Assembly: GCA_028279705.1 (NCBI GenBank)
Contig: JANQNF010000058.1
Span: forward strand, 1 to 64,000
Direction of reading: 5' to 3'
DNA length: 64,000 nt
From: an archaeon
Lineage (GTDB): Archaea; Aenigmatarchaeota; Aenigmatarchaeia; QMZP01; JAFGSV01
Shown: positions 1 through 64,000 of the stretch, piece after piece
Position numbering within the stretch: position 1 is the stretch's first letter
Layout of the letters: each line of letters begins with the position of its first letter
The notes under the pieces: model-generated
Told to the model about the DNA's origin: nothing
The model's database searches: none
The model's input: only the letters and a program-made list of their open reading frames with translations
Translations under genes and position numbers: made by a program

Positions 1-99
1 TTCATTTTTAATCCTTCATAAACGGCCTTAAAAAAGAATGTTTAAACATCTCTATTAACAAAAGCTAATTGCCAATTTTTGACATTCGGAACTACTGTA

Positions 100-125
100 G
101 ACCCACACCGTGGTTTCCTATGGAC
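100..125 (-). repeat. ORB-like box D (minus orientation)
   Basis: Read on the minus strand this is TCCATAGGAAACCACGGTGT followed by GGG. It has the TCCAnnGGAAAC core plus a G-rich string, as in archaeal origin recognition boxes. Its orientation is opposite to boxes A-C across the AT-rich stretch. Confidence 0.7.
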
Positions 126-185
126 ATTTTATTTTTTTGTTGAAAAATAAAAATCACTTATATTATTATATAACAATGTTATAAG
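126..185. other. AT-rich putative DNA unwinding element
   Basis: This is about 60 bases of almost pure A/T (runs such as ATTTTATTTTTTT and TATATTATTATATAAC) lying between inverted ORB-like boxes. Position and composition fit a duplex unwinding element; this is inferred. Confidence 0.65.
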
Positions 186-216
186 GTTTGTTGTTGTTGT
201 TTTTCTTGTTTTCTTT

Positions 217-243
217 GTCTCCACATGAAACGTTGGGGTGGGC
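217..243 (+). repeat. ORB-like box A
   Basis: CTCCACATGAAACGTTGGGG followed by TGGG matches the ORB layout of a core, a short spacer and a G-string. The first 15 bases recur 27 bp downstream (box B) with one mismatch, and the CCACATGAAA core recurs in box F at 3.87 kb. Confidence 0.75.
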
Positions 244-264
244 GTCTCTACATGAAACCTGGAG
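244..264 (+). repeat. ORB-like box B (short form)
   Basis: GTCTCTACATGAAACCTGGA is a direct repeat of box A (14 of the first 15 bases) but lacks the long G-string, as in a mini-ORB. Its 27-bp phase with box A suggests ordered initiator loading. Confidence 0.6.
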
Positions 265-282
265 TTCCTTTAACTAAAAAAA

Positions 283-303
283 GTTCCAGTGGAAACAAAC
301 CTT
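283..303 (+). repeat. ORB-like box C at the orc1 promoter
   Basis: GTTCCAGTGGAAACAAACC contains the canonical euryarchaeal ORB core TTCCAGTGGAAAC. It abuts the presumed orc1 TATA element (CTTTTTAAA), so bound Orc1 could also repress its own gene; that is inference. Confidence 0.75.
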
Positions 304-310
304 TTTAAAC
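300..310 (+). promoter_or_regulatory. Putative orc1 TATA box
   Basis: CCTTTTTAAAC lies 37-47 bases upstream of the orc1 ATG. It would give a transcription start near 330 and a short leader without an evident Shine-Dalgarno sequence. GATATAATAATT at about 319 is an alternative element. Confidence 0.45.
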
Positions 311-346
311 TCCCGTGGGATATAATAATTCCCAACCGGTGTTTTC

Positions 347-1570
347 ATGTCACAGGTATCACTTAATAACATTTTCAATACATACACAAACGGTGTTAGC
401 GTTTTTCGTAATAAATCCTCCCTTTCTTGTGATTTCACACCAGACAACATTCCCCACAGGGGCAGCCAGATAGAAAACATCGCCCATATGCTTGCACCGG
501 TCCTTCGCGGTGAAAAACCGTCAAACGTTTTCATCTACGGAAAAACCGGTACAGGGAAAAGCCTGTGTATAAAGAAAGTTACGGACTCGCTTGAGGAGAG
601 CGCGGAGGAAAATGGAAGGAAGGTCAAGGTAATATATCTCAACTGTAAGATGGGAAAAGTCGCAGACACAGAGTACAGGCTGCTTGCACAGATACTCTCG
701 TTCTTCGGTGAGGACGTTCCATTCACCGGACTTCCAACCAACACGCTTTACAAGAAACTGTACGACAGGCTAGGAAAAACAGGAGGAAACGTCATACTGG
801 TACTCGATGAAATAGACGCCCTTCTCGAGAAAATAGGAGACGAGATACTTTACAATATAACGAGGATAAACCAGGACGTACCAAACATACAGATAACCAT
901 TGTAGGGATATCCAACAAACCCACGTTCATAGATACACTGGACCCTCGCATAAAATCCTCACTTTCCGAGGAAGAGATGGTGTTTCCCCCATATAACGCG
1001 ACCGAGATAAAGGACATTTTGGAGGAACGAGTAAAAACAGCCTTTAACGAAGGTACAGTCGATTACGGTGCAATAACAAAGTGTTCGGCTCTTGCTGCGC
1101 AGGAAAACGGCGATGCACGCAAGGCCCTTGATCTACTGAGGGTCGCTGCAGAGCTTTGTGAAAGGGCTTCGTGCAAGCAGGTCAATGAAACTTTTGTCAA
1201 CAAGGCACAGGAAAAACTGGACAAGGACAGGATAATGGAACTCATAAGGGCACAGCCAAAGCATTCAAAGCTTGTACTTCTTTCTATGTTGAGGCTTTAC
1301 AGGGACGGTAGTGGAGGCGTGCAGACTGGCGACGTTTATACCATGTATGAGAAGATGGCTGCCGAGAACGGGTTAAAGACGCTTACGCAGAGAAGGATTT
1401 CTGATCTCATTTCCGAACTTGACATGATGGGCGTAATCAACGCATCAGTCGTGTCAAAGGGCAGATATGGCAGGACGCGCACGATAAACATACAGCTTAA
1501 CGAGAACATAGTTTCCCTAATGTCAAAAACGTTAGGAAGAGAGTTCCCTGAAGCATTTATTAATTTTTGA
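347..1570 (+). CDS. orc1: Orc1/Cdc6 replication initiator
   Basis: This is the origin-binding AAA+ ATPase that recognises ORBs and recruits MCM. Of 407 residues, Walker A (GKTGTGKS) is at about 65-72, Walker B (VLDEIDAL) at about 152-159 and a sensor-1-like VGISNK at about 194. A winged-helix DNA-binding domain fills the last ~100 residues (LTQRRISDLISELDMMGVI). The length is normal for the family. The gene directly follows the ORB cluster and heads an operon with the DP1 homologue (next ATG 14 bases after the stop) and the TctA-like gene. The ATG at 347 gives a complete N-terminus. Function is secure from family knowledge; whether this is the only initiator in the genome cannot be seen here. 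Confidence 0.97.
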   Translation: MSQVSLNNIFNTYTNGVSVFRNKSSLSCDFTPDNIPHRGSQIENIAHMLAPVLRGEKPSNVFIYGKTGTGKSLCIKKVTDSLEESAEENGRKVKVIYLNCKMGKVADTEYRLLAQILSFFGEDVPFTGLPTNTLYKKLYDRLGKTGGNVILVLDEIDALLEKIGDEILYNITRINQDVPNIQITIVGISNKPTFIDTLDPRIKSSLSEEEMVFPPYNATEIKDILEERVKTAFNEGTVDYGAITKCSALAAQENGDARKALDLLRVAAELCERASCKQVNETFVNKAQEKLDKDRIMELIRAQPKHSKLVLLSMLRLYRDGSGGVQTGDVYTMYEKMAAENGLKTLTQRRISDLISELDMMGVINASVVSKGRYGRTRTINIQLNENIVSLMSKTLGREFPEAFINF

Positions 1571-1584
1571 GACATTTCTTGTTC

Positions 1585-2487
1585 ATGGAAAAACACACAC
1601 TTGTCAAAGAGTTGCTAAGTAAGGGCATAATGGTCAGCCCCCAGGAACTTGAAAGCATGAAGGACGGCAATATCGTCCCACCGCTTGACAGAAATGTGCA
1701 AAAATCAACACGCGAGAGCAAGGTTCTATGCAAGCTGGACACAACTTTGCAACCGAAGAAGATTACCATAGACGACGCTGTGCGTGAAAACTGCCAGATG
1801 TACGAAAAATTAAAAAAAGTCCTCCTAAGGAAGGTAGAAGCGGTTTCTATCAATAACATCGGAAGAAGCAGCACAAAAAACTGCATACTGGGACTCGTAC
1901 GCGAGATCACCCAGAACGGCTTTGTGCTTGAGGACACCACGGGTAACATCCACGTCAAGACCACAGAAAAGCCAGAACAGGGCGATGTGGTAGCTGTCAG
2001 GGGATGGCTGAGGGAAAGTGTTTTCTTTGCAGAAGAGGTAGTTTATCCAGACATTCCAATGGCAAGGGAAGTCAGTACCATAGACTGCCTGATAACCCTG
2101 TCAGACCGTTCAGACCATCTGCAAAAATCGGACATTTCAATATCACCGGATACGCTCATGGTCGATGGCGACGAGAAAAGACTTCCAAACCCGGCCTGGA
2201 TATCTCTTGAACGTGACGGGAAAAGCGCAGTAATAGTTGTGTACAGCTGCAAGGGCAAGATAGAAAAAGAAACGGCCCTTCACTGGCTGAAAAGAAGATA
2301 CGTCGGACCGAGCAACGGTCCGGTACCTGACAACGCCCGCGTTCTTGAGAAAGTCCCAGATATTCTATGGATAGTGAGCGAAAACGAGCAGTGGACGTTC
2401 AATTACAAAGGAGTTACTGTAATTTCCTTTGGCAGGGGCAAAAGCGCACTTGTTGACATGAAAACGAGAAAAGTTGAGATAATGTAG
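1585..2487 (+). CDS. Degenerate PolD small subunit (DP1-like), phosphoesterase motifs lost
   Basis: This is a 300-residue homologue of the archaeal PolD small subunit, which is normally about 500-600 residues with an OB fold and a calcineurin-type nuclease domain. The OB region is clear (about 85-165, ending AEEVVYPDIPMA), as is the family C-terminal stretch (TALHWLKRRYVGP, then VPDI). Motif I (ISDIHVGS) appears reduced to LSDRSDH. The block normally holding GDxxD and GNHD is absent, and the final GHxH is replaced by SENEQ. It therefore looks nuclease-dead, as eukaryotic polymerase B subunits are, and may be a scaffold. The track start at 1567 is a TTG overlapping the orc1 stop; ATG 1585 gives a typical N-terminus. 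Whether DP2 exists elsewhere is unknown. Confidence 0.8.
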   Translation: MEKHTLVKELLSKGIMVSPQELESMKDGNIVPPLDRNVQKSTRESKVLCKLDTTLQPKKITIDDAVRENCQMYEKLKKVLLRKVEAVSINNIGRSSTKNCILGLVREITQNGFVLEDTTGNIHVKTTEKPEQGDVVAVRGWLRESVFFAEEVVYPDIPMAREVSTIDCLITLSDRSDHLQKSDISISPDTLMVDGDEKRLPNPAWISLERDGKSAVIVVYSCKGKIEKETALHWLKRRYVGPSNGPVPDNARVLEKVPDILWIVSENEQWTFNYKGVTVISFGRGKSALVDMKTRKVEIM

Positions 2488-3711
2488 ATGTTCATAGAAA
2501 TACTTCTATTTTTTGCACTTGGTGTACTTTCCGGCATAGCCACGGGAATTGTGCCAGGACTCCACCCAAACAGCGTAATGGTGATTGCATCTGCGACTTC
2601 CATGCTTGGCGGGTATCATCCACTTTGCGCACTTTCATTCATAGTGTCAATGGCAATCACAAATACCATAGTAAACTTCATACCAAGCATATTCGTAGGT
2701 GCACCTGAAGCTGGCACGTGCCTCTCTGTTCTTCCTGGCCACAGGTTCCTTTCAAGGGGTGAAGGTTACGATGCCTTGTTCATGACAGTCACGGGAGGTG
2801 TCGTCGTCATGTCACTTACCATTCTTGCACTCCCGTTTCTCGTGTGGTTCATACCATTCATTTACGGAGTCGTTCACGGCTACATTCACTGGCTTTTGCT
2901 TGCTTCTGTTATCGTTTTGCTTCTTCAGGAGAGTGGTTATGTGAAGGTTCACGCACTACTGTTTTTCTTCATTTCAGGATGTGCGGGGTTCATGTTAATG
3001 TCGTCACTTCCTTCACAACAAGTACTTTTCCCTTCACTCACGGGCCTTTTTGGAATGTCAGTTCTGGTGACGGGCATGGCCCATAGTAGCACCTTTCCTG
3101 AGCAGAAGATGCTGAAGAAGAAAAAACACTCTTTTATGAAAGGGAGCATCACGGGCTGGATAGCCGGTCTTTTCGTTGGTATACTCCCGGGCATAGGATC
3201 TGCCCAGGCGGGCGTACTTGCAAATACTTTACTCAAGGGAAGCGACAGGGATTTCCTTACAGCACTTGGTGGTATAAACACGGCAAATGTCATGTTCACG
3301 TTCATTGCACTTCACACGATTTCAAAGGCACGGTCCGGTGCCTCTGTTTTCATATCGGACATCCTGGGGACCGTCGGCGCGGTAGAGCTATATTTCATAG
3401 CATCAGTTGCCATATTTTCGTGCTTTGTGGCAGCCATTTCTACTCTTTGGATTGGGAGAAGAATCATGCACGTGTTTGCCGGGCTCAATTACCAGAGAGT
3501 CAATATGTCAGTTATTATTATCATGGCTATACTCGTTTTTGCATTTTCCGGCATCGTTGGTATTGTGATAATGTCTATATGTTCACTGATAGGCATATCA
3601 TGCGCCTACATGGGTGTCAAAAGGATGTATCTCATGGGATTTCTCATGCTACCGACGATGTTATATTTTTCCGGTACGTCATCGTTCACGCTCATTATGC
3701 TTGGCTTGTAA
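2488..3711 (+). CDS. TctA-family (COG1784-like) integral membrane protein
   Basis: This polytopic membrane protein of 407 residues has about ten hydrophobic segments. It carries the duplicated PG signatures of the TctA permease family: GIVPGLHPNS near residue 25 and GILPGIGSAQAG near 230. Bacterial TctA is the large membrane subunit of tripartite carboxylate transporters. The archaeal relatives stand alone and have no established substrate. The ATG abuts the DP1-like stop codon, so it is the third gene of the orc1 operon. No TctB or TctC partner is visible. The family call is good; the substrate and any link to replication are unknown. Confidence 0.8.
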   Translation: MFIEILLFFALGVLSGIATGIVPGLHPNSVMVIASATSMLGGYHPLCALSFIVSMAITNTIVNFIPSIFVGAPEAGTCLSVLPGHRFLSRGEGYDALFMTVTGGVVVMSLTILALPFLVWFIPFIYGVVHGYIHWLLLASVIVLLLQESGYVKVHALLFFFISGCAGFMLMSSLPSQQVLFPSLTGLFGMSVLVTGMAHSSTFPEQKMLKKKKHSFMKGSITGWIAGLFVGILPGIGSAQAGVLANTLLKGSDRDFLTALGGINTANVMFTFIALHTISKARSGASVFISDILGTVGAVELYFIASVAIFSCFVAAISTLWIGRRIMHVFAGLNYQRVNMSVIIIMAILVFAFSGIVGIVIMSICSLIGISCAYMGVKRMYLMGFLMLPTMLYFSGTSSFTLIMLGL

Positions 3712-3730
3712 GCGTTTTCTGCATGTTAAC

Positions 3731-3751
3731 GTTTACTTTTACGAAAGTAAC
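3731..3751 (+). terminator. Stem-loop after the orc1 operon
   Basis: TTACTTT (3733-3739) and AAAGTAA (3744-3750) form a perfect 7-bp stem around TACG, 20 bases after the TctA-like stop. It could end the operon transcript. No long T-run follows, so the role is tentative. Confidence 0.4.
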
Positions 3752-3761
3752 ATGACGATGT

Positions 3762-3785
3762 TACCCCTTCATTTCCACTGGAAAC
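3762..3785 (-). repeat. ORB-like box E (minus orientation)
   Basis: Read on the minus strand this is GTTTCCAGTGGAAATGAAGG followed by GGTA. It combines the TTCCAGTGGAAA core of box C with a G-string. It lies about 3.5 kb from the first cluster, beyond the orc1-DP1-TctA operon. Confidence 0.7.
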
Positions 3786-3862
3786 TTCTCTTATATGTCA
3801 AAAAACGGTATCATGGGGCATTATGTGAATAAATGGTGAATATATACCAATCAATCACCAGT

Positions 3863-3889
3863 GGACCCCCTTATTTCATGTGGAAATTC
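3863..3889 (-). repeat. ORB-like box F (minus orientation)
   Basis: Read on the minus strand this is TTTCCACATGAAATAAGGGG followed by GTCC. It matches box A closely (CCACATGAAA, four-base spacer, G-string). With box E it makes a second ORB cluster between the convergent ends of the orc1 operon and polB. Confidence 0.7.
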
Positions 3890-3924
3890 ACGCGGAAGCG
3901 TGCAGGAAGTATGAACATTCACAC

Positions 3925-3949
3925 GGCTCGTGTAAAACCGACACGAACC
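3925..3949 (-). terminator. Inverted repeat just past the polB stop
   Basis: GGCTCGTGT and ACACGAACC pair with one mismatch around a 7-base loop, within 16-40 bases after the polB stop on its transcript. A second small dyad (CACGC-GGAA-GCGTG, 3889-3902) follows. They may end the polB transcript or belong to the ORB cluster; the sequence does not decide. Confidence 0.35.
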
Positions 3950-3964
3950 GGCCACGTGAAATAA

Positions 3965-6613
3965 TCAGTGCGTTATTACGGTTTCTGCGGGCCCCTTTTC
4001 TGATGAAAAAAGGACAGAACCCCCGCAATCGCACTTCCCGATAAGTGGTGCCATCTTATACGACTTATTACATTTACTGCAAAGAATACCGTTAACTTCG
4101 TTCAAGTTGACGGTCATTTTGGCCTCGTTTTGTTTCCGGTGGTGATTGTTTATTGCTTCTGCAAGGCCTATCTGCTTTCCAAGGCCGAGAAGCTCCTCCT
4201 TGGTAACCCCGATTGCATTGAATATACGTTCCAGCGGAGGAAGGAGCTGGTTATCTATGTAATACCTTGAATCAAGCTGCAGACCCTTTTCCTGGACATA
4301 ACCCGGGTCCTCGGCCCTTTTTGAGAGCAGGTCCATACCCTTGACTATGACATAGCCTATCCTGTCACCAGTACCGGGAATTTCCATTTCTCCCCGCTGT
4401 TTCATTTTCTTTATTACCTCGACATGTGGCTGTACCCCGGCATATGCCTCGGGCTTCTTTGTTATGGTCTTTGTTATCGTGAGCTTATCGATTCCAATCT
4501 TTCCTTCAAGCAGATCTTTTACGACTTCCTTGAAATGGGTCACTGCCTCTTTTACGTTGTTCTTCTTCAGAATTATCTCTATTATGTCCTTCATGGTATC
4601 CCCTGTGAGTTCACACCAGTCACGCCTGACCGTTTCTATGCCTTTCATCACCATGCCTTCTTTCCATTCACCTTCCTTTCCACGTTCCATCGACCATCCC
4701 ATGTACCTTTTTTTCGTCAGGGGGAGGAACCGCTTGAAAATCTTCTCGAATTCAAGTTCCATGACGCCTGGGAGCTTTTCGGTCATCTTCCTTGAAACTT
4801 CCTTTCCTATCTTTTCTGCATCCTCGAGCTTGTCCGAAGGTATCTTTATCATGACAGAATCTGTATCACCATAGACCACCTCGTAGCCGAATTCCTTTTC
4901 CATAGCGTTTACCGTGTCGTGAATGGTCTGCCTTCCGAGAGCAGTGACAGAACTTGCTATGTCTATGCTGTGTATCTTTGCCCGGTGATAGCCGAAATAT
5001 CCATAAAACGCATTAGCCATTACCTTGATTGCGAGCTGTTTCATGTCAAGCGCCTTTTTCAGCTTCTCATCCCCGCTTTTCATCTGCTTTTTGACTTTCG
5101 TCCTCTCTTTCATGAGGTTTTCGAGTATCCTCGGTATTATGCCATGCCTTACCTCTTTTTTCACGAATCGTGAACCGTTTGGAGTGGTAACCGAGTCAAC
5201 GTTCCCGTCACCAAGAACAAGCGTCGTCGGGCAAATATTGAACGTTCTTATGAGTGACGGATACATTGACTTGAAGTCCATCACCAGTACCATTTCATGC
5301 AGACCTTTCTTCGGCTCTATCACAAAACCTCCCTTGAGATCCTTGCTTTCATCATCGTTTCCATTTTCGGACACATTGCCATTGCTGCCCTTGCTTGGAA
5401 TTACGTATCCTTCCTTGTTGAATTCCCTCAGGAAGTAGTTTTCTATCCTCTGTGTTTCGCCCCCTTCCAGAATGTCGTTTACAAGCGATCCTGATATCTT
5501 TGCAAGAGCCACATACTTATCAAGCAGATTCAGCTTCAGAAGAAGCTTCATTGCAAGCCTGCTGTCCTGAAGACAGTAATCTGCGAGCGTCTTGTACTGC
5601 TCCTGGCTGCCGTTCCAGAACTTTCCGATCTCGGACTTCTTAACGTCCTTTTTCTCCTCACCGATGAGCTCCTTTGCCACGAAGTCCAGGCCGTACCTTT
5701 TCAGGTTCCACCCTTTTTTTATCATGCTGAAAGAGTCCGCGATCAATCTACCGGTTATGCTGATCCTGTGCCTTCCTGCGAATAGATCGTCCCTTACACG
5801 TTTATCCTTGCATCTTCCAAAAGCCGGGCGCACCTTCGTTTTCTCCATCCTCTTCAGGATGTATGGGAGATCGTATCCCACTATGTTAAACCCGGACAAT
5901 ACATCCGAGTCGTGTTCCTTTATTACCTCCACGAACTTTTCAAGCATTTCCTTCTCGCTTGAAAACGAATCTATTCCGTCGCCCGGCCTTGTTGACAGTA
6001 ACATGGATTTCATGCCCCTGTATTCCGGTTCAAAGACAAGTGAAATCATGGCAACCGGATCACTTTCAGGATCAGGCATCATACCTTCTGTGGCACCAAC
6101 CGTTTCTATGTCGAATGCAAGATACCTCAGGGGGGCATCCTCGTACTTTTCGATGACATCGAATTTCTTTATCTGTATCATCTTCTGGGCAGATACGCTG
6201 TCAGTTGAGATGTTGCTTCCATCTTTTGCGCTGACCCATTTCATCCCCCCGACATTGGAATCGTTCATCCACCTGTACTTGAAGAGCACGTCAGCTTCGT
6301 ACGTGTCGACACCCATGGATTTTAGCGCTTCCCTGGTTTCCACGGTCTTTCCGGGATCTCTTAGGGTTATCTTGTACACTTCTATTGGCTCCTGGTAGCC
6401 TACGGGAAGCGTTCTTTTTGTTTTTTCTATCTTTACAACGAACGGGTTGCCTTCAAGCTTTCCTTCGATGTCTTCTCCCACAGCGTAGAAGTATGGAAGA
6501 AAACCTTCATAGAAACCGCATACGCTCTTGCCTTCGGCGTCCTTTCCAAACAGCCTCAGTACGGGCTTGTCATTGACCATCTTGTAGTCGACGTCTAGTA
6601 CCTGAAATTCCAT
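3965..6613 (-). CDS. polB: Family B DNA polymerase
   Basis: This is a replicative or repair DNA polymerase with 3'-5' proofreading, 882 residues. Exo I (FDIETVG) is at about 167-173, Exo II is in FNIVGYDLPYI, and Exo III is YCLQDSRLAMKLL. Polymerase motif A is DFKSMYPSLI near 441-450, motif B is KVMANAFYGYFGY near 520-530, and motif C is YGDTDSVMI near 577-585. All catalytic carboxylates are present. The C-terminus carries a zinc-ribbon-like cysteine set (CSKCNKS…CDCGG). The N-terminal domain resembles the uracil-sensing pocket domain of archaeal PolB, but I cannot confirm the pocket. The gene is convergent to the orc1 operon and divergent from NAC. With DP1 degenerate, this may carry much of the replicative load; that is inference. 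Confidence 0.97.
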   Translation of the reverse strand: MEFQVLDVDYKMVNDKPVLRLFGKDAEGKSVCGFYEGFLPYFYAVGEDIEGKLEGNPFVVKIEKTKRTLPVGYQEPIEVYKITLRDPGKTVETREALKSMGVDTYEADVLFKYRWMNDSNVGGMKWVSAKDGSNISTDSVSAQKMIQIKKFDVIEKYEDAPLRYLAFDIETVGATEGMMPDPESDPVAMISLVFEPEYRGMKSMLLSTRPGDGIDSFSSEKEMLEKFVEVIKEHDSDVLSGFNIVGYDLPYILKRMEKTKVRPAFGRCKDKRVRDDLFAGRHRISITGRLIADSFSMIKKGWNLKRYGLDFVAKELIGEEKKDVKKSEIGKFWNGSQEQYKTLADYCLQDSRLAMKLLLKLNLLDKYVALAKISGSLVNDILEGGETQRIENYFLREFNKEGYVIPSKGSNGNVSENGNDDESKDLKGGFVIEPKKGLHEMVLVMDFKSMYPSLIRTFNICPTTLVLGDGNVDSVTTPNGSRFVKKEVRHGIIPRILENLMKERTKVKKQMKSGDEKLKKALDMKQLAIKVMANAFYGYFGYHRAKIHSIDIASSVTALGRQTIHDTVNAMEKEFGYEVVYGDTDSVMIKIPSDKLEDAEKIGKEVSRKMTEKLPGVMELEFEKIFKRFLPLTKKRYMGWSMERGKEGEWKEGMVMKGIETVRRDWCELTGDTMKDIIEIILKKNNVKEAVTHFKEVVKDLLEGKIGIDKLTITKTITKKPEAYAGVQPHVEVIKKMKQRGEMEIPGTGDRIGYVIVKGMDLLSKRAEDPGYVQEKGLQLDSRYYIDNQLLPPLERIFNAIGVTKEELLGLGKQIGLAEAINNHHRKQNEAKMTVNLNEVNGILCSKCNKSYKMAPLIGKCDCGGSVLFSSEKGPAETVITH

Positions 6614-6738
6614 TGAAACCCACTGGATAAGAAATTGGATGGAACAAATAAATACATAGATGTCCTCTGTCGCATATAATGCAGAATAGATGTTATACGA
6701 AACCTGTTTCTGCCAATAAATTTAAACTGCAAGGACAA
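6614..6738. promoter_or_regulatory. Divergent promoter region between polB and NAC
   Basis: These 125 bases hold start signals for both genes. On the plus strand AATAAATTTAAAC (about 6715-6727) is the best TATA candidate for NAC, and AAGGA precedes its ATG. The polB side has several A/T tracts but no single obvious TATA box. Confidence 0.4.
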
Positions 6739-7071
6739 ATGAATGGTATGAAGATAAATCAGCGGCAGCTTGAAAAGGCCATGAAGAAAATGGGCATGCA
6801 GGCAACTCAGATAGAAGCCGAAGAGGTAGTCATAAAGACTCCTGAAAAGGACATAATCGTAAGCAACCCAAACGTTACACTCATGAATGCAATGGGCCAG
6901 CAATCATTCCAGGTAGTCGGCGACGTTGAAGAGAAGAGCAAGGAAAAATTCATAAGCGACGACGTGAAAATGGTCATGGAAAAAGCGGGCGTTGGCGAAG
7001 ACGAGGCAAGAAGCGCGCTGGAAGCCGAGGGCGACATAGCTTCTGCCATCCTGAAGCTGAAGAAGATATGA
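6739..7071 (+). CDS. nac: Archaeal nascent polypeptide-associated complex protein (NAC)
   Basis: This ribosome-associated chaperone binds emerging nascent chains; archaeal NAC works as a homodimer. With the ATG at 6739 it has 110 residues. A NAC domain (VVIKTPEKDIIVSNPNV, then FQVVGD) is followed by a C-terminal UBA domain (VKMVMEKAGVGEDEARSAL, ending AILKLKKI). The track start at 6679 adds 20 atypical residues ahead of the TATA-like element, so I prefer 6739; 6748 is also possible. Family and length fit well. No operon partner is seen: the P-type ATPase starts 35 bases later with its own A/T-rich leader. Confidence 0.93.
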   Translation: MNGMKINQRQLEKAMKKMGMQATQIEAEEVVIKTPEKDIIVSNPNVTLMNAMGQQSFQVVGDVEEKSKEKFISDDVKMVMEKAGVGEDEARSALEAEGDIASAILKLKKI

Positions 7072-7106
7072 TTTTCTAATTTAATAGAAGTTTCTCAATA
7101 ATATTC

Positions 7107-9698
7107 ATGCACGAAGAGTGGGAAAAAAGAAAGATTCCGGCTGCCTACAAGAAGCTTTCGTCAGGAAAGGACGGCATTTCGGACGATGATGCATACAAGC
7201 GGCTTCTAAAGCACGGTAAGAACGAGATAAGGAAGACCCACAAAGTGTCGCCGGTGAAGATATTTCTTTCGCAGTTCACTTCACCACTCATAATAATACT
7301 CATAGCCGCTGCCATGTTATCCTTTGGGGCGGGCTTTCTTCCCGGTTCAGAACCTGAGATCGTGGATTCTGTCCTGATAATGATCATAGTAGTTGCAGTT
7401 GGTGTCTCGGGATTCTTCCAGGACTGGAGAGCAGAAATGGCAATCGAGGCGCTCAAGAAGATGTCCACACCAACGGCTGTCGTTATCAGGAACGGCAAGG
7501 AAATTGAAATATCAACAAGCGACATAGTTCCCGGTGACGTGGTTGTAGTTGGTGCTGGTGATATCATACCCGCAGACGGGAAAATAATACAGTCTTTTGA
7601 CATGGTCCTCGATGAATCGATACTCACGGGTGAATCAAAATCCATACGCAAAGGCAGCGGAAACATCGCATTCATGAACACGAGCCTCATCACTGGAAGG
7701 GGGAAGATACTGGTCTTTGCGACCGGGATGAAGACAATGGTGGGTACCCTTGCCGAGAAGATGGAGAAGATATCTGACACGAAGACACCATTTCAGAAGG
7801 AACTGGACAAGTTCAGCAAGAAGATATTCTGGATGATCGCTTCGATAGCCCTTCTCATGCTCGTGGTAGGCTATTTCAAGTACGGCCTTTACAGCGCCTT
7901 TTTGACTTCGATCTCCCTTGCAGTCGCCGCAATACCCGAGGGACTTCCTGCTGTGGTGACCCTGGCACTTGCGCTCGGTGCAAAGTCCATGGCAGGAAGC
8001 AACGCCCTTGTGAGAAAGCTTCCTGTAGTCGAATCTGTTGGGTCCGTAAACGTTATATGCACTGACAAGACGGGAACGCTTACCAAGAACAAGATGTCCG
8101 TTACCAGGGTATTCTTCAATGACGCTGTATACGACAGGATGGAGATGAACCCCGACGATGTCAGGAAGATGGACAAGCTCATGCTTTGCGGATCGTTATG
8201 TAACGATTCCAAGGCCATGTTCAACGACAAGGGCGAGAAGGTGATGACGGGCGACCAGACAGAGGTATCCATAGCGGAATTTGCAATAAGCAAGAGATTC
8301 GAGTACGAAAATGCACGGGAGACCTACAAGAGGATAGGGGAAATACCTTTCACTTCCAAGAGAAAGATGATGAGCGTGCTTTGCAGCCATGGCGGAAAGA
8401 ACTACGTTTTCTCAAAGGGTGCGCCTGAGGTACTCCTGAAGCGATGCACAAAAGTGCTATATGGCGGCAAGGTGAAGAAGCTGGACAACGAGGAGCGGGA
8501 GAAAATAATGAGGCAGAACAGCGAATTCGCAACACATGCACTCCGCGTCCTGGCTTTCGCCTACAAGGAGACCCGGTCATCCGCTGCGGACGAAAAAATG
8601 GAAAAGGACCTCGTGTTCATAGGACTTGAGGGAATGCTCGATCCTCCAAGGGACGATGTCCGTGAAGCCCTTGATGAATGCAAGACAGCTGGAATACGCG
8701 TCGTCATGGTGACCGGAGACAACATCGAGACGGCCAAGGCCATAGCCAACGAGATAGGACTCGAGAGCAAGACCGCAGTTTCCGGAGACTCCCTTGAGCA
8801 CATGACAGACGAGAGGCTTTCTTCGATGCTTGACGACGGCGTGAACATCTTTGCCAGGGTAAGCCCCTTTGACAAACTTCGCATACTGAAGGTACTGCAG
8901 ATGCACAACAGGGTCATAATGACAGGTGACGGTGTCAATGATGCGCTCGCGCTCAAGAAATCCGATGTCGGCATAGCCATGGGCGGGCGCGGGACAGAGG
9001 TCGCAAAGGAGGCCAGTGACATGATACTCATGGACGACAACTTCGCGACAATAAGAAATTCCGTACGCGAAGGCAGGCGCATATTCGATAATATACGTAA
9101 ATTCGTCAACTACCAGCTGACATGCCATCTGGCAGAAGTCGTTGTCATATTCATGGCGACTCTTTTCTTTGCGCTTGACGAGCCGATACTAATTCCCATC
9201 CAGATACTCTGGATAAACCTGCTCACTGACGGCATGCCCGCGATAGCGCTGGGTCTTGATCCTGCCCTTCCTGGAATAATGCGCAGGCAGCCTAGGAGCA
9301 TGAAAGAGGGTATATTCAATCGCAACACCATGTACAGCATAGTACTCATGGGCGGCATCCTGTCAGCACTCCTTTTCACTGCCTATATATTAATTTCACC
9401 GCTTGGAGTCGAGACTGCCAGAAGCGCCCTTTTCATGGGTTTCGTGCTGTACGAGTTCATCAAGATGGCGGAGATAAGGCACAGCGAGGAGCTGAGTTTC
9501 TTTGACAACAAATTCCTTCTAGTAGCACTCGTATCATCCATAGCCCTCCAGATGGCAGTAGTGTACACTCCCCTCAATGTGTACTTCTCGGTCGTTCCGC
9601 TGGGTGTATATGAATGGCTAGTTCTCATTTCGCTTGCAGTAGTTGGATGGTTCTCCTCGATAGGCATGTCCAGGCTTCTCAACAAATATGTGAAATAA
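7107..9698 (+). CDS. P-type (type IIA-like) Ca2+-transporting ATPase
   Basis: This 863-residue membrane pump exports cations by phosphoenzyme chemistry. It has an N-terminal cation-ATPase domain, the A-domain TGES motif (DESILTGES), PEGLP in M4, the phosphorylation site DKTGTLT near 319-325 and the hinge GDGVNDALALKKSDVGIAMG near 608. The M6 motif NLLTDGMPAIALGLDP resembles SERCA/PMR1 and argues for Ca2+ (possibly Mn2+) over K+ or H+. The next gene, 24 bases downstream, is a Ca2+/cation antiporter, so the pair probably sets cytoplasmic Ca2+. All key motifs are intact. Specificity is inferred from motif similarity. Confidence 0.92.
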   Translation: MHEEWEKRKIPAAYKKLSSGKDGISDDDAYKRLLKHGKNEIRKTHKVSPVKIFLSQFTSPLIIILIAAAMLSFGAGFLPGSEPEIVDSVLIMIIVVAVGVSGFFQDWRAEMAIEALKKMSTPTAVVIRNGKEIEISTSDIVPGDVVVVGAGDIIPADGKIIQSFDMVLDESILTGESKSIRKGSGNIAFMNTSLITGRGKILVFATGMKTMVGTLAEKMEKISDTKTPFQKELDKFSKKIFWMIASIALLMLVVGYFKYGLYSAFLTSISLAVAAIPEGLPAVVTLALALGAKSMAGSNALVRKLPVVESVGSVNVICTDKTGTLTKNKMSVTRVFFNDAVYDRMEMNPDDVRKMDKLMLCGSLCNDSKAMFNDKGEKVMTGDQTEVSIAEFAISKRFEYENARETYKRIGEIPFTSKRKMMSVLCSHGGKNYVFSKGAPEVLLKRCTKVLYGGKVKKLDNEEREKIMRQNSEFATHALRVLAFAYKETRSSAADEKMEKDLVFIGLEGMLDPPRDDVREALDECKTAGIRVVMVTGDNIETAKAIANEIGLESKTAVSGDSLEHMTDERLSSMLDDGVNIFARVSPFDKLRILKVLQMHNRVIMTGDGVNDALALKKSDVGIAMGGRGTEVAKEASDMILMDDNFATIRNSVREGRRIFDNIRKFVNYQLTCHLAEVVVIFMATLFFALDEPILIPIQILWINLLTDGMPAIALGLDPALPGIMRRQPRSMKEGIFNRNTMYSIVLMGGILSALLFTAYILISPLGVETARSALFMGFVLYEFIKMAEIRHSEELSFFDNKFLLVALVSSIALQMAVVYTPLNVYFSVVPLGVYEWLVLISLAVVGWFSSIGMSRLLNKYVK

Positions 9699-9722
9699 AA
9701 GCAGCGCGTTCAAAGAATAAAT

Positions 9723-10655
9723 ATGATTGTCACGGACGTGCTTTTCTTTGCAGTAGGCCTTGTAGTCCTCCTAAAGGGAGCTTCACTGTTTACAGAAAAT
9801 GCGTCCAAGATCGCAAAGAGCCTCGGGGTCTCGGAGATAGTCATAGGGCTTACCCTCGTCGCGTTTACGACTTCACTTCCCGAACTCGCAGTAAGCGTGC
9901 TTTCTGTGTTCAGGGAAGTCCCTGGGATAGCGATTGGAAACGTCATAGGATCAAATATAGCCAACGTTGGGTTAGTGCTTGGGCTTGCTGCGATAATCAC
10001 AAAAGGTATACCTGTGCAGAAGTCAGAACTCAAGCAGGGTTATATCATGCTGCTCGTCACGGCTGTTGCGATCATTTTCATTGCAGACGGGCTGAGCCCG
10101 CTAAAGGGCTTCATACTCATCGCAGGCCTGATAGGGTATGTGTATTACCTCTCGAAGGAAAAGTCATTCAGGGAAGGCGTTGTAGAAAAGATAATAGAGA
10201 GGGAAAATTTCACAAAGGGGACAATACTTTGCCTTATAGGTGGTGCCGGGGTCCTTGTCGGCGCTGAGCTGATAGTAAATGCCAGCATGAACATAGCGAC
10301 ACTTTTCAGCATCCCTGAAACTGTCATAGGACTCACGCTGGTTGCAGTGGGGACGTCCCTACCTGAACTTGCAACTTCATTGACTGCTGCTATCAAAAAG
10401 CTTGAGGGAATAGCCCTTGGAAACATAATAGGGAGCAATATATTCAACCTCATGATGGTCATGGGAGCATCTGCTGCCATAGAGGCCATAAAGATAGAGC
10501 AGAGCCTTCTCATCTACAGTGTGCCCATGATGGCACTTCTTTCACTCATGCTCGTGCTGTTCATGAAAGTCGAGAACAGGATAGGGAAGATAGACGGGAT
10601 AGCACTTCTTTCATTATACGTGTTTTTCATTTACATGAAGTTTTTCCTTGTATGA
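9723..10655 (+). CDS. Ca2+/cation antiporter (CaCA family)
   Basis: This 310-residue membrane antiporter of the YrbG/NCX_Mj type has two homologous halves. The alpha-1 repeat is near 35-85 (TSLPELAVSV … GNVIGSNIANVG) and the alpha-2 repeat near 200-250 (GTSLPELATSL … GNIIGSNIFNLM). These are the ion-binding signatures, including both PEL glutamates. It probably uses Na+ or H+ to expel Ca2+. It lies 24 bases after the Ca2+-ATPase stop, in the same direction and probably the same transcript. The length matches the archaeal family, and both halves are complete. Confidence 0.93.
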   Translation: MIVTDVLFFAVGLVVLLKGASLFTENASKIAKSLGVSEIVIGLTLVAFTTSLPELAVSVLSVFREVPGIAIGNVIGSNIANVGLVLGLAAIITKGIPVQKSELKQGYIMLLVTAVAIIFIADGLSPLKGFILIAGLIGYVYYLSKEKSFREGVVEKIIERENFTKGTILCLIGGAGVLVGAELIVNASMNIATLFSIPETVIGLTLVAVGTSLPELATSLTAAIKKLEGIALGNIIGSNIFNLMMVMGASAAIEAIKIEQSLLIYSVPMMALLSLMLVLFMKVENRIGKIDGIALLSLYVFFIYMKFFLV

Positions 10656-10702
10656 GTGGCAGACTGGCAAAGATTTAAAACAGGCTTTCAGAATTAGATA
10701 GT

Positions 10703-12922
10703 ATGAAAATCGATAAGATTCTTGAGACGATCGGGCTCAAGGAGATGTCAAGGGCGCAGGTAATAGTCAAATTTACGCTCAAGTACTGGTGGCTATGGTG
10801 CCTTATTGCAATAACCATCTTTTCGTTCTGGTCGAGAATGATACCGGCAAAGTACGGTGAACTTCAGGCACTTGACCCATTTTATGCCTACAGGATGAAT
10901 TTGCACATGCTTGAAAACGACCTCCAGCTACCACTGCATGACAGCATGAGGTACTGGCCTGATGGTATAGGGATAGAAAAGTACGGTCCTCTCGTCTATT
11001 TCTACGTACCGGTCATGTTGTACATATCTCTCAGTTTCATTGGCGTATCGATGACGTATTTACAGTTTGCGATCATGTATCCTGCACTGATGGGCGCGGT
11101 TTCTGTCTTCTTCATATTCTGGCTCGCACGAGAAATTTTCAAGGATGAGAAGGCAGCACTATTTGCGTCACTGTTCCTTGCAACTGTGCCTGGGTATATT
11201 GCACGTACGTCTGCAGGTTTTTTCGACAAGGAAGCGACCGGAGGGGCGTTCTTTCTCATAGCACTCTTCCTTTTTATGCGGTCATACAATCGGGGATCTT
11301 TTAAGATCAGTGCACTGTCTGGTATTTTCATCTTCCTTGCAATGGGATCGTGGGGCGGTGGACAGTTTTTAATCTATACAATAGCAGTCTTTATGATAGT
11401 AAAACTCCTGATAAACAAGTACGAAGATAAGATGGTCTATTCGGCCATCGTACCATTAATTGTGGCAGTTCTCACCCAAAGGTTCTTCCTTGGCATATCC
11501 TCGACATTTGAGCAGGTGATTGCGATACTCACAATTATCCTCATAGTTGCCAGATACGCTGCAGAGAAGTATAAAATCTTAAAGGAGGAACAATTACCAT
11601 ACCTTGTCCCAGCTATCATGATAATAGTCATACTTTCGATACTCATTGGCTCAATGTTCTTTGATTTCATGTGGCATTTGGTAAATCGCGGTTTGGGAAT
11701 GCTATTCATTCAAGACAAGGGTTATATAGGAAGCACGGTCGCTGAGCAGATGCAAGGTACGTGGGCAGATGTCACATCACGGACAAGTGTGAACTATTCA
11801 AAATCAGTGATACCGCTAGTAGCGCCGTTTGACACATTTTTCAGCATATGGTTCCTTTTCATAATGGGTTCGCTTGCTGCCCTATATAACATATATACTG
11901 AAAGAAACTGGGCACTTCTCTTCCCACTATTGTGGCTTTTCATGTCGATACAGACAGTCTTTTACATGGTCAGGCTTGTATTCTTCCTAGGACCGCCCGC
12001 GTCCATAATGGCAGGATACTTCCTTGCGGACATTATCAACCGGCTATCGAGATCAAATTACATGAAAAAGACGGAAGGGCTGAAGAAGATGAATATATTA
12101 TCCATACCTTTGATTATAGCAATTGCAATGATCATAACTTCCAATATCGCAACTGGTTACGTGTTCTGCAATTCGCTTGGACCATCATTCAACCAGTACT
12201 GGAAGGAGTCGATGGACTATCTTGCTAAAGAGACACCGGTCAATTCTTCCATACTTTCATGGTGGGATTTCGGTTACTGGTTCCAGACTAGAGGCGAAAG
12301 GCCGAGTATCGCAGACGGCGGAAATAACAATGGTACAGTCAACTCACAGATAGCAGACTGGTATGTTTCGAACACTGTCAATTGGACTGATTTCAGGTCA
12401 TGGTTCAAAGGCAAGGATGTCAGCTACATACTCATGGACTATACACTGCCTGGTAAGTATGGTGCCATATCAAAAATAGCATCCAGGGGCAGGCAGGTTA
12501 CTGGCATGCTGCAATTCCAGCAGACCAATGTTTACCCGCAGCAGAACAAGACGATAATAGAATATAAAGCCGATCAGTACACGATATGGATGCCCGTTGG
12601 CAGCAACGGAAACATAGCAGGCAATCCCATATTCATGGTGTCACAGGGTGATCAGTATCTCGGAAGGAATTTCATAGAAGACATATGCACGACTAATGGT
12701 ATAGTGAAGATAGTTGCTGCAGAAGGCGCGGATGTCATGCCTGGATGCGTGACAATAACGTCTTATGGACTTTTCTATATACCACCCGAAACAGAGTTTT
12801 CAATATTCACAAACCTCATGTTCATGGACGGATACGGCATACCAGACATCGAAAAAGTATTTGATAATCAGCTGATAAAGATTTACAAGCTTGATATAAA
12901 CGAGACGCCAGTTAACTTATAG
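10703..12922 (+). CDS. aglB: Oligosaccharyltransferase, STT3/AglB family
   Basis: This single-subunit OST transfers a lipid-linked glycan to Asn in N-X-S/T sequons outside the membrane. It has 739 residues: a multi-pass N-terminal half (from about residue 30 to 490) with an acidic first-loop motif (ALDPFYAYRM) and a soluble C-terminal domain holding the hallmark WWDFGYW at about 520-526. RPSIADGGNNN follows, and a stretch DYTLPGKYGAI resembles the DK motif. It ends convergently (6-base overlap) with the operon making an acetamido-uronic acid sugar nucleotide and a lipid-carrier GlcNAc-phosphotransferase, which plausibly builds the glycan it transfers. The ATG at 10703 follows a TTTAAA element. 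Confidence 0.95.
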   Translation: MKIDKILETIGLKEMSRAQVIVKFTLKYWWLWCLIAITIFSFWSRMIPAKYGELQALDPFYAYRMNLHMLENDLQLPLHDSMRYWPDGIGIEKYGPLVYFYVPVMLYISLSFIGVSMTYLQFAIMYPALMGAVSVFFIFWLAREIFKDEKAALFASLFLATVPGYIARTSAGFFDKEATGGAFFLIALFLFMRSYNRGSFKISALSGIFIFLAMGSWGGGQFLIYTIAVFMIVKLLINKYEDKMVYSAIVPLIVAVLTQRFFLGISSTFEQVIAILTIILIVARYAAEKYKILKEEQLPYLVPAIMIIVILSILIGSMFFDFMWHLVNRGLGMLFIQDKGYIGSTVAEQMQGTWADVTSRTSVNYSKSVIPLVAPFDTFFSIWFLFIMGSLAALYNIYTERNWALLFPLLWLFMSIQTVFYMVRLVFFLGPPASIMAGYFLADIINRLSRSNYMKKTEGLKKMNILSIPLIIAIAMIITSNIATGYVFCNSLGPSFNQYWKESMDYLAKETPVNSSILSWWDFGYWFQTRGERPSIADGGNNNGTVNSQIADWYVSNTVNWTDFRSWFKGKDVSYILMDYTLPGKYGAISKIASRGRQVTGMLQFQQTNVYPQQNKTIIEYKADQYTIWMPVGSNGNIAGNPIFMVSQGDQYLGRNFIEDICTTNGIVKIVAAEGADVMPGCVTITSYGLFYIPPETEFSIFTNLMFMDGYGIPDIEKVFDNQLIKIYKLDINETPVNL

Positions 12923-13936
12923 ACCCAAATTCCACAACCATAACACGATCATGGATAAGCAGAGCTGGAAAGCGAATGTGGTGTATACAACATCTTTCTC
13001 GTAAACGTTTTCTTTGACCTTCTTCAGTCCCACGATAATGAGATGAGTAAAATCATATATCTTTTCATGCGGCATTTCAAGGCACCCGTTTTTACCGACC
13101 TTTGCGAACGCTTCCACATCCTTCACTTTGTCGATGAACCTGAAACGTATGAACATAAATGCGTCGAAAAAGTATGGTATGAAGAGAAGTATGGCATATT
13201 TTTCCATGTTTCCCAATATAGCTATGCATGCTATGATAGCACCTACCGAATATGTCAGGCTGTCGCCTGGGAAAATTTTCGACGGGAATTTGTTGAACCA
13301 GAAGAATGCTGCAAGCGAAGACATCATTATCAGTGATATCATACTTACCCATCCCGCTCCCGAAATCCATGCAATGAGACCAAGCGTTCCCAGGATAATA
13401 ATTCCCATCCCGGCTTCCAGGCCGTTGTATCCTGCAAGCATGTTGTAACCGTTTATCGCACCGATTATTCCTAGCGGCACTATGAGAAGTGGAAACATGA
13501 AACCGAAGTCAAAGAAGCCTACGAATGGTATGTTCATAATAGCATCACCAGCGTTCACTACCACGAGAGGTATCGCTATTGGGACAGTTGAGAGTATCTT
13601 CGTTGAATGTCTCATACCAACTTTCCATCCCAGGATGTCGTCGATGAAACCGACGAAGCCTGCCATCAGGATGGTCGCAAGCACCGCAAGTATCTCAACC
13701 AGACCGAAGTCGCTGTTGAAGTAGAATGTATACATGAATATGTAAACTAACAATCCGGTCACTGTGCCTGCAATAACCGTCACACCACCGGCTTCCGGAA
13801 CCTCAGGCCTGTCTTGCTTGTTCATGTCTCTGCCGACAAGCTTCATGTTCATGACCTTCTTGGCCCATTTCGGTACCATCAGGAATGTGATGAGAAAGGC
13901 GGCCGCTGCGCAGATGAGTATTACAGGATCTATCAT
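12917..13936 (-). CDS. UDP-GlcNAc:polyprenyl/dolichyl-phosphate GlcNAc-1-phosphotransferase-like (MraY/Alg7/AglH type)
   Basis: This polytopic enzyme of 339 residues starts lipid-linked glycan assembly by transferring HexNAc-1-P to a lipid phosphate. The GPT/MraY signatures are present: an early DMNKQDRPEVPEAGG loop (about 37-51), GFIDDILGWK (about 95-104) with the catalytic Asp pair, and NGYNMLAGYNGLEAGMG (about 163-179). The HIP-like region is diverged. It abuts the acetyltransferase gene (stop and start adjacent) as the last gene of a minus-strand operon 15495-13937. Exact donor sugar is inferred from archaeal AglH homology and from neighbouring aglB. Confidence 0.88.
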   Translation of the reverse strand: MIDPVILICAAAAFLITFLMVPKWAKKVMNMKLVGRDMNKQDRPEVPEAGGVTVIAGTVTGLLVYIFMYTFYFNSDFGLVEILAVLATILMAGFVGFIDDILGWKVGMRHSTKILSTVPIAIPLVVVNAGDAIMNIPFVGFFDFGFMFPLLIVPLGIIGAINGYNMLAGYNGLEAGMGIIILGTLGLIAWISGAGWVSMISLIMMSSLAAFFWFNKFPSKIFPGDSLTYSVGAIIACIAILGNMEKYAILLFIPYFFDAFMFIRFRFIDKVKDVEAFAKVGKNGCLEMPHEKIYDFTHLIIVGLKKVKENVYEKDVVYTTFAFQLCLSMIVLWLWNLGL

Positions 13937-14518
13937 TTAATCACCCAGCTTTTTGTAAATTTCTTCCGAAACAGTCAGTTCTTTCTTGCAATCCTTACAT
14001 TTCAGTAAAACATCACTTCCTTTGTTTATGGCAAGTTCTACATCAGCTCCACAGGAACAGACGAAACCCTTCAATTTTGCCGGATTTCCATAGACCAGTC
14101 CATGGCCAGGAACGTCTTTTGTTACGACTGAACCCGCACCTACCATGGAGTTTTCACCTATGGTTATCCCGCACAATACCGTAGAGTTTGCACCGACTGA
14201 CGCACCGTCCTTCACATTACACTTGGTGATTTCCCAGTTACCGACGGACCTCGGTCTAATATCATTGGTAAATGTCACGTGTGGGCCTATGAATACGTTC
14301 TTCCCTATTCTGACACCCTGGAATATAGAGGCCTTGTTTCCAATTTTGGCATTATCACCGATTTTTACGTCCTTTCCGACGTAAGCGCAATGCCCGACAT
14401 TGCAGTTCTTGCCGAGCGTGGCACCTTCCCTTACATGTGCATAATGCCATATCTTGCACCCTTCTCCGATTATGGAACCTTTTTCCACCGTTGCGGTTTC
14501 GTGCACGAGAACTGCCAT
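13937..14518 (-). CDS. WbpD-like sugar N-acetyltransferase (left-handed beta helix)
   Basis: These 193 residues are mostly hexapeptide repeats (GSIIGEGCKIW…GKNVFIGPHV…GENSMVGAGSVV), forming a trimeric acetyl-CoA-dependent acetyltransferase. In the WbpA-B-E-D route, WbpD acetylates the 3-amino group of a 2-acetamido-3-amino-glucuronate nucleotide. A C-terminal zinc-ribbon-like tail (CSCGADVEL…LKCKDCKK) is present, as in many WbpD relatives. It sits between the oxidoreductase and the phosphotransferase in one transcript with no gaps, which supports the pathway assignment. Confidence 0.85.
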   Translation of the reverse strand: MAVLVHETATVEKGSIIGEGCKIWHYAHVREGATLGKNCNVGHCAYVGKDVKIGDNAKIGNKASIFQGVRIGKNVFIGPHVTFTNDIRPRSVGNWEITKCNVKDGASVGANSTVLCGITIGENSMVGAGSVVTKDVPGHGLVYGNPAKLKGFVCSCGADVELAINKGSDVLLKCKDCKKELTVSEEIYKKLGD

Positions 14519-15490
14519 TCAAACACTTCCGATAGATTTCATTATACTTTCAGTTATTTTAAGTACTTCGAGCCCGTCGTTCCCGGACACAAGCGGATCC
14601 TTGCCTTTCTTTACAGCATCTATAAAATTCTGCAATTCTAGTCTGAGAGGTTCGCTTTTTTTAACTTTTATTGGCACTTCTCTCGGTTCACCAAACTGCA
14701 GAACGAAATCCCCAAACTTGTCATAGTTCCTTTCATAGACGCTTTCATGAAGTGTCAGGTCTTGGGTTATGTAGTTGAGCTTCGCGTAACCCTTTGTCCC
14801 GGTCACGTTCAGTACCCTTATCTTCACAGGTGTTATCCAGTTTACTTCTATGAGACCATTCGTTCCATTGTACTTTAGGAAAATGTCAGCATAATCTTCC
14901 CTGTCATTGACGATTGCCTTACCTCCTGCAGCGTGTATCTTTTCGGGGTCCTTGCCAAGAAGGTACCTGAAGATGTCTATATCGTGGACAGCCATGTCGA
15001 CGATCACATTAGCATCCTTTATCCTCGGCGGGAAAATACCGACGCGCCTTGCAAGTATGGATGTTATATTACCCAGGCTGCCCTTAACTATCAGTTTTTT
15101 CAGTTCCTGCACAGCCGGGTTGAACCTTTCTATGTGACCGACAGCGAGTTTTACACCCTTCTCTTCTGCAAGTTTCACAAGCTCTTTAGCCTTTTTCACG
15201 TTTTCAGCGAGCGGTTTTTCTATGAGCAGATGTTTACCACTTTCAATCACTTTTTTCCCCACATCATAATGGAGGAAAGTCGGCACGCAAACCGAGACTG
15301 CTTCCAGACCTTCTACACGGAGAAGGTCCTCATAATTCTTGAAATACTCACACTTGTTCTTCTTTGCAACGTCCTTTCCTGCCTTTTCGTTGATGTCAGA
15401 AACGCCTACGAGGTCAACACCATCAATTTCATTGTATACCCTTGCGTGGTTTTTCCCCATCTTTCCAGTTCCTATCACACATACCTTCAT
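14519..15490 (-). CDS. Gfo/Idh/MocA oxidoreductase, WbpB-like
   Basis: This NAD-dependent oxidoreductase has 323 residues, an N-terminal Rossmann fold (VIGTGKMGKNHARVY, residues 4-18) and the family EKPLAENVKKAKEL motif near 92-105. A VGHIERFNPAV stretch in the C-terminal domain lies in the substrate region. By homology and operon order it oxidises C3 of UDP-2-acetamido-glucuronate, which the downstream DegT enzyme aminates and the WbpD-like enzyme acetylates. It starts 4 bases after the aminotransferase stop. The sugar 6-dehydrogenase supplying UDP-GlcNAcA is not in this operon; the gene at 33084-34418 is a candidate. Confidence 0.85.
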   Translation of the reverse strand: MKVCVIGTGKMGKNHARVYNEIDGVDLVGVSDINEKAGKDVAKKNKCEYFKNYEDLLRVEGLEAVSVCVPTFLHYDVGKKVIESGKHLLIEKPLAENVKKAKELVKLAEEKGVKLAVGHIERFNPAVQELKKLIVKGSLGNITSILARRVGIFPPRIKDANVIVDMAVHDIDIFRYLLGKDPEKIHAAGGKAIVNDREDYADIFLKYNGTNGLIEVNWITPVKIRVLNVTGTKGYAKLNYITQDLTLHESVYERNYDKFGDFVLQFGEPREVPIKVKKSEPLRLELQNFIDAVKKGKDPLVSGNDGLEVLKITESIMKSIGSV

Positions 15491-15494
15491 GACA

Positions 15495-16580
15495 TTACCT
15501 GTATTTCTTGATCACTTCCACGATCTTCTCGAGATCGGACCTTGACACGTTCTGATGCACCGGAAGCGACAATACCTGCTTTGCGACAGATTCTGCGATC
15601 GGGCATACGCCCTCCTTGTATCCTAAATCCTGATAAGCCGGTTGCACGTATGATAGTTTAGGGTAGTACACCCTCGCCCCTACGCCATTTGAGTTAAGAT
15701 AACCGACAAAATCGTCCCTGAACGTTCCATTCACCTTCACGGTGTACTGGTGCCATGCATGCTTGACGTTACCGTCAACGTACGGTGTTTCAAGCCAGCT
15801 TATGTTTTCCAGCTCTTCTGTCAAAAACTTCGAGTTTTTTGACCTTCTGGTATTCATTTTACCCAGCTTTTTCAGTTGCTCGACTCCGATTGCTGCCTGT
15901 ATATCCGTCATCCTGTTGTTATAACCCACCATTACATGGTCATAGCTTCCAAGTTGCCCCTGATTTATTGAGACCCTGAACTTTTCTGCAACTGCATCAT
16001 TGTCAGTAAGCATCATTCCGCCCTCACCTGTAACCATATTCTTTGATGCGTAGAAAGAGAATGTCGAGATGTCACCAAAAGTTCCAGCTTTCTTGCCATC
16101 ATATTCGGCACCGTGCGCCTGTGCGGCATCCTCTATGAGCATAACGTCATGGTCGCTGCATATTTTCTTTATTTCCTTCATATTGCATGGCTGGCCGTAA
16201 AGATGGACAATGACTACGGCCTTCGTTTTTTCAGTAATCTTTGATTCAATATTGACCGGGTCAATATTGAATGTTTTCTCACCAATATCAGCAAAAACCG
16301 GTTTTGCCCTGTTGAATAATATGGAGTTTGAGGTTGCTATGAACGTGAACGGCGTTGTTATGACTTCATCATCCTTTTTTATCCCGATTGACTCTAGTCC
16401 AAATTGAAGCGCTGATGTGCCGGACGAGCACGCAACACCATGGCTCGTGCCGATGTATGACGAGAACTTTTCCTCGAACTCAGCAACCTTCTTTCCCTGT
16501 ACGACCCTTCCTGATTTGAGCACTTCCACGACTGCGCCTATTTCTTCCTGCCCGATGTCGGGGCTAGCTATTGGAATCAT
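15495..16580 (-). CDS. DegT/DnrJ/EryC1 aminotransferase, WbpE-like
   Basis: This PLP-dependent sugar aminotransferase has 361 residues. The fold-type-I signatures are clear: an SSGTSALQ phosphate-binding segment near 58-65, EDAAQAHGA with the PLP-ring Asp near 150, and the Schiff-base Lys in YASKNMVTGEGG near 182. As first gene of the operon it would transaminate the 3-keto-UDP-GlcNAcA made by the WbpB-like enzyme, glutamate being the usual donor. The promoter lies in the 161-base gap shared with the divergent mevalonate operon. Confidence 0.88.
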   Translation of the reverse strand: MIPIASPDIGQEEIGAVVEVLKSGRVVQGKKVAEFEEKFSSYIGTSHGVACSSGTSALQFGLESIGIKKDDEVITTPFTFIATSNSILFNRAKPVFADIGEKTFNIDPVNIESKITEKTKAVVIVHLYGQPCNMKEIKKICSDHDVMLIEDAAQAHGAEYDGKKAGTFGDISTFSFYASKNMVTGEGGMMLTDNDAVAEKFRVSINQGQLGSYDHVMVGYNNRMTDIQAAIGVEQLKKLGKMNTRRSKNSKFLTEELENISWLETPYVDGNVKHAWHQYTVKVNGTFRDDFVGYLNSNGVGARVYYPKLSYVQPAYQDLGYKEGVCPIAESVAKQVLSLPVHQNVSRSDLEKIVEVIKKYR

Positions 16581-16616
16581 ACGAATCTTTCCACTTTATC
16601 AATTAAAAGAGTTGGG

Positions 16617-16632
16617 GAGTGTTTAAAAATAC
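16617..16632 (-). promoter_or_regulatory. Putative TATA box for the WbpE-B-D operon
   Basis: On the minus strand TGTATTTTTAAACACTC lies about 40-50 bases upstream of the aminotransferase ATG. It would give a leader of about 15 bases. Confidence 0.5.
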
Positions 16633-16683
16633 ATTCTCCCAAATTCGACCCATTTCATGGGATGACTATCGTCGAACTTCCTT

Positions 16684-16699
16684 GTTAACATTTAAAAAG
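16684..16699 (+). promoter_or_regulatory. Putative TATA box for the mevalonate operon
   Basis: TTAACATTTAAAAAGC lies about 45-58 bases upstream of the HMG-CoA synthase ATG, with a predicted start near 16722. GTGGGGATT precedes the ATG as a ribosome binding site. Confidence 0.55.
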
Positions 16700-16741
16700 C
16701 ATTGCAGCACGATTAATTAAAATCGTACTTGTGGGGATTAT

Positions 16742-17779
16742 ATGAAAGCAGGCATAGTCGGTTATGGCGCGTATCTGCCCATGCTCAGGATAAAGGCCGG
16801 CAGCATAGCAAACATATGGAGCCCCGATCCTGAAATTGAGAAAAAGCTCAGTTCAGAGAAGACCGTACCGAACATGGACGAGGATTGCGCGACAATGGCA
16901 GTTGAGGCAAGCAGGCGCGCCCTAAAGAGGGCTTGCATTAATCCCGCAGACATCGGCGCTGTCTATGTCGGCTCCGAATCACATCCTTATGTAGTGAAGA
17001 GTACATCATCGATCGTCGGGGAGGCAGTGGGTGCAACTCCCAACATGATGGCAGCTGACCTCGAATTCGCATGTAAGGCAGGCACTTCTGCACTCCAGAT
17101 AGTCATAAGCCATGTCTTATCCGGGAGGATAGAATACGGCCTTGCTGGAGGATCGGACACTGCGCAGGGTAGGCCTGGCGATGCGCTTGAATACACTGCT
17201 GCAGCAGGTTCTGCGATGTTTGTTGTTGGAAAAAAGAATGTGATCGCGAACGTTGACGAGACATTTTCATACGTTACCGACACTCCCGATTTCTGGAGAA
17301 GGGAGGCAGAAGAGTTTCCAAGGCACGGTGGCAGGTTCACAGGAGAGCCGGCATACTTCAAGCACATACTGGGTGCCACAAAAGGTATACTGGAAAAGAC
17401 AGGCACGACTGTCAAGGATTATGATTACTTTGTCTTCCACCAGCCCAATGCAAAATTCCCGCTGACAGCAGCAAAGATGCTTGGCATTCCGGAAGAGAAG
17501 GTTTCAACTGGTTTGCTCTTCCCGAAAATAGGCAATACTTATTCGGCAGCTTCGATACTTGGTTTATGCGCGGTTCTTGACACCGCAACCCCCGGAAGCA
17601 GGGTACTAGTCACTTCCTTTGGATCAGGTGCTGGGTCAGACTCGATTACTTTCACGGTCACTGACAACATAGATGAAGTGAGGCAGAAGGCAGCCACTGT
17701 GAGCAAAATACTTGAAAACAAGGAATATGTCGAATATGCACAGTATGCCAGGTACAAGGAGAAAATAAAGGGTGTTTGA
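16742..17779 (+). CDS. Hydroxymethylglutaryl-CoA synthase (archaeal type)
   Basis: This enzyme condenses acetoacetyl-CoA with acetyl-CoA to HMG-CoA, the second step of the mevalonate route to isoprenoid lipids. It has 345 residues in a thiolase-like fold with the catalytic Cys in LEFACKAGT (Cys111) and a catalytic-type His in [12 protein letters not shown] near 234; [11 protein letters not shown] lies near the C-terminus. It is first in an operon with acetoacetyl-CoA thiolase and a DUF35 protein. In methanogens these three form one complex that channels acetoacetyl-CoA without release, and the same arrangement is expected here. Confidence 0.96.
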
Positions 17780-17781
17780 TC

Positions 17782-18951
17782 ATGAACAGGGATGTTGCAA
17801 TAGTCGGCGTCGGGATGACTAAATTCGGCGAGCACTGGAAGAAAGGACTAAAGGAACTCATAACAGAGGCCGGCGTGAAGGCGGTTGAGGATGCAGGCAT
17901 TTCAGGAAAGGACATACAGCTCATAGTCGGTGGTAGCATGTCTTCTGGCATGTTCGTAGGCCAGGAGCACACCGGAGCACTGTTTACTGATTATCTGGGA
18001 CTCAGTCCCGTGCCAGCGATAAGGACAGAAGCCGCGTGCGCTTCGTCTTCTGTCGCACTGACTACGGGAACGATGGCCGTTCAGTCCGGCAGGTACGATT
18101 GTGTAGTTGTCGGCGGGGTTGAGAAGATGACTGATGTTTACGGAAACCTTGCAACGACTGCGCTTGCTGGTGCAATGGACAGGGACAACGAGGCACACTT
18201 CGGGCTTACATTCCCGGGAGTCTATGCGCTCATGGCACAGAGGCACATGCACCAGTATGGTACCACGAGAGAGCAGATAGCCATGGTTGCTGTCAAGAAC
18301 CACGAGAATGCGATGCACAATCCCAATGCCCAGTTCCACCGGAAGATATGTGTCGAATCTGTTTTGAAGTCTGCACTTGTTTCGGATCCGCTCAGGCTGC
18401 TTGACTGCTCACCGATAGCAGACGGCGCTGCGGCACTTATACTGGTTCCTGCAGAGCATGCCAAGAAGTACACGGACACACCAATATACATAAGGGCATC
18501 TTCTCAGGCTTCTGATACACTGAGTCTTTACATGAGGCCTGACATAACTACGGTTGGCGCCACGATAAGCGCCGTTCAGAATGCTTACAAGCAGTCGGGA
18601 CTGAAGCCTGAAGACATTCATTTTGCCGAGGTGCATGACTGTTTCACCATAAACGAGATAATAGCAAGCGAGGACCTTGGTTTCTGCAAGAAGGGTGAAG
18701 GCGGAAGGCTTGTGCAGAGCGGCGAAACCGCAATCGGTGGAAAAATCCCGATCAATCCGTCCGGTGGACTCAAGGCCAAAGGTCACCCTGTCGGTGCCAC
18801 GGGCGCTGCACAGGCTGTAGAGATAGTAGAACAACTTAGAGGAGAAGCTGGTGGAAGGCAGGTGAAGGGCGCAGAAAACGGTCTTGCCCACAACGTAGGC
18901 GGCTCCGGCTCAACCGTGGTTGTCCACATGCTGTCGAGGAACAGGAAGTGA
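17782..18951 (+). CDS. Acetyl-CoA acetyltransferase (archaeal thiolase)
   Basis: This is acetoacetyl-CoA thiolase, 389 residues from ATG 17782. The nucleophile Cys lies in [11 protein letters not shown] near 88, and the C-terminal [14 protein letters not shown] and HNVGGSGST motifs are intact. It belongs to the SCP2-like archaeal thiolases, which work with DUF35 and HMG-CoA synthase. The track start at 17776 is a TTG within the upstream stop region; GGGTG about 10 bases before ATG 17782 fits a ribosome binding site. The gene is translationally linked to HMG-CoA synthase upstream (3-base gap) and to DUF35 downstream. Confidence 0.95.
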
Positions 18952-18956
18952 TTATC

Positions 18957-19364
18957 ATGACGACTGAAAAAGCCGTTGCACATCATTGGAGGAAGTTTAA
19001 GGAACGGTACGGTCTGGTAGGTTCCAAGTGTGATAGCTGCAATTCGTATTTCTTTCCAACAAGTACGATATGCCCAAAGTGCAGGAGAAAGGGGAATGTC
19101 AAGGAGCATTCATTTTCAGGAAAGGGCAAAGTATTCTCCCACACGACCATAAGGGTTGCACCCGAAGGGTTCGAAGCGTATGCACCCTACGTGATAGCGA
19201 TAATAGAACTTGACGAGGGCGCAAAGGTGGTTTCCCAGGTAGTCGACTGCAAACCCGAAGACGTGAAGATAGGCATGCCCGTTGAGGTGTGCTTCAGAAA
19301 GATCAGGGAGGAGGGCAAGTCCGGTCTCGTTCTTTACGGTTTCAAGTTCAAGCCAGTTCTGTAG
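18957..19364 (+). CDS. DUF35 Zn-ribbon/OB-fold protein of the thiolase/HMGCS complex
   Basis: These 135 residues form an N-terminal rubredoxin-like zinc ribbon (CDSCNS…CPKCRR, about 23-40) followed by an OB fold (GKGKVFSHTTIRVAPEGF…). In the characterised archaeal complex this protein bridges thiolase and HMG-CoA synthase and holds the pantetheine arm. All four zinc cysteines are present. The track GTG at 18948 looks like the Shine-Dalgarno (GGAAGTGATT), so I use ATG 18957. The gene follows the thiolase stop by 5 bases, and the operon ends here. Confidence 0.92.
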   Translation: MTTEKAVAHHWRKFKERYGLVGSKCDSCNSYFFPTSTICPKCRRKGNVKEHSFSGKGKVFSHTTIRVAPEGFEAYAPYVIAIIELDEGAKVVSQVVDCKPEDVKIGMPVEVCFRKIREEGKSGLVLYGFKFKPVL

Positions 19365-19404
19365 AGAAGCGAAGTTTTATTAAGAACAGGCCTCTTTCTT
19401 ATAC

Positions 19405-20337
19405 ATGGATAACTTATCCATATTTTCACTGCAAGAAGATTTCTCAATATATTTCCAGCCTGAGCTGCTTAACGTAGTGGAAGAGTCTTCATTGGATGAT
19501 AGGGAGGAGGAAGACGAGACTTCAAGGAAAGTGTACGACGAAGCAGACGTGGACTTGAGGGAATCCTACAACGTCAGGTTCAACCAGGAACTCAACGGCT
19601 TCTACACTGACGACGAAGGAAACATCAGGGACGAGAATAGCATTAAATATGACGATCTCCAGCCGGATGCTTTTGAAAATGCCGAAAAGACGATGCTGCT
19701 TGCAGATAATATCATCATCGACCCGCTTGAGCACAGCAACGTAAATTACACAGATGCTGACATCAACACTTACCTGGAACAGATGGGCATCCACGATGCC
19801 ACTGCCAAATACAAAGACAGCGTTCTTACAATGGATTATGGCGGTGGAGGCTCGATAGGGGGGCAGGCTACATACCAGAGGATAGTATTTGAGGCCGATG
19901 CCGATGGTGAAAGTGTATACGAACTGACAATGAGAAAACTCGGTGAAGCAGGGATTGAATTTTCCACAGTTTACGATTCTGGCCTGGGCACAATGCTTTT
20001 CGATTCCATAAACGGGAAGGGTGAGGATGTCGAAAAAGACGATGCTGGTTATCTTCACCATTCCATTTCATCCGGGGACGGGGGGAATTTCAACGAGTTC
20101 TACGTGGATGGTGCAATAGGATCTGATGCGGTGGACAAGCAACTTCTTGACAAGGGCGCTGTTATAGAATGGAGATATGCAGAAGAGACAGACGGGTCTT
20201 GTGGTGGCTGCCCGGATTTCGACACAGTAAGGACGCTGGTCGAATACGGTTCTGCCCTTCAGGGGGCACCGACTATGAATTCACCACCAGGTTTCCAGGT
20301 AACACCATTCCAGCAGGACAGTTTCATGTACATGTGA
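19405..20337 (+). CDS. Unknown acidic cytoplasmic protein with a DUF4430-like domain
   Basis: This 310-residue protein has no signal peptide or membrane segment, and the first ~150 residues are very acidic (DDREEEDETS) and low in hydrophobics. About residues 155-258 resemble DUF4430/transcobalamin-C-like domains: a start like GESVYELTMRK, a central LFDSINGKGED, then FNEFYVDG, and an ending DKGAVIEWRYAEE. A CGGC motif (about 267-270) follows. DUF4430 proteins are usually secreted or lipid-anchored, so a cytoplasmic copy is odd. It is monocistronic, convergent to a minus-strand HTH gene 10 bases away. Function unknown; the domain call is by eye. Confidence 0.55.
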   Translation: MDNLSIFSLQEDFSIYFQPELLNVVEESSLDDREEEDETSRKVYDEADVDLRESYNVRFNQELNGFYTDDEGNIRDENSIKYDDLQPDAFENAEKTMLLADNIIIDPLEHSNVNYTDADINTYLEQMGIHDATAKYKDSVLTMDYGGGGSIGGQATYQRIVFEADADGESVYELTMRKLGEAGIEFSTVYDSGLGTMLFDSINGKGEDVEKDDAGYLHHSISSGDGGNFNEFYVDGAIGSDAVDKQLLDKGAVIEWRYAEETDGSCGGCPDFDTVRTLVEYGSALQGAPTMNSPPGFQVTPFQQDSFMYM

Positions 20338-20347
20338 ATGAACGGGT

Positions 20348-20920
20348 TCATTCAAATAGCGTCAGCGCGGCTGCTACAGCGCCTTTTTCAGCGCCTGCCT
20401 TGCTCTCTGCGCTTGACAGAATTATGACATCACCGTCGCCTGGTTCCATGCGATCTTTCACTTTACCCAGATATCCAAGCGAATGGTCCTCAAGACCCGG
20501 AACCACGATCTCACCCTTCCTTATTATCGTCGTCATGATACTTGAGTCGAATTTCACACCAGCATCCCTTTGCTTTATACCATTTTTTACGTGCCCTGCA
20601 GCTTTCTTTATTCTTAGCACGGTCGTGGGTTTCTTTGAAAATTCTGGCATTTCCATTTCACTCATTTCCATTTCAAACGAAAACACATCATTGCACTTCT
20701 TTGTGGGCATGACACCCAGGGTATCCTGGACGATGAGACCTTTTGCTTTCAGGAAGCTCATCATGGTCTTCACGGTTGCTTCGCCGAGGTGAAGCTTTTT
20801 CATAAGTGCCGTTCGGCCTGCCGGCTTCCCCCGCGTCAAGAGTATGAGCCTCACGACATCGGTAATGTCATAACCTGACCTGCGGTCAATCTTAAGGTCT
20901 TTCCAGCATGAAGAAGTCAT
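20348..20920 (-). CDS. HTH transcriptional regulator, probably DUF4443 family
   Basis: These 190 residues start with a winged-helix segment (VVRLILLTRGKPAGRTALMKK … GEATVKTMMSFLKAKGLI, about 22-66). A C-terminal domain follows that contains GYLGKVKDRMEPGDGDVIIL and a small-residue-rich end. The layout matches archaeal DUF4443 regulators, whose effector is not known to me. Its start overlaps the stop of the geranylgeranyl reductase-family gene by 4 bases, so the two are cotranscribed and the regulator may act on lipid or redox genes. The family assignment is moderate; DNA binding is likely. Confidence 0.65.
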   Translation of the reverse strand: MTSSCWKDLKIDRRSGYDITDVVRLILLTRGKPAGRTALMKKLHLGEATVKTMMSFLKAKGLIVQDTLGVMPTKKCNDVFSFEMEMSEMEMPEFSKKPTTVLRIKKAAGHVKNGIKQRDAGVKFDSSIMTTIIRKGEIVVPGLEDHSLGYLGKVKDRMEPGDGDVIILSSAESKAGAEKGAVAAALTLFE

Positions 20921-21990
20921 AGTAAAAAACCACCCATTTTCATGATACTTGAAACAGGGAAATCGAAGTCTATATCATCACCCTTATGCTTCATGCTTTC
21001 TATCCTGTCCATGATCGAACCGAGTGCTTTCAGTTCAAGGTCCTTGTAAAACTCCCTCATCATAATACCTGCCCTTATATCCTCGTAGAGCTTCTCTTTC
21101 CACAGTGATTCGTATTCATAAAACCCATCAAATTTACCCTTTTCACTGGCTTTGCAGATCGTTTCTGCCGCGCATTTTGCAGCAATCATGCCATAAGTTA
21201 TGCCACCGCCTGACCATGGCTTTGTCTGGCATGCGGCATCACCGACGAGAATCGTTCTGTCAGCATACGTCTTTGCAATCCCTACAGGTACAGGACTTGC
21301 ACTTCTTCCTGAAATAACTTTGTCGTCCAGGCTGAAGAATTTTTTCAGTACCGGAAAGCTCAGTGCATGTCCTATGCAACCGAATTCCGTCTGGTCACCT
21401 CTTGGAATCTTCCAGAAGAAACCGTCTTTTACAAGACTCTTGTCAAACCACATTTCAACATTATCCGAATTATCCGAAACGTCGGTATATGCTATGATAC
21501 CGTTTAAAACTTCATTTGGTTTTGATCCAAGCGACCTTGAGACCACTGATCGCGCACCGTCACAGCCTGCAAGCATTTTTGATTCAAAGACGTGCCTTGC
21601 GGTCTTTACAGATGCACAGTCGCGGGAAAACGAGACTGACAGAGCCTTTTCACCATATCTAATTTCAGCACCTTTTGACAGCGCATAGTCAGCCAATCTT
21701 TTGTCTAGTGCGTCCCGGTCGAGCACGTAAGCTGCGGTCCCACTTTTCCTGAATTCGAATTCCTTTCCCATGAAGTGTATTATGGCCCCCTTCACCATAT
21801 GTTCAACCAGGCCACTTTTTTTCACAGCTTGTGGGAGCATTTCCATAAGCCTTGGCGACACGAGGCCCGAGCAGGACTTTTTTCCAGCTTCGCTGTCCTC
21901 TTCGAGGACGGTCACGCCAATCTTTTTGGCACATAGTGACGCAAGGTACGAACCTACTGGTCCTGCGCCGACAATCGTGAGATCGTGCAT
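20917..21990 (-). CDS. Geranylgeranyl reductase-family FAD-dependent oxidoreductase
   Basis: This flavoprotein saturates isoprenoid double bonds in archaeal lipids in characterised relatives. From ATG 21990 it has 357 residues. The N-terminal dinucleotide motif is LTIVGAGPVGSYLASLCAKK. A second FAD motif (ILVGDAACQTKPWSGGGI) is near 262-280, and GFFWKIPRG near 200 resembles the family's YxWxFPx7-8GxG substrate motif. The track start at 22038 adds 16 unrelated residues, so I chose the Met directly before the Rossmann strand. It is divergent from secF with a 53-base shared promoter, and the HTH gene follows in operon. Confidence 0.88.
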   Translation of the reverse strand: MHDLTIVGAGPVGSYLASLCAKKIGVTVLEEDSEAGKKSCSGLVSPRLMEMLPQAVKKSGLVEHMVKGAIIHFMGKEFEFRKSGTAAYVLDRDALDKRLADYALSKGAEIRYGEKALSVSFSRDCASVKTARHVFESKMLAGCDGARSVVSRSLGSKPNEVLNGIIAYTDVSDNSDNVEMWFDKSLVKDGFFWKIPRGDQTEFGCIGHALSFPVLKKFFSLDDKVISGRSASPVPVGIAKTYADRTILVGDAACQTKPWSGGGITYGMIAAKCAAETICKASEKGKFDGFYEYESLWKEKLYEDIRAGIMMREFYKDLELKALGSIMDRIESMKHKGDDIDFDFPVSSIMKMGGFLL

Positions 21991-22043
21991 ACACTTAATA
22001 AAAACAGTAGCATTAAAATATACAAAACTAAAACTCATGATTG

Positions 22044-22937
22044 GTGATTACGACGTCAAATGATTACAAGATCAATGTGAAGGGGATAGAATTCGACTAC
22101 AGGGTACTCATGGTAGTACCCCTATTGATGCTGCTGATCTCGGTCGGGTTCATGGTAAACAAATACTCGCAGACCGGGGAGTGGTTCGAGCGGAGCATAG
22201 AACTGAGAGGCGGCACGCTTCTTAACATACAGACAGACGGTGAGGTCTCGGTCCCTTTGATAGAGGACATACTGTCAGACGAGTTCGGTTCGATATCCGT
22301 TAGGAGTTTCAGGGGATTTGGTACCCACGGCGCATCCATACAGATGGACGCAAGCGTCGATTATGAAGAAGTCATAGAAAGGCTGGAAGATGGAGGAGTC
22401 GGCGTGCAGGACTTTTCGCTGGAGAACGTTGGTTCTTCGCTGAGTTCGGTTTTCTGGTCACAGGCTCAGACTGGCATAATAATAGCATTCATCATGATGG
22501 GCATAATAGCATTCATCGTCTTTAGGACTTTCATACCGTCCATTGCTATAATAATGTCTGCTGCCTCTGACATAATAATAACGCTTGCAGTCATGCAGGT
22601 CTTTGGTATAGAGTTTTCGCTTGCATCACTTGGTGCGCTTCTCATGCTCATAGGTTATTCCGTGGACACGGACATAATGCTTACAAGCAGGCTCCTGAGG
22701 GATACAGAACACGGCATAAGCATGAAGGACAAGATAATGCGTGCTCTTAAAACAGGACTTACCATGTCATTTACAAGCATTGGTGCCATGGCGGCCTTGC
22801 TTATCATACCGCTTCCTGCAGTCCTGGTCGAGATAGCGTCTGTGATAATGATAGGACTCTCAATAGACATCATAAACACGTGGTTCTTCAACTCTGTCAT
22901 ACTCAGGTGGTATTGTGAATCGAGGGGTGTTTCCTGA
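22044..22937 (+). CDS. secF: Protein-export membrane protein SecF
   Basis: This is a subunit of the SecDF RND-type accessory that assists Sec translocation. It has about 297 residues with one N-terminal TM segment (LMVVPLLMLLISVGFMV). An extracytoplasmic domain begins ERSIELRGGTLLNI, the SecF/SecD signature, and five further TM segments include GYSVDTDIMLTSRLL. The start is uncertain: the track TTG at 22041 and the GTG at 22044 are both possible. An upstream A/T-rich element (ATTAAAATATAC) would put the transcript start almost at the codon, suggesting a leaderless message. The secF stop overlaps the secD start (TGATG), and secF-before-secD order is typical of archaea. Confidence 0.93.
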   Translation: MITTSNDYKINVKGIEFDYRVLMVVPLLMLLISVGFMVNKYSQTGEWFERSIELRGGTLLNIQTDGEVSVPLIEDILSDEFGSISVRSFRGFGTHGASIQMDASVDYEEVIERLEDGGVGVQDFSLENVGSSLSSVFWSQAQTGIIIAFIMMGIIAFIVFRTFIPSIAIIMSAASDIIITLAVMQVFGIEFSLASLGALLMLIGYSVDTDIMLTSRLLRDTEHGISMKDKIMRALKTGLTMSFTSIGAMAALLIIPLPAVLVEIASVIMIGLSIDIINTWFFNSVILRWYCESRGVS

Positions 22938-24745
22938 TGCTTAAGTACTGGAGGATATGGCTGCTTCTCATCGTGGTAATGGGATCCTTATTTGCCATAG
23001 GGTTCAGTGACAGGAGGTACGGCGTCGAGGTCGTTTACGTCACAAAGGATTCGCCGGCTTTTGGTAAGCTTGAGCAGGGCATGATAATATCGAGCATAAA
23101 CGGCGTTCAGGTGCGCGACATTGACGGCTGGAATGAAATGGCAGGTAGTGTGACAGGGGACGTCATAGTGATTGCAGACAATAGCGAGTATGATTTTTTC
23201 GTCAATGAGACGCTTGGAATAGAAGCCCAGCCAGTCGAGCGGCTTAATCTGGATTTCGGCCTCGATTTGCGCGGCGGTACAAGGATAATACTAAAGCCCA
23301 CCGTAAATGCGACGAGGCAGATGATAGACCAGGTCATAGGCACTCTTCAGACAAGGATAAACATCTACGGCCTAAAGGAGATAAAGTTCTTCCCTGTGGA
23401 GTCCCCGGATGGATGGTATGTGCAGATAGAGGCAACAGGCCTTAGTTCGGACGTCGTGGATGACCTTCTCGCTTCCAAGGGGTTGTTTGTTGCCAAGATA
23501 TCAAAGCCTGTTGAACTCCGGGAAGGCAGCGGGACCATAAAGCTTCTTGAAAACAGCTACGGGATAGAAGTACTCAACAATACCGTGATTGTAGACGGCA
23601 AGACAGTCCCCGATAACGGATCGTTTATCCTTGAAGGTATAAAATTCGATCTTGGGAACAGGACGAGCGGCCAGATAGTTCTCATGGGCACTGTCTATGA
23701 AGGCCCTGACATAGAACTCATATACACTGACCCGCAGCATTCAGGGCTCGTACCGCTTGGAAACTTCTACAGGTTCTACTTCACGGTCCTTGTCTCAGCA
23801 GACGGTGCCGAGAGGTTTGCCAAAGTAACATCGGGAATTCCAAGCCAGCTTGATCTGGACAGCGGTGATTATTACCTCAAGGACTGCAGCATTTATCTTT
23901 ATCTCGACGACGACCTTCAGTCGACCCTTCGCATAGCCTCTTCTCTTGGCGGGCAGGCATATTCGACCCCTCAAATTGAAGGCGGCAGGGAAAAAAGAGA
24001 AGATGCGCTGGAGGAAAAACTGAGGCTTCAGACAATACTTCGTTCAGGATCGCTTCCCGTGAGCATGGAAACATCATCAATATCCATAATATCACCAACA
24101 CTTGGTGCAAATTTCATAGAGTCTGCACTTCTTGCAGGACTTGCCGCTGGCGCGGCGGTCATTTTGATAATATTCATACGTTACAGGAGTCTCAGGGTAG
24201 GCATACCACTCGTCCTTACGGGACTTTCAGAAGCCGTGATAATACTTGGAATATCCGCATCAGGGACATATGACAGCGGCGTCTGGGGAGGCGTGCTCCT
24301 TGCAAATCTCTTCATAATAAGCCTTGCCTGGTGGAAACTCAGGGAATCAGACGCCTCGGCATGGGCAGGCGCCATACTCATACCAATGCTTGGTCTAATG
24401 AGCTGGAACATAGACCTTCCTGCAATAGGTGGCATCATAGCTGCAATAGGCGTCGGCGTGGACCAGATGGTGGTCATAGCAGACGAGACGCTTGGCGGTA
24501 AACGTGTAATGAGGAAGATATATACGCTCAAGGAAAAGATAGGAAAGGCATTCTTCATAATTTTCACTGCAGCAGCAACCACGACCGCTGCACTGCTTCC
24601 GCTGCTCTTCGTTGCGGCAGGAGTGTTCATCAGGGGATTTGTGATAACGACGATAGTAGGTATACTGGTAGGCATACTCGTATCAAGGCCAGCTTACGCA
24701 AAGATAGTAGAATTCAGTGCAGACAAGATACGAAGAGAAGACTGA
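22937..24745 (+). CDS. secD: Protein-export membrane protein SecD
   Basis: This is SecF's partner, 602 residues with a TM segment at about 5-24 and a PDZ-like segment (KLEQGMIISSINGVQV) at about 45-65. The SecD signature LDFGLDLRGGTRI is near 98-110. A large extracytoplasmic domain and six-TM C-terminal bundle follow (GGIIAAIGVGVDQMVVIADE near 505). The motifs are complete. It overlaps secF by one base, so the two are translationally coupled, and it ends back to back with the minus-strand hypothetical gene. Confidence 0.94.
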   Translation: MLKYWRIWLLLIVVMGSLFAIGFSDRRYGVEVVYVTKDSPAFGKLEQGMIISSINGVQVRDIDGWNEMAGSVTGDVIVIADNSEYDFFVNETLGIEAQPVERLNLDFGLDLRGGTRIILKPTVNATRQMIDQVIGTLQTRINIYGLKEIKFFPVESPDGWYVQIEATGLSSDVVDDLLASKGLFVAKISKPVELREGSGTIKLLENSYGIEVLNNTVIVDGKTVPDNGSFILEGIKFDLGNRTSGQIVLMGTVYEGPDIELIYTDPQHSGLVPLGNFYRFYFTVLVSADGAERFAKVTSGIPSQLDLDSGDYYLKDCSIYLYLDDDLQSTLRIASSLGGQAYSTPQIEGGREKREDALEEKLRLQTILRSGSLPVSMETSSISIISPTLGANFIESALLAGLAAGAAVILIIFIRYRSLRVGIPLVLTGLSEAVIILGISASGTYDSGVWGGVLLANLFIISLAWWKLRESDASAWAGAILIPMLGLMSWNIDLPAIGGIIAAIGVGVDQMVVIADETLGGKRVMRKIYTLKEKIGKAFFIIFTAAATTTAALLPLLFVAAGVFIRGFVITTIVGILVGILVSRPAYAKIVEFSADKIRRED

Positions 24746-25315
24746 TCAACCGATCGTCCATGCACCGCTTTTTACGCGGCTGACGTTACCCGACAGCTCT
24801 ACGACATCGCTTATCCTGATGTCACCGTAGAAATCGTATATTTCAAGCTTGTCGTTCGTTGCGGAAATGTTTGTCTTGTCACTGCTCACGACGAAGTTCA
24901 TGTCATCGAGAACGAGGCTTGTTATTCTGACGTCGGTTATCAGGACGTCCCTGAGATTCAGGTCAAGCTCGAAATCAGATTCAGCGTATGATAGACTTGT
25001 AGTGTTTCTTGCCAGATTTACCCCAAGCATGCCCTTGAAATTCTTTATGGATGAGCTGTTTGCAGTGATGTTTACGGGACTTGACATTTCAAGTTCGATA
25101 CTTCTTGCCTGCAGTTTTATCACAACTTCGGTCGTGGTCTTTTCGGGTGTTGTGAAAAGAGAACCAAATGGTGCACCGTCCATCCAGTCACCGAGGCTTC
25201 CAGTAGAATTTAAGAACATGTCCTTTACGCCACTGTTGCTCACCAGTGCAGAAGACGTGACTATCAATATGGCAAACAGTGCGGCAAGAATTTTCCACTC
25301 GAACAGCCCTTTCAT
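24746..25315 (-). CDS. Conserved-looking membrane-anchored protein of unknown function
   Basis: These 189 residues have one N-terminal hydrophobic segment (ILAALFAILIVTSSALV, about 9-25). A Ser/Thr/Asn-rich extracytoplasmic domain follows with alternating polar/apolar strands (VVIKLQARSIELEMSSPVNI, then DVLITDVRITSLVLDDMNFV). It contains several N-X-S/T sequons (for example NITANSS, NATTS-like sites), so AglB could glycosylate it. I do not recognise the family. It lies between the secDF pair (convergent) and the DUF1512 gene (divergent, 95-base shared promoter). Confidence 0.75.
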   Translation of the reverse strand: MKGLFEWKILAALFAILIVTSSALVSNSGVKDMFLNSTGSLGDWMDGAPFGSLFTTPEKTTTEVVIKLQARSIELEMSSPVNITANSSSIKNFKGMLGVNLARNTTSLSYAESDFELDLNLRDVLITDVRITSLVLDDMNFVVSSDKTNISATNDKLEIYDFYGDIRISDVVELSGNVSRVKSGAWTIG

Positions 25316-25410
25316 ACGGAGACCCCAATTAACTTTTGCATGTTGACATTTAAGCTTTTATTGATCTTTTATATAATCTGGTACAATAATAATCCCATGG
25401 AGTGATTCCT

Positions 25411-26580
25411 ATGTATCTGAACCAGCTTATAGGTCAAGGCGGCGACATGGTATCATGGTTAGTGTGGATAATATTCTTCATGGTATTCTTCATGTTCTAC
25501 CCAAGGATAATGCTGTCGCAGATAATGTGGAAACTCGAGGGTAGTGCAAAGAAGCTCGAGCAGCTTTCCCTGCAGTCAAAAAGAATGATTTACAAGGAGA
25601 TAAGCAAGAAACCGAGCAAGCATGTCAAGGACAGCGTCGACAGGTTCTTTGAATTCTTCATGATACAGCCCGTGAACCTGGACCCCTACGGCGTTGTCAA
25701 GAAGTTCGACCACCTCATAAAGAACGAGAGGGAGCGCTTTGAGTATTTCACAGACGAGGTCGCTCCCAACGCCAATGCAGAGAAGAAGGCCAACATACAG
25801 ATGGGAATGGCAGGCGGCATAGAACTTCACATGCTTTCCAAGATAGTGAGGCATTACATAGAGATGATAAAGAAGACAAAGTCCTACCAGATAGCCATGA
25901 TAATACAGATGCAGCTCCCGCTGATAGAGAAGATAGCAAAGGCCCTGTACTCGGGAACGCGCACACTTTCCAGGGGGGAGCCCATAGGTGACGGCATTGG
26001 TCCATGGGTTGTTGCAAAGCTCAATGACGGCAAGATGAAGGAGATAGAGGAAGGCGTCATCATGTCTGAAAAGAAAATGGACGGAAAGCACGTGATACTC
26101 ATGAAGGCCAAAGGTCCTGGTGGGAGGATAGGCTATCCGGGCAAGGCTGTCGACAAGGTTGTGAAGAAGAACAAGATAGCGCGCGTGATAACAATAGACG
26201 CTGCTGCGAAGCTTGAAGGAGAGAAGACGGGCTCGGTCGCCGAGGGCGTCGGCATCGCCATGGGAGGCCCGGGCGTTGAAAGAAGCTACATTGAGGACTC
26301 TGTCGTCAAAAACAAGATACATATGGACAGCATAGTTGTCAAGATGTCTGCCGAGGAGGCCATCCAGCCTCTTAGGATGTCCATGATAAAGTCTTACCAC
26401 AACGTGCTTGGTGCCATCGACAGGAGCCTTTCAAGAACAAAGAAAGGCGCGAAAGTCATAATAGTAGGCGTGGGCAACACTTCAGGCGTTGGAAACGACA
26501 AAAAGGCTGCGGAAGACACTGTCAAGTTCGTCCAGAAATACGAAAGAAAGCTTAAACTCAAGAAAAAGAAGAAGGACTGA
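25411..26580 (+). CDS. DUF1512 family membrane-anchored protein
   Basis: This 389-residue protein has one N-terminal TM segment (VWIIFFMVFFMFYPRIML, about 14-31) and a long, very basic cytoplasmic part. Conserved stretches include EKKMDGKHVILMKAKGPGG, GIAMGGPGVERSYIE and a GVGNTSGVGNDKKA glycine loop. I recognise it as the archaeal DUF1512 family, whose function is not established. ATG 25411 is preceded by GGAGTGATT; the track GTG at 25402 lies inside that ribosome site. The C-terminus is a Lys-rich tail (LKLKKKKKD), and the gene overlaps the convergent PEP-synthase-like gene by 23 bases. Confidence 0.8.
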   Translation: MYLNQLIGQGGDMVSWLVWIIFFMVFFMFYPRIMLSQIMWKLEGSAKKLEQLSLQSKRMIYKEISKKPSKHVKDSVDRFFEFFMIQPVNLDPYGVVKKFDHLIKNERERFEYFTDEVAPNANAEKKANIQMGMAGGIELHMLSKIVRHYIEMIKKTKSYQIAMIIQMQLPLIEKIAKALYSGTRTLSRGEPIGDGIGPWVVAKLNDGKMKEIEEGVIMSEKKMDGKHVILMKAKGPGGRIGYPGKAVDKVVKKNKIARVITIDAAAKLEGEKTGSVAEGVGIAMGGPGVERSYIEDSVVKNKIHMDSIVVKMSAEEAIQPLRMSMIKSYHNVLGAIDRSLSRTKKGAKVIIVGVGNTSGVGNDKKAAEDTVKFVQKYERKLKLKKKKKD

Positions 26581-28789
26581 AATCGAACGGCTGGAAAGGC
26601 TCATTTTGCTCATTCTCAACGGTGTTTTCAGTTGTTTGTGTCTCAGGTTGCTCAGGTGGCATATCTGCACTGTTTTCAGACTGCCTGACAGCATTTCTGA
26701 CCATCTCAACCGACTCGGGCTCCACGCAGATCACGTCGAATCCATTGCTTACGAAAATGTTAATATTTTCCTCTGTCGCGTATTCCGGACTGACAGATGC
26801 AGATACTGGTATGCCACGTTCCCTGCACTTTTCCCCGACGTCTGCAATCAGTTTCAATACCGATGGATGCACGTTACTGCCAGGCTCCTTTAGTCCCATG
26901 GTCAGCTGTGAAAGTGATGCAATGTCCAGGCAGACTGCACTGAGGTCATCTCTTAGCAGAGATTCGAAGGAAAGCGCCATTGCCGGGGTCTTTATGTTAA
27001 CGCCGAGCCTTGAACCAAACGGTGCGCGGCGCATTGCATTTTCTATGTCTTCTGGACCCCTTACTGCGGGAACCATGAGTATAGTTTCCACTTCACCACC
27101 TACCGAAATCCTGTTAAGCATTTCAAGAGTCTGCTGGAAATCCTGTTCACCGGTGTATGCGCCCCAGACGATGCCAGGCTTCGACTGGGGACCATCCAAC
27201 ATCGACGGATCAGACTGTATCTGGTAGACAACATAACCTTCAGCGCCTTCTACCCTTCCTATCATGTCAGGACCTACTTTTGCAAATATCCTAGTGGCAC
27301 TATTGTCATGTTGCATGCCTCCTGTATTTTCGTCTGGCAGCGGCTGCTGTGACAACTGGTCCTCTTTTGGATGCAGCGGGAACGGCATTTCATGTTCCGC
27401 GGGCTGCAATTGCGGTGTACCACCGTTATATGCATTTTCTGCCTGCGGCAACGATTCGCTACCGTGAGGCCTCTCCTGTACGGATATGACTTTACCATGC
27501 TGTGCTGACATCACCACTTTTTCACCTTCACCGAGCACTGACGTGGCATTCTGCGTCCCTGACATTACAGGAACCTGAAGCTCCCTTGCAAGTATACCGA
27601 AATTGCAAAGCCTCCCGCCCTCGTCCGTCAGGAAGCCCCCTGCCCCTGAAGCCATGATGAGATCCCTGCAGTCGGATGACGCAGACAGCGCTACGTCTTC
27701 GATGCCGAACTGGGAACTCGATGAGCCGATGATTTTGACAGTTCCGGTTACATTCCCCTTTGATACAAACCTTCCAGTGACCACGACTTCACCGGTCGTG
27801 CTCATTTCATCTGCTTGGGATATCTCGTAATTGCCGGGCTTGACATCCAGCACCGATATCTTGTTCCTGCCTATACACCAGTCGATTATTTGCTGACCGT
27901 TTCCTGCAGCAGATATTCTTTCAGATATCTCGGAAATCTTTTTCAGATCGGTTTCAGAGAGCACCTGCACGTCCATTTTGCTTCCGGGAACATGGTCCCT
28001 TTCTGTCAATCCTGTCATTTCGTTTCTTGAGTACATCCACAGCTTCTTTGATATGTTTTTTTCCATGAGCGCACCGTTTGCATCCAGCAGGTACTCGTCA
28101 GGCGTCACTATACCGGAACTGACCGCATTGCCAATTCCCCACGAACCTTCAACGAGGGTCTTGTTTCCCCCAAAATTCGTAAGAACGATACCACTTTTTT
28201 CAGATTCTGCCATTTTCTGGACCAGAATGGACAGGTTCGTGTTTTCAATACCCTTCTTTTCCCCGTAAATCAGTGCGTGTGGGTAAAAAAGCGATGCCCA
28301 GCACAGCTTTATGCACCTGAATAATTCGTCCTTCCCGCTGACGTTCATGAAACTATCAATCAGGCCAGCAAAGCTGTCTGAAGCACCCCTGCCAACAGAA
28401 CCCCGTATTGCAACTAGTTCGTGGTCCCTTCCTGCCTTTATGAGACTGAATGCCTCACCGGCCATTTTCACGTCTTCAGAGACTGAAAGATTCCCGTAAG
28501 CAGACATTATCTCGTTTCTCAGGTCTGCTGGCAGTACGGAATTGACGAAAATATCCCTTACATTCTCTTCAATTTCCCTCAAGCCGGACGGGCTCCTGTC
28601 AGCAATTTCGTCCAGTTTTGGCAGTCTGCTTCTTATCTGGTTACTGCTCATGAAAAGTTCCAGCGCCCTTGTGTTTATCACAAAACCATCCGGTACTGGC
28701 AACTTGTCCTTTCTGAGCCTGCACAGGCCAGATGCCTTGGAGCCAAATTCACCGTCATTCTCGGCGTTATCTAACTTAATGATGTACAA
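26558..28789 (-). CDS. PEP synthase-like protein lacking catalytic residues (probable pseudoenzyme)
   Basis: These 743 residues have the three-part layout of phosphoenolpyruvate synthase/PPDK. The N-terminal ATP-grasp domain starts GSKASGLCRLRKDKLPVPDG and holds AIRGSVGRGASDSFAG near 130. The swivelling phosphohistidine domain is near 340-440, and a C-terminal barrel near 520-720. The family motif GGMTSHAAIVAREL reads GGRLCNFGILAREL near 392-405, so the phospho-acceptor His is gone. The barrel IGTNDLTQ reads LDIASLSQ, and the catalytic Cys (CGQ) reads SAS near 665. A Pro/Gln/Glu-rich linker separates the halves. The ORF is intact and upstream of L10e, so it is more likely a maintained pseudoenzyme than a decaying gene. 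Confidence 0.8.
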   Translation of the reverse strand: MYIIKLDNAENDGEFGSKASGLCRLRKDKLPVPDGFVINTRALELFMSSNQIRSRLPKLDEIADRSPSGLREIEENVRDIFVNSVLPADLRNEIMSAYGNLSVSEDVKMAGEAFSLIKAGRDHELVAIRGSVGRGASDSFAGLIDSFMNVSGKDELFRCIKLCWASLFYPHALIYGEKKGIENTNLSILVQKMAESEKSGIVLTNFGGNKTLVEGSWGIGNAVSSGIVTPDEYLLDANGALMEKNISKKLWMYSRNEMTGLTERDHVPGSKMDVQVLSETDLKKISEISERISAAGNGQQIIDWCIGRNKISVLDVKPGNYEISQADEMSTTGEVVVTGRFVSKGNVTGTVKIIGSSSSQFGIEDVALSASSDCRDLIMASGAGGFLTDEGGRLCNFGILARELQVPVMSGTQNATSVLGEGEKVVMSAQHGKVISVQERPHGSESLPQAENAYNGGTPQLQPAEHEMPFPLHPKEDQLSQQPLPDENTGGMQHDNSATRIFAKVGPDMIGRVEGAEGYVVYQIQSDPSMLDGPQSKPGIVWGAYTGEQDFQQTLEMLNRISVGGEVETILMVPAVRGPEDIENAMRRAPFGSRLGVNIKTPAMALSFESLLRDDLSAVCLDIASLSQLTMGLKEPGSNVHPSVLKLIADVGEKCRERGIPVSASVSPEYATEENINIFVSNGFDVICVEPESVEMVRNAVRQSENSADMPPEQPETQTTENTVENEQNEPFQPFDFSPSSFS

Positions 28790-28856
28790 ACAAACACCTG
28801 TTGATTATTGACAGAAATGTTTTATAATCTTTAGAATGCCGGGTGCATTCTGAGAT

Positions 28857-29372
28857 TCAATTGAAGACAATCGTGCAGGGTATGGGGATCTTCGAAGAGG
28901 CAATTTTCAGCGCCTTCTTGGCTACATCTTCCTTGCCCGGAGAAACGTGAACTTCTATTATTTTCTGACCCTTCTTTACTCGTGCTGCCGATGAAGTCGG
29001 CCTGCCGAAAGAAAGCCTCATGCCGGTCTGGTACCTGTCTGCGCCTGCACCTGTCGCTATCGGGTTGTCCCTCAATACGTGGTGTGGGAAGACGAGTATC
29101 TTCATGAAATACATGCCTGCTCCCAGTGTACCCTCAAGTACCTTGTTTGTCGATATTCTTGCAGACTCAAGCGCATTATGCCTTATCTGGACCGCATCCT
29201 TTGTGACAAGATGAGCCTTCACGCTGTACTCAGCTTTGGCCTTTCCTGACTCAAATGACCTTATCTTCGGGTAAGGAACGCCTTTCACGTAGGATTTCCT
29301 TGGCTTGTGCTTGGAAACCCTAGTATTGGGTCTTTTCAGCCGGCTGTAACACTTTCCTGGTCTCAATGCCAT
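28857..29372 (-). CDS. rpl10e: Ribosomal protein L10e (uL16 family)
   Basis: This large-subunit protein sits near the peptidyl-transferase and 5S rRNA region. It has 171 residues, with an N-terminal ALRPGKCYSRLKRPNTRVSK, central FPHHVLRDNPIATGAGADRY (about 99-118) and MRLSFGRPTSSAA. Length and motifs are normal for archaeal L10e. A TATA-like element (CTATAAATAG on the minus strand, about 29409-29418) lies about 40 bases upstream. The gene precedes the PEP-synthase-like gene on the same strand with a 67-base gap. Confidence 0.96.
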   Translation of the reverse strand: MALRPGKCYSRLKRPNTRVSKHKPRKSYVKGVPYPKIRSFESGKAKAEYSVKAHLVTKDAVQIRHNALESARISTNKVLEGTLGAGMYFMKILVFPHHVLRDNPIATGAGADRYQTGMRLSFGRPTSSAARVKKGQKIIEVHVSPGKEDVAKKALKIASSKIPIPCTIVFN

Positions 29373-29408
29373 CTTAACACCATCGCCTCTGTATAAACGT
29401 AACTATTT

Positions 29409-29418
29409 ATAGCAGGCT
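29409..29418 (-). promoter_or_regulatory. Putative TATA box for L10e
   Basis: GCTATAAATAG on the minus strand is close to the archaeal TATA consensus and would start the L10e transcript about 10-15 bases before the ATG. A second element, CTTTTAAATAC at about 29424 on the plus strand, could serve the divergent nucleotidyltransferase gene. Confidence 0.55.
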
Positions 29419-29489
29419 TTTAAATACTTTAACCATTAATCAAGTAAAATGGACAAATTTGTCACCAAAGAATAGGAAATGTGATTAGA

Positions 29490-30233
29490 ATGAAGGCAAT
29501 TGTGCTTGCAGGGGGGTTTGCAAAGAGGCTGTGGCCGCTTACAATGGACACACCCAAGCCACTGCTTCCGGTAGCAGGAAAGCCCATGATAGAGTACATA
29601 CTGGAAAAGATCTCCTGCATAGACGAAATCGAGAAAATATTCATTTCCACAAACAGCAAATTCGAAAGCCACTTCAACGAATGGGCAAGCAACTTCAGCA
29701 ACGGTAAGAAAATAGAGGTATTCGCTGACAAGAGCACTGAAGAGGAAAACAAGCTTGGCGCAATAGGCGCGCTTTCCCATCTCCTGGCGGAAAATGACAT
29801 AGATGATGATCTGCTCGTAGTGGCCGGAGACAACCTTTTCGAATTCGACATGAAAGACTTCCTTTCTGAGCATGATGGCAGCCCCATCGTAGCGCTTTAT
29901 GATATGGTGCACGAGGATGCAGTCAGGCACAAGTACGGCGTGGTAATGCTTGATGACAGCGGTTCCATAAAACACTTCCAGGAAAAACCAGAAAATCCCA
30001 TGTCCACTCTAATAAGCACGGGCTGTTATTTCTTCCCAAAGCGTGTCGTGAACATGGTACATGACTACATCGGGCAGGGAAACAACCCGGATGCTCCCGG
30101 TTTCTTCATTTCATGGCTTTCGCAGCAGGTCGGTGTCAAGGGATTTGTTTTCGGACAGGACAAAAGATGGTTCGACATAGGATCGATAGAAAGCTACAAC
30201 AGGGCAAACGAGATATATTCAAGTAAAGACTAA
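29490..30233 (+). CDS. Sugar-1-phosphate nucleotidyltransferase
   Basis: This enzyme makes an NDP-sugar from a sugar-1-phosphate and an NTP. From ATG 29490 it has 247 residues. The NTP-binding motif AGGFAKRLWPLTMDTPKPLL (about 7-26) has the catalytic Arg and Lys, and GDNLFEFDM near 113 has the metal-binding Asp. It is a short, single-domain RfbA/GlmU-N-like form without a beta-helix tail, so the exact sugar is open (glucose-1-P or mannose-1-P likely). The track GTG at 29481 is the Shine-Dalgarno (GTGATT). It opens the surface-glycan island and is convergent with a small cupin. Confidence 0.88.
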   Translation: MKAIVLAGGFAKRLWPLTMDTPKPLLPVAGKPMIEYILEKISCIDEIEKIFISTNSKFESHFNEWASNFSNGKKIEVFADKSTEEENKLGAIGALSHLLAENDIDDDLLVVAGDNLFEFDMKDFLSEHDGSPIVALYDMVHEDAVRHKYGVVMLDDSGSIKHFQEKPENPMSTLISTGCYFFPKRVVNMVHDYIGQGNNPDAPGFFISWLSQQVGVKGFVFGQDKRWFDIGSIESYNRANEIYSSKD

Positions 30234-30568
30234 TTCCGGTCTCCGTACTTTTCGAAGACGCATACAAATTTGAGATCAGACTTTCCTGTGTTGAAAACCT
30301 TGTGGAATACACCGCCCTTTATTATGACGATGTCACCCTTTTTCACAGGGAACTCGTTTTCGTCCAGCTTCATTTTTCCCTCCCCTTCTGCGAAATTGTA
30401 CACCTCTTCTGCTCCTTCATGGGTGTGTCCGCTTGTCTCCTTTCCGGGATGAAGGATTGTCAGCGATACGTTCAGGTGCCCGAGTTCCGATACGTCTATT
30501 ACCGTGTAGACATCGTTTTGTTTTACTACCTTTCCCGCTTTCCCGAATTCGCTGATGTGAAATTTCAT
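30230..30568 (-). CDS. Small cupin-domain protein
   Basis: This 112-residue single cupin has a metal-binding first motif (GHTHEGAEEVYNFAEGEGKM, about 47-66) and a second motif with GGVFHKVFN near 85-93. Both give the usual His/Glu ligands. Such stand-alone cupins act as sugar isomerases or sensors next to nucleotide-sugar genes; the reaction here is not determined. The track ORF runs to 30919, but that extension overlaps the divergent epimerase and is not protein-like, so I start at the Met of MKFHISEFG. Its last bases overlap the nucleotidyltransferase by 4. Confidence 0.8.
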   Translation of the reverse strand: MKFHISEFGKAGKVVKQNDVYTVIDVSELGHLNVSLTILHPGKETSGHTHEGAEEVYNFAEGEGKMKLDENEFPVKKGDIVIIKGGVFHKVFNTGKSDLKFVCVFEKYGDRN

Positions 30569-30608
30569 GTGCCTCAAATATTTATTTCGCCGTGTGGTTA
30601 TTAAGCTT

Positions 30609-31532
30609 ATGACAATTGAAGGAAAGAAAATCCTGGTCACAGGAGGCGCAGGTTTCATAGGTTCCTGGATAGCGGAGACGCTTGCTTCAAAGAACAGTGT
30701 GAAGGTGGCAGACAGCCTGAAGACCGGCAATAAGGATAACCTTAAAAAAATATTACCTAAAGTCGAATTCACTGAAACCGACATCAGGAAGCGAGAAAAG
30801 CTTTCCGGTCTTATACAGGGAGCAGAAATAGTGTTCCACCAGGGTGCAAACGTCCAGATACAGGCTTCGGTCGATGATCCGCAGATGGACGCGGACATAA
30901 ACATAGGAGGCACCCTCAACGTTCTTGATGCGTGCAGGAAGCATGATGTAGAAAGGGTGGTTTTTGCCTCATCTTCTGCGATTTATGGCAACCCTTCGAA
31001 TATCCCGGTCACAGAAAGTGCGAAACCATCCCCGCTTTCACCTTACGCTCTATCAAAGCTTGCAGGCGAAAGTTACATGAAACTCTACAGTGATCTTTAC
31101 GGGCTGAAGACGATTTCTCTTAGGTATTTCAACGTTTATGGCCCAAGACAGAACGCCGATAGTCCATATTCGGGCGTCATTTCCATTTTCACAAAGAACG
31201 TGAGGGAGGGAAAACCCCTTACGGTGTTTGGCGATGGCGAGCAGACGAGGGATTTTGTGAACGTAAAGGACGTCGTGAAGGCAAACATGCTCGCAGCAGA
31301 ATCCAAACCAGCCGTAGGCAAGGCTTTCAACATAGGGACGGGAAAATCGATCTCACTAAACGACATGATTTCCATTCTCGAAAAGAAGACCGGGAAGAAA
31401 CTTGTGGTCAAATACAAAGAGAAGCGAAAGGGCGACGTCATGCACTCCTGTCCAGACATATCACTTGCAAGGAAGATACTCGGTTTCGTGCCAAGTGTAG
31501 CGTTTGAAGACGGACTGTCAGAACTACTGTAG
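30609..31532 (+). CDS. NAD-dependent sugar epimerase/dehydratase (GalE-like SDR)
   Basis: This extended SDR has 307 residues from ATG 30609. It has [14 protein letters not shown] (about 10-23) for NAD(H), an SSSAIYG segment and the catalytic SPYALSKLAGE (YxxxK) near 140-150. VYGPRQNADSPYSGVISIF and GDGEQTRDFVNVKDVV are typical of UDP-glucose 4-epimerases and their relatives. The track start at 30567 adds 14 residues overlapping the cupin promoter and is rejected. It likely makes UDP-Gal, UDP-GalNAc or a similar donor for the glycan island; the exact sugar is unresolved. Confidence 0.9.
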   Translation: MTIEGKKILVTGGAGFIGSWIAETLASKNSVKVADSLKTGNKDNLKKILPKVEFTETDIRKREKLSGLIQGAEIVFHQGANVQIQASVDDPQMDADINIGGTLNVLDACRKHDVERVVFASSSAIYGNPSNIPVTESAKPSPLSPYALSKLAGESYMKLYSDLYGLKTISLRYFNVYGPRQNADSPYSGVISIFTKNVREGKPLTVFGDGEQTRDFVNVKDVVKANMLAAESKPAVGKAFNIGTGKSISLNDMISILEKKTGKKLVVKYKEKRKGDVMHSCPDISLARKILGFVPSVAFEDGLSELL

Positions 31533-31540
31533 TAGCGGCA

Positions 31541-32362
31541 TCAAGACTTTTCAATGTACATTGCAATATCGACAGATTCTACAGAATGGGTGAGCGAACC
31601 CATTGATATGAAATCAACGCCAAGTGATGATATCCATTCTATATCCTTTTTCTGGATACCCCCGGAAACCTCTATTATTGCTTTTCCCTTTATGATTTCC
31701 ACCGCCTTTTTCATATCTTCATGGGACATGTTGTCAAGCATTATCACGTCAGCGCCGCATTCGACTGCTTCATTTACTTCATCCAGTGTTCGCGCTTCAA
31801 CTTCCACTTTCTTACCGGATGCCTTCGCGCTCGTTACGGAATTTTTCAGGCCAGCGAGTTTTATGTGGTTGTCTTTTATCAGTATCTCGTCGAAGAGTCC
31901 TCTTCGGTGATTATGGCCCCCTCCGCACTTTACAGCATACTTCTCGATCACCCTGAGACCTGGCGTGGTCTTCCTCGTGTCGAGTATCCTAGTCTTCTCT
32001 CCAATCACCTTTTTTGTGCAGCTTTTGGTTTTTGTTGCAATCCCGCACATCCTTTGCAGGAAGTTAAGTGCGACCCTTTCTCCTGTCAGTATAGCTCTCG
32101 CATCACCACATATTTCCACGAGAACGTCTCCTTCCTTTGCACTTTCACCATCATTCAACTTTTTCGCATACTCGACCCTGTCGTCCAGAATAGAAAAAAC
32201 AGTCCCTGCGATGTCAAGACCGCATACTACACAGTCTTCCTTGGCGATTATGGTCGCTTTGACTTCTACACCTTCAGGTATAGTCAGTTCCGTTGTTATG
32301 TCCCCGGTTCCTATATCCTCGATAAGTGCATTCTCAATGATTTCCTTAATTTCCTCTTCCAT
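31541..32362 (-). CDS. nadC: Nicotinate-nucleotide pyrophosphorylase (quinolinate phosphoribosyltransferase)
   Basis: This enzyme turns quinolinate and PRPP into nicotinate mononucleotide in de novo NAD synthesis. It has 273 residues, with the signature ILDTRKTTPGLRVIEKYAV near 128-146, GGGHNHRRGLFDEILIKDNH near 150-170 and a late EVSGGI motif. Length is typical. It follows nadE on the minus strand with 2 bases between, so the last NAD steps are cotranscribed. NadA and NadB are not in the window. Confidence 0.95.
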   Translation of the reverse strand: MEEEIKEIIENALIEDIGTGDITTELTIPEGVEVKATIIAKEDCVVCGLDIAGTVFSILDDRVEYAKKLNDGESAKEGDVLVEICGDARAILTGERVALNFLQRMCGIATKTKSCTKKVIGEKTRILDTRKTTPGLRVIEKYAVKCGGGHNHRRGLFDEILIKDNHIKLAGLKNSVTSAKASGKKVEVEARTLDEVNEAVECGADVIMLDNMSHEDMKKAVEIIKGKAIIEVSGGIQKKDIEWISSLGVDFISMGSLTHSVESVDIAMYIEKS

Positions 32363-32364
32363 AA

Positions 32365-33099
32365 TCAGGGATTGAATATTTCCGGCAGGTTTCTTTTGTG
32401 TTCGGTGCTTTCTATCATTTCCCGGACCTTCCTGACCTTTTCCGGATCAATTCCTTGCGTTTGGTCATTCTCTAATGCGTGAAGTATCTCGTCGAGCTCA
32501 TCGTACGTTATGCCCATCTCTTCTTCATCTGTCTGGCCTGACCATAGACCTGCAGAAGGCGCCTTGTTAATTATTTCATCCGGTACTCCCAGGACCCTTC
32601 CAAGCTCCCTTACTTCACCCTTGTAAAGGGATGCTATCGGTAGCAGGTCAACACCGCCATCACCGTATTTTGTGAAGTATCCTACCATCAGCTCGTCCTT
32701 GTTGTCGGTTCCAAGGACGATGTAATTGTGAAGGTTGGCGAAGTAGTACAGCGCTGTCATCCTCAACCTGGGCTTGATGTTTGCCGGTGCAAGCCCTTCT
32801 GCCTTCGGAAGACCCCTTTTCAGCGCATCGAACGTGTCACCGATGTCTACGTATTCAGTCCTTATCGAAAATTTTTCTGCAAGTATCTTTGCATGATCCT
32901 CGTCTTCAGGCTTTGAATGGCACGGCATTATCACTCCAAGCACGTTGTCGCCGAGTGCCTCCTTTGCCAGCGCAGCGACGACTGATGAATCTATGCCACC
33001 GCTAAGGCCTATTATGGCACCTTTGGCGCCTGCTTCCTCGATTTTCTTCTTTATCCACGCTGCTATCTGATCCTTGACAGCATTCATATCTTTATCCAT
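32365..33099 (-). CDS. nadE: NAD+ synthetase
   Basis: This ATP-dependent enzyme amidates nicotinate adenine dinucleotide to NAD+. From ATG 33099 it has 244 residues. The PP-loop (IIGLSGGIDSSVVAAL, about 28-43) and the NAD synthetase stretches YCTNDNKDEL-like GTDNKDELMVGYFTKYGDGG and LYKGEVRELGR are present. It has no glutaminase domain, so it uses ammonia. The track start at 33159 adds 20 residues inside the neighbouring dehydrogenase and is rejected. It overlaps that NAD-dependent sugar dehydrogenase by 16 bases. Confidence 0.95.
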   Translation of the reverse strand: MDKDMNAVKDQIAAWIKKKIEEAGAKGAIIGLSGGIDSSVVAALAKEALGDNVLGVIMPCHSKPEDEDHAKILAEKFSIRTEYVDIGDTFDALKRGLPKAEGLAPANIKPRLRMTALYYFANLHNYIVLGTDNKDELMVGYFTKYGDGGVDLLPIASLYKGEVRELGRVLGVPDEIINKAPSAGLWSGQTDEEEMGITYDELDEILHALENDQTQGIDPEKVRKVREMIESTEHKRNLPEIFNP

Positions 33100-34418
33100 C
33101 CTGCATCGCCTGCTATGTGGTATTTTATGCTCTTCCTCGAGAAGTCTATATCCTTCCATATCGACGTGTTATCTATTATGAGCTTGCATTTTTTCAGAGA
33201 ATCTATTATGGAGTCGTGCGTAGTGAACTTGTAGTGCTGGTGATCAGCAACTATCAGGATCGTGTCGAATTCACCGAGGCCGCTTGGGAATTCAAAAGAA
33301 TCTGCACCAGTTGCCCTTTTGATCTCCTCTTCTATGTAGTAGGGGTCATTGACTTTCACGTTTATTCCAAGCTCAGTGAGCTTCTTTGCAATCTTTATTG
33401 TCGGTGACAGTATGTCAACTTTTATGTCACCCTTGTATGCAAGTCCCAGTATACCAACGTTTCTTGCACCTCTTTTCTTCAGGCTCTCAGCCACGAGTTC
33501 CGGCTGCTTCCTGTCAGAGTCGATGGTTTCTTTTAATATTGTTGCCTTTTCCGGATGCTTTGCGCCGAGAAGCACGTACTGGCTTGATAGCGGTATGCAG
33601 TAGCCCCCCGTTCCAAAGCTTGGATGATAAGTACCGATATTCCATTTAGTCCCAACGAGCCTGAGCACTTCAGTCATGTTCACATCTGGGTATGCAAGCG
33701 ACAGTTGGTTTGCAAGCGTTATCTGCATGTGCCTGTAAGCGTTTTCGATGCTTTTTACCATCTCGGCGTGCTTGTGGTCAGGTGCCGGAACAAGATTATC
33801 ACATACGACTGAAAGAGCTTCTTTCATGAGCTTCGTAGTTTCGGGTGTCGTGCCTCCATAAACCCTTGGGAGCTTCTTGAGGCTCTTCTCAGGTGACACG
33901 AACCAGTCCCTTCTTGGGGCAACGCCGTAAAGCAGGTCTTTTCCCACCTCAATTCCGGCTTCCTTGAGCAGCGGGAGAACGACATCGTCGCTCCTGCCGG
34001 GTGTGAGTGTCGATTCGACTATGACTATTGGCGGGTGAGAGTGTTTGACACCTTTTAGTTTCGTTATTTTCTTTATTACATCCACGAGTATGTCATCGTA
34101 AGGTTCACCGCCCTTTTCTGTCGGTATGCAGACGAAGTGAACTGCTATTTCGGGGTCCAGCATGTCTTCCCAATTCGAGGTTGCGCGAAGCATCCCCCTT
34201 TCGACAAGAAACCTTATTTCAAAACCGAGCCAGTATTCAAGATTTTCTATCGGTATTTCACCACGATTGATCGCGTCTACTTTCTCCTGGACGACGTCAA
34301 GCCCGATCGTTTTTATGCCATTGAATGCCATGTTTGCTATCGTTGTGAAACCTATAAATCCGGTTCCCCAGACGCCGACTTTTTTCTTGCCGCTCAGAAG
34401 CTGGCTCCTAAGATCCAT
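33084..34418 (-). CDS. UDP-sugar 6-dehydrogenase (UDP-ManNAc/GlcNAc dehydrogenase-like)
   Basis: This four-electron NAD-dependent dehydrogenase oxidises a sugar-nucleotide CH2OH to carboxylate. It has 444 residues from ATG 34418. The Rossmann motif is VGVWGTGFIGFTTIANM (about 15-31), with an FVCIPTEKGGEP segment and the catalytic Cys in SFGTGGYCIPLSSQ near 275. The long form differs from the Ugd at 35415. Together with the WbpB/E/D operon it could supply UDP-GlcNAcA for a diacetamido-uronic acid. It is upstream of nadE-nadC, so the cofactor genes may be read with it. The Met at 34439 is an alternative start. Confidence 0.88.
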   Translation of the reverse strand: MDLRSQLLSGKKKVGVWGTGFIGFTTIANMAFNGIKTIGLDVVQEKVDAINRGEIPIENLEYWLGFEIRFLVERGMLRATSNWEDMLDPEIAVHFVCIPTEKGGEPYDDILVDVIKKITKLKGVKHSHPPIVIVESTLTPGRSDDVVLPLLKEAGIEVGKDLLYGVAPRRDWFVSPEKSLKKLPRVYGGTTPETTKLMKEALSVVCDNLVPAPDHKHAEMVKSIENAYRHMQITLANQLSLAYPDVNMTEVLRLVGTKWNIGTYHPSFGTGGYCIPLSSQYVLLGAKHPEKATILKETIDSDRKQPELVAESLKKRGARNVGILGLAYKGDIKVDILSPTIKIAKKLTELGINVKVNDPYYIEEEIKRATGADSFEFPSGLGEFDTILIVADHQHYKFTTHDSIIDSLKKCKLIIDNTSIWKDIDFSRKSIKYHIAGDAGWIKI

Positions 34419-34474
34419 ATAAAACACCTTAGAAAGCATATGACACCGTCAATTTAAATAACTATTTATTACTC

Positions 34475-34494
34475 AGTAATACTTTAGTATTACT
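34475..34494. promoter_or_regulatory. Perfect 9-bp inverted repeat: candidate operator or terminator
   Basis: AGTAATACTTTAGTATTACT is a perfect dyad (9-bp arms, 2-base centre). It overlaps the stop codon of the RHH-nucleotidyltransferase gene and lies about 15 bases upstream of a TATA-like CAATTTAAATA (34450-34460) serving the dehydrogenase. RHH proteins bind short dyads, so it is a good operator candidate; it could instead be a terminator. Confidence 0.5.
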
Positions 34495-35323
34495 TATTCC
34501 TTCTAAGGAAATTCTTAGTTGCCCTGACGTCTTTCATGTTGTCCACGTTCATATAGAAACCTGGTACTATGCATCCATACAACTTATTCTCCGATACAAG
34601 CTTTGGGAAAACGTCTGTCTGGAGTACCCATTTCGTATTACCTTTTGGTATATATTCAAAAATGCAGGGATCATACATTCCGATGAATGCGGCTGTCAGG
34701 AAAGTTTTCGGGTTTTTCGGCCTTTCTTCATAGCCTATTATCTGATTACCTATCATTTCAACCATACCCAGGTTCATCTTGCTACCCCTGTTTGATTGTA
34801 CCGCCAGTGTCGTTACATTCCTTCCGTTAACGTGGGACCTCGCCAGATAATCCAGATCGAAGTCGAAAAAATTATCTACCGGGAGCACAAGGAAGGAAGA
34901 TTTCAGTGACGACTCGGCCAGCTGTAGGGTTTTTGCATTTCCCATGGTTTTCCCCTCTTCCGTGTAATCTATCTTGACACCGTTTTTCGCACCGTTTCCA
35001 AGAAGCTTGAAACATTCCCCAATAAGTTCACTTTTCCCTATTATATGGATATTTCGAAACCCTGATTTTTTCAGGTTACCTATATTGTGCTCTATGAGGG
35101 ATTTCCCCCTTATCTCTATCAATGGTTTGAGCTGGCCATCTATAATTAGCCTATCCACATCGCCCCCGCCAAGAAAAACAGCGGTCTTGTTGGTTTCGAG
35201 GTATTGCGACATGATGGACTCTATTGCCTCGGACCTGGATCTTACATTGTTCCCGTCAATCATGGAATCTATCCTGCCGAGAACGTCTGGTGATATCGTC
35301 ATGGAGATGCGCTTCTTGTTCAT
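34490..35323 (-). CDS. Ribbon-helix-helix/sugar nucleotidyltransferase fusion protein
   Basis: This 277-residue protein has two parts. Residues 1-43 are a CopG/Arc-type ribbon-helix-helix DNA-binding domain (RISMTISPDVLGRIDSMID, then RSRSEAIESIMSQYL). From about 46 on it is an NTP_transferase fold: TAVFLGGGDVDRLIIDG replaces the usual GGxGTRL-P-T loop, LKPLIEIRGKSLIEHNI keeps the PKPLL-like Lys, and LPVDNFFDFDL keeps the metal Asp. The loop is diverged, so catalysis is uncertain and the domain may only bind sugar nucleotides. It is divergent from ugd (91-base shared promoter) and ends at the 9-bp dyad. A role as sugar-nucleotide-sensing regulator of the island is inferred. Confidence 0.85.
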   Translation of the reverse strand: MNKKRISMTISPDVLGRIDSMIDGNNVRSRSEAIESIMSQYLETNKTAVFLGGGDVDRLIIDGQLKPLIEIRGKSLIEHNIGNLKKSGFRNIHIIGKSELIGECFKLLGNGAKNGVKIDYTEEGKTMGNAKTLQLAESSLKSSFLVLPVDNFFDFDLDYLARSHVNGRNVTTLAVQSNRGSKMNLGMVEMIGNQIIGYEERPKNPKTFLTAAFIGMYDPCIFEYIPKGNTKWVLQTDVFPKLVSENKLYGCIVPGFYMNVDNMKDVRATKNFLRRNK

Positions 35324-35382
35324 GGGATAATATTGAATTCGTGCCTAAAAAGCATGCATTAGTAGGGGCAGATTACGGAGAA

Positions 35383-35395
35383 ACTATATAAATTA
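35383..35395 (+). promoter_or_regulatory. Putative TATA box for the UDP-xylose operon
   Basis: ACTATATAAATTA lies 20-32 bases upstream of the ugd ATG, so transcription would begin almost at the start codon (leaderless). The element sits within the intergenic region shared with the RHH fusion gene. Confidence 0.6.
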
Positions 35396-35414
35396 ATACC
35401 CGGAACATAATGCT

Positions 35415-36707
35415 ATGAAAATCTCAATAATAGGATCAGGATACGTTGGCCTTGTTACGGGAACTTGTTTTGCCGAATTGGGTAACAGCGTAACACTTGT
35501 CGATGTAGTCAAGGACAAAATAGACAAGATAAACAGCGGCATAGCTCACATTTACGAGGAAAAAATTGACAGTATGCTTAAGAATAATGTTGGCCACGGA
35601 AGACTCAAGGCTACGACACACCTTGAAAAAGCGGTACTTGACACGCACATTACCTTCATAGCGGTAGGAACACCGTCCAGAAAAGACGGCTCAATAGACC
35701 TCGTTTACATAAAGAGCGTGTCAGAGGAGATAGGAAAGGCTCTCAGAAAGAAGGACGAATACCACACGGTCGTCGTCAAGTCAACAGTAGTTCCCGGCAC
35801 CACTGAAGACGTAGTGCTTCCATTACTTGAGAAACATTCCGGTAAGAAGGCCGGGAAGGATTTTGGCGTTGCAATGAACCCGGAATTTCTGAGGGAAGGG
35901 AAGGCAGTCAATGATTTCATGAACCCTGACAGAATCGTGATAGGATCGATAGACGAAAAATCTCATGGAAGGGTGGAAGCACTTTACAGGGAATTCAAAT
36001 GCAATGTGCTTAAAACCAACCCCAGGACGGCAGAGATGATAAAGTACGCGAGCAATGCTTTCCTCGCAACAAAAATATCTTTCATAAATGAGATTGGAAA
36101 TCTCTGCAAGAAGCTTGACATAAATTCCTACGAAGTTGCCGACGGCATGGGCTTCGATGACAGGATCGAGAGGAAATTCCTAAACTCCGGTACCGGATAC
36201 GGGGGCAGCTGCTTTCCAAAGGATGTCAAGGCGATAATAGCCAAGGGAAAGGAGAAGGGACTGAAGATGGAACTTCTTGACGCTGCCGAGAATGTAAACA
36301 GGGACCAGCCACTTAGAATCACAGACATGCTCAGGGAAAAAATGCCTGTAATTAGAGGAAAGACGGTGGCTGTTCTTGGACTGGCTTTCAAGCCGGGTAC
36401 GGATGATATAAGGGAGTCCCCATCTCTTGTCGTGGTTTCGGAGCTACTCGAGTCCGGCGCTAATGTCCGTGCATATGACCCACAGGCATCGGAAAACTTC
36501 AGCAAAGAGTTTCCTGACGCTGAATACATGTCAAGCGCCGAAGCTGCAATAGAAGGCGCGGATGCGTGTCTCCTGCTTACGGAATGGGACGAATTCCGGA
36601 ACCTTACAGACGACGATTTCAAGAAAATGAGCAGACCTATTGTCATCGAAGGAAGAACTATTTTAAACCCAAAAAATGTCAGTAAAATTGTAGGAGTGTG
36701 TTGGTAG
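35415..36707 (+). CDS. ugd: UDP-glucose 6-dehydrogenase
   Basis: This enzyme oxidises UDP-glucose to UDP-glucuronate with two NAD+. It has 430 residues: IIGSGYVGLVTGTCFAELG (residues 4-22) for NAD, VKSTVVPGTTEDVV, NPEFLREGKAV near 157, and the catalytic Cys in GTGYGGSCFPKD near 257-268. It is followed at 3 bases by a GalU-like uridylyltransferase and then a UDP-glucuronate decarboxylase, forming a three-step UDP-xylose operon. All motifs are complete. Confidence 0.94.
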   Translation: MKISIIGSGYVGLVTGTCFAELGNSVTLVDVVKDKIDKINSGIAHIYEEKIDSMLKNNVGHGRLKATTHLEKAVLDTHITFIAVGTPSRKDGSIDLVYIKSVSEEIGKALRKKDEYHTVVVKSTVVPGTTEDVVLPLLEKHSGKKAGKDFGVAMNPEFLREGKAVNDFMNPDRIVIGSIDEKSHGRVEALYREFKCNVLKTNPRTAEMIKYASNAFLATKISFINEIGNLCKKLDINSYEVADGMGFDDRIERKFLNSGTGYGGSCFPKDVKAIIAKGKEKGLKMELLDAAENVNRDQPLRITDMLREKMPVIRGKTVAVLGLAFKPGTDDIRESPSLVVVSELLESGANVRAYDPQASENFSKEFPDAEYMSSAEAAIEGADACLLLTEWDEFRNLTDDDFKKMSRPIVIEGRTILNPKNVSKIVGVCW

Positions 36708-36710
36708 ATT

Positions 36711-37550
36711 ATGGCGCGCAAAGATAGAATAGTGGGACTAATACCAGCAGCTGGTGGCGGAACGAGGCTTTACCCTTTCTCAAGAGCTGTACCGAAAGAG
36801 ATGTACCCTATACTCGGAAAGGCTGTGATAGAACACTCTGTCGAGAACCTAAAAGCCGGCAATATAAACAAGATTTTCATGGTAGTCGGTTACCAGAAGG
36901 GTGCCCTTATGGATTACATAGGTGACGGCTCATTCTTCGGCGTTAACGTATCATATGTGTACCAGATGAAGAGGAAAGGCCTCGGTCATGCAATTTACCA
37001 AGGAAAGAACTGGATAGATACCACATTCGTCACATTACTTGGAGATTCGTTCATAGAGCCTAAAAATGAGATAAAGGAACTCATAAACGTTCACAAGAAA
37101 CACAAGCCACTTGCAACGTTGCTCCTATTCGATGTTAAAGACCCCAGAGGCTACGGTATTGCTAAGTTGAAGAATAATTCAAAAGTAGGTGAGATAGAGA
37201 AGATCAAAGAAAAGCCAACTATCAAAGAAGCAGTGGAATATAAAATCAATGGCGGGTATTATGCTGCCTGCGGCGCATACGTTTTCGAACCAAAAATATT
37301 CGAGTACCTGAAAAAGACCAGACCGGGCATAAGGGGAGAAATACAGATAACTGATGCATTAGACCTTGCCATCCAGAACGGGGAAAAGATATTCGGTGTT
37401 GTTCTTAAGGGAAAATATCTTGATATCGGAAAATGGAACACGATACTTAATACCGAGAAGGAACTGATGAAATTTCTCGACATGGAGCTTCATGTAAAAG
37501 AAAGAGAGAAGATGATGAAAAGAATAAAGAGCCATGAAGAAGGAGAATGA
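36711..37550 (+). CDS. UTP-glucose-1-phosphate uridylyltransferase-like
   Basis: This 279-residue nucleotidyltransferase has the NTP loop [20 protein letters not shown] (about 13-32) and LLGDSFIEP near 111-119 with the metal Asp. [12 protein letters not shown] lies near the C-terminus, as in RfbA/GalU enzymes. The PKEMY variant and its place between ugd and the UDP-glucuronate decarboxylase suggest it makes UDP-glucose. dTDP-glucose synthesis is an alternative on sequence alone. The ATG follows the ugd stop by 3 bases. Confidence 0.82.
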
Positions 37551-37554
37551 TTTT

Positions 37555-38493
37555 ATGAAAACATGCCTCATAACGGGCGGTGCAGGCTTCATTGGATCAC
37601 ACCTCTGTGACAGACTTCTTTCTGACGGGTTCAAAGTAATATGCATGGACAATCTCATCACAGGCAAAGCGGAAAATATAAGTCACCTCATCGATAATAA
37701 GAACTTCAGCTACATTGAGCACGATGTCACGAATCATATTGATTTGAACGAAAAACTCGATTATATCCTCCATTTCGCATCCATAGCGAGTCCCAAGGAT
37801 TACGTGGAATATCCGATAAAAACACTAAAAGTCGGGACACTTGGTACGCATAATGTGCTTGGTCTTGCCAAAGCCGAGGGAGTGAAATTCATGTTTGCGT
37901 CCACTTCAGAAGTTTATGGTGACCCCGAGATTAATCCACAGAAAGAGAACTACTGGGGAAACGTCAATCCAGTGGGAACACGGTCTTGTTACGATGAATC
38001 CAAGAGGTGCGGTGAAGCGCTGACTATGGCATATAATAGGCAGCATGGTATCGATACAAAGATTGTGAGGATATTCAATACATATGGTCCCAGAATGAGG
38101 TCAAGGGATGGTAGAGCTGTACCAGAATTCATAACACAGGCGCTTGCAAACAAGCCTATCACGATTTTTGGGGACGGCAGGCAGACCAGAAGTTTCTGTT
38201 ACATAACGGACCTTGTAGAAGGCGTACTGAAGCTCATGAAAAGGGAATATCATATGCCCATTAACATAGGCAATCCCACGGAAATGTCCATACTTGAACT
38301 CGCGAATGTGATTTTAGACATTACTGACTCAAAATCCAAGATAGTGTACAAGGACCTACCTGAAGATGATCCGAAAGTAAGACGCCCGGACATTAAACTT
38401 GCAAAGAAAGAACTTGACTGGGAACCTACTGTCGATCTTCGTGATGGTCTGACGGAAACTATAAAATATTTCAGTCGAAAAGAAGTGCAGTGA
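37555..38493 (+). CDS. UDP-glucuronate decarboxylase (UDP-xylose synthase)-like SDR
   Basis: These 312 residues begin [19 protein letters not shown] for NAD. A central [15 protein letters not shown] with [20 protein letters not shown] follows near 117-150, and [12 protein letters not shown] plus [17 protein letters not shown] come later. NPVGxRxxYDExKR is characteristic of UDP-xylose synthases, and dehydratases differ here. It would decarboxylate UDP-glucuronate from the neighbouring Ugd to UDP-xylose. ATG 37555 has a good AAGGAGA site; the track start at 37534 overlaps the previous gene and lengthens the N-terminus. Confidence 0.88.
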
Positions 38494-38500
38494 GGTGTTT

Positions 38501-39949
38501 ATGCAGGATTTGGTACTTATTTTCCCTTCTCTGACTCTTGACGAAAAATATGCGTCGGGTAAATTCAAGGGAGAAAAAAACGAGGAACTACCGCCACTTG
38601 GCCTTGCAGGTCTTGCGGCATACGTTAGAGAAAGAGGGTTTTCTGTAGGGCTCATTGAACCAATATCCATGGATATGAACCTTGATGATATCATAGAATA
38701 TGTAGAAAAGAATGACCCTAAGGTTTTAGGATTTTCTGTACTGACTGCAGTTTTCCACAAGGCCGTGGAGATTGCCAAAGTTCTCAAAAAGAGGTTTCCT
38801 GAAAAGATATTCATAATAGGTGGGCATCATGCAACTATACAACCCGATAAGATAGCGAAAAATCACAAGGTTTTTGACGTTCTGGTGTACGGTGAAGCGG
38901 AGATAACACTCTCGGAGCTATTAGAGCACTTCAGAAGATACGATTTCAGAAGAGAGTCACTGAATGACTTTACGAAACTGAGAAGGATTGATGGTATATT
39001 GTTTAGGGAGAGAAACCGTATAGTAAAGACGTCACCAAGAGACCTTATAGAAAACATGGACGATTTGCCTCTACCTGCAAGAGACCTTCTGCCAGTGAAG
39101 AGGTATTTACCTCCACCGCTTCAGTACAAAAAGCTTCCCGTGGTTCAGATGATGGTGAGCAGAGGATGTCCATTCCATTGCACATATTGCTCCACTCACG
39201 AGGTTTTTGGTTACAAACCCAGATTCAGAAGTCCGGCGAAGGTCATAGAAGAGATAAAGGAAGTGATAGAGAAATACGGCGCGAAGGAAATCACTTTTTG
39301 GGACGATAATTTCACACTCAACAAGGAATGGGTCATGGACGTATGCAGTAGAATGATAAAGGAGAATTTCAACATAGGTTGGACATGTTTTGGAAGAGTG
39401 AACACAGTTGACCGTGAAATGCTACAGATAATGAAAGAATCTGGGTGCTGGGAAATTTTCTATGGAATCGAATCCGGAAATCAGGACATACTGAACATAA
39501 TAAAGAAAGGGATAACCCTTGAACAGGTGAAGAAGGTAGTCAAGCTGACCCAGGATGTTGGGATAGAGGTGCGGGGACTGTTCATGCTAGGGCTTCCTGG
39601 CGAGACACCAGAAAAGGCTAAAAAAACCATACGTTTTGCGATTGATCTGGACCTCGATTACGCACAGTTCTCCATTACCACCCCGCATGAGGGTACCGAA
39701 CTGGCGTCTCAGGCCAAGATTTACGGTGACCTAAATCGCGATCTGACCAAATATACACAGATGAACGCGGTTTTTCTCCCGAAAGGGTACAGTAGCCGAA
39801 AAGAACTCCTTAACATGCAGAAAAAAGCTGTCAGGAAGTTCTATTTCAGGCCCAGGTATGTTCTCAAGATGCTCATGAAGCTGAAAACTATGGAGGATGT
39901 ACGGAGATACATTTACGGTCTCAGACTCGCGATTGCTTTTTCCAGATAA
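38501..39949 (+). CDS. B12-binding domain radical SAM enzyme (copy 1)
   Basis: This 482-residue protein has an N-terminal B12-binding Rossmann domain (LPPLGLAGLAAYVRERGFSV, about 27-46, then FIIGGHHATIQP). A radical SAM domain with the cluster motif GCPFHCTYC (CxxxCxxC) is near 225, and DDNFT, YGIESG and FMLGLPGETPE mark the barrel. Class B cobalamin radical SAM enzymes often methylate unreactive carbons; others do ring or skeletal chemistry, so the reaction is open. It has close paralogues at 41623 and 55334. ATG 38501 is chosen over the track GTG because GAGGTG lies just upstream. It sits at the 3' end of the UDP-xylose operon. Confidence 0.88.
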   Translation: MQDLVLIFPSLTLDEKYASGKFKGEKNEELPPLGLAGLAAYVRERGFSVGLIEPISMDMNLDDIIEYVEKNDPKVLGFSVLTAVFHKAVEIAKVLKKRFPEKIFIIGGHHATIQPDKIAKNHKVFDVLVYGEAEITLSELLEHFRRYDFRRESLNDFTKLRRIDGILFRERNRIVKTSPRDLIENMDDLPLPARDLLPVKRYLPPPLQYKKLPVVQMMVSRGCPFHCTYCSTHEVFGYKPRFRSPAKVIEEIKEVIEKYGAKEITFWDDNFTLNKEWVMDVCSRMIKENFNIGWTCFGRVNTVDREMLQIMKESGCWEIFYGIESGNQDILNIIKKGITLEQVKKVVKLTQDVGIEVRGLFMLGLPGETPEKAKKTIRFAIDLDLDYAQFSITTPHEGTELASQAKIYGDLNRDLTKYTQMNAVFLPKGYSSRKELLNMQKKAVRKFYFRPRYVLKMLMKLKTMEDVRRYIYGLRLAIAFSR

Positions 39950-39960
39950 CAGGTGAATAC

Positions 39961-40911
39961 ATGAAACTGACGAAATTATTACCATTCATTGGATTTATCA
40001 TATTTTTCTACTTGATTTTCAACCTCGATGTGGAAGTTGTCTTCAGCTTACTCTCCACGATAAGAGTGGAGTATGTGATATTGTCACTTGCAATTACAAT
40101 CCCCTCGATTTTTTTGAAGGGATTGAAATGGAAAACTGTGATAAGGTCTTACGAGACTGACTATAACTTATTCAGTGCGTCCAAAGCCTGGATAATAGGA
40201 TTCTTCATGGGGACAATAACTCCTGGTAGAGTGGGGGACCTGACAAGAGCATTCTATCTCAAGAGAGATGTGGGCATAACCGCTGGGAAATCACTTACTA
40301 CAGTATTCATAGACAGAATAGTTGACATATTCGTCATATTCTCGGTGGGTTTACTGTCAGCCTTTATCGTGGCCTCAACCCTTTTCGGTTCTTTCAACCC
40401 ACTTTTCGTGATAATAACATTTTTTGCAATCTTCGTTGTCATGGTCATAATTATGACGAACAAGAAAATGATGAGATTCCTTTTAAAACCACTTTCAAAA
40501 AAGCTGATACCTGAAAAATACAAGAAAAACACAAAGGTGATATTTAATGATTTCTATCGCGGGATAAGCGAGATGGATAAGCGCAAGATTCTGACATCTT
40601 TCACACTCGCGTTAATTTTATGGATGGTGACGACGTTTCAGTACTACCTTCTTTCACTCGCGCTTGGTATTGACATTTCTTTCGTATTCTTCCTTACCAT
40701 AGTTCCAATAGTGACAATTTTTGATATGTTACCGGTCTCATTCTCAGGAATCGGGACACGTGACGCTGCGCTCATTTTCTTCTTCTCTTTCATACTATTA
40801 CCTGCAGAACCTGCCATATCTTTATCACTACTTGTATTCACTTTCAATTATTTGATACCTGCGATAACTGGTTTTGTCTTTTGGGTATCGGACCCGATAA
40901 AAGTGTATTAA
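39961..40911 (+). CDS. LPG_synthase_TM / AglD-like integral membrane protein (copy 1)
   Basis: This 316-residue protein has about seven or eight hydrophobic segments. Family features include KGLKWKTVIRSY (about 53-64), FFMGTITPGRVGDLTRAFYL (about 81-100) and PVSFSGIGTRDAALIFFFS near 260. The family, the TM part of bacterial lysylphosphatidylglycerol synthase and of AglD/AglR-like proteins, is widespread near polysaccharide genes and is linked to moving or flipping lipid-linked sugars. Its role here is inferred from context. It follows the B12 radical SAM gene with AGGTGA before ATG, and it overlaps the convergent methyltransferase by 4 bases. A relative is at 54373. Confidence 0.83.
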   Translation: MKLTKLLPFIGFIIFFYLIFNLDVEVVFSLLSTIRVEYVILSLAITIPSIFLKGLKWKTVIRSYETDYNLFSASKAWIIGFFMGTITPGRVGDLTRAFYLKRDVGITAGKSLTTVFIDRIVDIFVIFSVGLLSAFIVASTLFGSFNPLFVIITFFAIFVVMVIIMTNKKMMRFLLKPLSKKLIPEKYKKNTKVIFNDFYRGISEMDKRKILTSFTLALILWMVTTFQYYLLSLALGIDISFVFFLTIVPIVTIFDMLPVSFSGIGTRDAALIFFFSFILLPAEPAISLSLLVFTFNYLIPAITGFVFWVSDPIKVY

Positions 40912-41522
40912 GAGCTTTCCTTTACCTTGAATATTCCTGAGAAAACGCCTTCACTCGAATAAATTGACGAAAGATTCAGATCTTCGACAAACTCATACCC
41001 TTTGTCCTCGAAAGCCTTTATCCACCAATCCCGTGTGTGACACTGTATGTGAGTCTTGTCATTTCTGCTTACGTCGAGGACATAAGGTTCCCCTTCATTC
41101 TTACAAACAGGTACACGGATCACGATGCTCTTCCTCAGATTCTTCTTTGCCAGATCGAGAATGAATCCTATTTCGTATTCTGGCATGTGTTCCAAGACAT
41201 CGAAAAGGAAGACGAAATCCTTTTCCTGTGAAAGAAGATTCCTATTGTAGTATTCTATCTCTTTTTCAAGTGAGAACATTTTTTTGCCCTCTTCTATTGC
41301 CCAATGGCTGATGTCAGTGCCCTTCACTTTATTAAAACCGCGTTCCTTGAACTCGAAAACAAGGCCACCGCAGCCACAGCCGAAATCTAATATGACATCG
41401 TCTTTGTTTATCTTAAGAAACTTGATGAGGTCCTTTGCGAGGTTATCAAACTTCTTGGTCAGATAGTTCTGATAATTGCTGATTTTACTGTCCACGAAAT
41501 AATCCTTTTCGAATGAAGCCAT
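40908..41522 (-). CDS. SAM-dependent class I methyltransferase
   Basis: This 204-residue methyltransferase, from ATG 41522, has a SAM-binding glycine loop (VILDFGCGCGGLVFEF, about 47-62), GTDISHWAIEEGKKMF and FVFLFDVLEHMPEYEIG. The track start at 41537 adds a five-residue extension. The substrate is unknown; the neighbours suggest a glycan. It is divergent from the second B12 radical SAM gene. The gene reads visibly A/T-rich against its plus-strand neighbours. Confidence 0.82.
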   Translation of the reverse strand: MASFEKDYFVDSKISNYQNYLTKKFDNLAKDLIKFLKINKDDVILDFGCGCGGLVFEFKERGFNKVKGTDISHWAIEEGKKMFSLEKEIEYYNRNLLSQEKDFVFLFDVLEHMPEYEIGFILDLAKKNLRKSIVIRVPVCKNEGEPYVLDVSRNDKTHIQCHTRDWWIKAFEDKGYEFVEDLNLSSIYSSEGVFSGIFKVKESS

Positions 41523-41570
41523 TAAACCACCACACAAAATATACCAAAATACTACGTATAAGGTAAAATT

Positions 41571-41584
41571 ACTTTTTATAACTT
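41571..41584 (+). promoter_or_regulatory. Putative TATA box for the second B12 radical SAM gene
   Basis: ACTTTTTATAACTT lies about 40-50 bases upstream of ATG 41623, and GGTGA at 41611-41615 is a clear ribosome site seven bases before that ATG. Confidence 0.5.
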
Positions 41585-41622
41585 ATCCTTTAATACTTGA
41601 ATATTTTTTGGGTGACTGTAAG

Positions 41623-43035
41623 ATGAGAGTTGTTCTGATAAGTGCACCGTATATGGATATTTACGGTCCAATAAAGACAGCTGCCGGTATTTATTTTCCC
41701 CTCGGCCTCGGTTACATAGCATCTGTTCTAAGGGATGGTGGTCACGATGTCACGTTTGTTGACCCCGAAGCGCACGGGCAAACTTACAGTGACCTTGAGA
41801 GGATACTCACGGAAATAGAACCTGGATTGGTAGGAATCGGGTGCTCTACGCCAAACTTTGCCGTAGCCTTGAAAATAGCCGGGATTGCAAGGAAGTGTAC
41901 AAAAGCGAAGATATGTGTAGGGGGAGTTCATGTTTCTGCGCTTCCGAAAGAAACACTTCGAGATAATGATATTTTAGATTTTGTAGTAATGGGTGAGGGT
42001 GAATATACACTACTGGAACTGGCAGGCGGCGTTTCTCCCTCAAAGATTAAAGGAATTGCACGAAGAGTTGGGAAAAAAGTAGTTATCAATCCTCCAAGGC
42101 CCTTCATTGAAGATGTTGATAGTATACCTTTTCCTGCCAGGGACCTCGCAGACATGGACAAGTACAGGCCTGCAGCATATGTTGGAATGGGAAAAAAAAG
42201 TGCAACTATGATCACAAGTAGGGGATGTCCGTCAAGATGCACTTTTTGTGCATCTCATCTTACACTGGGAAATAGATTCAGACCACGGTCACCTGAAAAC
42301 GTAGTTGATGAAATTGAGCATCTTGTTAACGATTACGGAATCGAGCACATAATATTTGAGGACGACACTTTTACTGTTGATGTTGAGAGGGCTAAAAAGA
42401 TATGCAATTTGATGATTGAACGGAAAATCGATATAAACTGGTATTGCTTCTCAAGGGTGAATGTAATCTCACGTGACCTACTAAGCGTTATGAAAAGGTC
42501 GGGATGTTATTCAATTGGCTATGGTGTAGAATCTGGAAACCCTGAAATACTGAAGACCATAAAGAAGGGCATCACTCTGAATCAGGTAAGGAAGGCATTT
42601 GATCTCACAAAGAAGTTCAACATAAGGGTACTTGGGTTTTTCATGTTCGGGCTCCCTGGTGACACTCCAGAAACGATAAGGCAGACACTGGATTTTGCCA
42701 AGGAAGTAAATCCTCACATGGCATTTTTCAATCTCATGGTTCCATACCCCGGTACTGAAGTGTTCATAAATAGGGAAAAATATGGATTTGAGATATGCAG
42801 GGATTATGGATCTTTTGTCTCCATTGGTACACACGCGGTCGTAACAAGGCCAGGACTTTCCAATACAGACCTCCAAAGACATGTATACAAAGCTAACATT
42901 GAATATTATCTCAGACTGTCTGCACTGCTGCGTCTTCTGAAAACCATTAGAGGGTTTTCCCAGATAGAGGTGTACGTGAAGGGCGGAATTGGTCTCCTGA
43001 AGCAATCTTTTGCGTGGAGAAGAAACAGTGGATAA
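41623..43035 (+). CDS. B12-binding domain radical SAM enzyme (copy 2)
   Basis: This 470-residue paralogue of the enzyme at 38501 has the same layout: an N-terminal B12-binding domain (FPLGLGYIASVLRDGGHDVT, then GGVHVSALPKE), GCPSRCTFC for the [4Fe-4S] cluster near 198-206 and DDTFT. YGVESGNPEILKTIKKGITL and FMFGLPGDTPET mark the barrel. It probably methylates or rearranges a glycan or lipid component; the substrate is unknown. The track start 41608 is a TTG within the leader, and ATG 41623 has GGTGA at the proper distance. It is convergent with the SPASM-type radical SAM gene (2-base gap). Confidence 0.88.
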   Translation: MRVVLISAPYMDIYGPIKTAAGIYFPLGLGYIASVLRDGGHDVTFVDPEAHGQTYSDLERILTEIEPGLVGIGCSTPNFAVALKIAGIARKCTKAKICVGGVHVSALPKETLRDNDILDFVVMGEGEYTLLELAGGVSPSKIKGIARRVGKKVVINPPRPFIEDVDSIPFPARDLADMDKYRPAAYVGMGKKSATMITSRGCPSRCTFCASHLTLGNRFRPRSPENVVDEIEHLVNDYGIEHIIFEDDTFTVDVERAKKICNLMIERKIDINWYCFSRVNVISRDLLSVMKRSGCYSIGYGVESGNPEILKTIKKGITLNQVRKAFDLTKKFNIRVLGFFMFGLPGDTPETIRQTLDFAKEVNPHMAFFNLMVPYPGTEVFINREKYGFEICRDYGSFVSIGTHAVVTRPGLSNTDLQRHVYKANIEYYLRLSALLRLLKTIRGFSQIEVYVKGGIGLLKQSFAWRRNSG

Positions 43036-43037
43036 AA

Positions 43038-43973
43038 CTAGATGAAATCGCGATGTTCCACATTTTTCATCACTTCCTCAAGGAGTTCGTTATGCTCCCT
43101 GAAGAAACACTCTCCGCAATGATCTGTGGTGAAAGGTTTAGGATTTTTCCATATCTTCTTTATCTCAGAAATCTTGCCCATTATGAACTTCTTGTTGAAT
43201 TTGAGATTTATCAGGGGATTGGCTGAGCAGTGGTAAATGTACCCATCAGAATTTACAAATGGCTTGATGTAACCCATCCAGCATCTCTTAGGTGGTGCAT
43301 AATCCTTTTCCTGGAAGAAGAAACCTGGAAACTTCTTTATCAGTGGCCGTATCTTCTCTCTATACTCCTTTATGTATTTAACTTTTCTGCAATCTGGTAC
43401 GATTCTAACATAAGTTGCTTTGTACTCTTCCTTGTATCTTTTTATCTTCTCCAGAACACTCACGCTACTTTTCTCATTCCACACATAACTGAAACCAAGT
43501 ACGACATTTTCAGGGACGTCCAAACCTATATCTTCAAGATAATCAAGAGAATTGAGGCTGATTCTGAGCCACGTGAGACATTTAAGTGACTTCTGTGTTA
43601 CTTTCTTGTTTAATACTGCACCGTTACTTATCATACCGACTTTAAGTCCCTTTTCTTTGCAGTGCTGGATGAGCTCGTTTATATAACCGCACATAGTTGG
43701 GTCACCACCGCCGGTTATCTCCACTGTTTTTGCTCCCAGATCCACGAAATCATCCACCACCTTAAATGACTGCTCCTTTGTCAGTTCCCTCATTGGCCTT
43801 TTTTTTACACTACAAAAAACGCAGTCCAAATTACACCTGTCTGTGGGTGCGAGCTGTATGGAGACCGGTCTCCATTTTCCATCTTGGATCTCCTTTAACC
43901 TGTCAAGATTGTGTAGAAGTTTGGTTGTTGTACTGGTAAACTTTTTTTCCAAATCAGAACGTTCAACACTCAT
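43038..43973 (-). CDS. Radical SAM enzyme with C-terminal SPASM/twitch-type cysteines
   Basis: This 311-residue enzyme, from ATG 43973, has the radical SAM cluster in CNLDCVFC near 50-57 and EITGGGDPTMC-like region near 88-100. A C-terminal cysteine set (CWMGY…YHCSANP…HCGEC) resembles the auxiliary [4Fe-4S] cluster of SPASM/twitch proteins. There is no B12 domain. Such enzymes mature peptides or act on sugars and alcohols. It is cotranscribed with the upstream glycosyltransferase (13 bases between start codon and its stop). AGGTGAG precedes ATG 43973; the track GTG at 43982 lies too close to it. Confidence 0.85.
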   Translation of the reverse strand: MSVERSDLEKKFTSTTTKLLHNLDRLKEIQDGKWRPVSIQLAPTDRCNLDCVFCSVKKRPMRELTKEQSFKVVDDFVDLGAKTVEITGGGDPTMCGYINELIQHCKEKGLKVGMISNGAVLNKKVTQKSLKCLTWLRISLNSLDYLEDIGLDVPENVVLGFSYVWNEKSSVSVLEKIKRYKEEYKATYVRIVPDCRKVKYIKEYREKIRPLIKKFPGFFFQEKDYAPPKRCWMGYIKPFVNSDGYIYHCSANPLINLKFNKKFIMGKISEIKKIWKNPKPFTTDHCGECFFREHNELLEEVMKNVEHRDFI

Positions 43974-43986
43974 ATTGTGCACTCAC

Positions 43987-44661
43987 CTAAAATCCGAATA
44001 ATCTCCATCTTATCATACTCATACCGATTTTAAAGCCATCGGTAACGTCAATTACACTGGTTCCGTGCCCGGCGCCATATATAGTTTTGACAGTGACTTC
44101 CTTATATTTGAGCTTTTTGGACGCTATCCTCATGGCCATTTCTGAGCATACCGAATACCTATCCGTGTCCCATTTCATCTTTCTGTAAGCTTCTGGTGTA
44201 AATGCCTTGAAGCCCGACTGTGTGTCTACAATATATGATCCAAAAAATAGCTTTGACATCATTGCCAATCCCCAGTTACCGATTTTTTTTATCTTTGGCA
44301 TGTTTTCGTCATGGGGCCTTGAACCTATTGCCACATCAAGATCATATTTTACAAGGGAGTCCGTAAGATTTTTTATGTCTGCAGGGTTGTGCTGACCATC
44401 AGAATCAATCGTGACTATAATGTCAGCACCACGCTTTATGGCTTCTTCTGAGCCCCTTCTGAGCGTGAAACCGAGACCTTTGTTCACCTTGTTGTCAATT
44501 ATTAGGGCACCAGATTTTTTGGCCACTTCAAGGCTGTTGTCAACGCAGCCGTCAATAACTGCTACAACCTCATCCACATATTTTGCCACTTCCTTCACGA
44601 CTCTTCCAACGTTCTTCTCTTCGTTATACGTTGGTATGACAGCGATAATTTTCTTTTTCAT
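43987..44661 (-). CDS. GT2 glycosyltransferase, dolichol-phosphate mannose synthase-like
   Basis: This 224-residue GT-A enzyme contains IAVIPTYNEEKNVGRVVKEV (about 5-24), VVAVIDGCVDNS near 33 and the metal-binding DSDGQH near 86-91. It resembles catalytic parts of DPM1/DpgS-type enzymes that charge a lipid phosphate with a sugar, and it lacks a membrane tail. The donor is unknown. It is divergent from the paratose-epimerase-like gene (93-base gap) and precedes the SPASM radical SAM gene. Confidence 0.88.
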   Translation of the reverse strand: MKKKIIAVIPTYNEEKNVGRVVKEVAKYVDEVVAVIDGCVDNSLEVAKKSGALIIDNKVNKGLGFTLRRGSEEAIKRGADIIVTIDSDGQHNPADIKNLTDSLVKYDLDVAIGSRPHDENMPKIKKIGNWGLAMMSKLFFGSYIVDTQSGFKAFTPEAYRKMKWDTDRYSVCSEMAMRIASKKLKYKEVTVKTIYGAGHGTSVIDVTDGFKIGMSMIRWRLFGF

Positions 44662-44754
44662 GTAAAATCACGGATAAATGTATTATTCTTCTAATAAAGA
44701 CATTTATATCATGCAAGAGTAAAAAGATTTACTTGGTAATAGGGAAGTGGAAAA

Positions 44755-45789
44755 ATGAAGATACTTGTGACTGGGGGTGCAGGACTTGTAGGTTCAGAAT
44801 GTTGCAGATTATTTTCTTCGGAAGGCTACGAAGTCATATCCGTAGACAACTACATGCGGGGTAAGATATTTGGAACGGACGGGAATACTTCTTCTACCAT
44901 GAAAGCTCTCACAGACGAACTTGACATAGAACATCACGACATTGATATAAGAGACGAGAAGATGGGGGAACTTGTAAAGAATGTGGACGCGATAATCCAT
45001 ACTGCTGCTCAACCATCCCATCCAAGATCCATAGAGATACCTGTTGAGGATTTCCAGATAAATGCGCATGGAACTCTGATGCTTCTTGAGAATGTGAGGA
45101 AGTATAACAAGGACGCCACGTTTGTATTCTGCTCCACCAACAAGGTATACGGTGAGATGCCAAACAGGTTCTCTTACAAGAAGGTCGGGAAGCGCTTTGA
45201 ACCAGAGGATAGAAAACTCCATGACGGGTTTGATGAAAGCCTCAGTATAGATCAGAACATGCACACACCTTTTGGAGTTTCCAAGACTGCTGCCGATCTC
45301 TACACCCAGGAATATGCATACCTTTACGGTCTGAAGACCGGCGTATTTAGGATGGGCTGTATAACTGGGGGTGCGGCAAAGGCCGTTGAGATGCATAACT
45401 GGGAACCGTTTTTCGTGAAGAAAGCACTCACCGGGGATCTGCTCACGATTTTTGGTTACGGTGGTTGTCAGGTAAGGGACGTCATACATGCAGCTGACCT
45501 GGCAAAACTTTTTCTAGAATTCATTAAAAATCCGAGGCCTGGTGAGGTTTACAATATAGGTGGTGCCAGGCAGAATTCAATTTCGCTTCTGGAATCGTTT
45601 GACCTCATAGAGAAGATAACCGGAAAGAAGATGAACTATAAGATGGGCCCGGAAAGAGAGGCAGACCACCAGTGGTGGATAAGTAACATAGGTAAAGCGA
45701 GAAAGCATTACAAGAACTGGGACATACGTATAAATCTTGAAGATATATTCAGGGAAATACACAAAGCTCTGATCAAAGAGTCAGTTTGA
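44755..45789 (+). CDS. NAD-dependent sugar epimerase, CDP-paratose 2-epimerase-like
   Basis: This 344-residue extended SDR has VTGGAGLVGSECCRLFSSEG (about 5-24), STNKVYGEMPN near 124 and HTPFGVSKTAADLYTQ (YxxxK-type, with F in place of Y at the usual position and catalytic Lys) near 177. The GxFRMGCITGGAAKA stretch is typical of tyvelose/paratose 2-epimerases. It may make a dideoxyhexose or another 2-epimer. The ATG follows GGGAAGTGG. The gene overlaps the convergent GT39-like gene by 17 bases. Confidence 0.78.
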   Translation: MKILVTGGAGLVGSECCRLFSSEGYEVISVDNYMRGKIFGTDGNTSSTMKALTDELDIEHHDIDIRDEKMGELVKNVDAIIHTAAQPSHPRSIEIPVEDFQINAHGTLMLLENVRKYNKDATFVFCSTNKVYGEMPNRFSYKKVGKRFEPEDRKLHDGFDESLSIDQNMHTPFGVSKTAADLYTQEYAYLYGLKTGVFRMGCITGGAAKAVEMHNWEPFFVKKALTGDLLTIFGYGGCQVRDVIHAADLAKLFLEFIKNPRPGEVYNIGGARQNSISLLESFDLIEKITGKKMNYKMGPEREADHQWWISNIGKARKHYKNWDIRINLEDIFREIHKALIKESV

Positions 45790-47380
45790 TTTTTGCTTCC
45801 TCTTTCTGAAAATCGAAGTATCGTGATATGTCTTCATCGACTTTATATACCTTTATAGGTCTTATGTGATCGGTTCTCATGCCAGCTATTCTTGCATCTG
45901 TTTCTCTCATATGATCAACATTTTCAAAGACTGCTACAGGCGAGAAATCGTTCTCAAACCTTTCGAAATCAAAGAAAGAAAGTCTTTCACTATCCTTTCC
46001 AAGGGAGTCCACTATCACGTATGTGACCTCAGACGTCCTGTCTGTTTCATCATGTTCCCACCAGTTGCCAGTGTCGAGTTCGTGGTAAAAAAGAAGCTGA
46101 GACCACCCAGTATAGAATATGAGATCATCCCCAACAACGTTCTGGCTTATGTATCTTCCTACATTCTTGTACCCGTCATGGTATGACGTGATAGAGTCCA
46201 ATGATATTAACATGCAACTTACTACAGTTAACGCGAGTACTAACAATATAAGATCCCGTCTTTTCAAAGACTGAACACCTTTTGATGCAATGATGATGAA
46301 TGGGGGCATCGCAGCGAGTATGAACCTTGAACCCTTGATGACCATTATCAACGACAGGAACACAAAAAAGAATATGAACCAGAAATAAAGAAAAGAATCT
46401 TCCTTGCACGGATTTTTGACGTAATTGTAAGTATACAAAAGGAACAGCAAGACCAATAAAGGCGAAGTCCAGACCAAAATAACGTCTATGTAATAAATGG
46501 GGTTTGCTGTATTGTGAGCATTTCCGACCACATCGGAAAGAAACATGAAATAGCTATAGTATTCAATTAATCCGAGTTGTATAACTTCAGCAGAATTTGA
46601 AATCATCCATTCGATGTTTACATCTTTCAGCGAGAAGTAACTATTCCCCCCCGAACTTGCATAAACTCCAATACCTATTCCGTATATCCATGGAATATGC
46701 ATCAATGCCATGATTACTGCAACTATAATGATTCCCTTTAAGTCGAAAAGGAAATCTTTCCACTTGAACCTATTTTTTATTGACATTGAGATGTAGTAGA
46801 GTATACCGAAGGTTGCGGGTACGAAAAAAACGAACACGCCGATATATTTGGTCAGGAAGGTGATCCCTGCCAGAAATCCGTAGATTACGTAATAGAGCAT
46901 TTTCCTTTCTCTGAATGCAATGAAGAACGAAAATAAGCTGACAGTCATGAAGAATGTTAGAACACCGTCAACGACAAGATGCCTCGAATTGATTATGAAA
47001 AAAGCACTTACTGCAGTGAAGAAAGATGCAATAGTGCCGGTCTTTTCATCGTATAGATACCTGCCAAAAAGGAACATAGAAATTACAAGCAACACCCCGT
47101 ACATCGCGGTCGCCCCGATTGCTACGTAGTCGAGAACACCGAACAGCATGAAGGCTATTGCAATCGATATTGGATAAACCGGCGGTTCCCAGTACATCGG
47201 CCTTCCAAATTCACCTATCATCCATGTTGACATTCGAATGAAATTGCCTGCATCGCCATGCGACAATCCGAGCGATTCTATTGACCAGAATCTAGTACAG
47301 ACCGAAAGAAATACTATAAGCAAAAACGAAATCAGTGCCCAGTTCCTTTTCATTTTCTTACTGAGGCACTTCTTATTCAT
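45773..47380 (-). CDS. GT39/ArnT-like membrane glycosyltransferase (GT-C fold)
   Basis: This 535-residue polytopic protein has about ten to twelve TM segments and a short extracytoplasmic C-terminus. The first loop carries SHGDAGNFIRMSTWMIGEFG near 37-56, the acidic catalytic loop of the PMT/ArnT family, and GRPMYWEPPVYPI follows. Such enzymes use a lipid-phosphate sugar as donor. The track start at 47389 is a GTG; the ATG at 47380 precedes a Lys-rich N-terminus. It is divergent from the GT2 gene at 47466, which could supply its lipid-linked donor. Confidence 0.82.
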   Translation of the reverse strand: MNKKCLSKKMKRNWALISFLLIVFLSVCTRFWSIESLGLSHGDAGNFIRMSTWMIGEFGRPMYWEPPVYPISIAIAFMLFGVLDYVAIGATAMYGVLLVISMFLFGRYLYDEKTGTIASFFTAVSAFFIINSRHLVVDGVLTFFMTVSLFSFFIAFRERKMLYYVIYGFLAGITFLTKYIGVFVFFVPATFGILYYISMSIKNRFKWKDFLFDLKGIIIVAVIMALMHIPWIYGIGIGVYASSGGNSYFSLKDVNIEWMISNSAEVIQLGLIEYYSYFMFLSDVVGNAHNTANPIYYIDVILVWTSPLLVLLFLLYTYNYVKNPCKEDSFLYFWFIFFFVFLSLIMVIKGSRFILAAMPPFIIIASKGVQSLKRRDLILLVLALTVVSCMLISLDSITSYHDGYKNVGRYISQNVVGDDLIFYTGWSQLLFYHELDTGNWWEHDETDRTSEVTYVIVDSLGKDSERLSFFDFERFENDFSPVAVFENVDHMRETDARIAGMRTDHIRPIKVYKVDEDISRYFDFQKEEAKIKLTL

Positions 47381-47465
47381 ATTTTTCACATACTATAACA
47401 TCTCTACCTATCTTTTTATAGTTTATAATATTAACTTTAATTGGAAATTCATTCGGGTTTTCATT

Positions 47466-48350
47466 ATGAAGCTTGTAATAACAATTCCTGCGTACAACGA
47501 GGCAGATACGATCGGAAAAGTCGTAGACGACGTAAAGAAGGTTTTCAGTAAAAGACGCGAGAAGTTTAGTATACTAGTCGTTGATGACGGCTCGACTGAT
47601 AAAACCTCGGAAATTGCCAGGGCAGCTGGTGCGAAGGTGATAAAACATCCCCACAATTATGGACTTGCCGAAACATTTCGCACGGAGATGAAAGAGGCTC
47701 TCAAGATCAAGCCCGATGTCATAGTTCATACGGATGCTGATGGTCAGTATTTGGCTGAAGAGATACCAAAGCTACTTGGACCTATAGAGAAAAAGGAAGC
47801 AGATTTGGTTTTGGGATCAAGGTTCATGGGAAAAATAGAGGAGATGCCTTTCATCAAAAGGTGGGGAAATGTGGCATTCTCCAAGGTCATATCAAGGGTC
47901 ACTAACGTGAAAATAACGGACGGGCAGACAGGTTTCAGGGCATTTACCTCTGAAGTTGCAGATAAAGTGAATGTCATATCGACCCACACGTACACACAGG
48001 AGATGATAATCAAAGCAGTGAAAGAGAAATTCCGTGTAAAGGAAGTGCCAATAACTTTTGCAAAAAGGAGGTCTGGAAAAAGTAAACTGATATCGAATCC
48101 CCTTGGTTATGCCATTCGTGCATGGATAAACATATTCAGGTTATACAGAGATTTCGAACCTTTGAAATTCTTTGGAAAGTTGGCTGCAGCATTCATCGTT
48201 CCTGGTGTACTGATAGGACTTTACCTGGTGTACCTCTTTTTGATACAGGGCTATATCGGGCATATACCCAGCACGATACTTTCAATGCTTCTGATCGTCA
48301 CGGGCTTGCAGATACTGATATTGGGCTTCATTGCTGATATGGAGAAATGA
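47466..48350 (+). CDS. GT2 lipid-phosphate sugar synthase with C-terminal TM segments
   Basis: This 294-residue protein has a DPM1-like catalytic domain (LVITIPAYNEADTIGKVVDD, about 2-21; VVDDGSTDKT near 40; HTDADGQYLAEEIP near 90). Two C-terminal membrane segments follow (about 225-285, AAFIVPGVLIGLYLVYLFLI). It likely makes a dolichyl-phosphate sugar for GT-C enzymes such as its neighbour. The track start at 47238 antisense-overlaps the GT39 gene and is rejected in favour of ATG 47466, the first Met of the catalytic domain. Confidence 0.9.
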   Translation: MKLVITIPAYNEADTIGKVVDDVKKVFSKRREKFSILVVDDGSTDKTSEIARAAGAKVIKHPHNYGLAETFRTEMKEALKIKPDVIVHTDADGQYLAEEIPKLLGPIEKKEADLVLGSRFMGKIEEMPFIKRWGNVAFSKVISRVTNVKITDGQTGFRAFTSEVADKVNVISTHTYTQEMIIKAVKEKFRVKEVPITFAKRRSGKSKLISNPLGYAIRAWINIFRLYRDFEPLKFFGKLAAAFIVPGVLIGLYLVYLFLIQGYIGHIPSTILSMLLIVTGLQILILGFIADMEK

Positions 48351-48351
48351 A

Positions 48352-49479
48352 TCAACCGACTGCTTTTTTTACACCGTCGATTATATGATCAAGCTCGCTT
48401 TTCCGGAGCTGAGGATACATGGGAAGGGTAACTATACTCTCTGAAACCTTCTCCGTAACGGGTAAGTCACCCTTCTTCCACCCAAGTGACTGATAGAATG
48501 GCTGGATATGCACCGGTGGATCGAAATGCACGTTGGCACCTATCCCGTCTTTCCTCAATTTCGATATGAAATTGGTCCTGCTGATTTTTCTGGTGTCCAA
48601 CTTTATCGTGTACATCTGATAGACATGCTTGGCTTTGTCTATCTCAACTGGCGTTTCTATTGCTTCGATATCTCCTAGATATTTATTGAGATAGCTGGCA
48701 TGCTCCCTTCTCAGATCGTTCATCTTGTCGAGCTTCTTAAGTTGAACGATTCCTATCGCTGACAGTACGTCGCACATCCTGAAATTATATCCTGCTTCAA
48801 TCGATGCCCTGAGCCATGGTCGCTCCTTCTTCTCCCTTTCATATGTGCTGCTTGACATGCCATGGGCCTTAAGCACATTGATCTTTCCGGCAATTTCGTC
48901 ATCATCTGTTGTTATCATCCCACCTTCGCCTGTGGTCATGTTCTTTGTGGGGAAGAATGAGTAGCATCCGATGCCGAATGTGCCCACCTTCTTTCCGCCG
49001 TATTCGCCGCCTATTGTCTCTGCTGAGTCTTCGATGACAGCCAAGTCATGCCTTCTGGCTATCTCCATGATCTCATCCATATTACATGACTGGCCTGCAA
49101 AATGGACAGGCATTATCCCGACGGTTTTGTCTGTGATCAACTCTTCTATTTTACCGGGGTCGATGTTACATGTTTCATAGTCTATCTCACCGAAGACCAC
49201 TTTGCACCCAGCGTTTATTATTGAATTCGCAGAAGCAGAGAAAGTGAAGCTTGGAACTATTATTTCACCCTCCAAACCGAGCGCCTCTATAGTCAGCTGA
49301 AGAGCGGAAGTGCAGGAGTTCATACTGCTCGCATACTTCACTCCCATGTATTTGGCGAACTCACTTTCAAACTCCTTGGTTTTTGGCCCGTGAGCCAGCC
49401 ATCCAGACTCGAGAACATCCGTGACTAATGAGATCTCCTCTTCGTCAATATTGGGGATGCATAAAGGTATGTTCATCAT
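48352..49479 (-). CDS. DegT/DnrJ/EryC1 sugar aminotransferase
   Basis: This 375-residue PLP enzyme has MNSCTSALQLTIEAL near 53-67, IEDSAETIGGEYGGKKVGTF near 151 and the Schiff-base Lys in FFPTKNMTTGEGG near 183. It transaminates a keto-sugar nucleotide, a step in making amino-dideoxy sugars; the formyltransferase at 51830 could then act on the amine. It is convergent with the GT2 gene (1-base gap) and its start overlaps the epimerase stop by 4 bases in operon. Confidence 0.9.
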   Translation of the reverse strand: MMNIPLCIPNIDEEEISLVTDVLESGWLAHGPKTKEFESEFAKYMGVKYASSMNSCTSALQLTIEALGLEGEIIVPSFTFSASANSIINAGCKVVFGEIDYETCNIDPGKIEELITDKTVGIMPVHFAGQSCNMDEIMEIARRHDLAVIEDSAETIGGEYGGKKVGTFGIGCYSFFPTKNMTTGEGGMITTDDDEIAGKINVLKAHGMSSSTYEREKKERPWLRASIEAGYNFRMCDVLSAIGIVQLKKLDKMNDLRREHASYLNKYLGDIEAIETPVEIDKAKHVYQMYTIKLDTRKISRTNFISKLRKDGIGANVHFDPPVHIQPFYQSLGWKKGDLPVTEKVSESIVTLPMYPQLRKSELDHIIDGVKKAVG

Positions 49480-50456
49480 CCATCACTCAGTCCATTCTTT
49501 ATTTTCAGATTGAATGCAGGAGCGTAAACATCCAGCACCCACCTAATGTACTCATTGATTCCGGTTTCTATGTTGTACTTAGGTTTGTATCCGAGCTTCT
49601 TTTTGGCCTTGCTAATATCCAGGTCACCTCTTTTCGTATCAATCGACCTGGCACCGACTTCTTTTATCACAGTCCCTGGTACGAATTTCTTCACGACCTC
49701 TGCAAGTTCCTTTATACTGTAAACACCCTCGCCGCAGATGTTGAAGACCTCGCCGTCGGATTCCTTGAGCTTGGAAGCGAGGACTATACCTTCAGCAACA
49801 TCCTTGACGTAAGAGAAGTTCCTCCTCTGGACACCGCCACCATGAAGCTCGAGTGGTACGCCTTGGATGGCATTCTCAATGAAGTTCTTGGCAACCCTCT
49901 TCTCGAGGTCACCCGGACCGTATACTGACGATGTTCTAAGAATCGAGACGGGCAAGTCATACGTTCTGTAGTAGCTTATTGTTATCCTGTCGGCAGCCAA
50001 CTTTGTTGCACCGTATATGTCTTTCGGTTCCAGCGGATGTTTCTCATCCGCTGGCGTGTACTGGAAGTTCCCGTAGCTGGATGATGTCGAGACGTATATG
50101 AACTTGCTAAGGTCGAACTGCCTTGCGGCTTCAAGCAGATTGAATGTGCCGACAGTGTTGACCTTGAATGTAAGTGAAGGATTCTTCACTGCAGTGGGAA
50201 TGAACGTAATTGCCGCGGTGTGGATTATCTTTTCGTTCTTGTACTTCTTCAAGGTTTTTACAATGGAGTCGAAATCGGTTATGTCGCCGTTGACCAGTGC
50301 AACTTTATCCTGTATGTCGGAAAGTCTTAGCTTTTTCAGAATATCCATTTTACCCTGACTGAAGTTGTCAAACACTACTACATTTTCGCCATTCTCTACA
50401 AGCTTTCTACAGACATGTGAACCGATAAAACCGGCACCGCCAGTTACTAGTACCAT
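49476..50456 (-). CDS. NAD-dependent sugar epimerase/dehydratase (GalE-like SDR)
   Basis: This 326-residue SDR, from ATG 50456, has [20 protein letters not shown] (about 2-21), YVSTSSSYGNFQYTP and the catalytic YGATKLAADR (YxxxK) near 152-161. VYGPGDLEKRVAKNFIENA follows. The track start at 50510 adds 18 residues. It is likely a 4-epimerase or a sugar 4,6-dehydratase-related enzyme. It is first in an operon with the DegT aminotransferase, which fits amino-sugar formation. Confidence 0.88.
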   Translation of the reverse strand: MVLVTGGAGFIGSHVCRKLVENGENVVVFDNFSQGKMDILKKLRLSDIQDKVALVNGDITDFDSIVKTLKKYKNEKIIHTAAITFIPTAVKNPSLTFKVNTVGTFNLLEAARQFDLSKFIYVSTSSSYGNFQYTPADEKHPLEPKDIYGATKLAADRITISYYRTYDLPVSILRTSSVYGPGDLEKRVAKNFIENAIQGVPLELHGGGVQRRNFSYVKDVAEGIVLASKLKESDGEVFNICGEGVYSIKELAEVVKKFVPGTVIKEVGARSIDTKRGDLDISKAKKKLGYKPKYNIETGINEYIRWVLDVYAPAFNLKIKNGLSDG

Positions 50457-50621
50457 CCATTTCACCGAGTATATAATAAACAACCGGTTTAATTTAAAAG
50501 CGTATGCCAAGTTTATTTCCCATTGAGTCCTTAATTGGAATAATATGTGGGATGAAGTTGGGATAATATATTAAAACAGATACATGTTTCTTTAAAACAC
50601 CTTTCGGTCTTAGTGGTTAAT

Positions 50622-51827
50622 ATGAGAATCTGCATAATAACACACGAATTCCCACCTAACGTGAGCACGGGATCAGGCAGGTATGCCACTAATCTTGTGA
50701 AAGAGCTCATCAAGAGAGGTCATGATGTGGTAGTCGTCTGCCCAAAATTCGGTAACGAGAAAGGATACGAGAAGAGAGAGAGGCTTAAGATTTACAGACT
50801 CAGACTTCAGAGTTCAAAAACGCTATCGAGGATAACTCCTAACATACTGGATCAGAGAGTGCTTTTTAATGTAAAGTTGAAGGGATTTTTTAGCATCTTT
50901 CCAATAGGTGATTATGACATACTTCACATGGTCGATGAACACGTCAGTTTCTTTCTCGATGATGAAATCAAAAAGAAGGTATCTACCATCATATCCGTAA
51001 ATCAGTATTATGCGCTTGAGTCTTCGTGGAACATATTGAAATTCCCATATTTCTGCAGTGACTTGTTGTTGAGATATCTGGCATGGAACATAATCAAGAT
51101 ATTCGACAAGAAATCGTTGAAAAAGGCCGATGCCATAATTCCGGATACCAGATATGCGGGCGAATCCGTTCACAAGTATGCGGGCGTTTCTAAGGAAAGA
51201 ATTTTCCCGATTTACAAAGGGGTCGATGTTGATAAATTCATCAGACCCGTCAGTGATAAGAAGTACGGCACTCACAAACTCCTCTACATCGGAAGCAACA
51301 TGGAAAGGAAGGGCGTCGATTACATCATAAGGGCGATGCCGCATATAGTCGATGAATATCCTGACGCAGAGCTGACTATAATAGGAAAGGCATCATCACT
51401 CTTCAGACGAAAAATTCACAAGCTGATAAAAGAGCACAATCTTCAAGGACATGTCAAGTGCATACCTCATTGCCCTGCTGACAAGATACCCGACCATTTC
51501 GCAGAAGCGAACGTCTTCGTTCTCGCCCCGATAATCGAGGATCTGGCTCAGGTCCTTCTTGAGGCTATGTCCACGAGGACCCCAGTCGTGTGCACGGATG
51601 TCGGCGCAAATCCCGAAGGAATCGTTGACGGTGTCACCGGCTTCCTCGTGCCTCCGAAGGATTCTCACGCGATAGCCGATGCCGTGAAGAGAGTATTCTC
51701 TGATCCAAACCTTGCCAGAAGACTCGGAAACAACGGCCTGGAGAGGGTCCGGACAGTTTTCAATGCACCCAGGATGTTCAGAGAGACAATGGGCGTCTAT
51801 GATGATATTGTGAAGGGGAGGAAATAG
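50622..51827 (+). CDS. GT4 glycosyltransferase (GT-B fold)
   Basis: This 401-residue retaining glycosyltransferase has an N-terminal loop EFPPNVSTGSGRYATNLVKE (about 8-27). The C-terminal nucleotide-sugar site includes LLYIGSNMERKGVDYIIRAM near 222 and EDLAQVLLEAMSTRTPVV (the EX7E motif) near 305-322. The acceptor and donor are unknown. The track start 50613 is a GTG upstream of ATG 50622. The formyltransferase gene follows at 2 bases, and three glycan genes run on in one direction. Confidence 0.9.
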   Translation: MRICIITHEFPPNVSTGSGRYATNLVKELIKRGHDVVVVCPKFGNEKGYEKRERLKIYRLRLQSSKTLSRITPNILDQRVLFNVKLKGFFSIFPIGDYDILHMVDEHVSFFLDDEIKKKVSTIISVNQYYALESSWNILKFPYFCSDLLLRYLAWNIIKIFDKKSLKKADAIIPDTRYAGESVHKYAGVSKERIFPIYKGVDVDKFIRPVSDKKYGTHKLLYIGSNMERKGVDYIIRAMPHIVDEYPDAELTIIGKASSLFRRKIHKLIKEHNLQGHVKCIPHCPADKIPDHFAEANVFVLAPIIEDLAQVLLEAMSTRTPVVCTDVGANPEGIVDGVTGFLVPPKDSHAIADAVKRVFSDPNLARRLGNNGLERVRTVFNAPRMFRETMGVYDDIVKGRK

Positions 51828-51829
51828 TC

Positions 51830-52537
51830 ATGGCCAATAAAAACCCGAGGATATTGTATATAGGGAAGAACCACGTCGTGAAGAGCATCAAGGTTTTCAA
51901 AAGACTTGCAGAGGAATTCGAAGTGGTGGGTGTGGTCACGATACCCGCAAAGATGTCAGCCAAGGCCAGGAACAAGGTTTTAGGATGGGGCTCTGTAGAA
52001 GACATCGCAAAAAGGAACAACATACCTGTCATCAAAACAAGAAAGATAGATGACGGGACGAAAGATTTCGTACGGTCTAAGAAGCCCGACATTATCATTT
52101 CAAATTCGAACCCTCTTTTCGTTCCGGACGATGTGATAAAGATGTCGAATATCGCTGCAATCGGCTGTCATCCGTCATTATTGCCGAGAAATAGAGGAAA
52201 GCACGGTGTAATGGGTCATCTAAAAGCAGGGGATGATAAAGCCGGTTGTACAGTATTTCATCTAACGAAAGAGGTGGACGAGGGGGATATTGTTAGACAG
52301 ATAGACGTTCCGATCTATTGGTGGGATAATACACTTACAGTTACTAGAAGGATGAATAGAAAAATTCCATCCATGGTCGTAAATGCGGTTAAGGACCTTA
52401 GCTCGGGCAAGAAATCCGCCAGACAGGACCATTCAAAGGCTACCTACAGCAACGAAAGAGTCGGGATAATCAAACTTTATATTTTCAGGCTTAAAAATTT
52501 CATAAGGAGAAACCGACATGAGAAGCATGCCTCGTAG
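51830..52537 (+). CDS. Formyltransferase-like protein (methionyl-tRNA/sugar N-formyltransferase fold)
   Basis: These 235 residues resemble the formyl-transferase N-terminal domain. CHPSLLPRNRGKHG near 114-127 has the catalytic His, and HLTKEVDEGDIV near 149-160 has the catalytic Asp. The Asn normally two residues before the His (NxH) reads GCH, a variant the sequence shows directly. In the context of an amino-sugar aminotransferase this could N-formylate a sugar amine using formyl-tetrahydrofolate. It may equally have changed chemistry. It overlaps the next methyltransferase gene by 20 bases. Confidence 0.72.
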   Translation: MANKNPRILYIGKNHVVKSIKVFKRLAEEFEVVGVVTIPAKMSAKARNKVLGWGSVEDIAKRNNIPVIKTRKIDDGTKDFVRSKKPDIIISNSNPLFVPDDVIKMSNIAAIGCHPSLLPRNRGKHGVMGHLKAGDDKAGCTVFHLTKEVDEGDIVRQIDVPIYWWDNTLTVTRRMNRKIPSMVVNAVKDLSSGKKSARQDHSKATYSNERVGIIKLYIFRLKNFIRRNRHEKHAS

Positions 52538-53087
52538 GATGACAGACCGTGTAATCAGACCATTCATCAGAGACAGTGACCTCGGGGATGTTCTTGAGGT
52601 GGGAGTGCAAAACGAGCCTTACAAATATTCATTTAACACCAGGAAAACTATAGATATCGATCCGAAGTTCTCTCCTGATGTAGTAGGTGACATCCAGAAC
52701 ACCAAGCTGAGAAAGGAACAGTTTGACACTATAATAGCAATCGAGCTTCTCGAGCATGTGCGCAGTCCGAAATCCGCTGCGGATGAGATGCATCGGTTGC
52801 TAAAGCGTAAAGGCAGAGCGATCCTATCGACAAGATTCACGAATAGGTATCATCCTATTCCCAAAGACTACTACAGATTCACAAGAGACAGTATCAGGGA
52901 TATCTTCTCATCATTCGATGACGTTAGGATCATCCCGACAGGAACGGCGTTCCATTCCGCTGTGCAGGCTCTGTTGTCCACGAAAATGAAGTACATCGTT
53001 TATCCACTTTCTGTTTTGCTGAGTTACTGGATGAAGAAGGACTTCAATTTTCCCTTGGGCTACGTCATAATCGCAAAGAAGAGGTAA
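52518..53087 (+). CDS. SAM-dependent methyltransferase (Methyltransf_11 type)
   Basis: This 189-residue methyltransferase has a diverged glycine loop (GDVLEVGVQNEPYKY, about 23-37), IDIDPKFSPDVVGDI and IIAIELLEHVRSPKSAADEM near 73-92. A C-terminal amphipathic stretch YVIIAKK is typical of the fold. The substrate is unknown. The start at 52518 lies inside the preceding gene and follows GGAGAAACC; later Met codons (52527, 52539) are alternatives. Confidence 0.8.
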   Translation: MRSMPRRMTDRVIRPFIRDSDLGDVLEVGVQNEPYKYSFNTRKTIDIDPKFSPDVVGDIQNTKLRKEQFDTIIAIELLEHVRSPKSAADEMHRLLKRKGRAILSTRFTNRYHPIPKDYYRFTRDSIRDIFSSFDDVRIIPTGTAFHSAVQALLSTKMKYIVYPLSVLLSYWMKKDFNFPLGYVIIAKKR

Positions 53088-53115
53088 TCGATATTATCGA
53101 TACTAAGGTGTAATA

Positions 53116-54384
53116 ATGGATAGTAAAATGAGATTCAAGTTCAGACTGATTCCCAACAACAGACCGCAGATGACTCCCGGCACTATTCTGAATATTGCCA
53201 AGCATGCCGTGAAGGCAGACTCAGAAGAAGAGATTGAAGGTTTCGAGGAGGAGTTCGCGAAGTATATCGGTACCAAGCACGCGATCACATTCTCATCCGG
53301 GAGGTTTGCACTTTATCTGCTGTACAAGTATTTCGGATGCAGAGGAAGGAAGATCGTAATGCCAGCATATACGTGCATACCTGTACCTGATTCCGTCAGG
53401 TGGGCGGGTTCGGAACCTTCCTTTCTTGACATAGACTTAAACACATACAACCCCATTTTCTCTGATAAAATCCGGAAGCAGAAGAACATCGGAGCTGTTC
53501 TGTTAAGTTATCTCTATGGGCTTGTAGGAGACTTGGACGAATTTCTGGAATATGCCGAGAAACATGACGTCCCTGTCATAGAAGATGCTGCAATAGCCGT
53601 CGGAGCGAAATACAAGAAAAGGAAGGTCGGCTCTCTCGGAGATGCCGCAATGTTCTCCCTGCAGAGCTCCAAGATAATGACTGGATGGAATGGAGGAGTT
53701 ATCACCACGAATGACGATAAGCTGGCGGAATATCTAACCGGAATCAGATCCAAACAGAAAATAATTTCTAGAGGCAGGGTTCTTTTCAACCTTTCATTTA
53801 CTTATCTTAAATATCTGCTTTTTTCACCTCACACATACGGATTTACGTTCTTTCCGTTCCGAAGCTACCTTTTCAAAAAGGGAATCATTGGAGAGGCAGT
53901 CACCGGTGAGAGTCCAAAGGACATATCTCAATGGCTCAATTCGAGGTTCAGCAGCATGCAGGCGTCTGTCGCGAGATCACAGCTCAGGAACATTGAGACG
54001 ATCCTCGAAAAGAGGAGAGGAAACGCGAGGAAGCTAAACAGTAAATTGAAATCTGTCGAGGGAGTATCATGCCCTCAGGATACGAAGAATTCTGTTCACT
54101 CCTACGGAAGATACCCTGTGAGGATAGCGGGCGTAAGAAAGTTCGATCTTGCATCACTTTTTTTGAAAAATGGAATAGAGATAGCAGAAAACTACCCATA
54201 TGTCTGCAGCTCGACAAAGCACATGAAGCGTTACGGATTCAAGGACTCTTCTTACCCCAATTCCGTCAAGGCCGCAAAGGAAACCTTTCTGCTACCTTTC
54301 TATTCCAGCATGAATAAATCCGATATTTTGAAAATCGTAGATGCTGTCAGAGATATCACTGAGGATAAGAAATCATTTAGTTGA
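53116..54384 (+). CDS. DegT/DnrJ/EryC1 aminotransferase (long form)
   Basis: This 422-residue PLP enzyme has ITFSSGRFALYLLYKYFG near 55-72, IVMPAYTCIPVPDSVRWAG near 79-97 and the PLP-ring Asp in IEDAAIAVGAKYKKRKVG near 155. The Schiff-base Lys is in SLQSSKIMTGWNGG near 181. It is longer than the WbpE-type relatives here, with an extra stretch after the Lys (FFPFRSYLFKKGIIG). AAGGTGTAATAATG is a good start site. It ends convergently with the second LPG_synthase_TM gene by 12 bases. Confidence 0.85.
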   Translation: MDSKMRFKFRLIPNNRPQMTPGTILNIAKHAVKADSEEEIEGFEEEFAKYIGTKHAITFSSGRFALYLLYKYFGCRGRKIVMPAYTCIPVPDSVRWAGSEPSFLDIDLNTYNPIFSDKIRKQKNIGAVLLSYLYGLVGDLDEFLEYAEKHDVPVIEDAAIAVGAKYKKRKVGSLGDAAMFSLQSSKIMTGWNGGVITTNDDKLAEYLTGIRSKQKIISRGRVLFNLSFTYLKYLLFSPHTYGFTFFPFRSYLFKKGIIGEAVTGESPKDISQWLNSRFSSMQASVARSQLRNIETILEKRRGNARKLNSKLKSVEGVSCPQDTKNSVHSYGRYPVRIAGVRKFDLASLFLKNGIEIAENYPYVCSSTKHMKRYGFKDSSYPNSVKAAKETFLLPFYSSMNKSDILKIVDAVRDITEDKKSFS

Positions 54385-55302
54385 TCCCCTTCTTTTTCCC
54401 ATGTAAATGAATGACAGCGAACCGAATACTATCACTGGAGTCATTGTCATAAACCTGTATATGAGTGTGATTTGCGTACCCAGAATTGCGTTCACTCCGA
54501 ATATGCCCAGTACACCTATCATAGTGAGATCTCTGGAAACAAACCCACCGGGAAGTCCGGACAACCTGCCAATTATCAGTGATGTCCAGTAAACCAGGAA
54601 CGCCACTCTGAAATCCAAATGAACAGAGAAGAAGAGGCCGGAGAACTGTATTATGAGCGGTGATATGAGCAGCAGGAGCAGGGTCGGTAAGGTGATGTGA
54701 AGCAGAATCTTCCAATCTTTTACGTATTCCGCGGATTTATCCATTGCTCGCTTGAGTTCTTTTTTACCCAGCTTACGCGTCTTGAGACGCTTTAGTAATC
54801 TTTTTGGGATTACGCGTCTCATTTTCCAGATGACAGTAAAAACATTATTCGGGGATCTTAGCAGTATGAACAGAAGTGCACAGAAAGATGTAATCAGCAG
54901 GATCTCGACTTGTAAGCTGTTGATCGTCATCGCCTCACCAATCAGAATAAGCAGCAATGGCAGTGACATGATCTGCCACCCGAATTCGTATATATTCTCG
55001 ATGGTTGTTGCAAGGACGGATTTCTTCAGTGGAACCTTCTCGATTATTTTCGTGGTCACGGTTCTGGTGGCAATGGCCCCGACCCGGAAGGGTGCTATAT
55101 ATGATGCAAGCTGAGCAACGAATATGATGAATACTGAACTTCTTATGGGCAATTTTTCATCGACCTTGCTTAGGATTATTGAGTATCTGATTGCCATCAG
55201 GATCACACTAAGAATTGATGCCGTCATGCCAGCCAAAACAAACAACAACGGCCCTGATGCAAGCACGTTAGATTCAATGATGCCCTGAAGCTCGTTAATC
55301 AT
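54373..55302 (-). CDS. LPG_synthase_TM / AglD-like integral membrane protein (copy 2)
   Basis: From ATG 55302 this 309-residue protein has about seven TM segments. Family features include FVAQLASYIAPFRVGAIATR near 55-74 and LPGGFVSRDLTMIGVLGIFG near 255-274. The track start at 55428 adds 42 residues overlapping the divergent radical SAM gene and is rejected. Like copy 1 it may translocate lipid-linked sugars or be part of a lipid-linked transferase; the function is inferred from context only. Confidence 0.78.
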   Translation of the reverse strand: MINELQGIIESNVLASGPLLFVLAGMTASILSVILMAIRYSIILSKVDEKLPIRSSVFIIFVAQLASYIAPFRVGAIATRTVTTKIIEKVPLKKSVLATTIENIYEFGWQIMSLPLLLILIGEAMTINSLQVEILLITSFCALLFILLRSPNNVFTVIWKMRRVIPKRLLKRLKTRKLGKKELKRAMDKSAEYVKDWKILLHITLPTLLLLLISPLIIQFSGLFFSVHLDFRVAFLVYWTSLIIGRLSGLPGGFVSRDLTMIGVLGIFGVNAILGTQITLIYRFMTMTPVIVFGSLSFIYMGKRRGSTK

Positions 55303-55333
55303 ATTTATTATTAACTTACTGTGATTTATTGTT

Positions 55334-56767
55334 ATGGAAATTATTCTGATTAACCCCCCGTGGCCTGGAAAGGGTATAGGAACACGTTCGCAGAATAGGA
55401 TAATAAAGCAGCGAGCAGACATGTTCATACAGTATCCTATAATGATGGGCTACACATGTTCCGTTCTGAAGAGAAGCGGTCACAATGTTATTTACATCGA
55501 TTCTGTCGTAGACCAACTCACCTACGAAGAAACGGACGAAAGGATACGAATCTTCGGACCAGACGTAATAATTATGGAAAGTGTCACACCATCCTTCACT
55601 TATGATATGAAGTACATCGACAAAATGAAGAAGATGACAGGAGCGCAGATAATAATAACTGGCCCGCACGTGTCCTTCTTCGGCGTGCATTCCCTCAAGG
55701 AATGCAGAAGCATTGACGTCTCGATAAAGGGGGAGTACGACACGAAGATTGATGACGTTGTGAAAGCTCTCGGAAAGCCGTCAAAGTTGAGGAAGATAAA
55801 TGGTATAACATTTAGGAACGGTAATAGGATAGAGGACACGGGACCGATCTCATTCTCAGATGACTTGGACGCATTGCCCTTTCCAGACAGGGAGTCCATA
55901 CCTTTCCACAAGTACGGAGAGTCGTGGTATAACAAGAAACCATTCATAAACGTTTTAACGAGTCGGGGCTGCCCTTATGGTTGCTCGTTCTGTATTTCCG
56001 CCAACATAATGGAGGGTCTTAAATGGAGGACGAGGAGCATGAAGAATGTTATAGACGAACTGAAGTACGTGGTCGAGAAGTACGGCGTCAAGGAGATTAA
56101 CATTGACGATCCGACATTCACAGTTGACAGGAAACGCGTACTTGAATTCTGCAGACAACTGAGAAAGAACAACATCAATATACTCTGGACGTGCAACGGA
56201 CGGGTGGACAACATCGATGACGAAATACTCAGAGAGATGAAGAATACAGGCTGTAAGATGATCAGGTATGGCGTGGAATCCGGTGTTCAAAGCGTGCTCG
56301 ACAAGATGGGCAAGAAGCTCACCCTTGAGCAGATAAAGAAAGGATTCAGGATGACCAAGAAACACGGCATACTTGCTCTCGGTGGTTTCATGTTCGGTTT
56401 CCCTTATGACAGCAAAGAGACAGTTGAGAGGACAATAGAGTTTGCAAAGGAGATAAAGCCTGATCTGATTCAGGCATCGATAGTTATGCCATATCCAGGA
56501 ACAAGACTCTACAGCGAGTCAAAGAAAGAGGGAAAGCTTTTGGCCAATAACTGGAAGGAGTTCGACATGACGTGCGGTACAGTGGTCAAGACAATTGACA
56601 TGCAGAGGGAGGATCTTGACGGTATACTTAACAGGATGTACAAGGAGTTCTATTTCAGACCGGGTTTCGTCCTTCAGACGCTGTTCAACATACAGAGATT
56701 CTCGGATATTACCAGGCTTCTCAGGACATTCAAGACGCTCGTCAGGACACAGAAATTCTACAAGTGA
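55334..56767 (+). CDS. B12-binding domain radical SAM enzyme (copy 3)
   Basis: This 477-residue third paralogue begins EIILINPPWPGKGIGTRSQN. The B12 domain continues with MMGYTCSVLKRSGHNVIYID and ITGPHVSFFGVHS. The radical SAM motif GCPYGCSFC is near 213-221; DDPTFT, YGVESGVQSVLDKMGKKLTL and FMFGFPYDSKET follow. The shared architecture marks copies 1-3 as one family with separate substrates. A methyltransferase gene follows with its start 5 bases after the stop. Substrate unknown. Confidence 0.88.
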   Translation: MEIILINPPWPGKGIGTRSQNRIIKQRADMFIQYPIMMGYTCSVLKRSGHNVIYIDSVVDQLTYEETDERIRIFGPDVIIMESVTPSFTYDMKYIDKMKKMTGAQIIITGPHVSFFGVHSLKECRSIDVSIKGEYDTKIDDVVKALGKPSKLRKINGITFRNGNRIEDTGPISFSDDLDALPFPDRESIPFHKYGESWYNKKPFINVLTSRGCPYGCSFCISANIMEGLKWRTRSMKNVIDELKYVVEKYGVKEINIDDPTFTVDRKRVLEFCRQLRKNNINILWTCNGRVDNIDDEILREMKNTGCKMIRYGVESGVQSVLDKMGKKLTLEQIKKGFRMTKKHGILALGGFMFGFPYDSKETVERTIEFAKEIKPDLIQASIVMPYPGTRLYSESKKEGKLLANNWKEFDMTCGTVVKTIDMQREDLDGILNRMYKEFYFRPGFVLQTLFNIQRFSDITRLLRTFKTLVRTQKFYK

Positions 56768-56772
56768 TTCTC

Positions 56773-57489
56773 ATGGAAAAAACCAATAAACCAGAGATGT
56801 TTCAGGAGATGCAGGAATACTCACCGCGTTTCCACTGCAGGTTCAGGAACATGATGAAACTGGCCAGAAAGGAACTTGATAAAGGGAAAGATGTGGATAT
56901 CCTTGACGCGGGTTGCGGCACTGGAACACTCATGCTTCATCTTCAGAGAATGGGATATGAAATTGACGGGTTCGACATTGACAAAGAAAATGTGGCTGTC
57001 GCTAGGAAGCGTGTCAATGGAAGGGTTGAAGTCGGAAACGTTCTGGATTACACGACACGGAAGAAGTATGATCTGATCTTCTGTGGTGAGGTTCTGGAGC
57101 ATGTCGAAAACGATCTCAGAGCAATGAAAAACATAAAGAAGATGCTAAATAACAGAGGGATGTTTGTGATCAGCGTTCCCAATGATCCTAACCAATGGGG
57201 AACGGACGATGAGAGGGGAGGACACGTCAGAAGATACACCGTCAGAGAGCTTGAGAAGAAACTAAAATCTGCCGGCTTCACGGACTTCAAAACGAGATAC
57301 ATAGGATGGCCTTTGGTTAAAAGATTTCTTTACGGGAAATCTTACAGGAGAAGGAAGTATCAAATCCAGAAAAATCCCACTGCGCTGAAGAAATTTATGC
57401 TGAGATTATTCTGTTATGTCGAGCACATTGACGACATCTTTAACACAGAGAAGGCGGATAAGTTGGTCATGAGCTGCAGGGTCAAATGA
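56773..57489 (+). CDS. SAM-dependent class I methyltransferase
   Basis: This 238-residue methyltransferase, from ATG 56773, has ILDAGCGTGTLMLHLQRMGY near 42-61, DIDKENVAVARKRV and IFCGEVLEHVENDLRAMKNI near 100-119. VISVPNDPNQWGTDDERGGH follows. The track GTG at 56764 is again the ribosome site (AGTGATTCTC). It is cotranscribed with B12 radical SAM copy 3. A class I enzyme could methylate an oxygen or nitrogen where the radical enzyme handles carbon; that pairing is inference. Confidence 0.85.
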   Translation: MEKTNKPEMFQEMQEYSPRFHCRFRNMMKLARKELDKGKDVDILDAGCGTGTLMLHLQRMGYEIDGFDIDKENVAVARKRVNGRVEVGNVLDYTTRKKYDLIFCGEVLEHVENDLRAMKNIKKMLNNRGMFVISVPNDPNQWGTDDERGGHVRRYTVRELEKKLKSAGFTDFKTRYIGWPLVKRFLYGKSYRRRKYQIQKNPTALKKFMLRLFCYVEHIDDIFNTEKADKLVMSCRVK

Positions 57490-57493
57490 AACC

Positions 57494-57507
57494 CACTTTT
57501 AAAAGTG
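57494..57507 (+). promoter_or_regulatory. Palindromic TATA-like element before the GT fusion gene
   Basis: CACTTTTAAAAGTG is a perfect 14-base palindrome placed 19-32 bases before ATG 57526. That is TATA spacing for a leaderless transcript. Its symmetry also allows a regulator site. Confidence 0.45.
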
Positions 57508-57525
57508 AATGTTGATAGATTTCTC

Positions 57526-59868
57526 ATGAAACCGAAAATCTCTGTAATCATACCAGCATACAACTCTGAGAAAACGATTGAAAAAACACTATCCTCCGTT
57601 AGATCGCAGAATTTCCCTGGGATTGAGATTCTCGTTGTTGATGACAGATCAACTGACATGACGGTCAATATAGCAAAGAAACATGCAGACAGGGTGTTAG
57701 TGAACAGGCAGAACCGTGGCCCTGCATTCACGCGCAATCGGGGGATAAGGGAAGCCAAGTCGGAATTGATTGTATTCATAGACTCGGACGCTTATGCAGA
57801 CAAAGGATGGCTAAAGGCCATGTACACTGAACTCATGAACGGGAACGCGGACATCATAATGGGCAACGTCAGGATATCGAAATCCAATATGATCGGAGAT
57901 TCCATATCAGCGCTGGGTTTTCCAGGAGGGGGGTCCATAGGGTTCGAAAAGATGTGGAGAGTTGATAAGGATGGGTTCACGGATCACATAACCTCCTGCA
58001 ACATGGGTGCACGGAAGAGTGTTTTCCAGAAACATGGCTTCTTCGATGAGTCATTTCCTCTTGCGGGAGGGGAGGACAGTGAGTTCTCTTTCAGACTTAC
58101 CAGAAGCGGTGCAAAGATCAGGTTCTGCGGGGACGCTGTGGTTTATCATGAACCCCGGGCAAGCATCGGTTCATTCGTCAAGTGGCAGATAAAGAGGGGC
58201 GAAAGTAACATCCATTTCAAGAGAAAGGTAGGAAATGTGAACAACTTTATTGGACTCAGAATATGGTCAAGCATGAACATAATAAAGACATTCTGGAAGG
58301 ACCCCAAGTTCCCGCTCATAATGTCATTCCTGATGCTGAGTTTCCTGCTACAGGGGCTGGGAGGCGCATCTGAAACATTAAGAAGAATCAACTTCAGAAG
58401 CAAAGACATAATTCTCGTTTCCACCATGATAACTTTCATAATGTACCTCATACTGTTTCCTTACAACAGTATGTTCCCAGATGAATCATCGAACCTGCTG
58501 CTTGGAAGAAGCATGCTGGACGGTATTTACAGGCACGATTTTCTCTCAAGGACACCTTTCCTACCGTCACTCGCAACGGTCATGTACGCTTCCGGATTCG
58601 ATAGCGCCCATATAAGGTTCATTTTACCGCTATTATTCACAATTCTGTCGGTGATATCGGTCTATCTATTGGCGGAACTGGTCTCTGGTAGGAAGGTTGC
58701 TTTACTGTCCGTAGTACTTCTACTCTCGCTTCCTGTATTCTGGAGATGGGCAGTAAGGTTCCTTACAGACATACCGCTTCTGTCATTCACAGCGTTCTCA
58801 TTCTATGCATACTACCTCATACTGAAGGACGGATCATCCCCCAGAAGATGGATGATTCTGGGAACCATCTGCGCTCTCGGAACAGTAACGAAGATTTCAT
58901 TCCTTATACTTCCAGTGGTGATAGTTCTTCACCTACTGTCAAGGAATCGTGGCCTCATTCCCACCAAGGAATTCGTATCTGGTGTCTTGACATTCCTGGT
59001 ATTGGTATCCATATTTATGATTCCTCCCATCTTGATGGGGTCTCAGAGTGGGCTTCTCGGGACTCTTGAGGGAAGGGTCACCGGGGAGGAAGAGTTCACA
59101 CTTCTGAGGGTCATCAACAACAGGAGCATATTCTTCCTGGACAAGTACGCACTGTTCCCGGTCGGACTTTTCGCACTTTTCGCAATACCAAGATTCTGGA
59201 AAAATGACAAGCTGCTGATAATTTTCTCATTGCTTGTTGTAGCTGCTTACTTCCTTTTATGGGGAATACGTCCAAGATACTTCTCACCTGTATTTCCTCT
59301 GCTTACAATGCTAGCAGCTGGAGGATTCTACTGGCTCAGGGACAGACTGCCGAGGATCGCGTTGCTATTGTTTGCAGTGCTTCTGTTCTTATCATTCACC
59401 AATTCGATCCAGTTCACAGCCATGGATCACAGAGCTCTTTACGGGGTTGACGATCTAGGGAGTTCCCTGAACGGCATTAACGGAATTGTCGCCAGTGACT
59501 ATCTTCCGTTCTATGTTAACATAACTAATCCGGTGATCAGTGAAACGCTTCCAGGAGAAACCGTTGCCGATATGAATATGATGTTCTACTCGGATGATTC
59601 ATTAACAAGAATCAAAGACGCCGATGCCGATGTGGTTATACTATCACTTTATGGTGACTATGTGCGTTCCGGCAGGACAGAGACTTTTCCGATATTCTAC
59701 GGGCCGTTCACAATACCCATCGATAGGGTATATTCAAACGGAAGGATACCACCGGAGTACAGTTTCGAATCGGATCTCTTCAAACAGTTTGAAGAAGACA
59801 ATTTCGAACTTGAGCAGGAGGTCATGGTCGACGGAAGAGTTACATTTTTAATTTATAGAAGGATATGA
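57526..59868 (+). CDS. GT2 glycosyltransferase fused to a GT39-like membrane GT-C domain
   Basis: These 780 residues hold two enzymes. About 1-240 are GT2: SVIIPAYNSEKTIEKTLSSV near 5-24, VVDDRSTDMT, IDSDAYADKGW near 85 and a GGEDSEFSFRLTRSG acceptor loop near 180. From about 262 on, many TM segments follow with a GT-C first loop FPDESSNLLLGRSMLDG near 316 and GIRPRYFSPVFPLLTML further on. The C-terminal ~190 residues are extracytoplasmic. GT2 would charge a carrier lipid inside and GT-C use it outside; this is inferred. The track start at 57505 is upstream of ATG 57526, which the palindromic TATA element favours. Confidence 0.85.
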   Translation: MKPKISVIIPAYNSEKTIEKTLSSVRSQNFPGIEILVVDDRSTDMTVNIAKKHADRVLVNRQNRGPAFTRNRGIREAKSELIVFIDSDAYADKGWLKAMYTELMNGNADIIMGNVRISKSNMIGDSISALGFPGGGSIGFEKMWRVDKDGFTDHITSCNMGARKSVFQKHGFFDESFPLAGGEDSEFSFRLTRSGAKIRFCGDAVVYHEPRASIGSFVKWQIKRGESNIHFKRKVGNVNNFIGLRIWSSMNIIKTFWKDPKFPLIMSFLMLSFLLQGLGGASETLRRINFRSKDIILVSTMITFIMYLILFPYNSMFPDESSNLLLGRSMLDGIYRHDFLSRTPFLPSLATVMYASGFDSAHIRFILPLLFTILSVISVYLLAELVSGRKVALLSVVLLLSLPVFWRWAVRFLTDIPLLSFTAFSFYAYYLILKDGSSPRRWMILGTICALGTVTKISFLILPVVIVLHLLSRNRGLIPTKEFVSGVLTFLVLVSIFMIPPILMGSQSGLLGTLEGRVTGEEEFTLLRVINNRSIFFLDKYALFPVGLFALFAIPRFWKNDKLLIIFSLLVVAAYFLLWGIRPRYFSPVFPLLTMLAAGGFYWLRDRLPRIALLLFAVLLFLSFTNSIQFTAMDHRALYGVDDLGSSLNGINGIVASDYLPFYVNITNPVISETLPGETVADMNMMFYSDDSLTRIKDADADVVILSLYGDYVRSGRTETFPIFYGPFTIPIDRVYSNGRIPPEYSFESDLFKQFEEDNFELEQEVMVDGRVTFLIYRRI

Positions 59869-59893
59869 AATTCATACAAAGGTCTGATGTTTT

Positions 59894-60916
59894 ATGGATG
59901 TTGAAAAACTGTTAAGCGGGAATAAAAGTGGTCCGGCGTTTGTACTGGCAGAGATAGCTTGTGCTCATGAGGGCTCGGTCGCCATAATGAAAAAAATGAT
60001 AGAGGCCGCAAAAAATGCTGATGTGGACGCTGTCAAGATCCAGATATTCATGGCCGATCAGCTTGTGACTCATGATCACCCACAGTCAGGACTTTACAGG
60101 AAGCTCGAACTTACAAGAGAAGAATGGTCTGAGGTATTCGGTTTTGCAAAGAGTATGAAGATGCAGGTCCTGGCCGACGTTTTCGATAATGAGAGCCTGA
60201 ACATCGCAGAAGAGAACGGCGTCATCTCATACAAGGTTCATTCCACCATTATCTCGGATGCAGGTCTACTGAGGGACATTTCAAGGACAAGCAAGCCGAT
60301 ACTTCTTTCGACAGGAGGCTCGACTCAAGAGGAGGTCGAGGACGCTCTTGCGATCATCAGAAAAGAGGGAAACGATAATGTTATCATGATCTGCGGCTAT
60401 CAGGGATTCCCCACGAAGATAGAGGAGTCGCACCTTAACATGATACCCGCACTTCATGAGAAATTCGGCCTGCCGGTTGGCTATGCAGATCATTGCGATG
60501 CAGAGGATTCGATGGCAGTGATACTTCCCATGGTCGCGGTGTCAATGGGTGCCTGCCTTATCGAAAAGCACATCACGCTTGACAGGTCGCAGAAGGGAAT
60601 CGATTATTACTCTTCTCTGAATCCTGATGAGTTGAAGACTTTCACAGCCAAAGTAAGAGAGGTCGAGATGGCCTTCGGTAAAGGAGAGTTTCAGAAGTTC
60701 TCGAAAGAAGAGGAAGAATACAGGAAAGGAATGAAAAAGTACATCGTGGCTGGCAGGTCCATAAGCAAAGGAAAGACTATTGAAGAGAATGACATCGCCT
60801 TCAAGAGGACAACCTCGCCGGGACTACAATCCAACTTAACTGCTAGAGTTATCGGTAAAAAGGCAACGGAGGATATCGAAAAAGACGTTGTCATTAAAGA
60901 GTCTATGGTGAATTGA
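59894..60916 (+). CDS. NeuB-family nonulosonic acid synthase (variant)
   Basis: This 340-residue NeuB-type enzyme condenses PEP with a hexosamine-derived aldose to a nine-carbon acid. The barrel starts AEIACAHEGSVAIMKKMIEA near 19-38, where typical NeuB has AEIGxNHxGD. ADHCDAEDSMAVILPMVAVS near 198-217 and IEKHITLDRSQKGIDYYSSL near 222 are conserved. A C-terminal SAF/antifreeze-like domain (AGRSISKGKTIEENDIAFKR, near 286-305) is present. It is a diverged relative of the NeuB at 62349. A SpsF-type cytidylyltransferase starts at the next base, so the pair makes and activates a sialic-acid-like sugar; its identity is open. Confidence 0.82.
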   Translation: MDVEKLLSGNKSGPAFVLAEIACAHEGSVAIMKKMIEAAKNADVDAVKIQIFMADQLVTHDHPQSGLYRKLELTREEWSEVFGFAKSMKMQVLADVFDNESLNIAEENGVISYKVHSTIISDAGLLRDISRTSKPILLSTGGSTQEEVEDALAIIRKEGNDNVIMICGYQGFPTKIEESHLNMIPALHEKFGLPVGYADHCDAEDSMAVILPMVAVSMGACLIEKHITLDRSQKGIDYYSSLNPDELKTFTAKVREVEMAFGKGEFQKFSKEEEEYRKGMKKYIVAGRSISKGKTIEENDIAFKRTTSPGLQSNLTARVIGKKATEDIEKDVVIKESMVN

Positions 60917-61696
60917 ATGAGAGTCGCTGGTCTGATCGGTGTAAGGATGAAGTCTACAAGGCTTCACGAGAAGGCTCTCGCAGACATTGAGGGGAAGACA
61001 CTCATATCACATCTTCTTGAGCGCGTCAGGACGGCAAAGCAGCTGGATTCCGTCATTATCTGCACCTCCACAAACAAGGACGATTCCATTCTGGAGGAGA
61101 TCGCCAGGAAGGAAGGCGTCAAATGCTTCAAGGGCGACGAGGAAGATGTGATCGGCAGACTCATAGGAGCCGCCGAAGAGGACGGCGCAGATATGATAGT
61201 CAGAATGACCGGAGACAATCCATTGACAGACCCGGAATACATAGACAGGACGGTCGAACATGCTAAAGAGACAGGGGCCGAGTACACCTACGTCGAGGGT
61301 CTTCCTATAGGCACCTACGTCGAGGCCATAACACTTGAAGCCATGAAAAAAGCCCACGACCTCATAACCAACATGGAGGGAAGTGAATATCTCACCATAT
61401 ACTTCAGATCAACGGACCTGTTCAATACTGAGAAGATCATCGCAGGAAACGATGTGAACCGTCCTGGTTACAGACTAACCGTCGACACCCCTGATGATCT
61501 CGAGCTTGTCAGGAAGATTTACCGGAGATTCTACAGGGGTAGGGGAGTGTTCACTCTCAAAGAAGCCGTCAAGTTCCTTGACGACAATCCGGAACTGGCC
61601 AAGGGGAACTCCGGCATTAAACAGATATGGCCGGAAGTGAAGATTCGTGAAGTCGATGGAAAGAAGAAGGTGGATATAATATTCCAAAAGGGCTAG
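60917..61696 (+). CDS. SpsF/NeuA-type cytidylyltransferase
   Basis: This 259-residue nucleotidyltransferase activates a sugar acid with CTP. It has GLIGVRMKSTRLHEKALADI (about 4-23), the binding loop of the SpsF/NeuA/KdsB family, IICTSTNKDDSILEEIARKE and VRMTGDNPLTDPEYID near 95-110 with the metal-binding Asp. The length fits SpsF. The ATG directly follows the NeuB-variant stop. It ends convergently with the HAD phosphatase gene by 4 bases. Confidence 0.85.
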   Translation: MRVAGLIGVRMKSTRLHEKALADIEGKTLISHLLERVRTAKQLDSVIICTSTNKDDSILEEIARKEGVKCFKGDEEDVIGRLIGAAEEDGADMIVRMTGDNPLTDPEYIDRTVEHAKETGAEYTYVEGLPIGTYVEAITLEAMKKAHDLITNMEGSEYLTIYFRSTDLFNTEKIIAGNDVNRPGYRLTVDTPDDLELVRKIYRRFYRGRGVFTLKEAVKFLDDNPELAKGNSGIKQIWPEVKIREVDGKKKVDIIFQKG

Positions 61697-62358
61697 CCGA
61701 CGAATTTTTCTATGTCACTGAATTCCCTGGCATTGAAATCCGATCCGATTCCCTCTTCATCTGCATTGAATAAGACGGTTTTCAATCCGGCGGCTTTCGC
61801 GCCTTCTATCTCTTCCCTGTCATGCCCTACGAACAGGGCATCTTGTGCTTCGACACCTGCATTATTAAGAACACGATCGTACGCTTCCTTATCGGGCTTG
61901 ACTACGCCAATGTCTCTCGACGTCACTATCAGGTCGAAGATTCCGCCGAGACCCAAGGGTTTCATGATCCGGTCCTCTAGCTCGTTTTCGTGTAATTCGG
62001 AATCGGAGAGTATAGCCGTCTTGATACCCATTTCCTTCAGATGTATGAGAGTCTCTTTTACTCCCGGGAATGCTTGCCTATTCTTTTCGACGATCTTCCT
62101 GTACTCATCACTCTTCCCTTTTATCTTCCTGTACTCATCCTTTGTGAAACCGAGTGAGAGCATGAATTTCCTGAAGGCGTCATCATAACCCGTCTTCCCC
62201 CTATAGACGTCGATAAGGAATCTTTCCCAGAGATAACTCATTGTCTTCAGGTCGCCCCTGTAGCCGAGCTCAGAGATGTACCTATGGATGTTTCTTCTCC
62301 AGAGGGTGACGTCGTAGATCACACCTCCCATGTCAAAAATAACGATTTTTACCGCCAT
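61693..62358 (-). CDS. HAD-family phosphatase
   Basis: This 221-residue HAD hydrolase has motif I FDMGGVIYDV (residues 7-16; the GG form seen in many HAD-IA phosphatases), motif II in TAILSDSELHENELE, motif III Lys in DIGVVKPDKEAYDRVLNNAG near 150 and motif IV GHDREEIEGAKAAG near 178. Its start overlaps the NeuB stop by 10 bases. It may dephosphorylate the nonulosonate 9-phosphate made by that NeuB, as in the mammalian-type route; other sugar phosphates are possible. Confidence 0.83.
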   Translation of the reverse strand: MAVKIVIFDMGGVIYDVTLWRRNIHRYISELGYRGDLKTMSYLWERFLIDVYRGKTGYDDAFRKFMLSLGFTKDEYRKIKGKSDEYRKIVEKNRQAFPGVKETLIHLKEMGIKTAILSDSELHENELEDRIMKPLGLGGIFDLIVTSRDIGVVKPDKEAYDRVLNNAGVEAQDALFVGHDREEIEGAKAAGLKTVLFNADEEGIGSDFNAREFSDIEKFVG

Positions 62359-63488
62359 AATAGCTTATTCCATTCGAATTTCGATACAGCATCCGAGATT
62401 TCCCCGTCTGTCGGAAATTTGAAATCAATGTCCCCTTCCCTTAATATCTTGTCTGTTTGTATATCTTCTTTCGGAACCCCTTTTACAATGAATGGTGCAA
62501 GCCTTGGCGAAAGTCCGCCACCCATGGTTTTTACGCATAACATCTCGGGCTTGATCTCCTCGCCCTTGTTCAGGGGAACTTTTGTGCAGAGGCTTTTTCC
62601 TATCCTTTGCTTGACAGATGACTCGCTCTTCAGGATATTCTTTTCCATGTTGGCTACATTGAGGGTGCACCTTCTCCCTTTAACGGATTTTTCCGTGTTT
62701 CTTATATCCCTTGCAACTCTCATGAGCCCGAGAGGTTCGAGCGAACCGGGATGATCCGTACCTTTCATTATTCTGGAAAGCGTGATGTGCTTTTCGATTG
62801 CGCATGCACCGAAAGCCACGGCGATTGTAGGCATAAGAATGCCGATTGTATGACCTGAATATCCGATGAGTGTCTTGTAACGGTTCCTAAAGAAAGGAAT
62901 ATAACCGAAGTCTATATCATCATAGTTTGAAGGGTATGCAGAAACACAGTAGTTGATTATGAGTTTGTCGTTGTACTTCTTTACTAGTTTCACAGCGTCG
63001 TCTATCTCACGGAGGGTACTCATTCCTGTTGAAATTATGACAGGTTTTCCCTTCTTGGCTACATATTCGAGAAGGGGCATGTTTATGAGATCCCTAGACG
63101 CTATCTTGAAAAGCGGCGCACCTAGATCATCGAGAAGGTCTGCACTGTCCTCATCACATACACTGGCATGGAATATCAGACCCTTCTTCTTGCAGTACTT
63201 GGAGAGTTCCTCATAATCCTCTTCACTGAGCTCAAGGTTTCGCCTGTGTTCCCCATAAGTATTTCCGAAAGAGTTCGGTCCGATGTATGGAGCGTCGTTA
63301 AGCTCTTTTGGAAGTGTCAGATTCAGACTCCTTTTACAGAACTTAACTGCATCCACTTTATGCTCATGTGCAAGGTTGATCAGCTTCTTGGCTATATCCA
63401 TGTCACCATTGTGGTTCTGACCTATCTCGGCCGTCACCAGCGCCGGATGACCGTCACCAATCAACCTGTTACCGATTTTTATTTCCAT
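62349..63488 (-). CDS. neuB: NeuB-family nonulosonic acid (sialic acid-type) synthase
   Basis: This 379-residue synthase, from ATG 63488, has TAEIGQNHNGDMDIAKKLIN near 20-39, KIASRDLINMPLLEYV near 133 and a GYSGHTIGILMPTIAVAFGA stretch near 210-230. IEKHITLSRIMKGTDHPGSL follows near 236, and a C-terminal SAF domain. The last ~30 residues extend beyond SAF (ISDAVSKFEWNKLLWR). It keeps the canonical NeuB motifs, unlike the copy at 59894. A TATA-like element AAATTATAAAAAGG on the minus strand (about 63520-63533) lies upstream. Cotranscribed with the HAD phosphatase, it may be a 9-phosphate synthase. Confidence 0.88.
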   Translation of the reverse strand: MEIKIGNRLIGDGHPALVTAEIGQNHNGDMDIAKKLINLAHEHKVDAVKFCKRSLNLTLPKELNDAPYIGPNSFGNTYGEHRRNLELSEEDYEELSKYCKKKGLIFHASVCDEDSADLLDDLGAPLFKIASRDLINMPLLEYVAKKGKPVIISTGMSTLREIDDAVKLVKKYNDKLIINYCVSAYPSNYDDIDFGYIPFFRNRYKTLIGYSGHTIGILMPTIAVAFGACAIEKHITLSRIMKGTDHPGSLEPLGLMRVARDIRNTEKSVKGRRCTLNVANMEKNILKSESSVKQRIGKSLCTKVPLNKGEEIKPEMLCVKTMGGGLSPRLAPFIVKGVPKEDIQTDKILREGDIDFKFPTDGEISDAVSKFEWNKLLWR

Positions 63489-63750
63489 GGGAACACTTGA
63501 AGAGTATTTGAATGATACCTTTTTATAATTTTTCCTAAATCTTACCCAGTCTAAACCCATTGTGTGCTTAAAAAAACCATCTTTTATGTTAATTCTGTGT
63601 CAGAATGTGACATTTCTGGCTGTCATCAGAATGTGGCATACACTGGAGATTCACAACATTTTTTGGGTAAAAAAGACAATTATGATATTCATTTGATTCA
63701 TTGAATACTGTCCATGGAAATCTTGAAATGAATGACACCGCGCCATACAG
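63489..63750. other. Intergenic region with direct repeats
   Basis: This 262-base gap is A/T-rich and holds no ORF that I trust. It contains the neuB promoter near 63520 and a pair of 14-base repeats, TCAGAATGTGACAT (63600-63613) and TCAGAATGTGGCAT (63626-63639), 26 bp apart and differing at one base. The first carries a TGTCA-N5-TGACA dyad. Confidence 0.45.
63600..63639. repeat. Two 14-bp direct repeats, possible operators
   Basis: TCAGAATGTGACAT and TCAGAATGTGGCAT are spaced by 26 bases between the partial flippase gene (3' side) and the neuB promoter. The spacing (about 2.5 helical turns) suits cooperative binding; regulator unknown. Confidence 0.4.
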
Positions 63751-64000
63751 TCACCTTGCCAGCTTTCTGATAAGTGGTATTCTGAATCCGAGCTTCTTCT
63801 CCAGCAGTCGTATTACTTCGACATCCTCCTCGTCAAAAGACCTTAGCATGACGAGTATTATTCCATATAGAACGAGGTAGGAAAAAATTATAATCGCGAG
63901 CGTGATTATTTCTGACTTGTCATTGAAGATACCTGTTGCAGTGTATAAAATAAACATTGCCGATGCACCTGCTAAAAATATCTTGACCAGCCTGCGTGTC
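63751..64000 (-). CDS. Partial Wzx-like polysaccharide flippase, C-terminal end only
   Basis: Only the last 83 codons are in the window; the ORF stays open to base 64000 (TRRLVKIFLAGASA precedes the track Met). Two hydrophobic segments (ITLAIIIFSYLVLYGIILVM and a preceding GASAMFILYTATG) and the basic tail VIRLLEKKLGFRIPLIRKLA resemble the C-terminus of MATE/Wzx-type O-antigen flippases. The fit to a surface-glycan island is good. It is too short for certainty. Confidence 0.5.
   Translation of the reverse strand, partial: TRRLVKIFLAGASAMFILYTATGIFNDKSEIITLAIIIFSYLVLYGIILVMLRSFDEEDVEVIRLLEKKLGFRIPLIRKLAR

Follow-up and report, generated by a model that had tools for sequence, protein, structure and literature searches.

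The window, a stretch of 64,000 nucleotides from an aenigmatarchaeal genome, encodes a 300-residue homologue of DP1, the small subunit of PolD, that very likely serves as a non-catalytic, structural B-subunit of a nearby family B DNA polymerase (PolB) that replaced DP2. The complex of the two proteins and the inactivity of DP1 are both predicted. The features expected of a dead B-subunit occur together: the DP1 lacks nuclease motifs, the PolB ends in a DP2-type zinc C-terminal domain (CTD), and DP2 has been lost. The key change of partner is the loss of DP2 combined with a PolB that carries the Zn-III module of DP2. The relevant features of the window are as follows.

347–1570, plus strand: orc1/cdc6 initiator gene, directly upstream of DP1 (TIGR02928, 3e-128; adjacency in related loci)
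1585–2487, plus strand: short homologue of DP1 with 300 aa, predicted to be a non-catalytic B-subunit (NF003118, profile against the PDB, fold, absence of motifs)
1837–2049, plus strand: OB-fold domain, residues 85–155 (conserved columns, match to the RPA OB fold)
2077–2484, plus strand: C-terminal half of the PDE domain, residues 165–300 (strands and helix of the model, signature)
2101–2136, plus strand: approximate site of the missing block with motifs II and III, GDxxD and GNHD (alignment with full-length class homologues and PDB DP1)
2377–2388, plus strand: SENE in place of the metal-binding GHxH, motif V (alignment)
3965–6613, minus strand: family B DNA polymerase, 882 aa, predicted catalytic partner (Pfam domains, motif check)
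3968–4102, minus strand: C-terminal CxxC...CxC zinc module, homologous to Zn-III of DP2, predicted DP1-docking element (profile against the PDB)

The DP1 reading frame begins with an ATG 14 bp past the cdc6 stop codon. NF003118, the NCBIfam model for small subunits of PolD, matches the first half of the protein, which contains the OB fold, with an E value of 3e-14; a Pfam scan of the protein gave no match above the cut-off. A profile made of 33 short homologues from the window's order, with full-length relatives left out, retrieves DP1 structures from the PDB at 1e-15. The match is made up of the OB region and, separately, the C-terminal LKRRH...PD...YKGV stretch. The structure prediction called for in the preliminary description was run with AlphaFold and yielded a model with a mean pLDDT of 90.3. 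It superposes best on P. abyssi DP1, over 249 residues at Z 20.2 and an rmsd of 3.5; the B-subunits of Pol epsilon, delta, and alpha come next, with Z values of 16–18. Residues 85–154 of the model also resemble the OB folds of RPA (Z about 11). Family model, profile, and fold thus agree with the original assignment to the PolD small subunit, with an OB fold and the C-terminal signature, and leave no reasonable doubt that the protein is homologous to DP1.

An N-terminal region and the OB fold are followed in the protein by the C-terminal half of a calcineurin-like PDE domain homologous to that of DP1. The LKRR and PDIxW...NYKGV signature is conserved in the remaining PDE half. The DP1 proteins of the order diverge fast and share about 30% identity.

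An active DP1 nuclease is defined by five metal-binding motifs, SDxH, GDxxD, GNHD/E, H, and GHxH. None of the five was found at the aligned positions of the window DP1. The block containing GDxxD and GNHD is deleted relative to full-length DP1s, as had been described. FHSGHLHTVCLENYK of the window DP1 aligns to LWIVSENEQWTFNYK of a full-length DP1 from the class, and the alignment places SENE where the latter has GHLH, in keeping with the earlier reading of SENEQ for the last motif. The proposed pairing of SDRSDH with SDIHVGS is not meaningful, because the stretch is unconserved in the order, and the alignment with full-length class DP1s reveals no recognizable motif I. Judged by its sequence and model, the window DP1 probably lacks nuclease activity.

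The window PolB matches the Pfam domains DNA_pol_B (2e-113) and DNA_pol_B_exo1 (2e-33). Its exonuclease motifs (DIE, NxxxYD, and YxxxD) and polymerase motifs (DFxSMYPS, KxxxNAxYG, and YGDTDS) are intact, and the window indeed pairs a DP1 devoid of nuclease motifs with a complete PolB. The C-terminal zinc module is present in 50 of 50 PolB orthologues. A profile of the module alone, searched against the whole PDB, finds DP2 at 1.5e-11, while the next match, which is unrelated, scores 0.013. The match falls at the Zn-III positions of DP2 (about 1120–1162 in P. abyssi). A fold search with the PolB C-terminus is weak and unspecific: its matches are zinc ribbons of a generic kind, and DP2 scores a Z of 2.1. 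The groove between the OB and PDE domains of DP1 accommodates Zn-III in P. abyssi PolD, and in P. horikoshii a Zn-III peptide of 20 residues is sufficient to bind DP1 with nanomolar affinity (PMC6355029). The window PolB has KMAP in place of the DP1-contacting RRxP of DP2, and the helices flanking the Zn-III module of DP2 have no counterpart in it. Those helices also contact the PDE domain of DP1 (PMC6355029); the interface of PolB with DP1 would therefore have to be smaller. Judged by its features, namely full length, a single C-terminal DP2-like zinc motif, and an origin in Aenigmarchaeota, the window PolB probably belongs to the B6-aenigma1 group.

The genome also encodes a second PolB of 820 aa (G000:C35:8310-10694, minus strand; L099:472-2931), which is 31% identical to the first. 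Its exonuclease and polymerase motifs are intact, it lacks a zinc tail, and similar second PolBs occur in most kin. The zinc-tailed PolB of genome G051 (G051:C67, L078:288-4238, minus strand) is 1317 aa long because it contains an intein with a LAGLIDADG domain. Several other PolBs of the class have frames of 1320–1400 aa, suggesting more inteins.

The genome, a draft assembled from metagenomic data, comprises 88 contigs and 1.9 Mb, is 92% complete, and has a low estimated contamination of 0.35%. It is about twice as large as those of most class relatives, which mostly span 0.5–1.3 Mb (about 0.9 Mb). The search for DP2 proposed in the preliminary description found no DP2 (PF03833) in it. Among 156 genomes of the class, Candidatus Aenigmatarchaeota, DP1 is present in 144, including 39 of 39 high-quality ones. 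DP2 was found in ten, all members of one family, f10, and not in the other 146. A CTD of the zinc-tailed PolB type was not found in f10 beyond weak matches. DP2 and the zinc-tailed PolB are mutually exclusive across the 156 genomes. The window's genome harbors no second DP1; a 373-aa protein (G000:C83) with a weak match to the DP1 profile was rejected, because its motifs are phosphatase-like, an OB region is missing, and Pfam gives no match for it. One genome assembled as a single contig, G034, encodes two short DP1s (G034:C1, 706015–706941 and 458646–459611), each about 34–35% identical to the window DP1, and just one of the two adjoins a zinc-tailed PolB.

The short DP1 gene follows cdc6 throughout the window's order, and the cdc6-DP1 linkage is also kept in many other loci of the class. 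DP1 and the zinc-tailed PolB lie on one contig in 109 of the 120 genomes in which both were found. Outside the order, PolB follows directly after DP1 in tandem (76/82). Within the order, the two genes are convergent and less than 6.5 kb apart in 25 of 27 cases, the median distance being 2.1 kb; a TctA-family gene separates them in the window. The placement of cdc6 beside DP1 is of old standing in euryarchaea, and the P. abyssi genome groups cdc6 with both DP1 and DP2 (PMC2643942). Given this grouping and the tandem DP1-PolB order of the class, PolB often appears to occupy the place expected for DP2. A search for origin repeats upstream of cdc6 returned one imperfect pair of 15-mers only. The two near-identical copies (GTCTCCACATGAAAC) lie at 217–258 of the window, 27 bp apart and about 90 bp upstream of cdc6, and are possibly origin-related, possibly a chance occurrence.

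The nuclease motifs were counted in 95 aligned DP1s, five from f10, 54 from other families outside the order, and 36 from the order. DP1s of f10 are full length and carry all five motifs in 5/5 intein-free copies. Among the 54 from other families outside the order, GNH[D/E] is kept in none, the other four motifs are kept in 11, and no motif is kept in 25. In the window's order, 34 of 36 DP1s have no motif, and motifs I, III, and V are absent from all 36. The universal loss outside f10 is that of GNH[D/E]. Mapped on the PolB tree, which was built by a quick method, is unrooted, and leaves out f10 because that family has no zinc-tailed PolB, the motif-less state requires five changes, at least three of them on well-supported branches. 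Full nuclease activity of DP1 is the archaeal norm. Given this norm and the several changes on the tree, motif loss seems to have recurred in separate branches. It is reasonably probable that a single class keeps the whole path, from an active DP1 with DP2, through four-motif DP1s without GNH[D/E], to a minimal half-domain scaffold, the last steps being repeated after a PolB with its own exonuclease replaced DP2. One full-length f10 DP1 (G058:C21, L085:2-2224, minus strand) contains an in-frame intein with Hint and LAGLIDADG domains, inserted exactly in PDE motif II (GGDLC|DG) of the exonuclease active site.

A probable course of events can be proposed. In the ancestor of most Aenigmatarchaeota, a PolB with a copy of the DP1-docking Zn-III module of DP2 would have replaced DP2. 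This PolB would have brought its own 3'-5' exonuclease, so that the nuclease of DP1 may have become redundant and then decayed. The window's order would have gone furthest by removing the N-terminal half of the PDE domain. The remaining OB fold and C-terminal sheet would form a surface where the zinc module can dock, and DP1 may have been kept for what the module holds and for whatever else DP1 connects to. Against a physical DP1-PolB complex speak KMAP in place of RRxP, the absence of the flanking helices, the unspecific fold match of the zinc module, and the convergent arrangement of the two genes in the window's own order, where they form no operon.

The cdc6 gene, which immediately precedes DP1 in the whole order and at many class loci, would also suit a DP1 that is no longer part of the polymerase and whose main role is that of a cofactor of origins or Cdc6, or of an OB-fold binder of single-stranded DNA, and a link between DP1 and Cdc6 at origins was proposed earlier (PMC2643942). 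However, linkage to cdc6 is an ancestral trait of full DP1, and such a role, which appears unlikely, leaves unexplained both the DP2-type docking module of PolB and the linkage of the DP1 and PolB genes. The missing PDE half and the fast divergence (about 30% identity within the order) could also be signs of a decaying pseudogene or functionless relic. This is very improbable for a gene with a stop-free frame in nearly all genomes, present in all 39 high-quality genomes of the class, whose OB and C-terminal signature columns are conserved and whose product is confidently modeled as a compact fold.

Residual or altered nuclease activity, whether of the half domain that remains or of partners, is scarcely to be expected. 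SDxH, GDxxD, H, and GHxH are kept by some relatives in the class, and partial sites might still bind metal, but the corresponding positions of the window DP1 carry none of these residues. The preliminary description had named two circumstances that could overturn its reading, a second DP1 elsewhere in the genome, which was not found, and an assembly error. The assembly is a draft metagenome of 88 contigs and 1.9 Mb, as opposed to about 0.9 Mb in most kin, and an assembly or binning artefact might have removed the middle of a normal gene. The chance of this is negligible, since an identical length, cdc6-adjacent place, and set of gaps recur in dozens of independent genomes, including CP070804 (Candidatus Aenigmatarchaeota), where the locus lies on a single 742-kb contig. 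A structural B-subunit of the zinc-tailed PolB remains the favored role of the short DP1.

The window DP1 resembles P. abyssi DP1 (5ihe, 6t8h) in the order of OB and PDE domains, the C-terminal signature, and the adjacency to cdc6. However, it is about 300 aa long compared with 619 aa, and it lacks the motif II–III block and the catalytic residues, in a genome without DP2. The eukaryotic B-subunits (DPOE2 of Pol epsilon, p50 of Pol delta, and p70 of Pol alpha) share the same fold at Z 16–18 and are likewise dead partners of a PolB with a zinc CTD, as proposed here for the window DP1. They are larger, with chains of about 410–570 residues, and keep the whole PDE fold, whereas the 300-residue window DP1 keeps half. 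In Heimdallarchaeota B3 and LC3, as in the window's genome, DP1 coexists with a zinc-tailed PolB; their PolB belongs to another group, B10, whose CTD did not cluster with DP2, and the B3 DP1 may still be active, unlike what is predicted for the window DP1 (Kazlauskas et al. 2020, main text; PMC7544198). The closest known system is the Aenigma_GB_GCA_002789635-like DP1 with its B6-aenigma1 PolB, described in the same text. It shares the phylum, the absence of DP2, a PolB with a single DP2-like zinc motif, and a DP1 regarded as inactive.

According to the main text of that study, Aenigmarchaeota possess an inactivated DP1 and a B6 PolB with a DP2-like zinc CTD, DP2 is generally absent, and eukaryotic B-subunits might stem from ancestors of Aenigmarchaeota (PMC7544198). 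The swap of DP2 for PolB and the inactive DP1 have therefore been known since 2020. The preliminary description had suggested an independent loss. The loss is real and lineage-wide, together with that of DP2; it need not be independent of the eukaryotic loss, given the ancestry considered in the same study. The main text of PMC7544198 reports no size reduction, gene order, or intermediate states, and no later treatment was found among open, as distinct from subscription, papers. New are the deletion of half of the PDE domain, a compact structural model of high confidence, the tandem arrangement of the DP1 and PolB genes, the mutually exclusive distribution of DP2 and zinc-tailed PolB in 156 genomes, and the intermediates.

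Eukaryotic replicative polymerases contain dead B-subunits derived from archaeal DP1. To our knowledge, the loss of their nuclease has been inferred only from distant endpoints. Aenigmatarchaeota provide living intermediates of this loss within one class, and the locus does bear, as first suggested, on how B-subunits became scaffolds. The window DP1 is a minimal, compact candidate B-subunit whose predicted complex with the zinc-tailed PolB can be made and its structure solved. In Aenigmatarchaeota it becomes testable whether the polymerase swap preceded the nuclease loss or followed it. If true, the graded path would be a natural replay of B-subunits turning into scaffolds, carried beyond the extent reached in eukaryotes.
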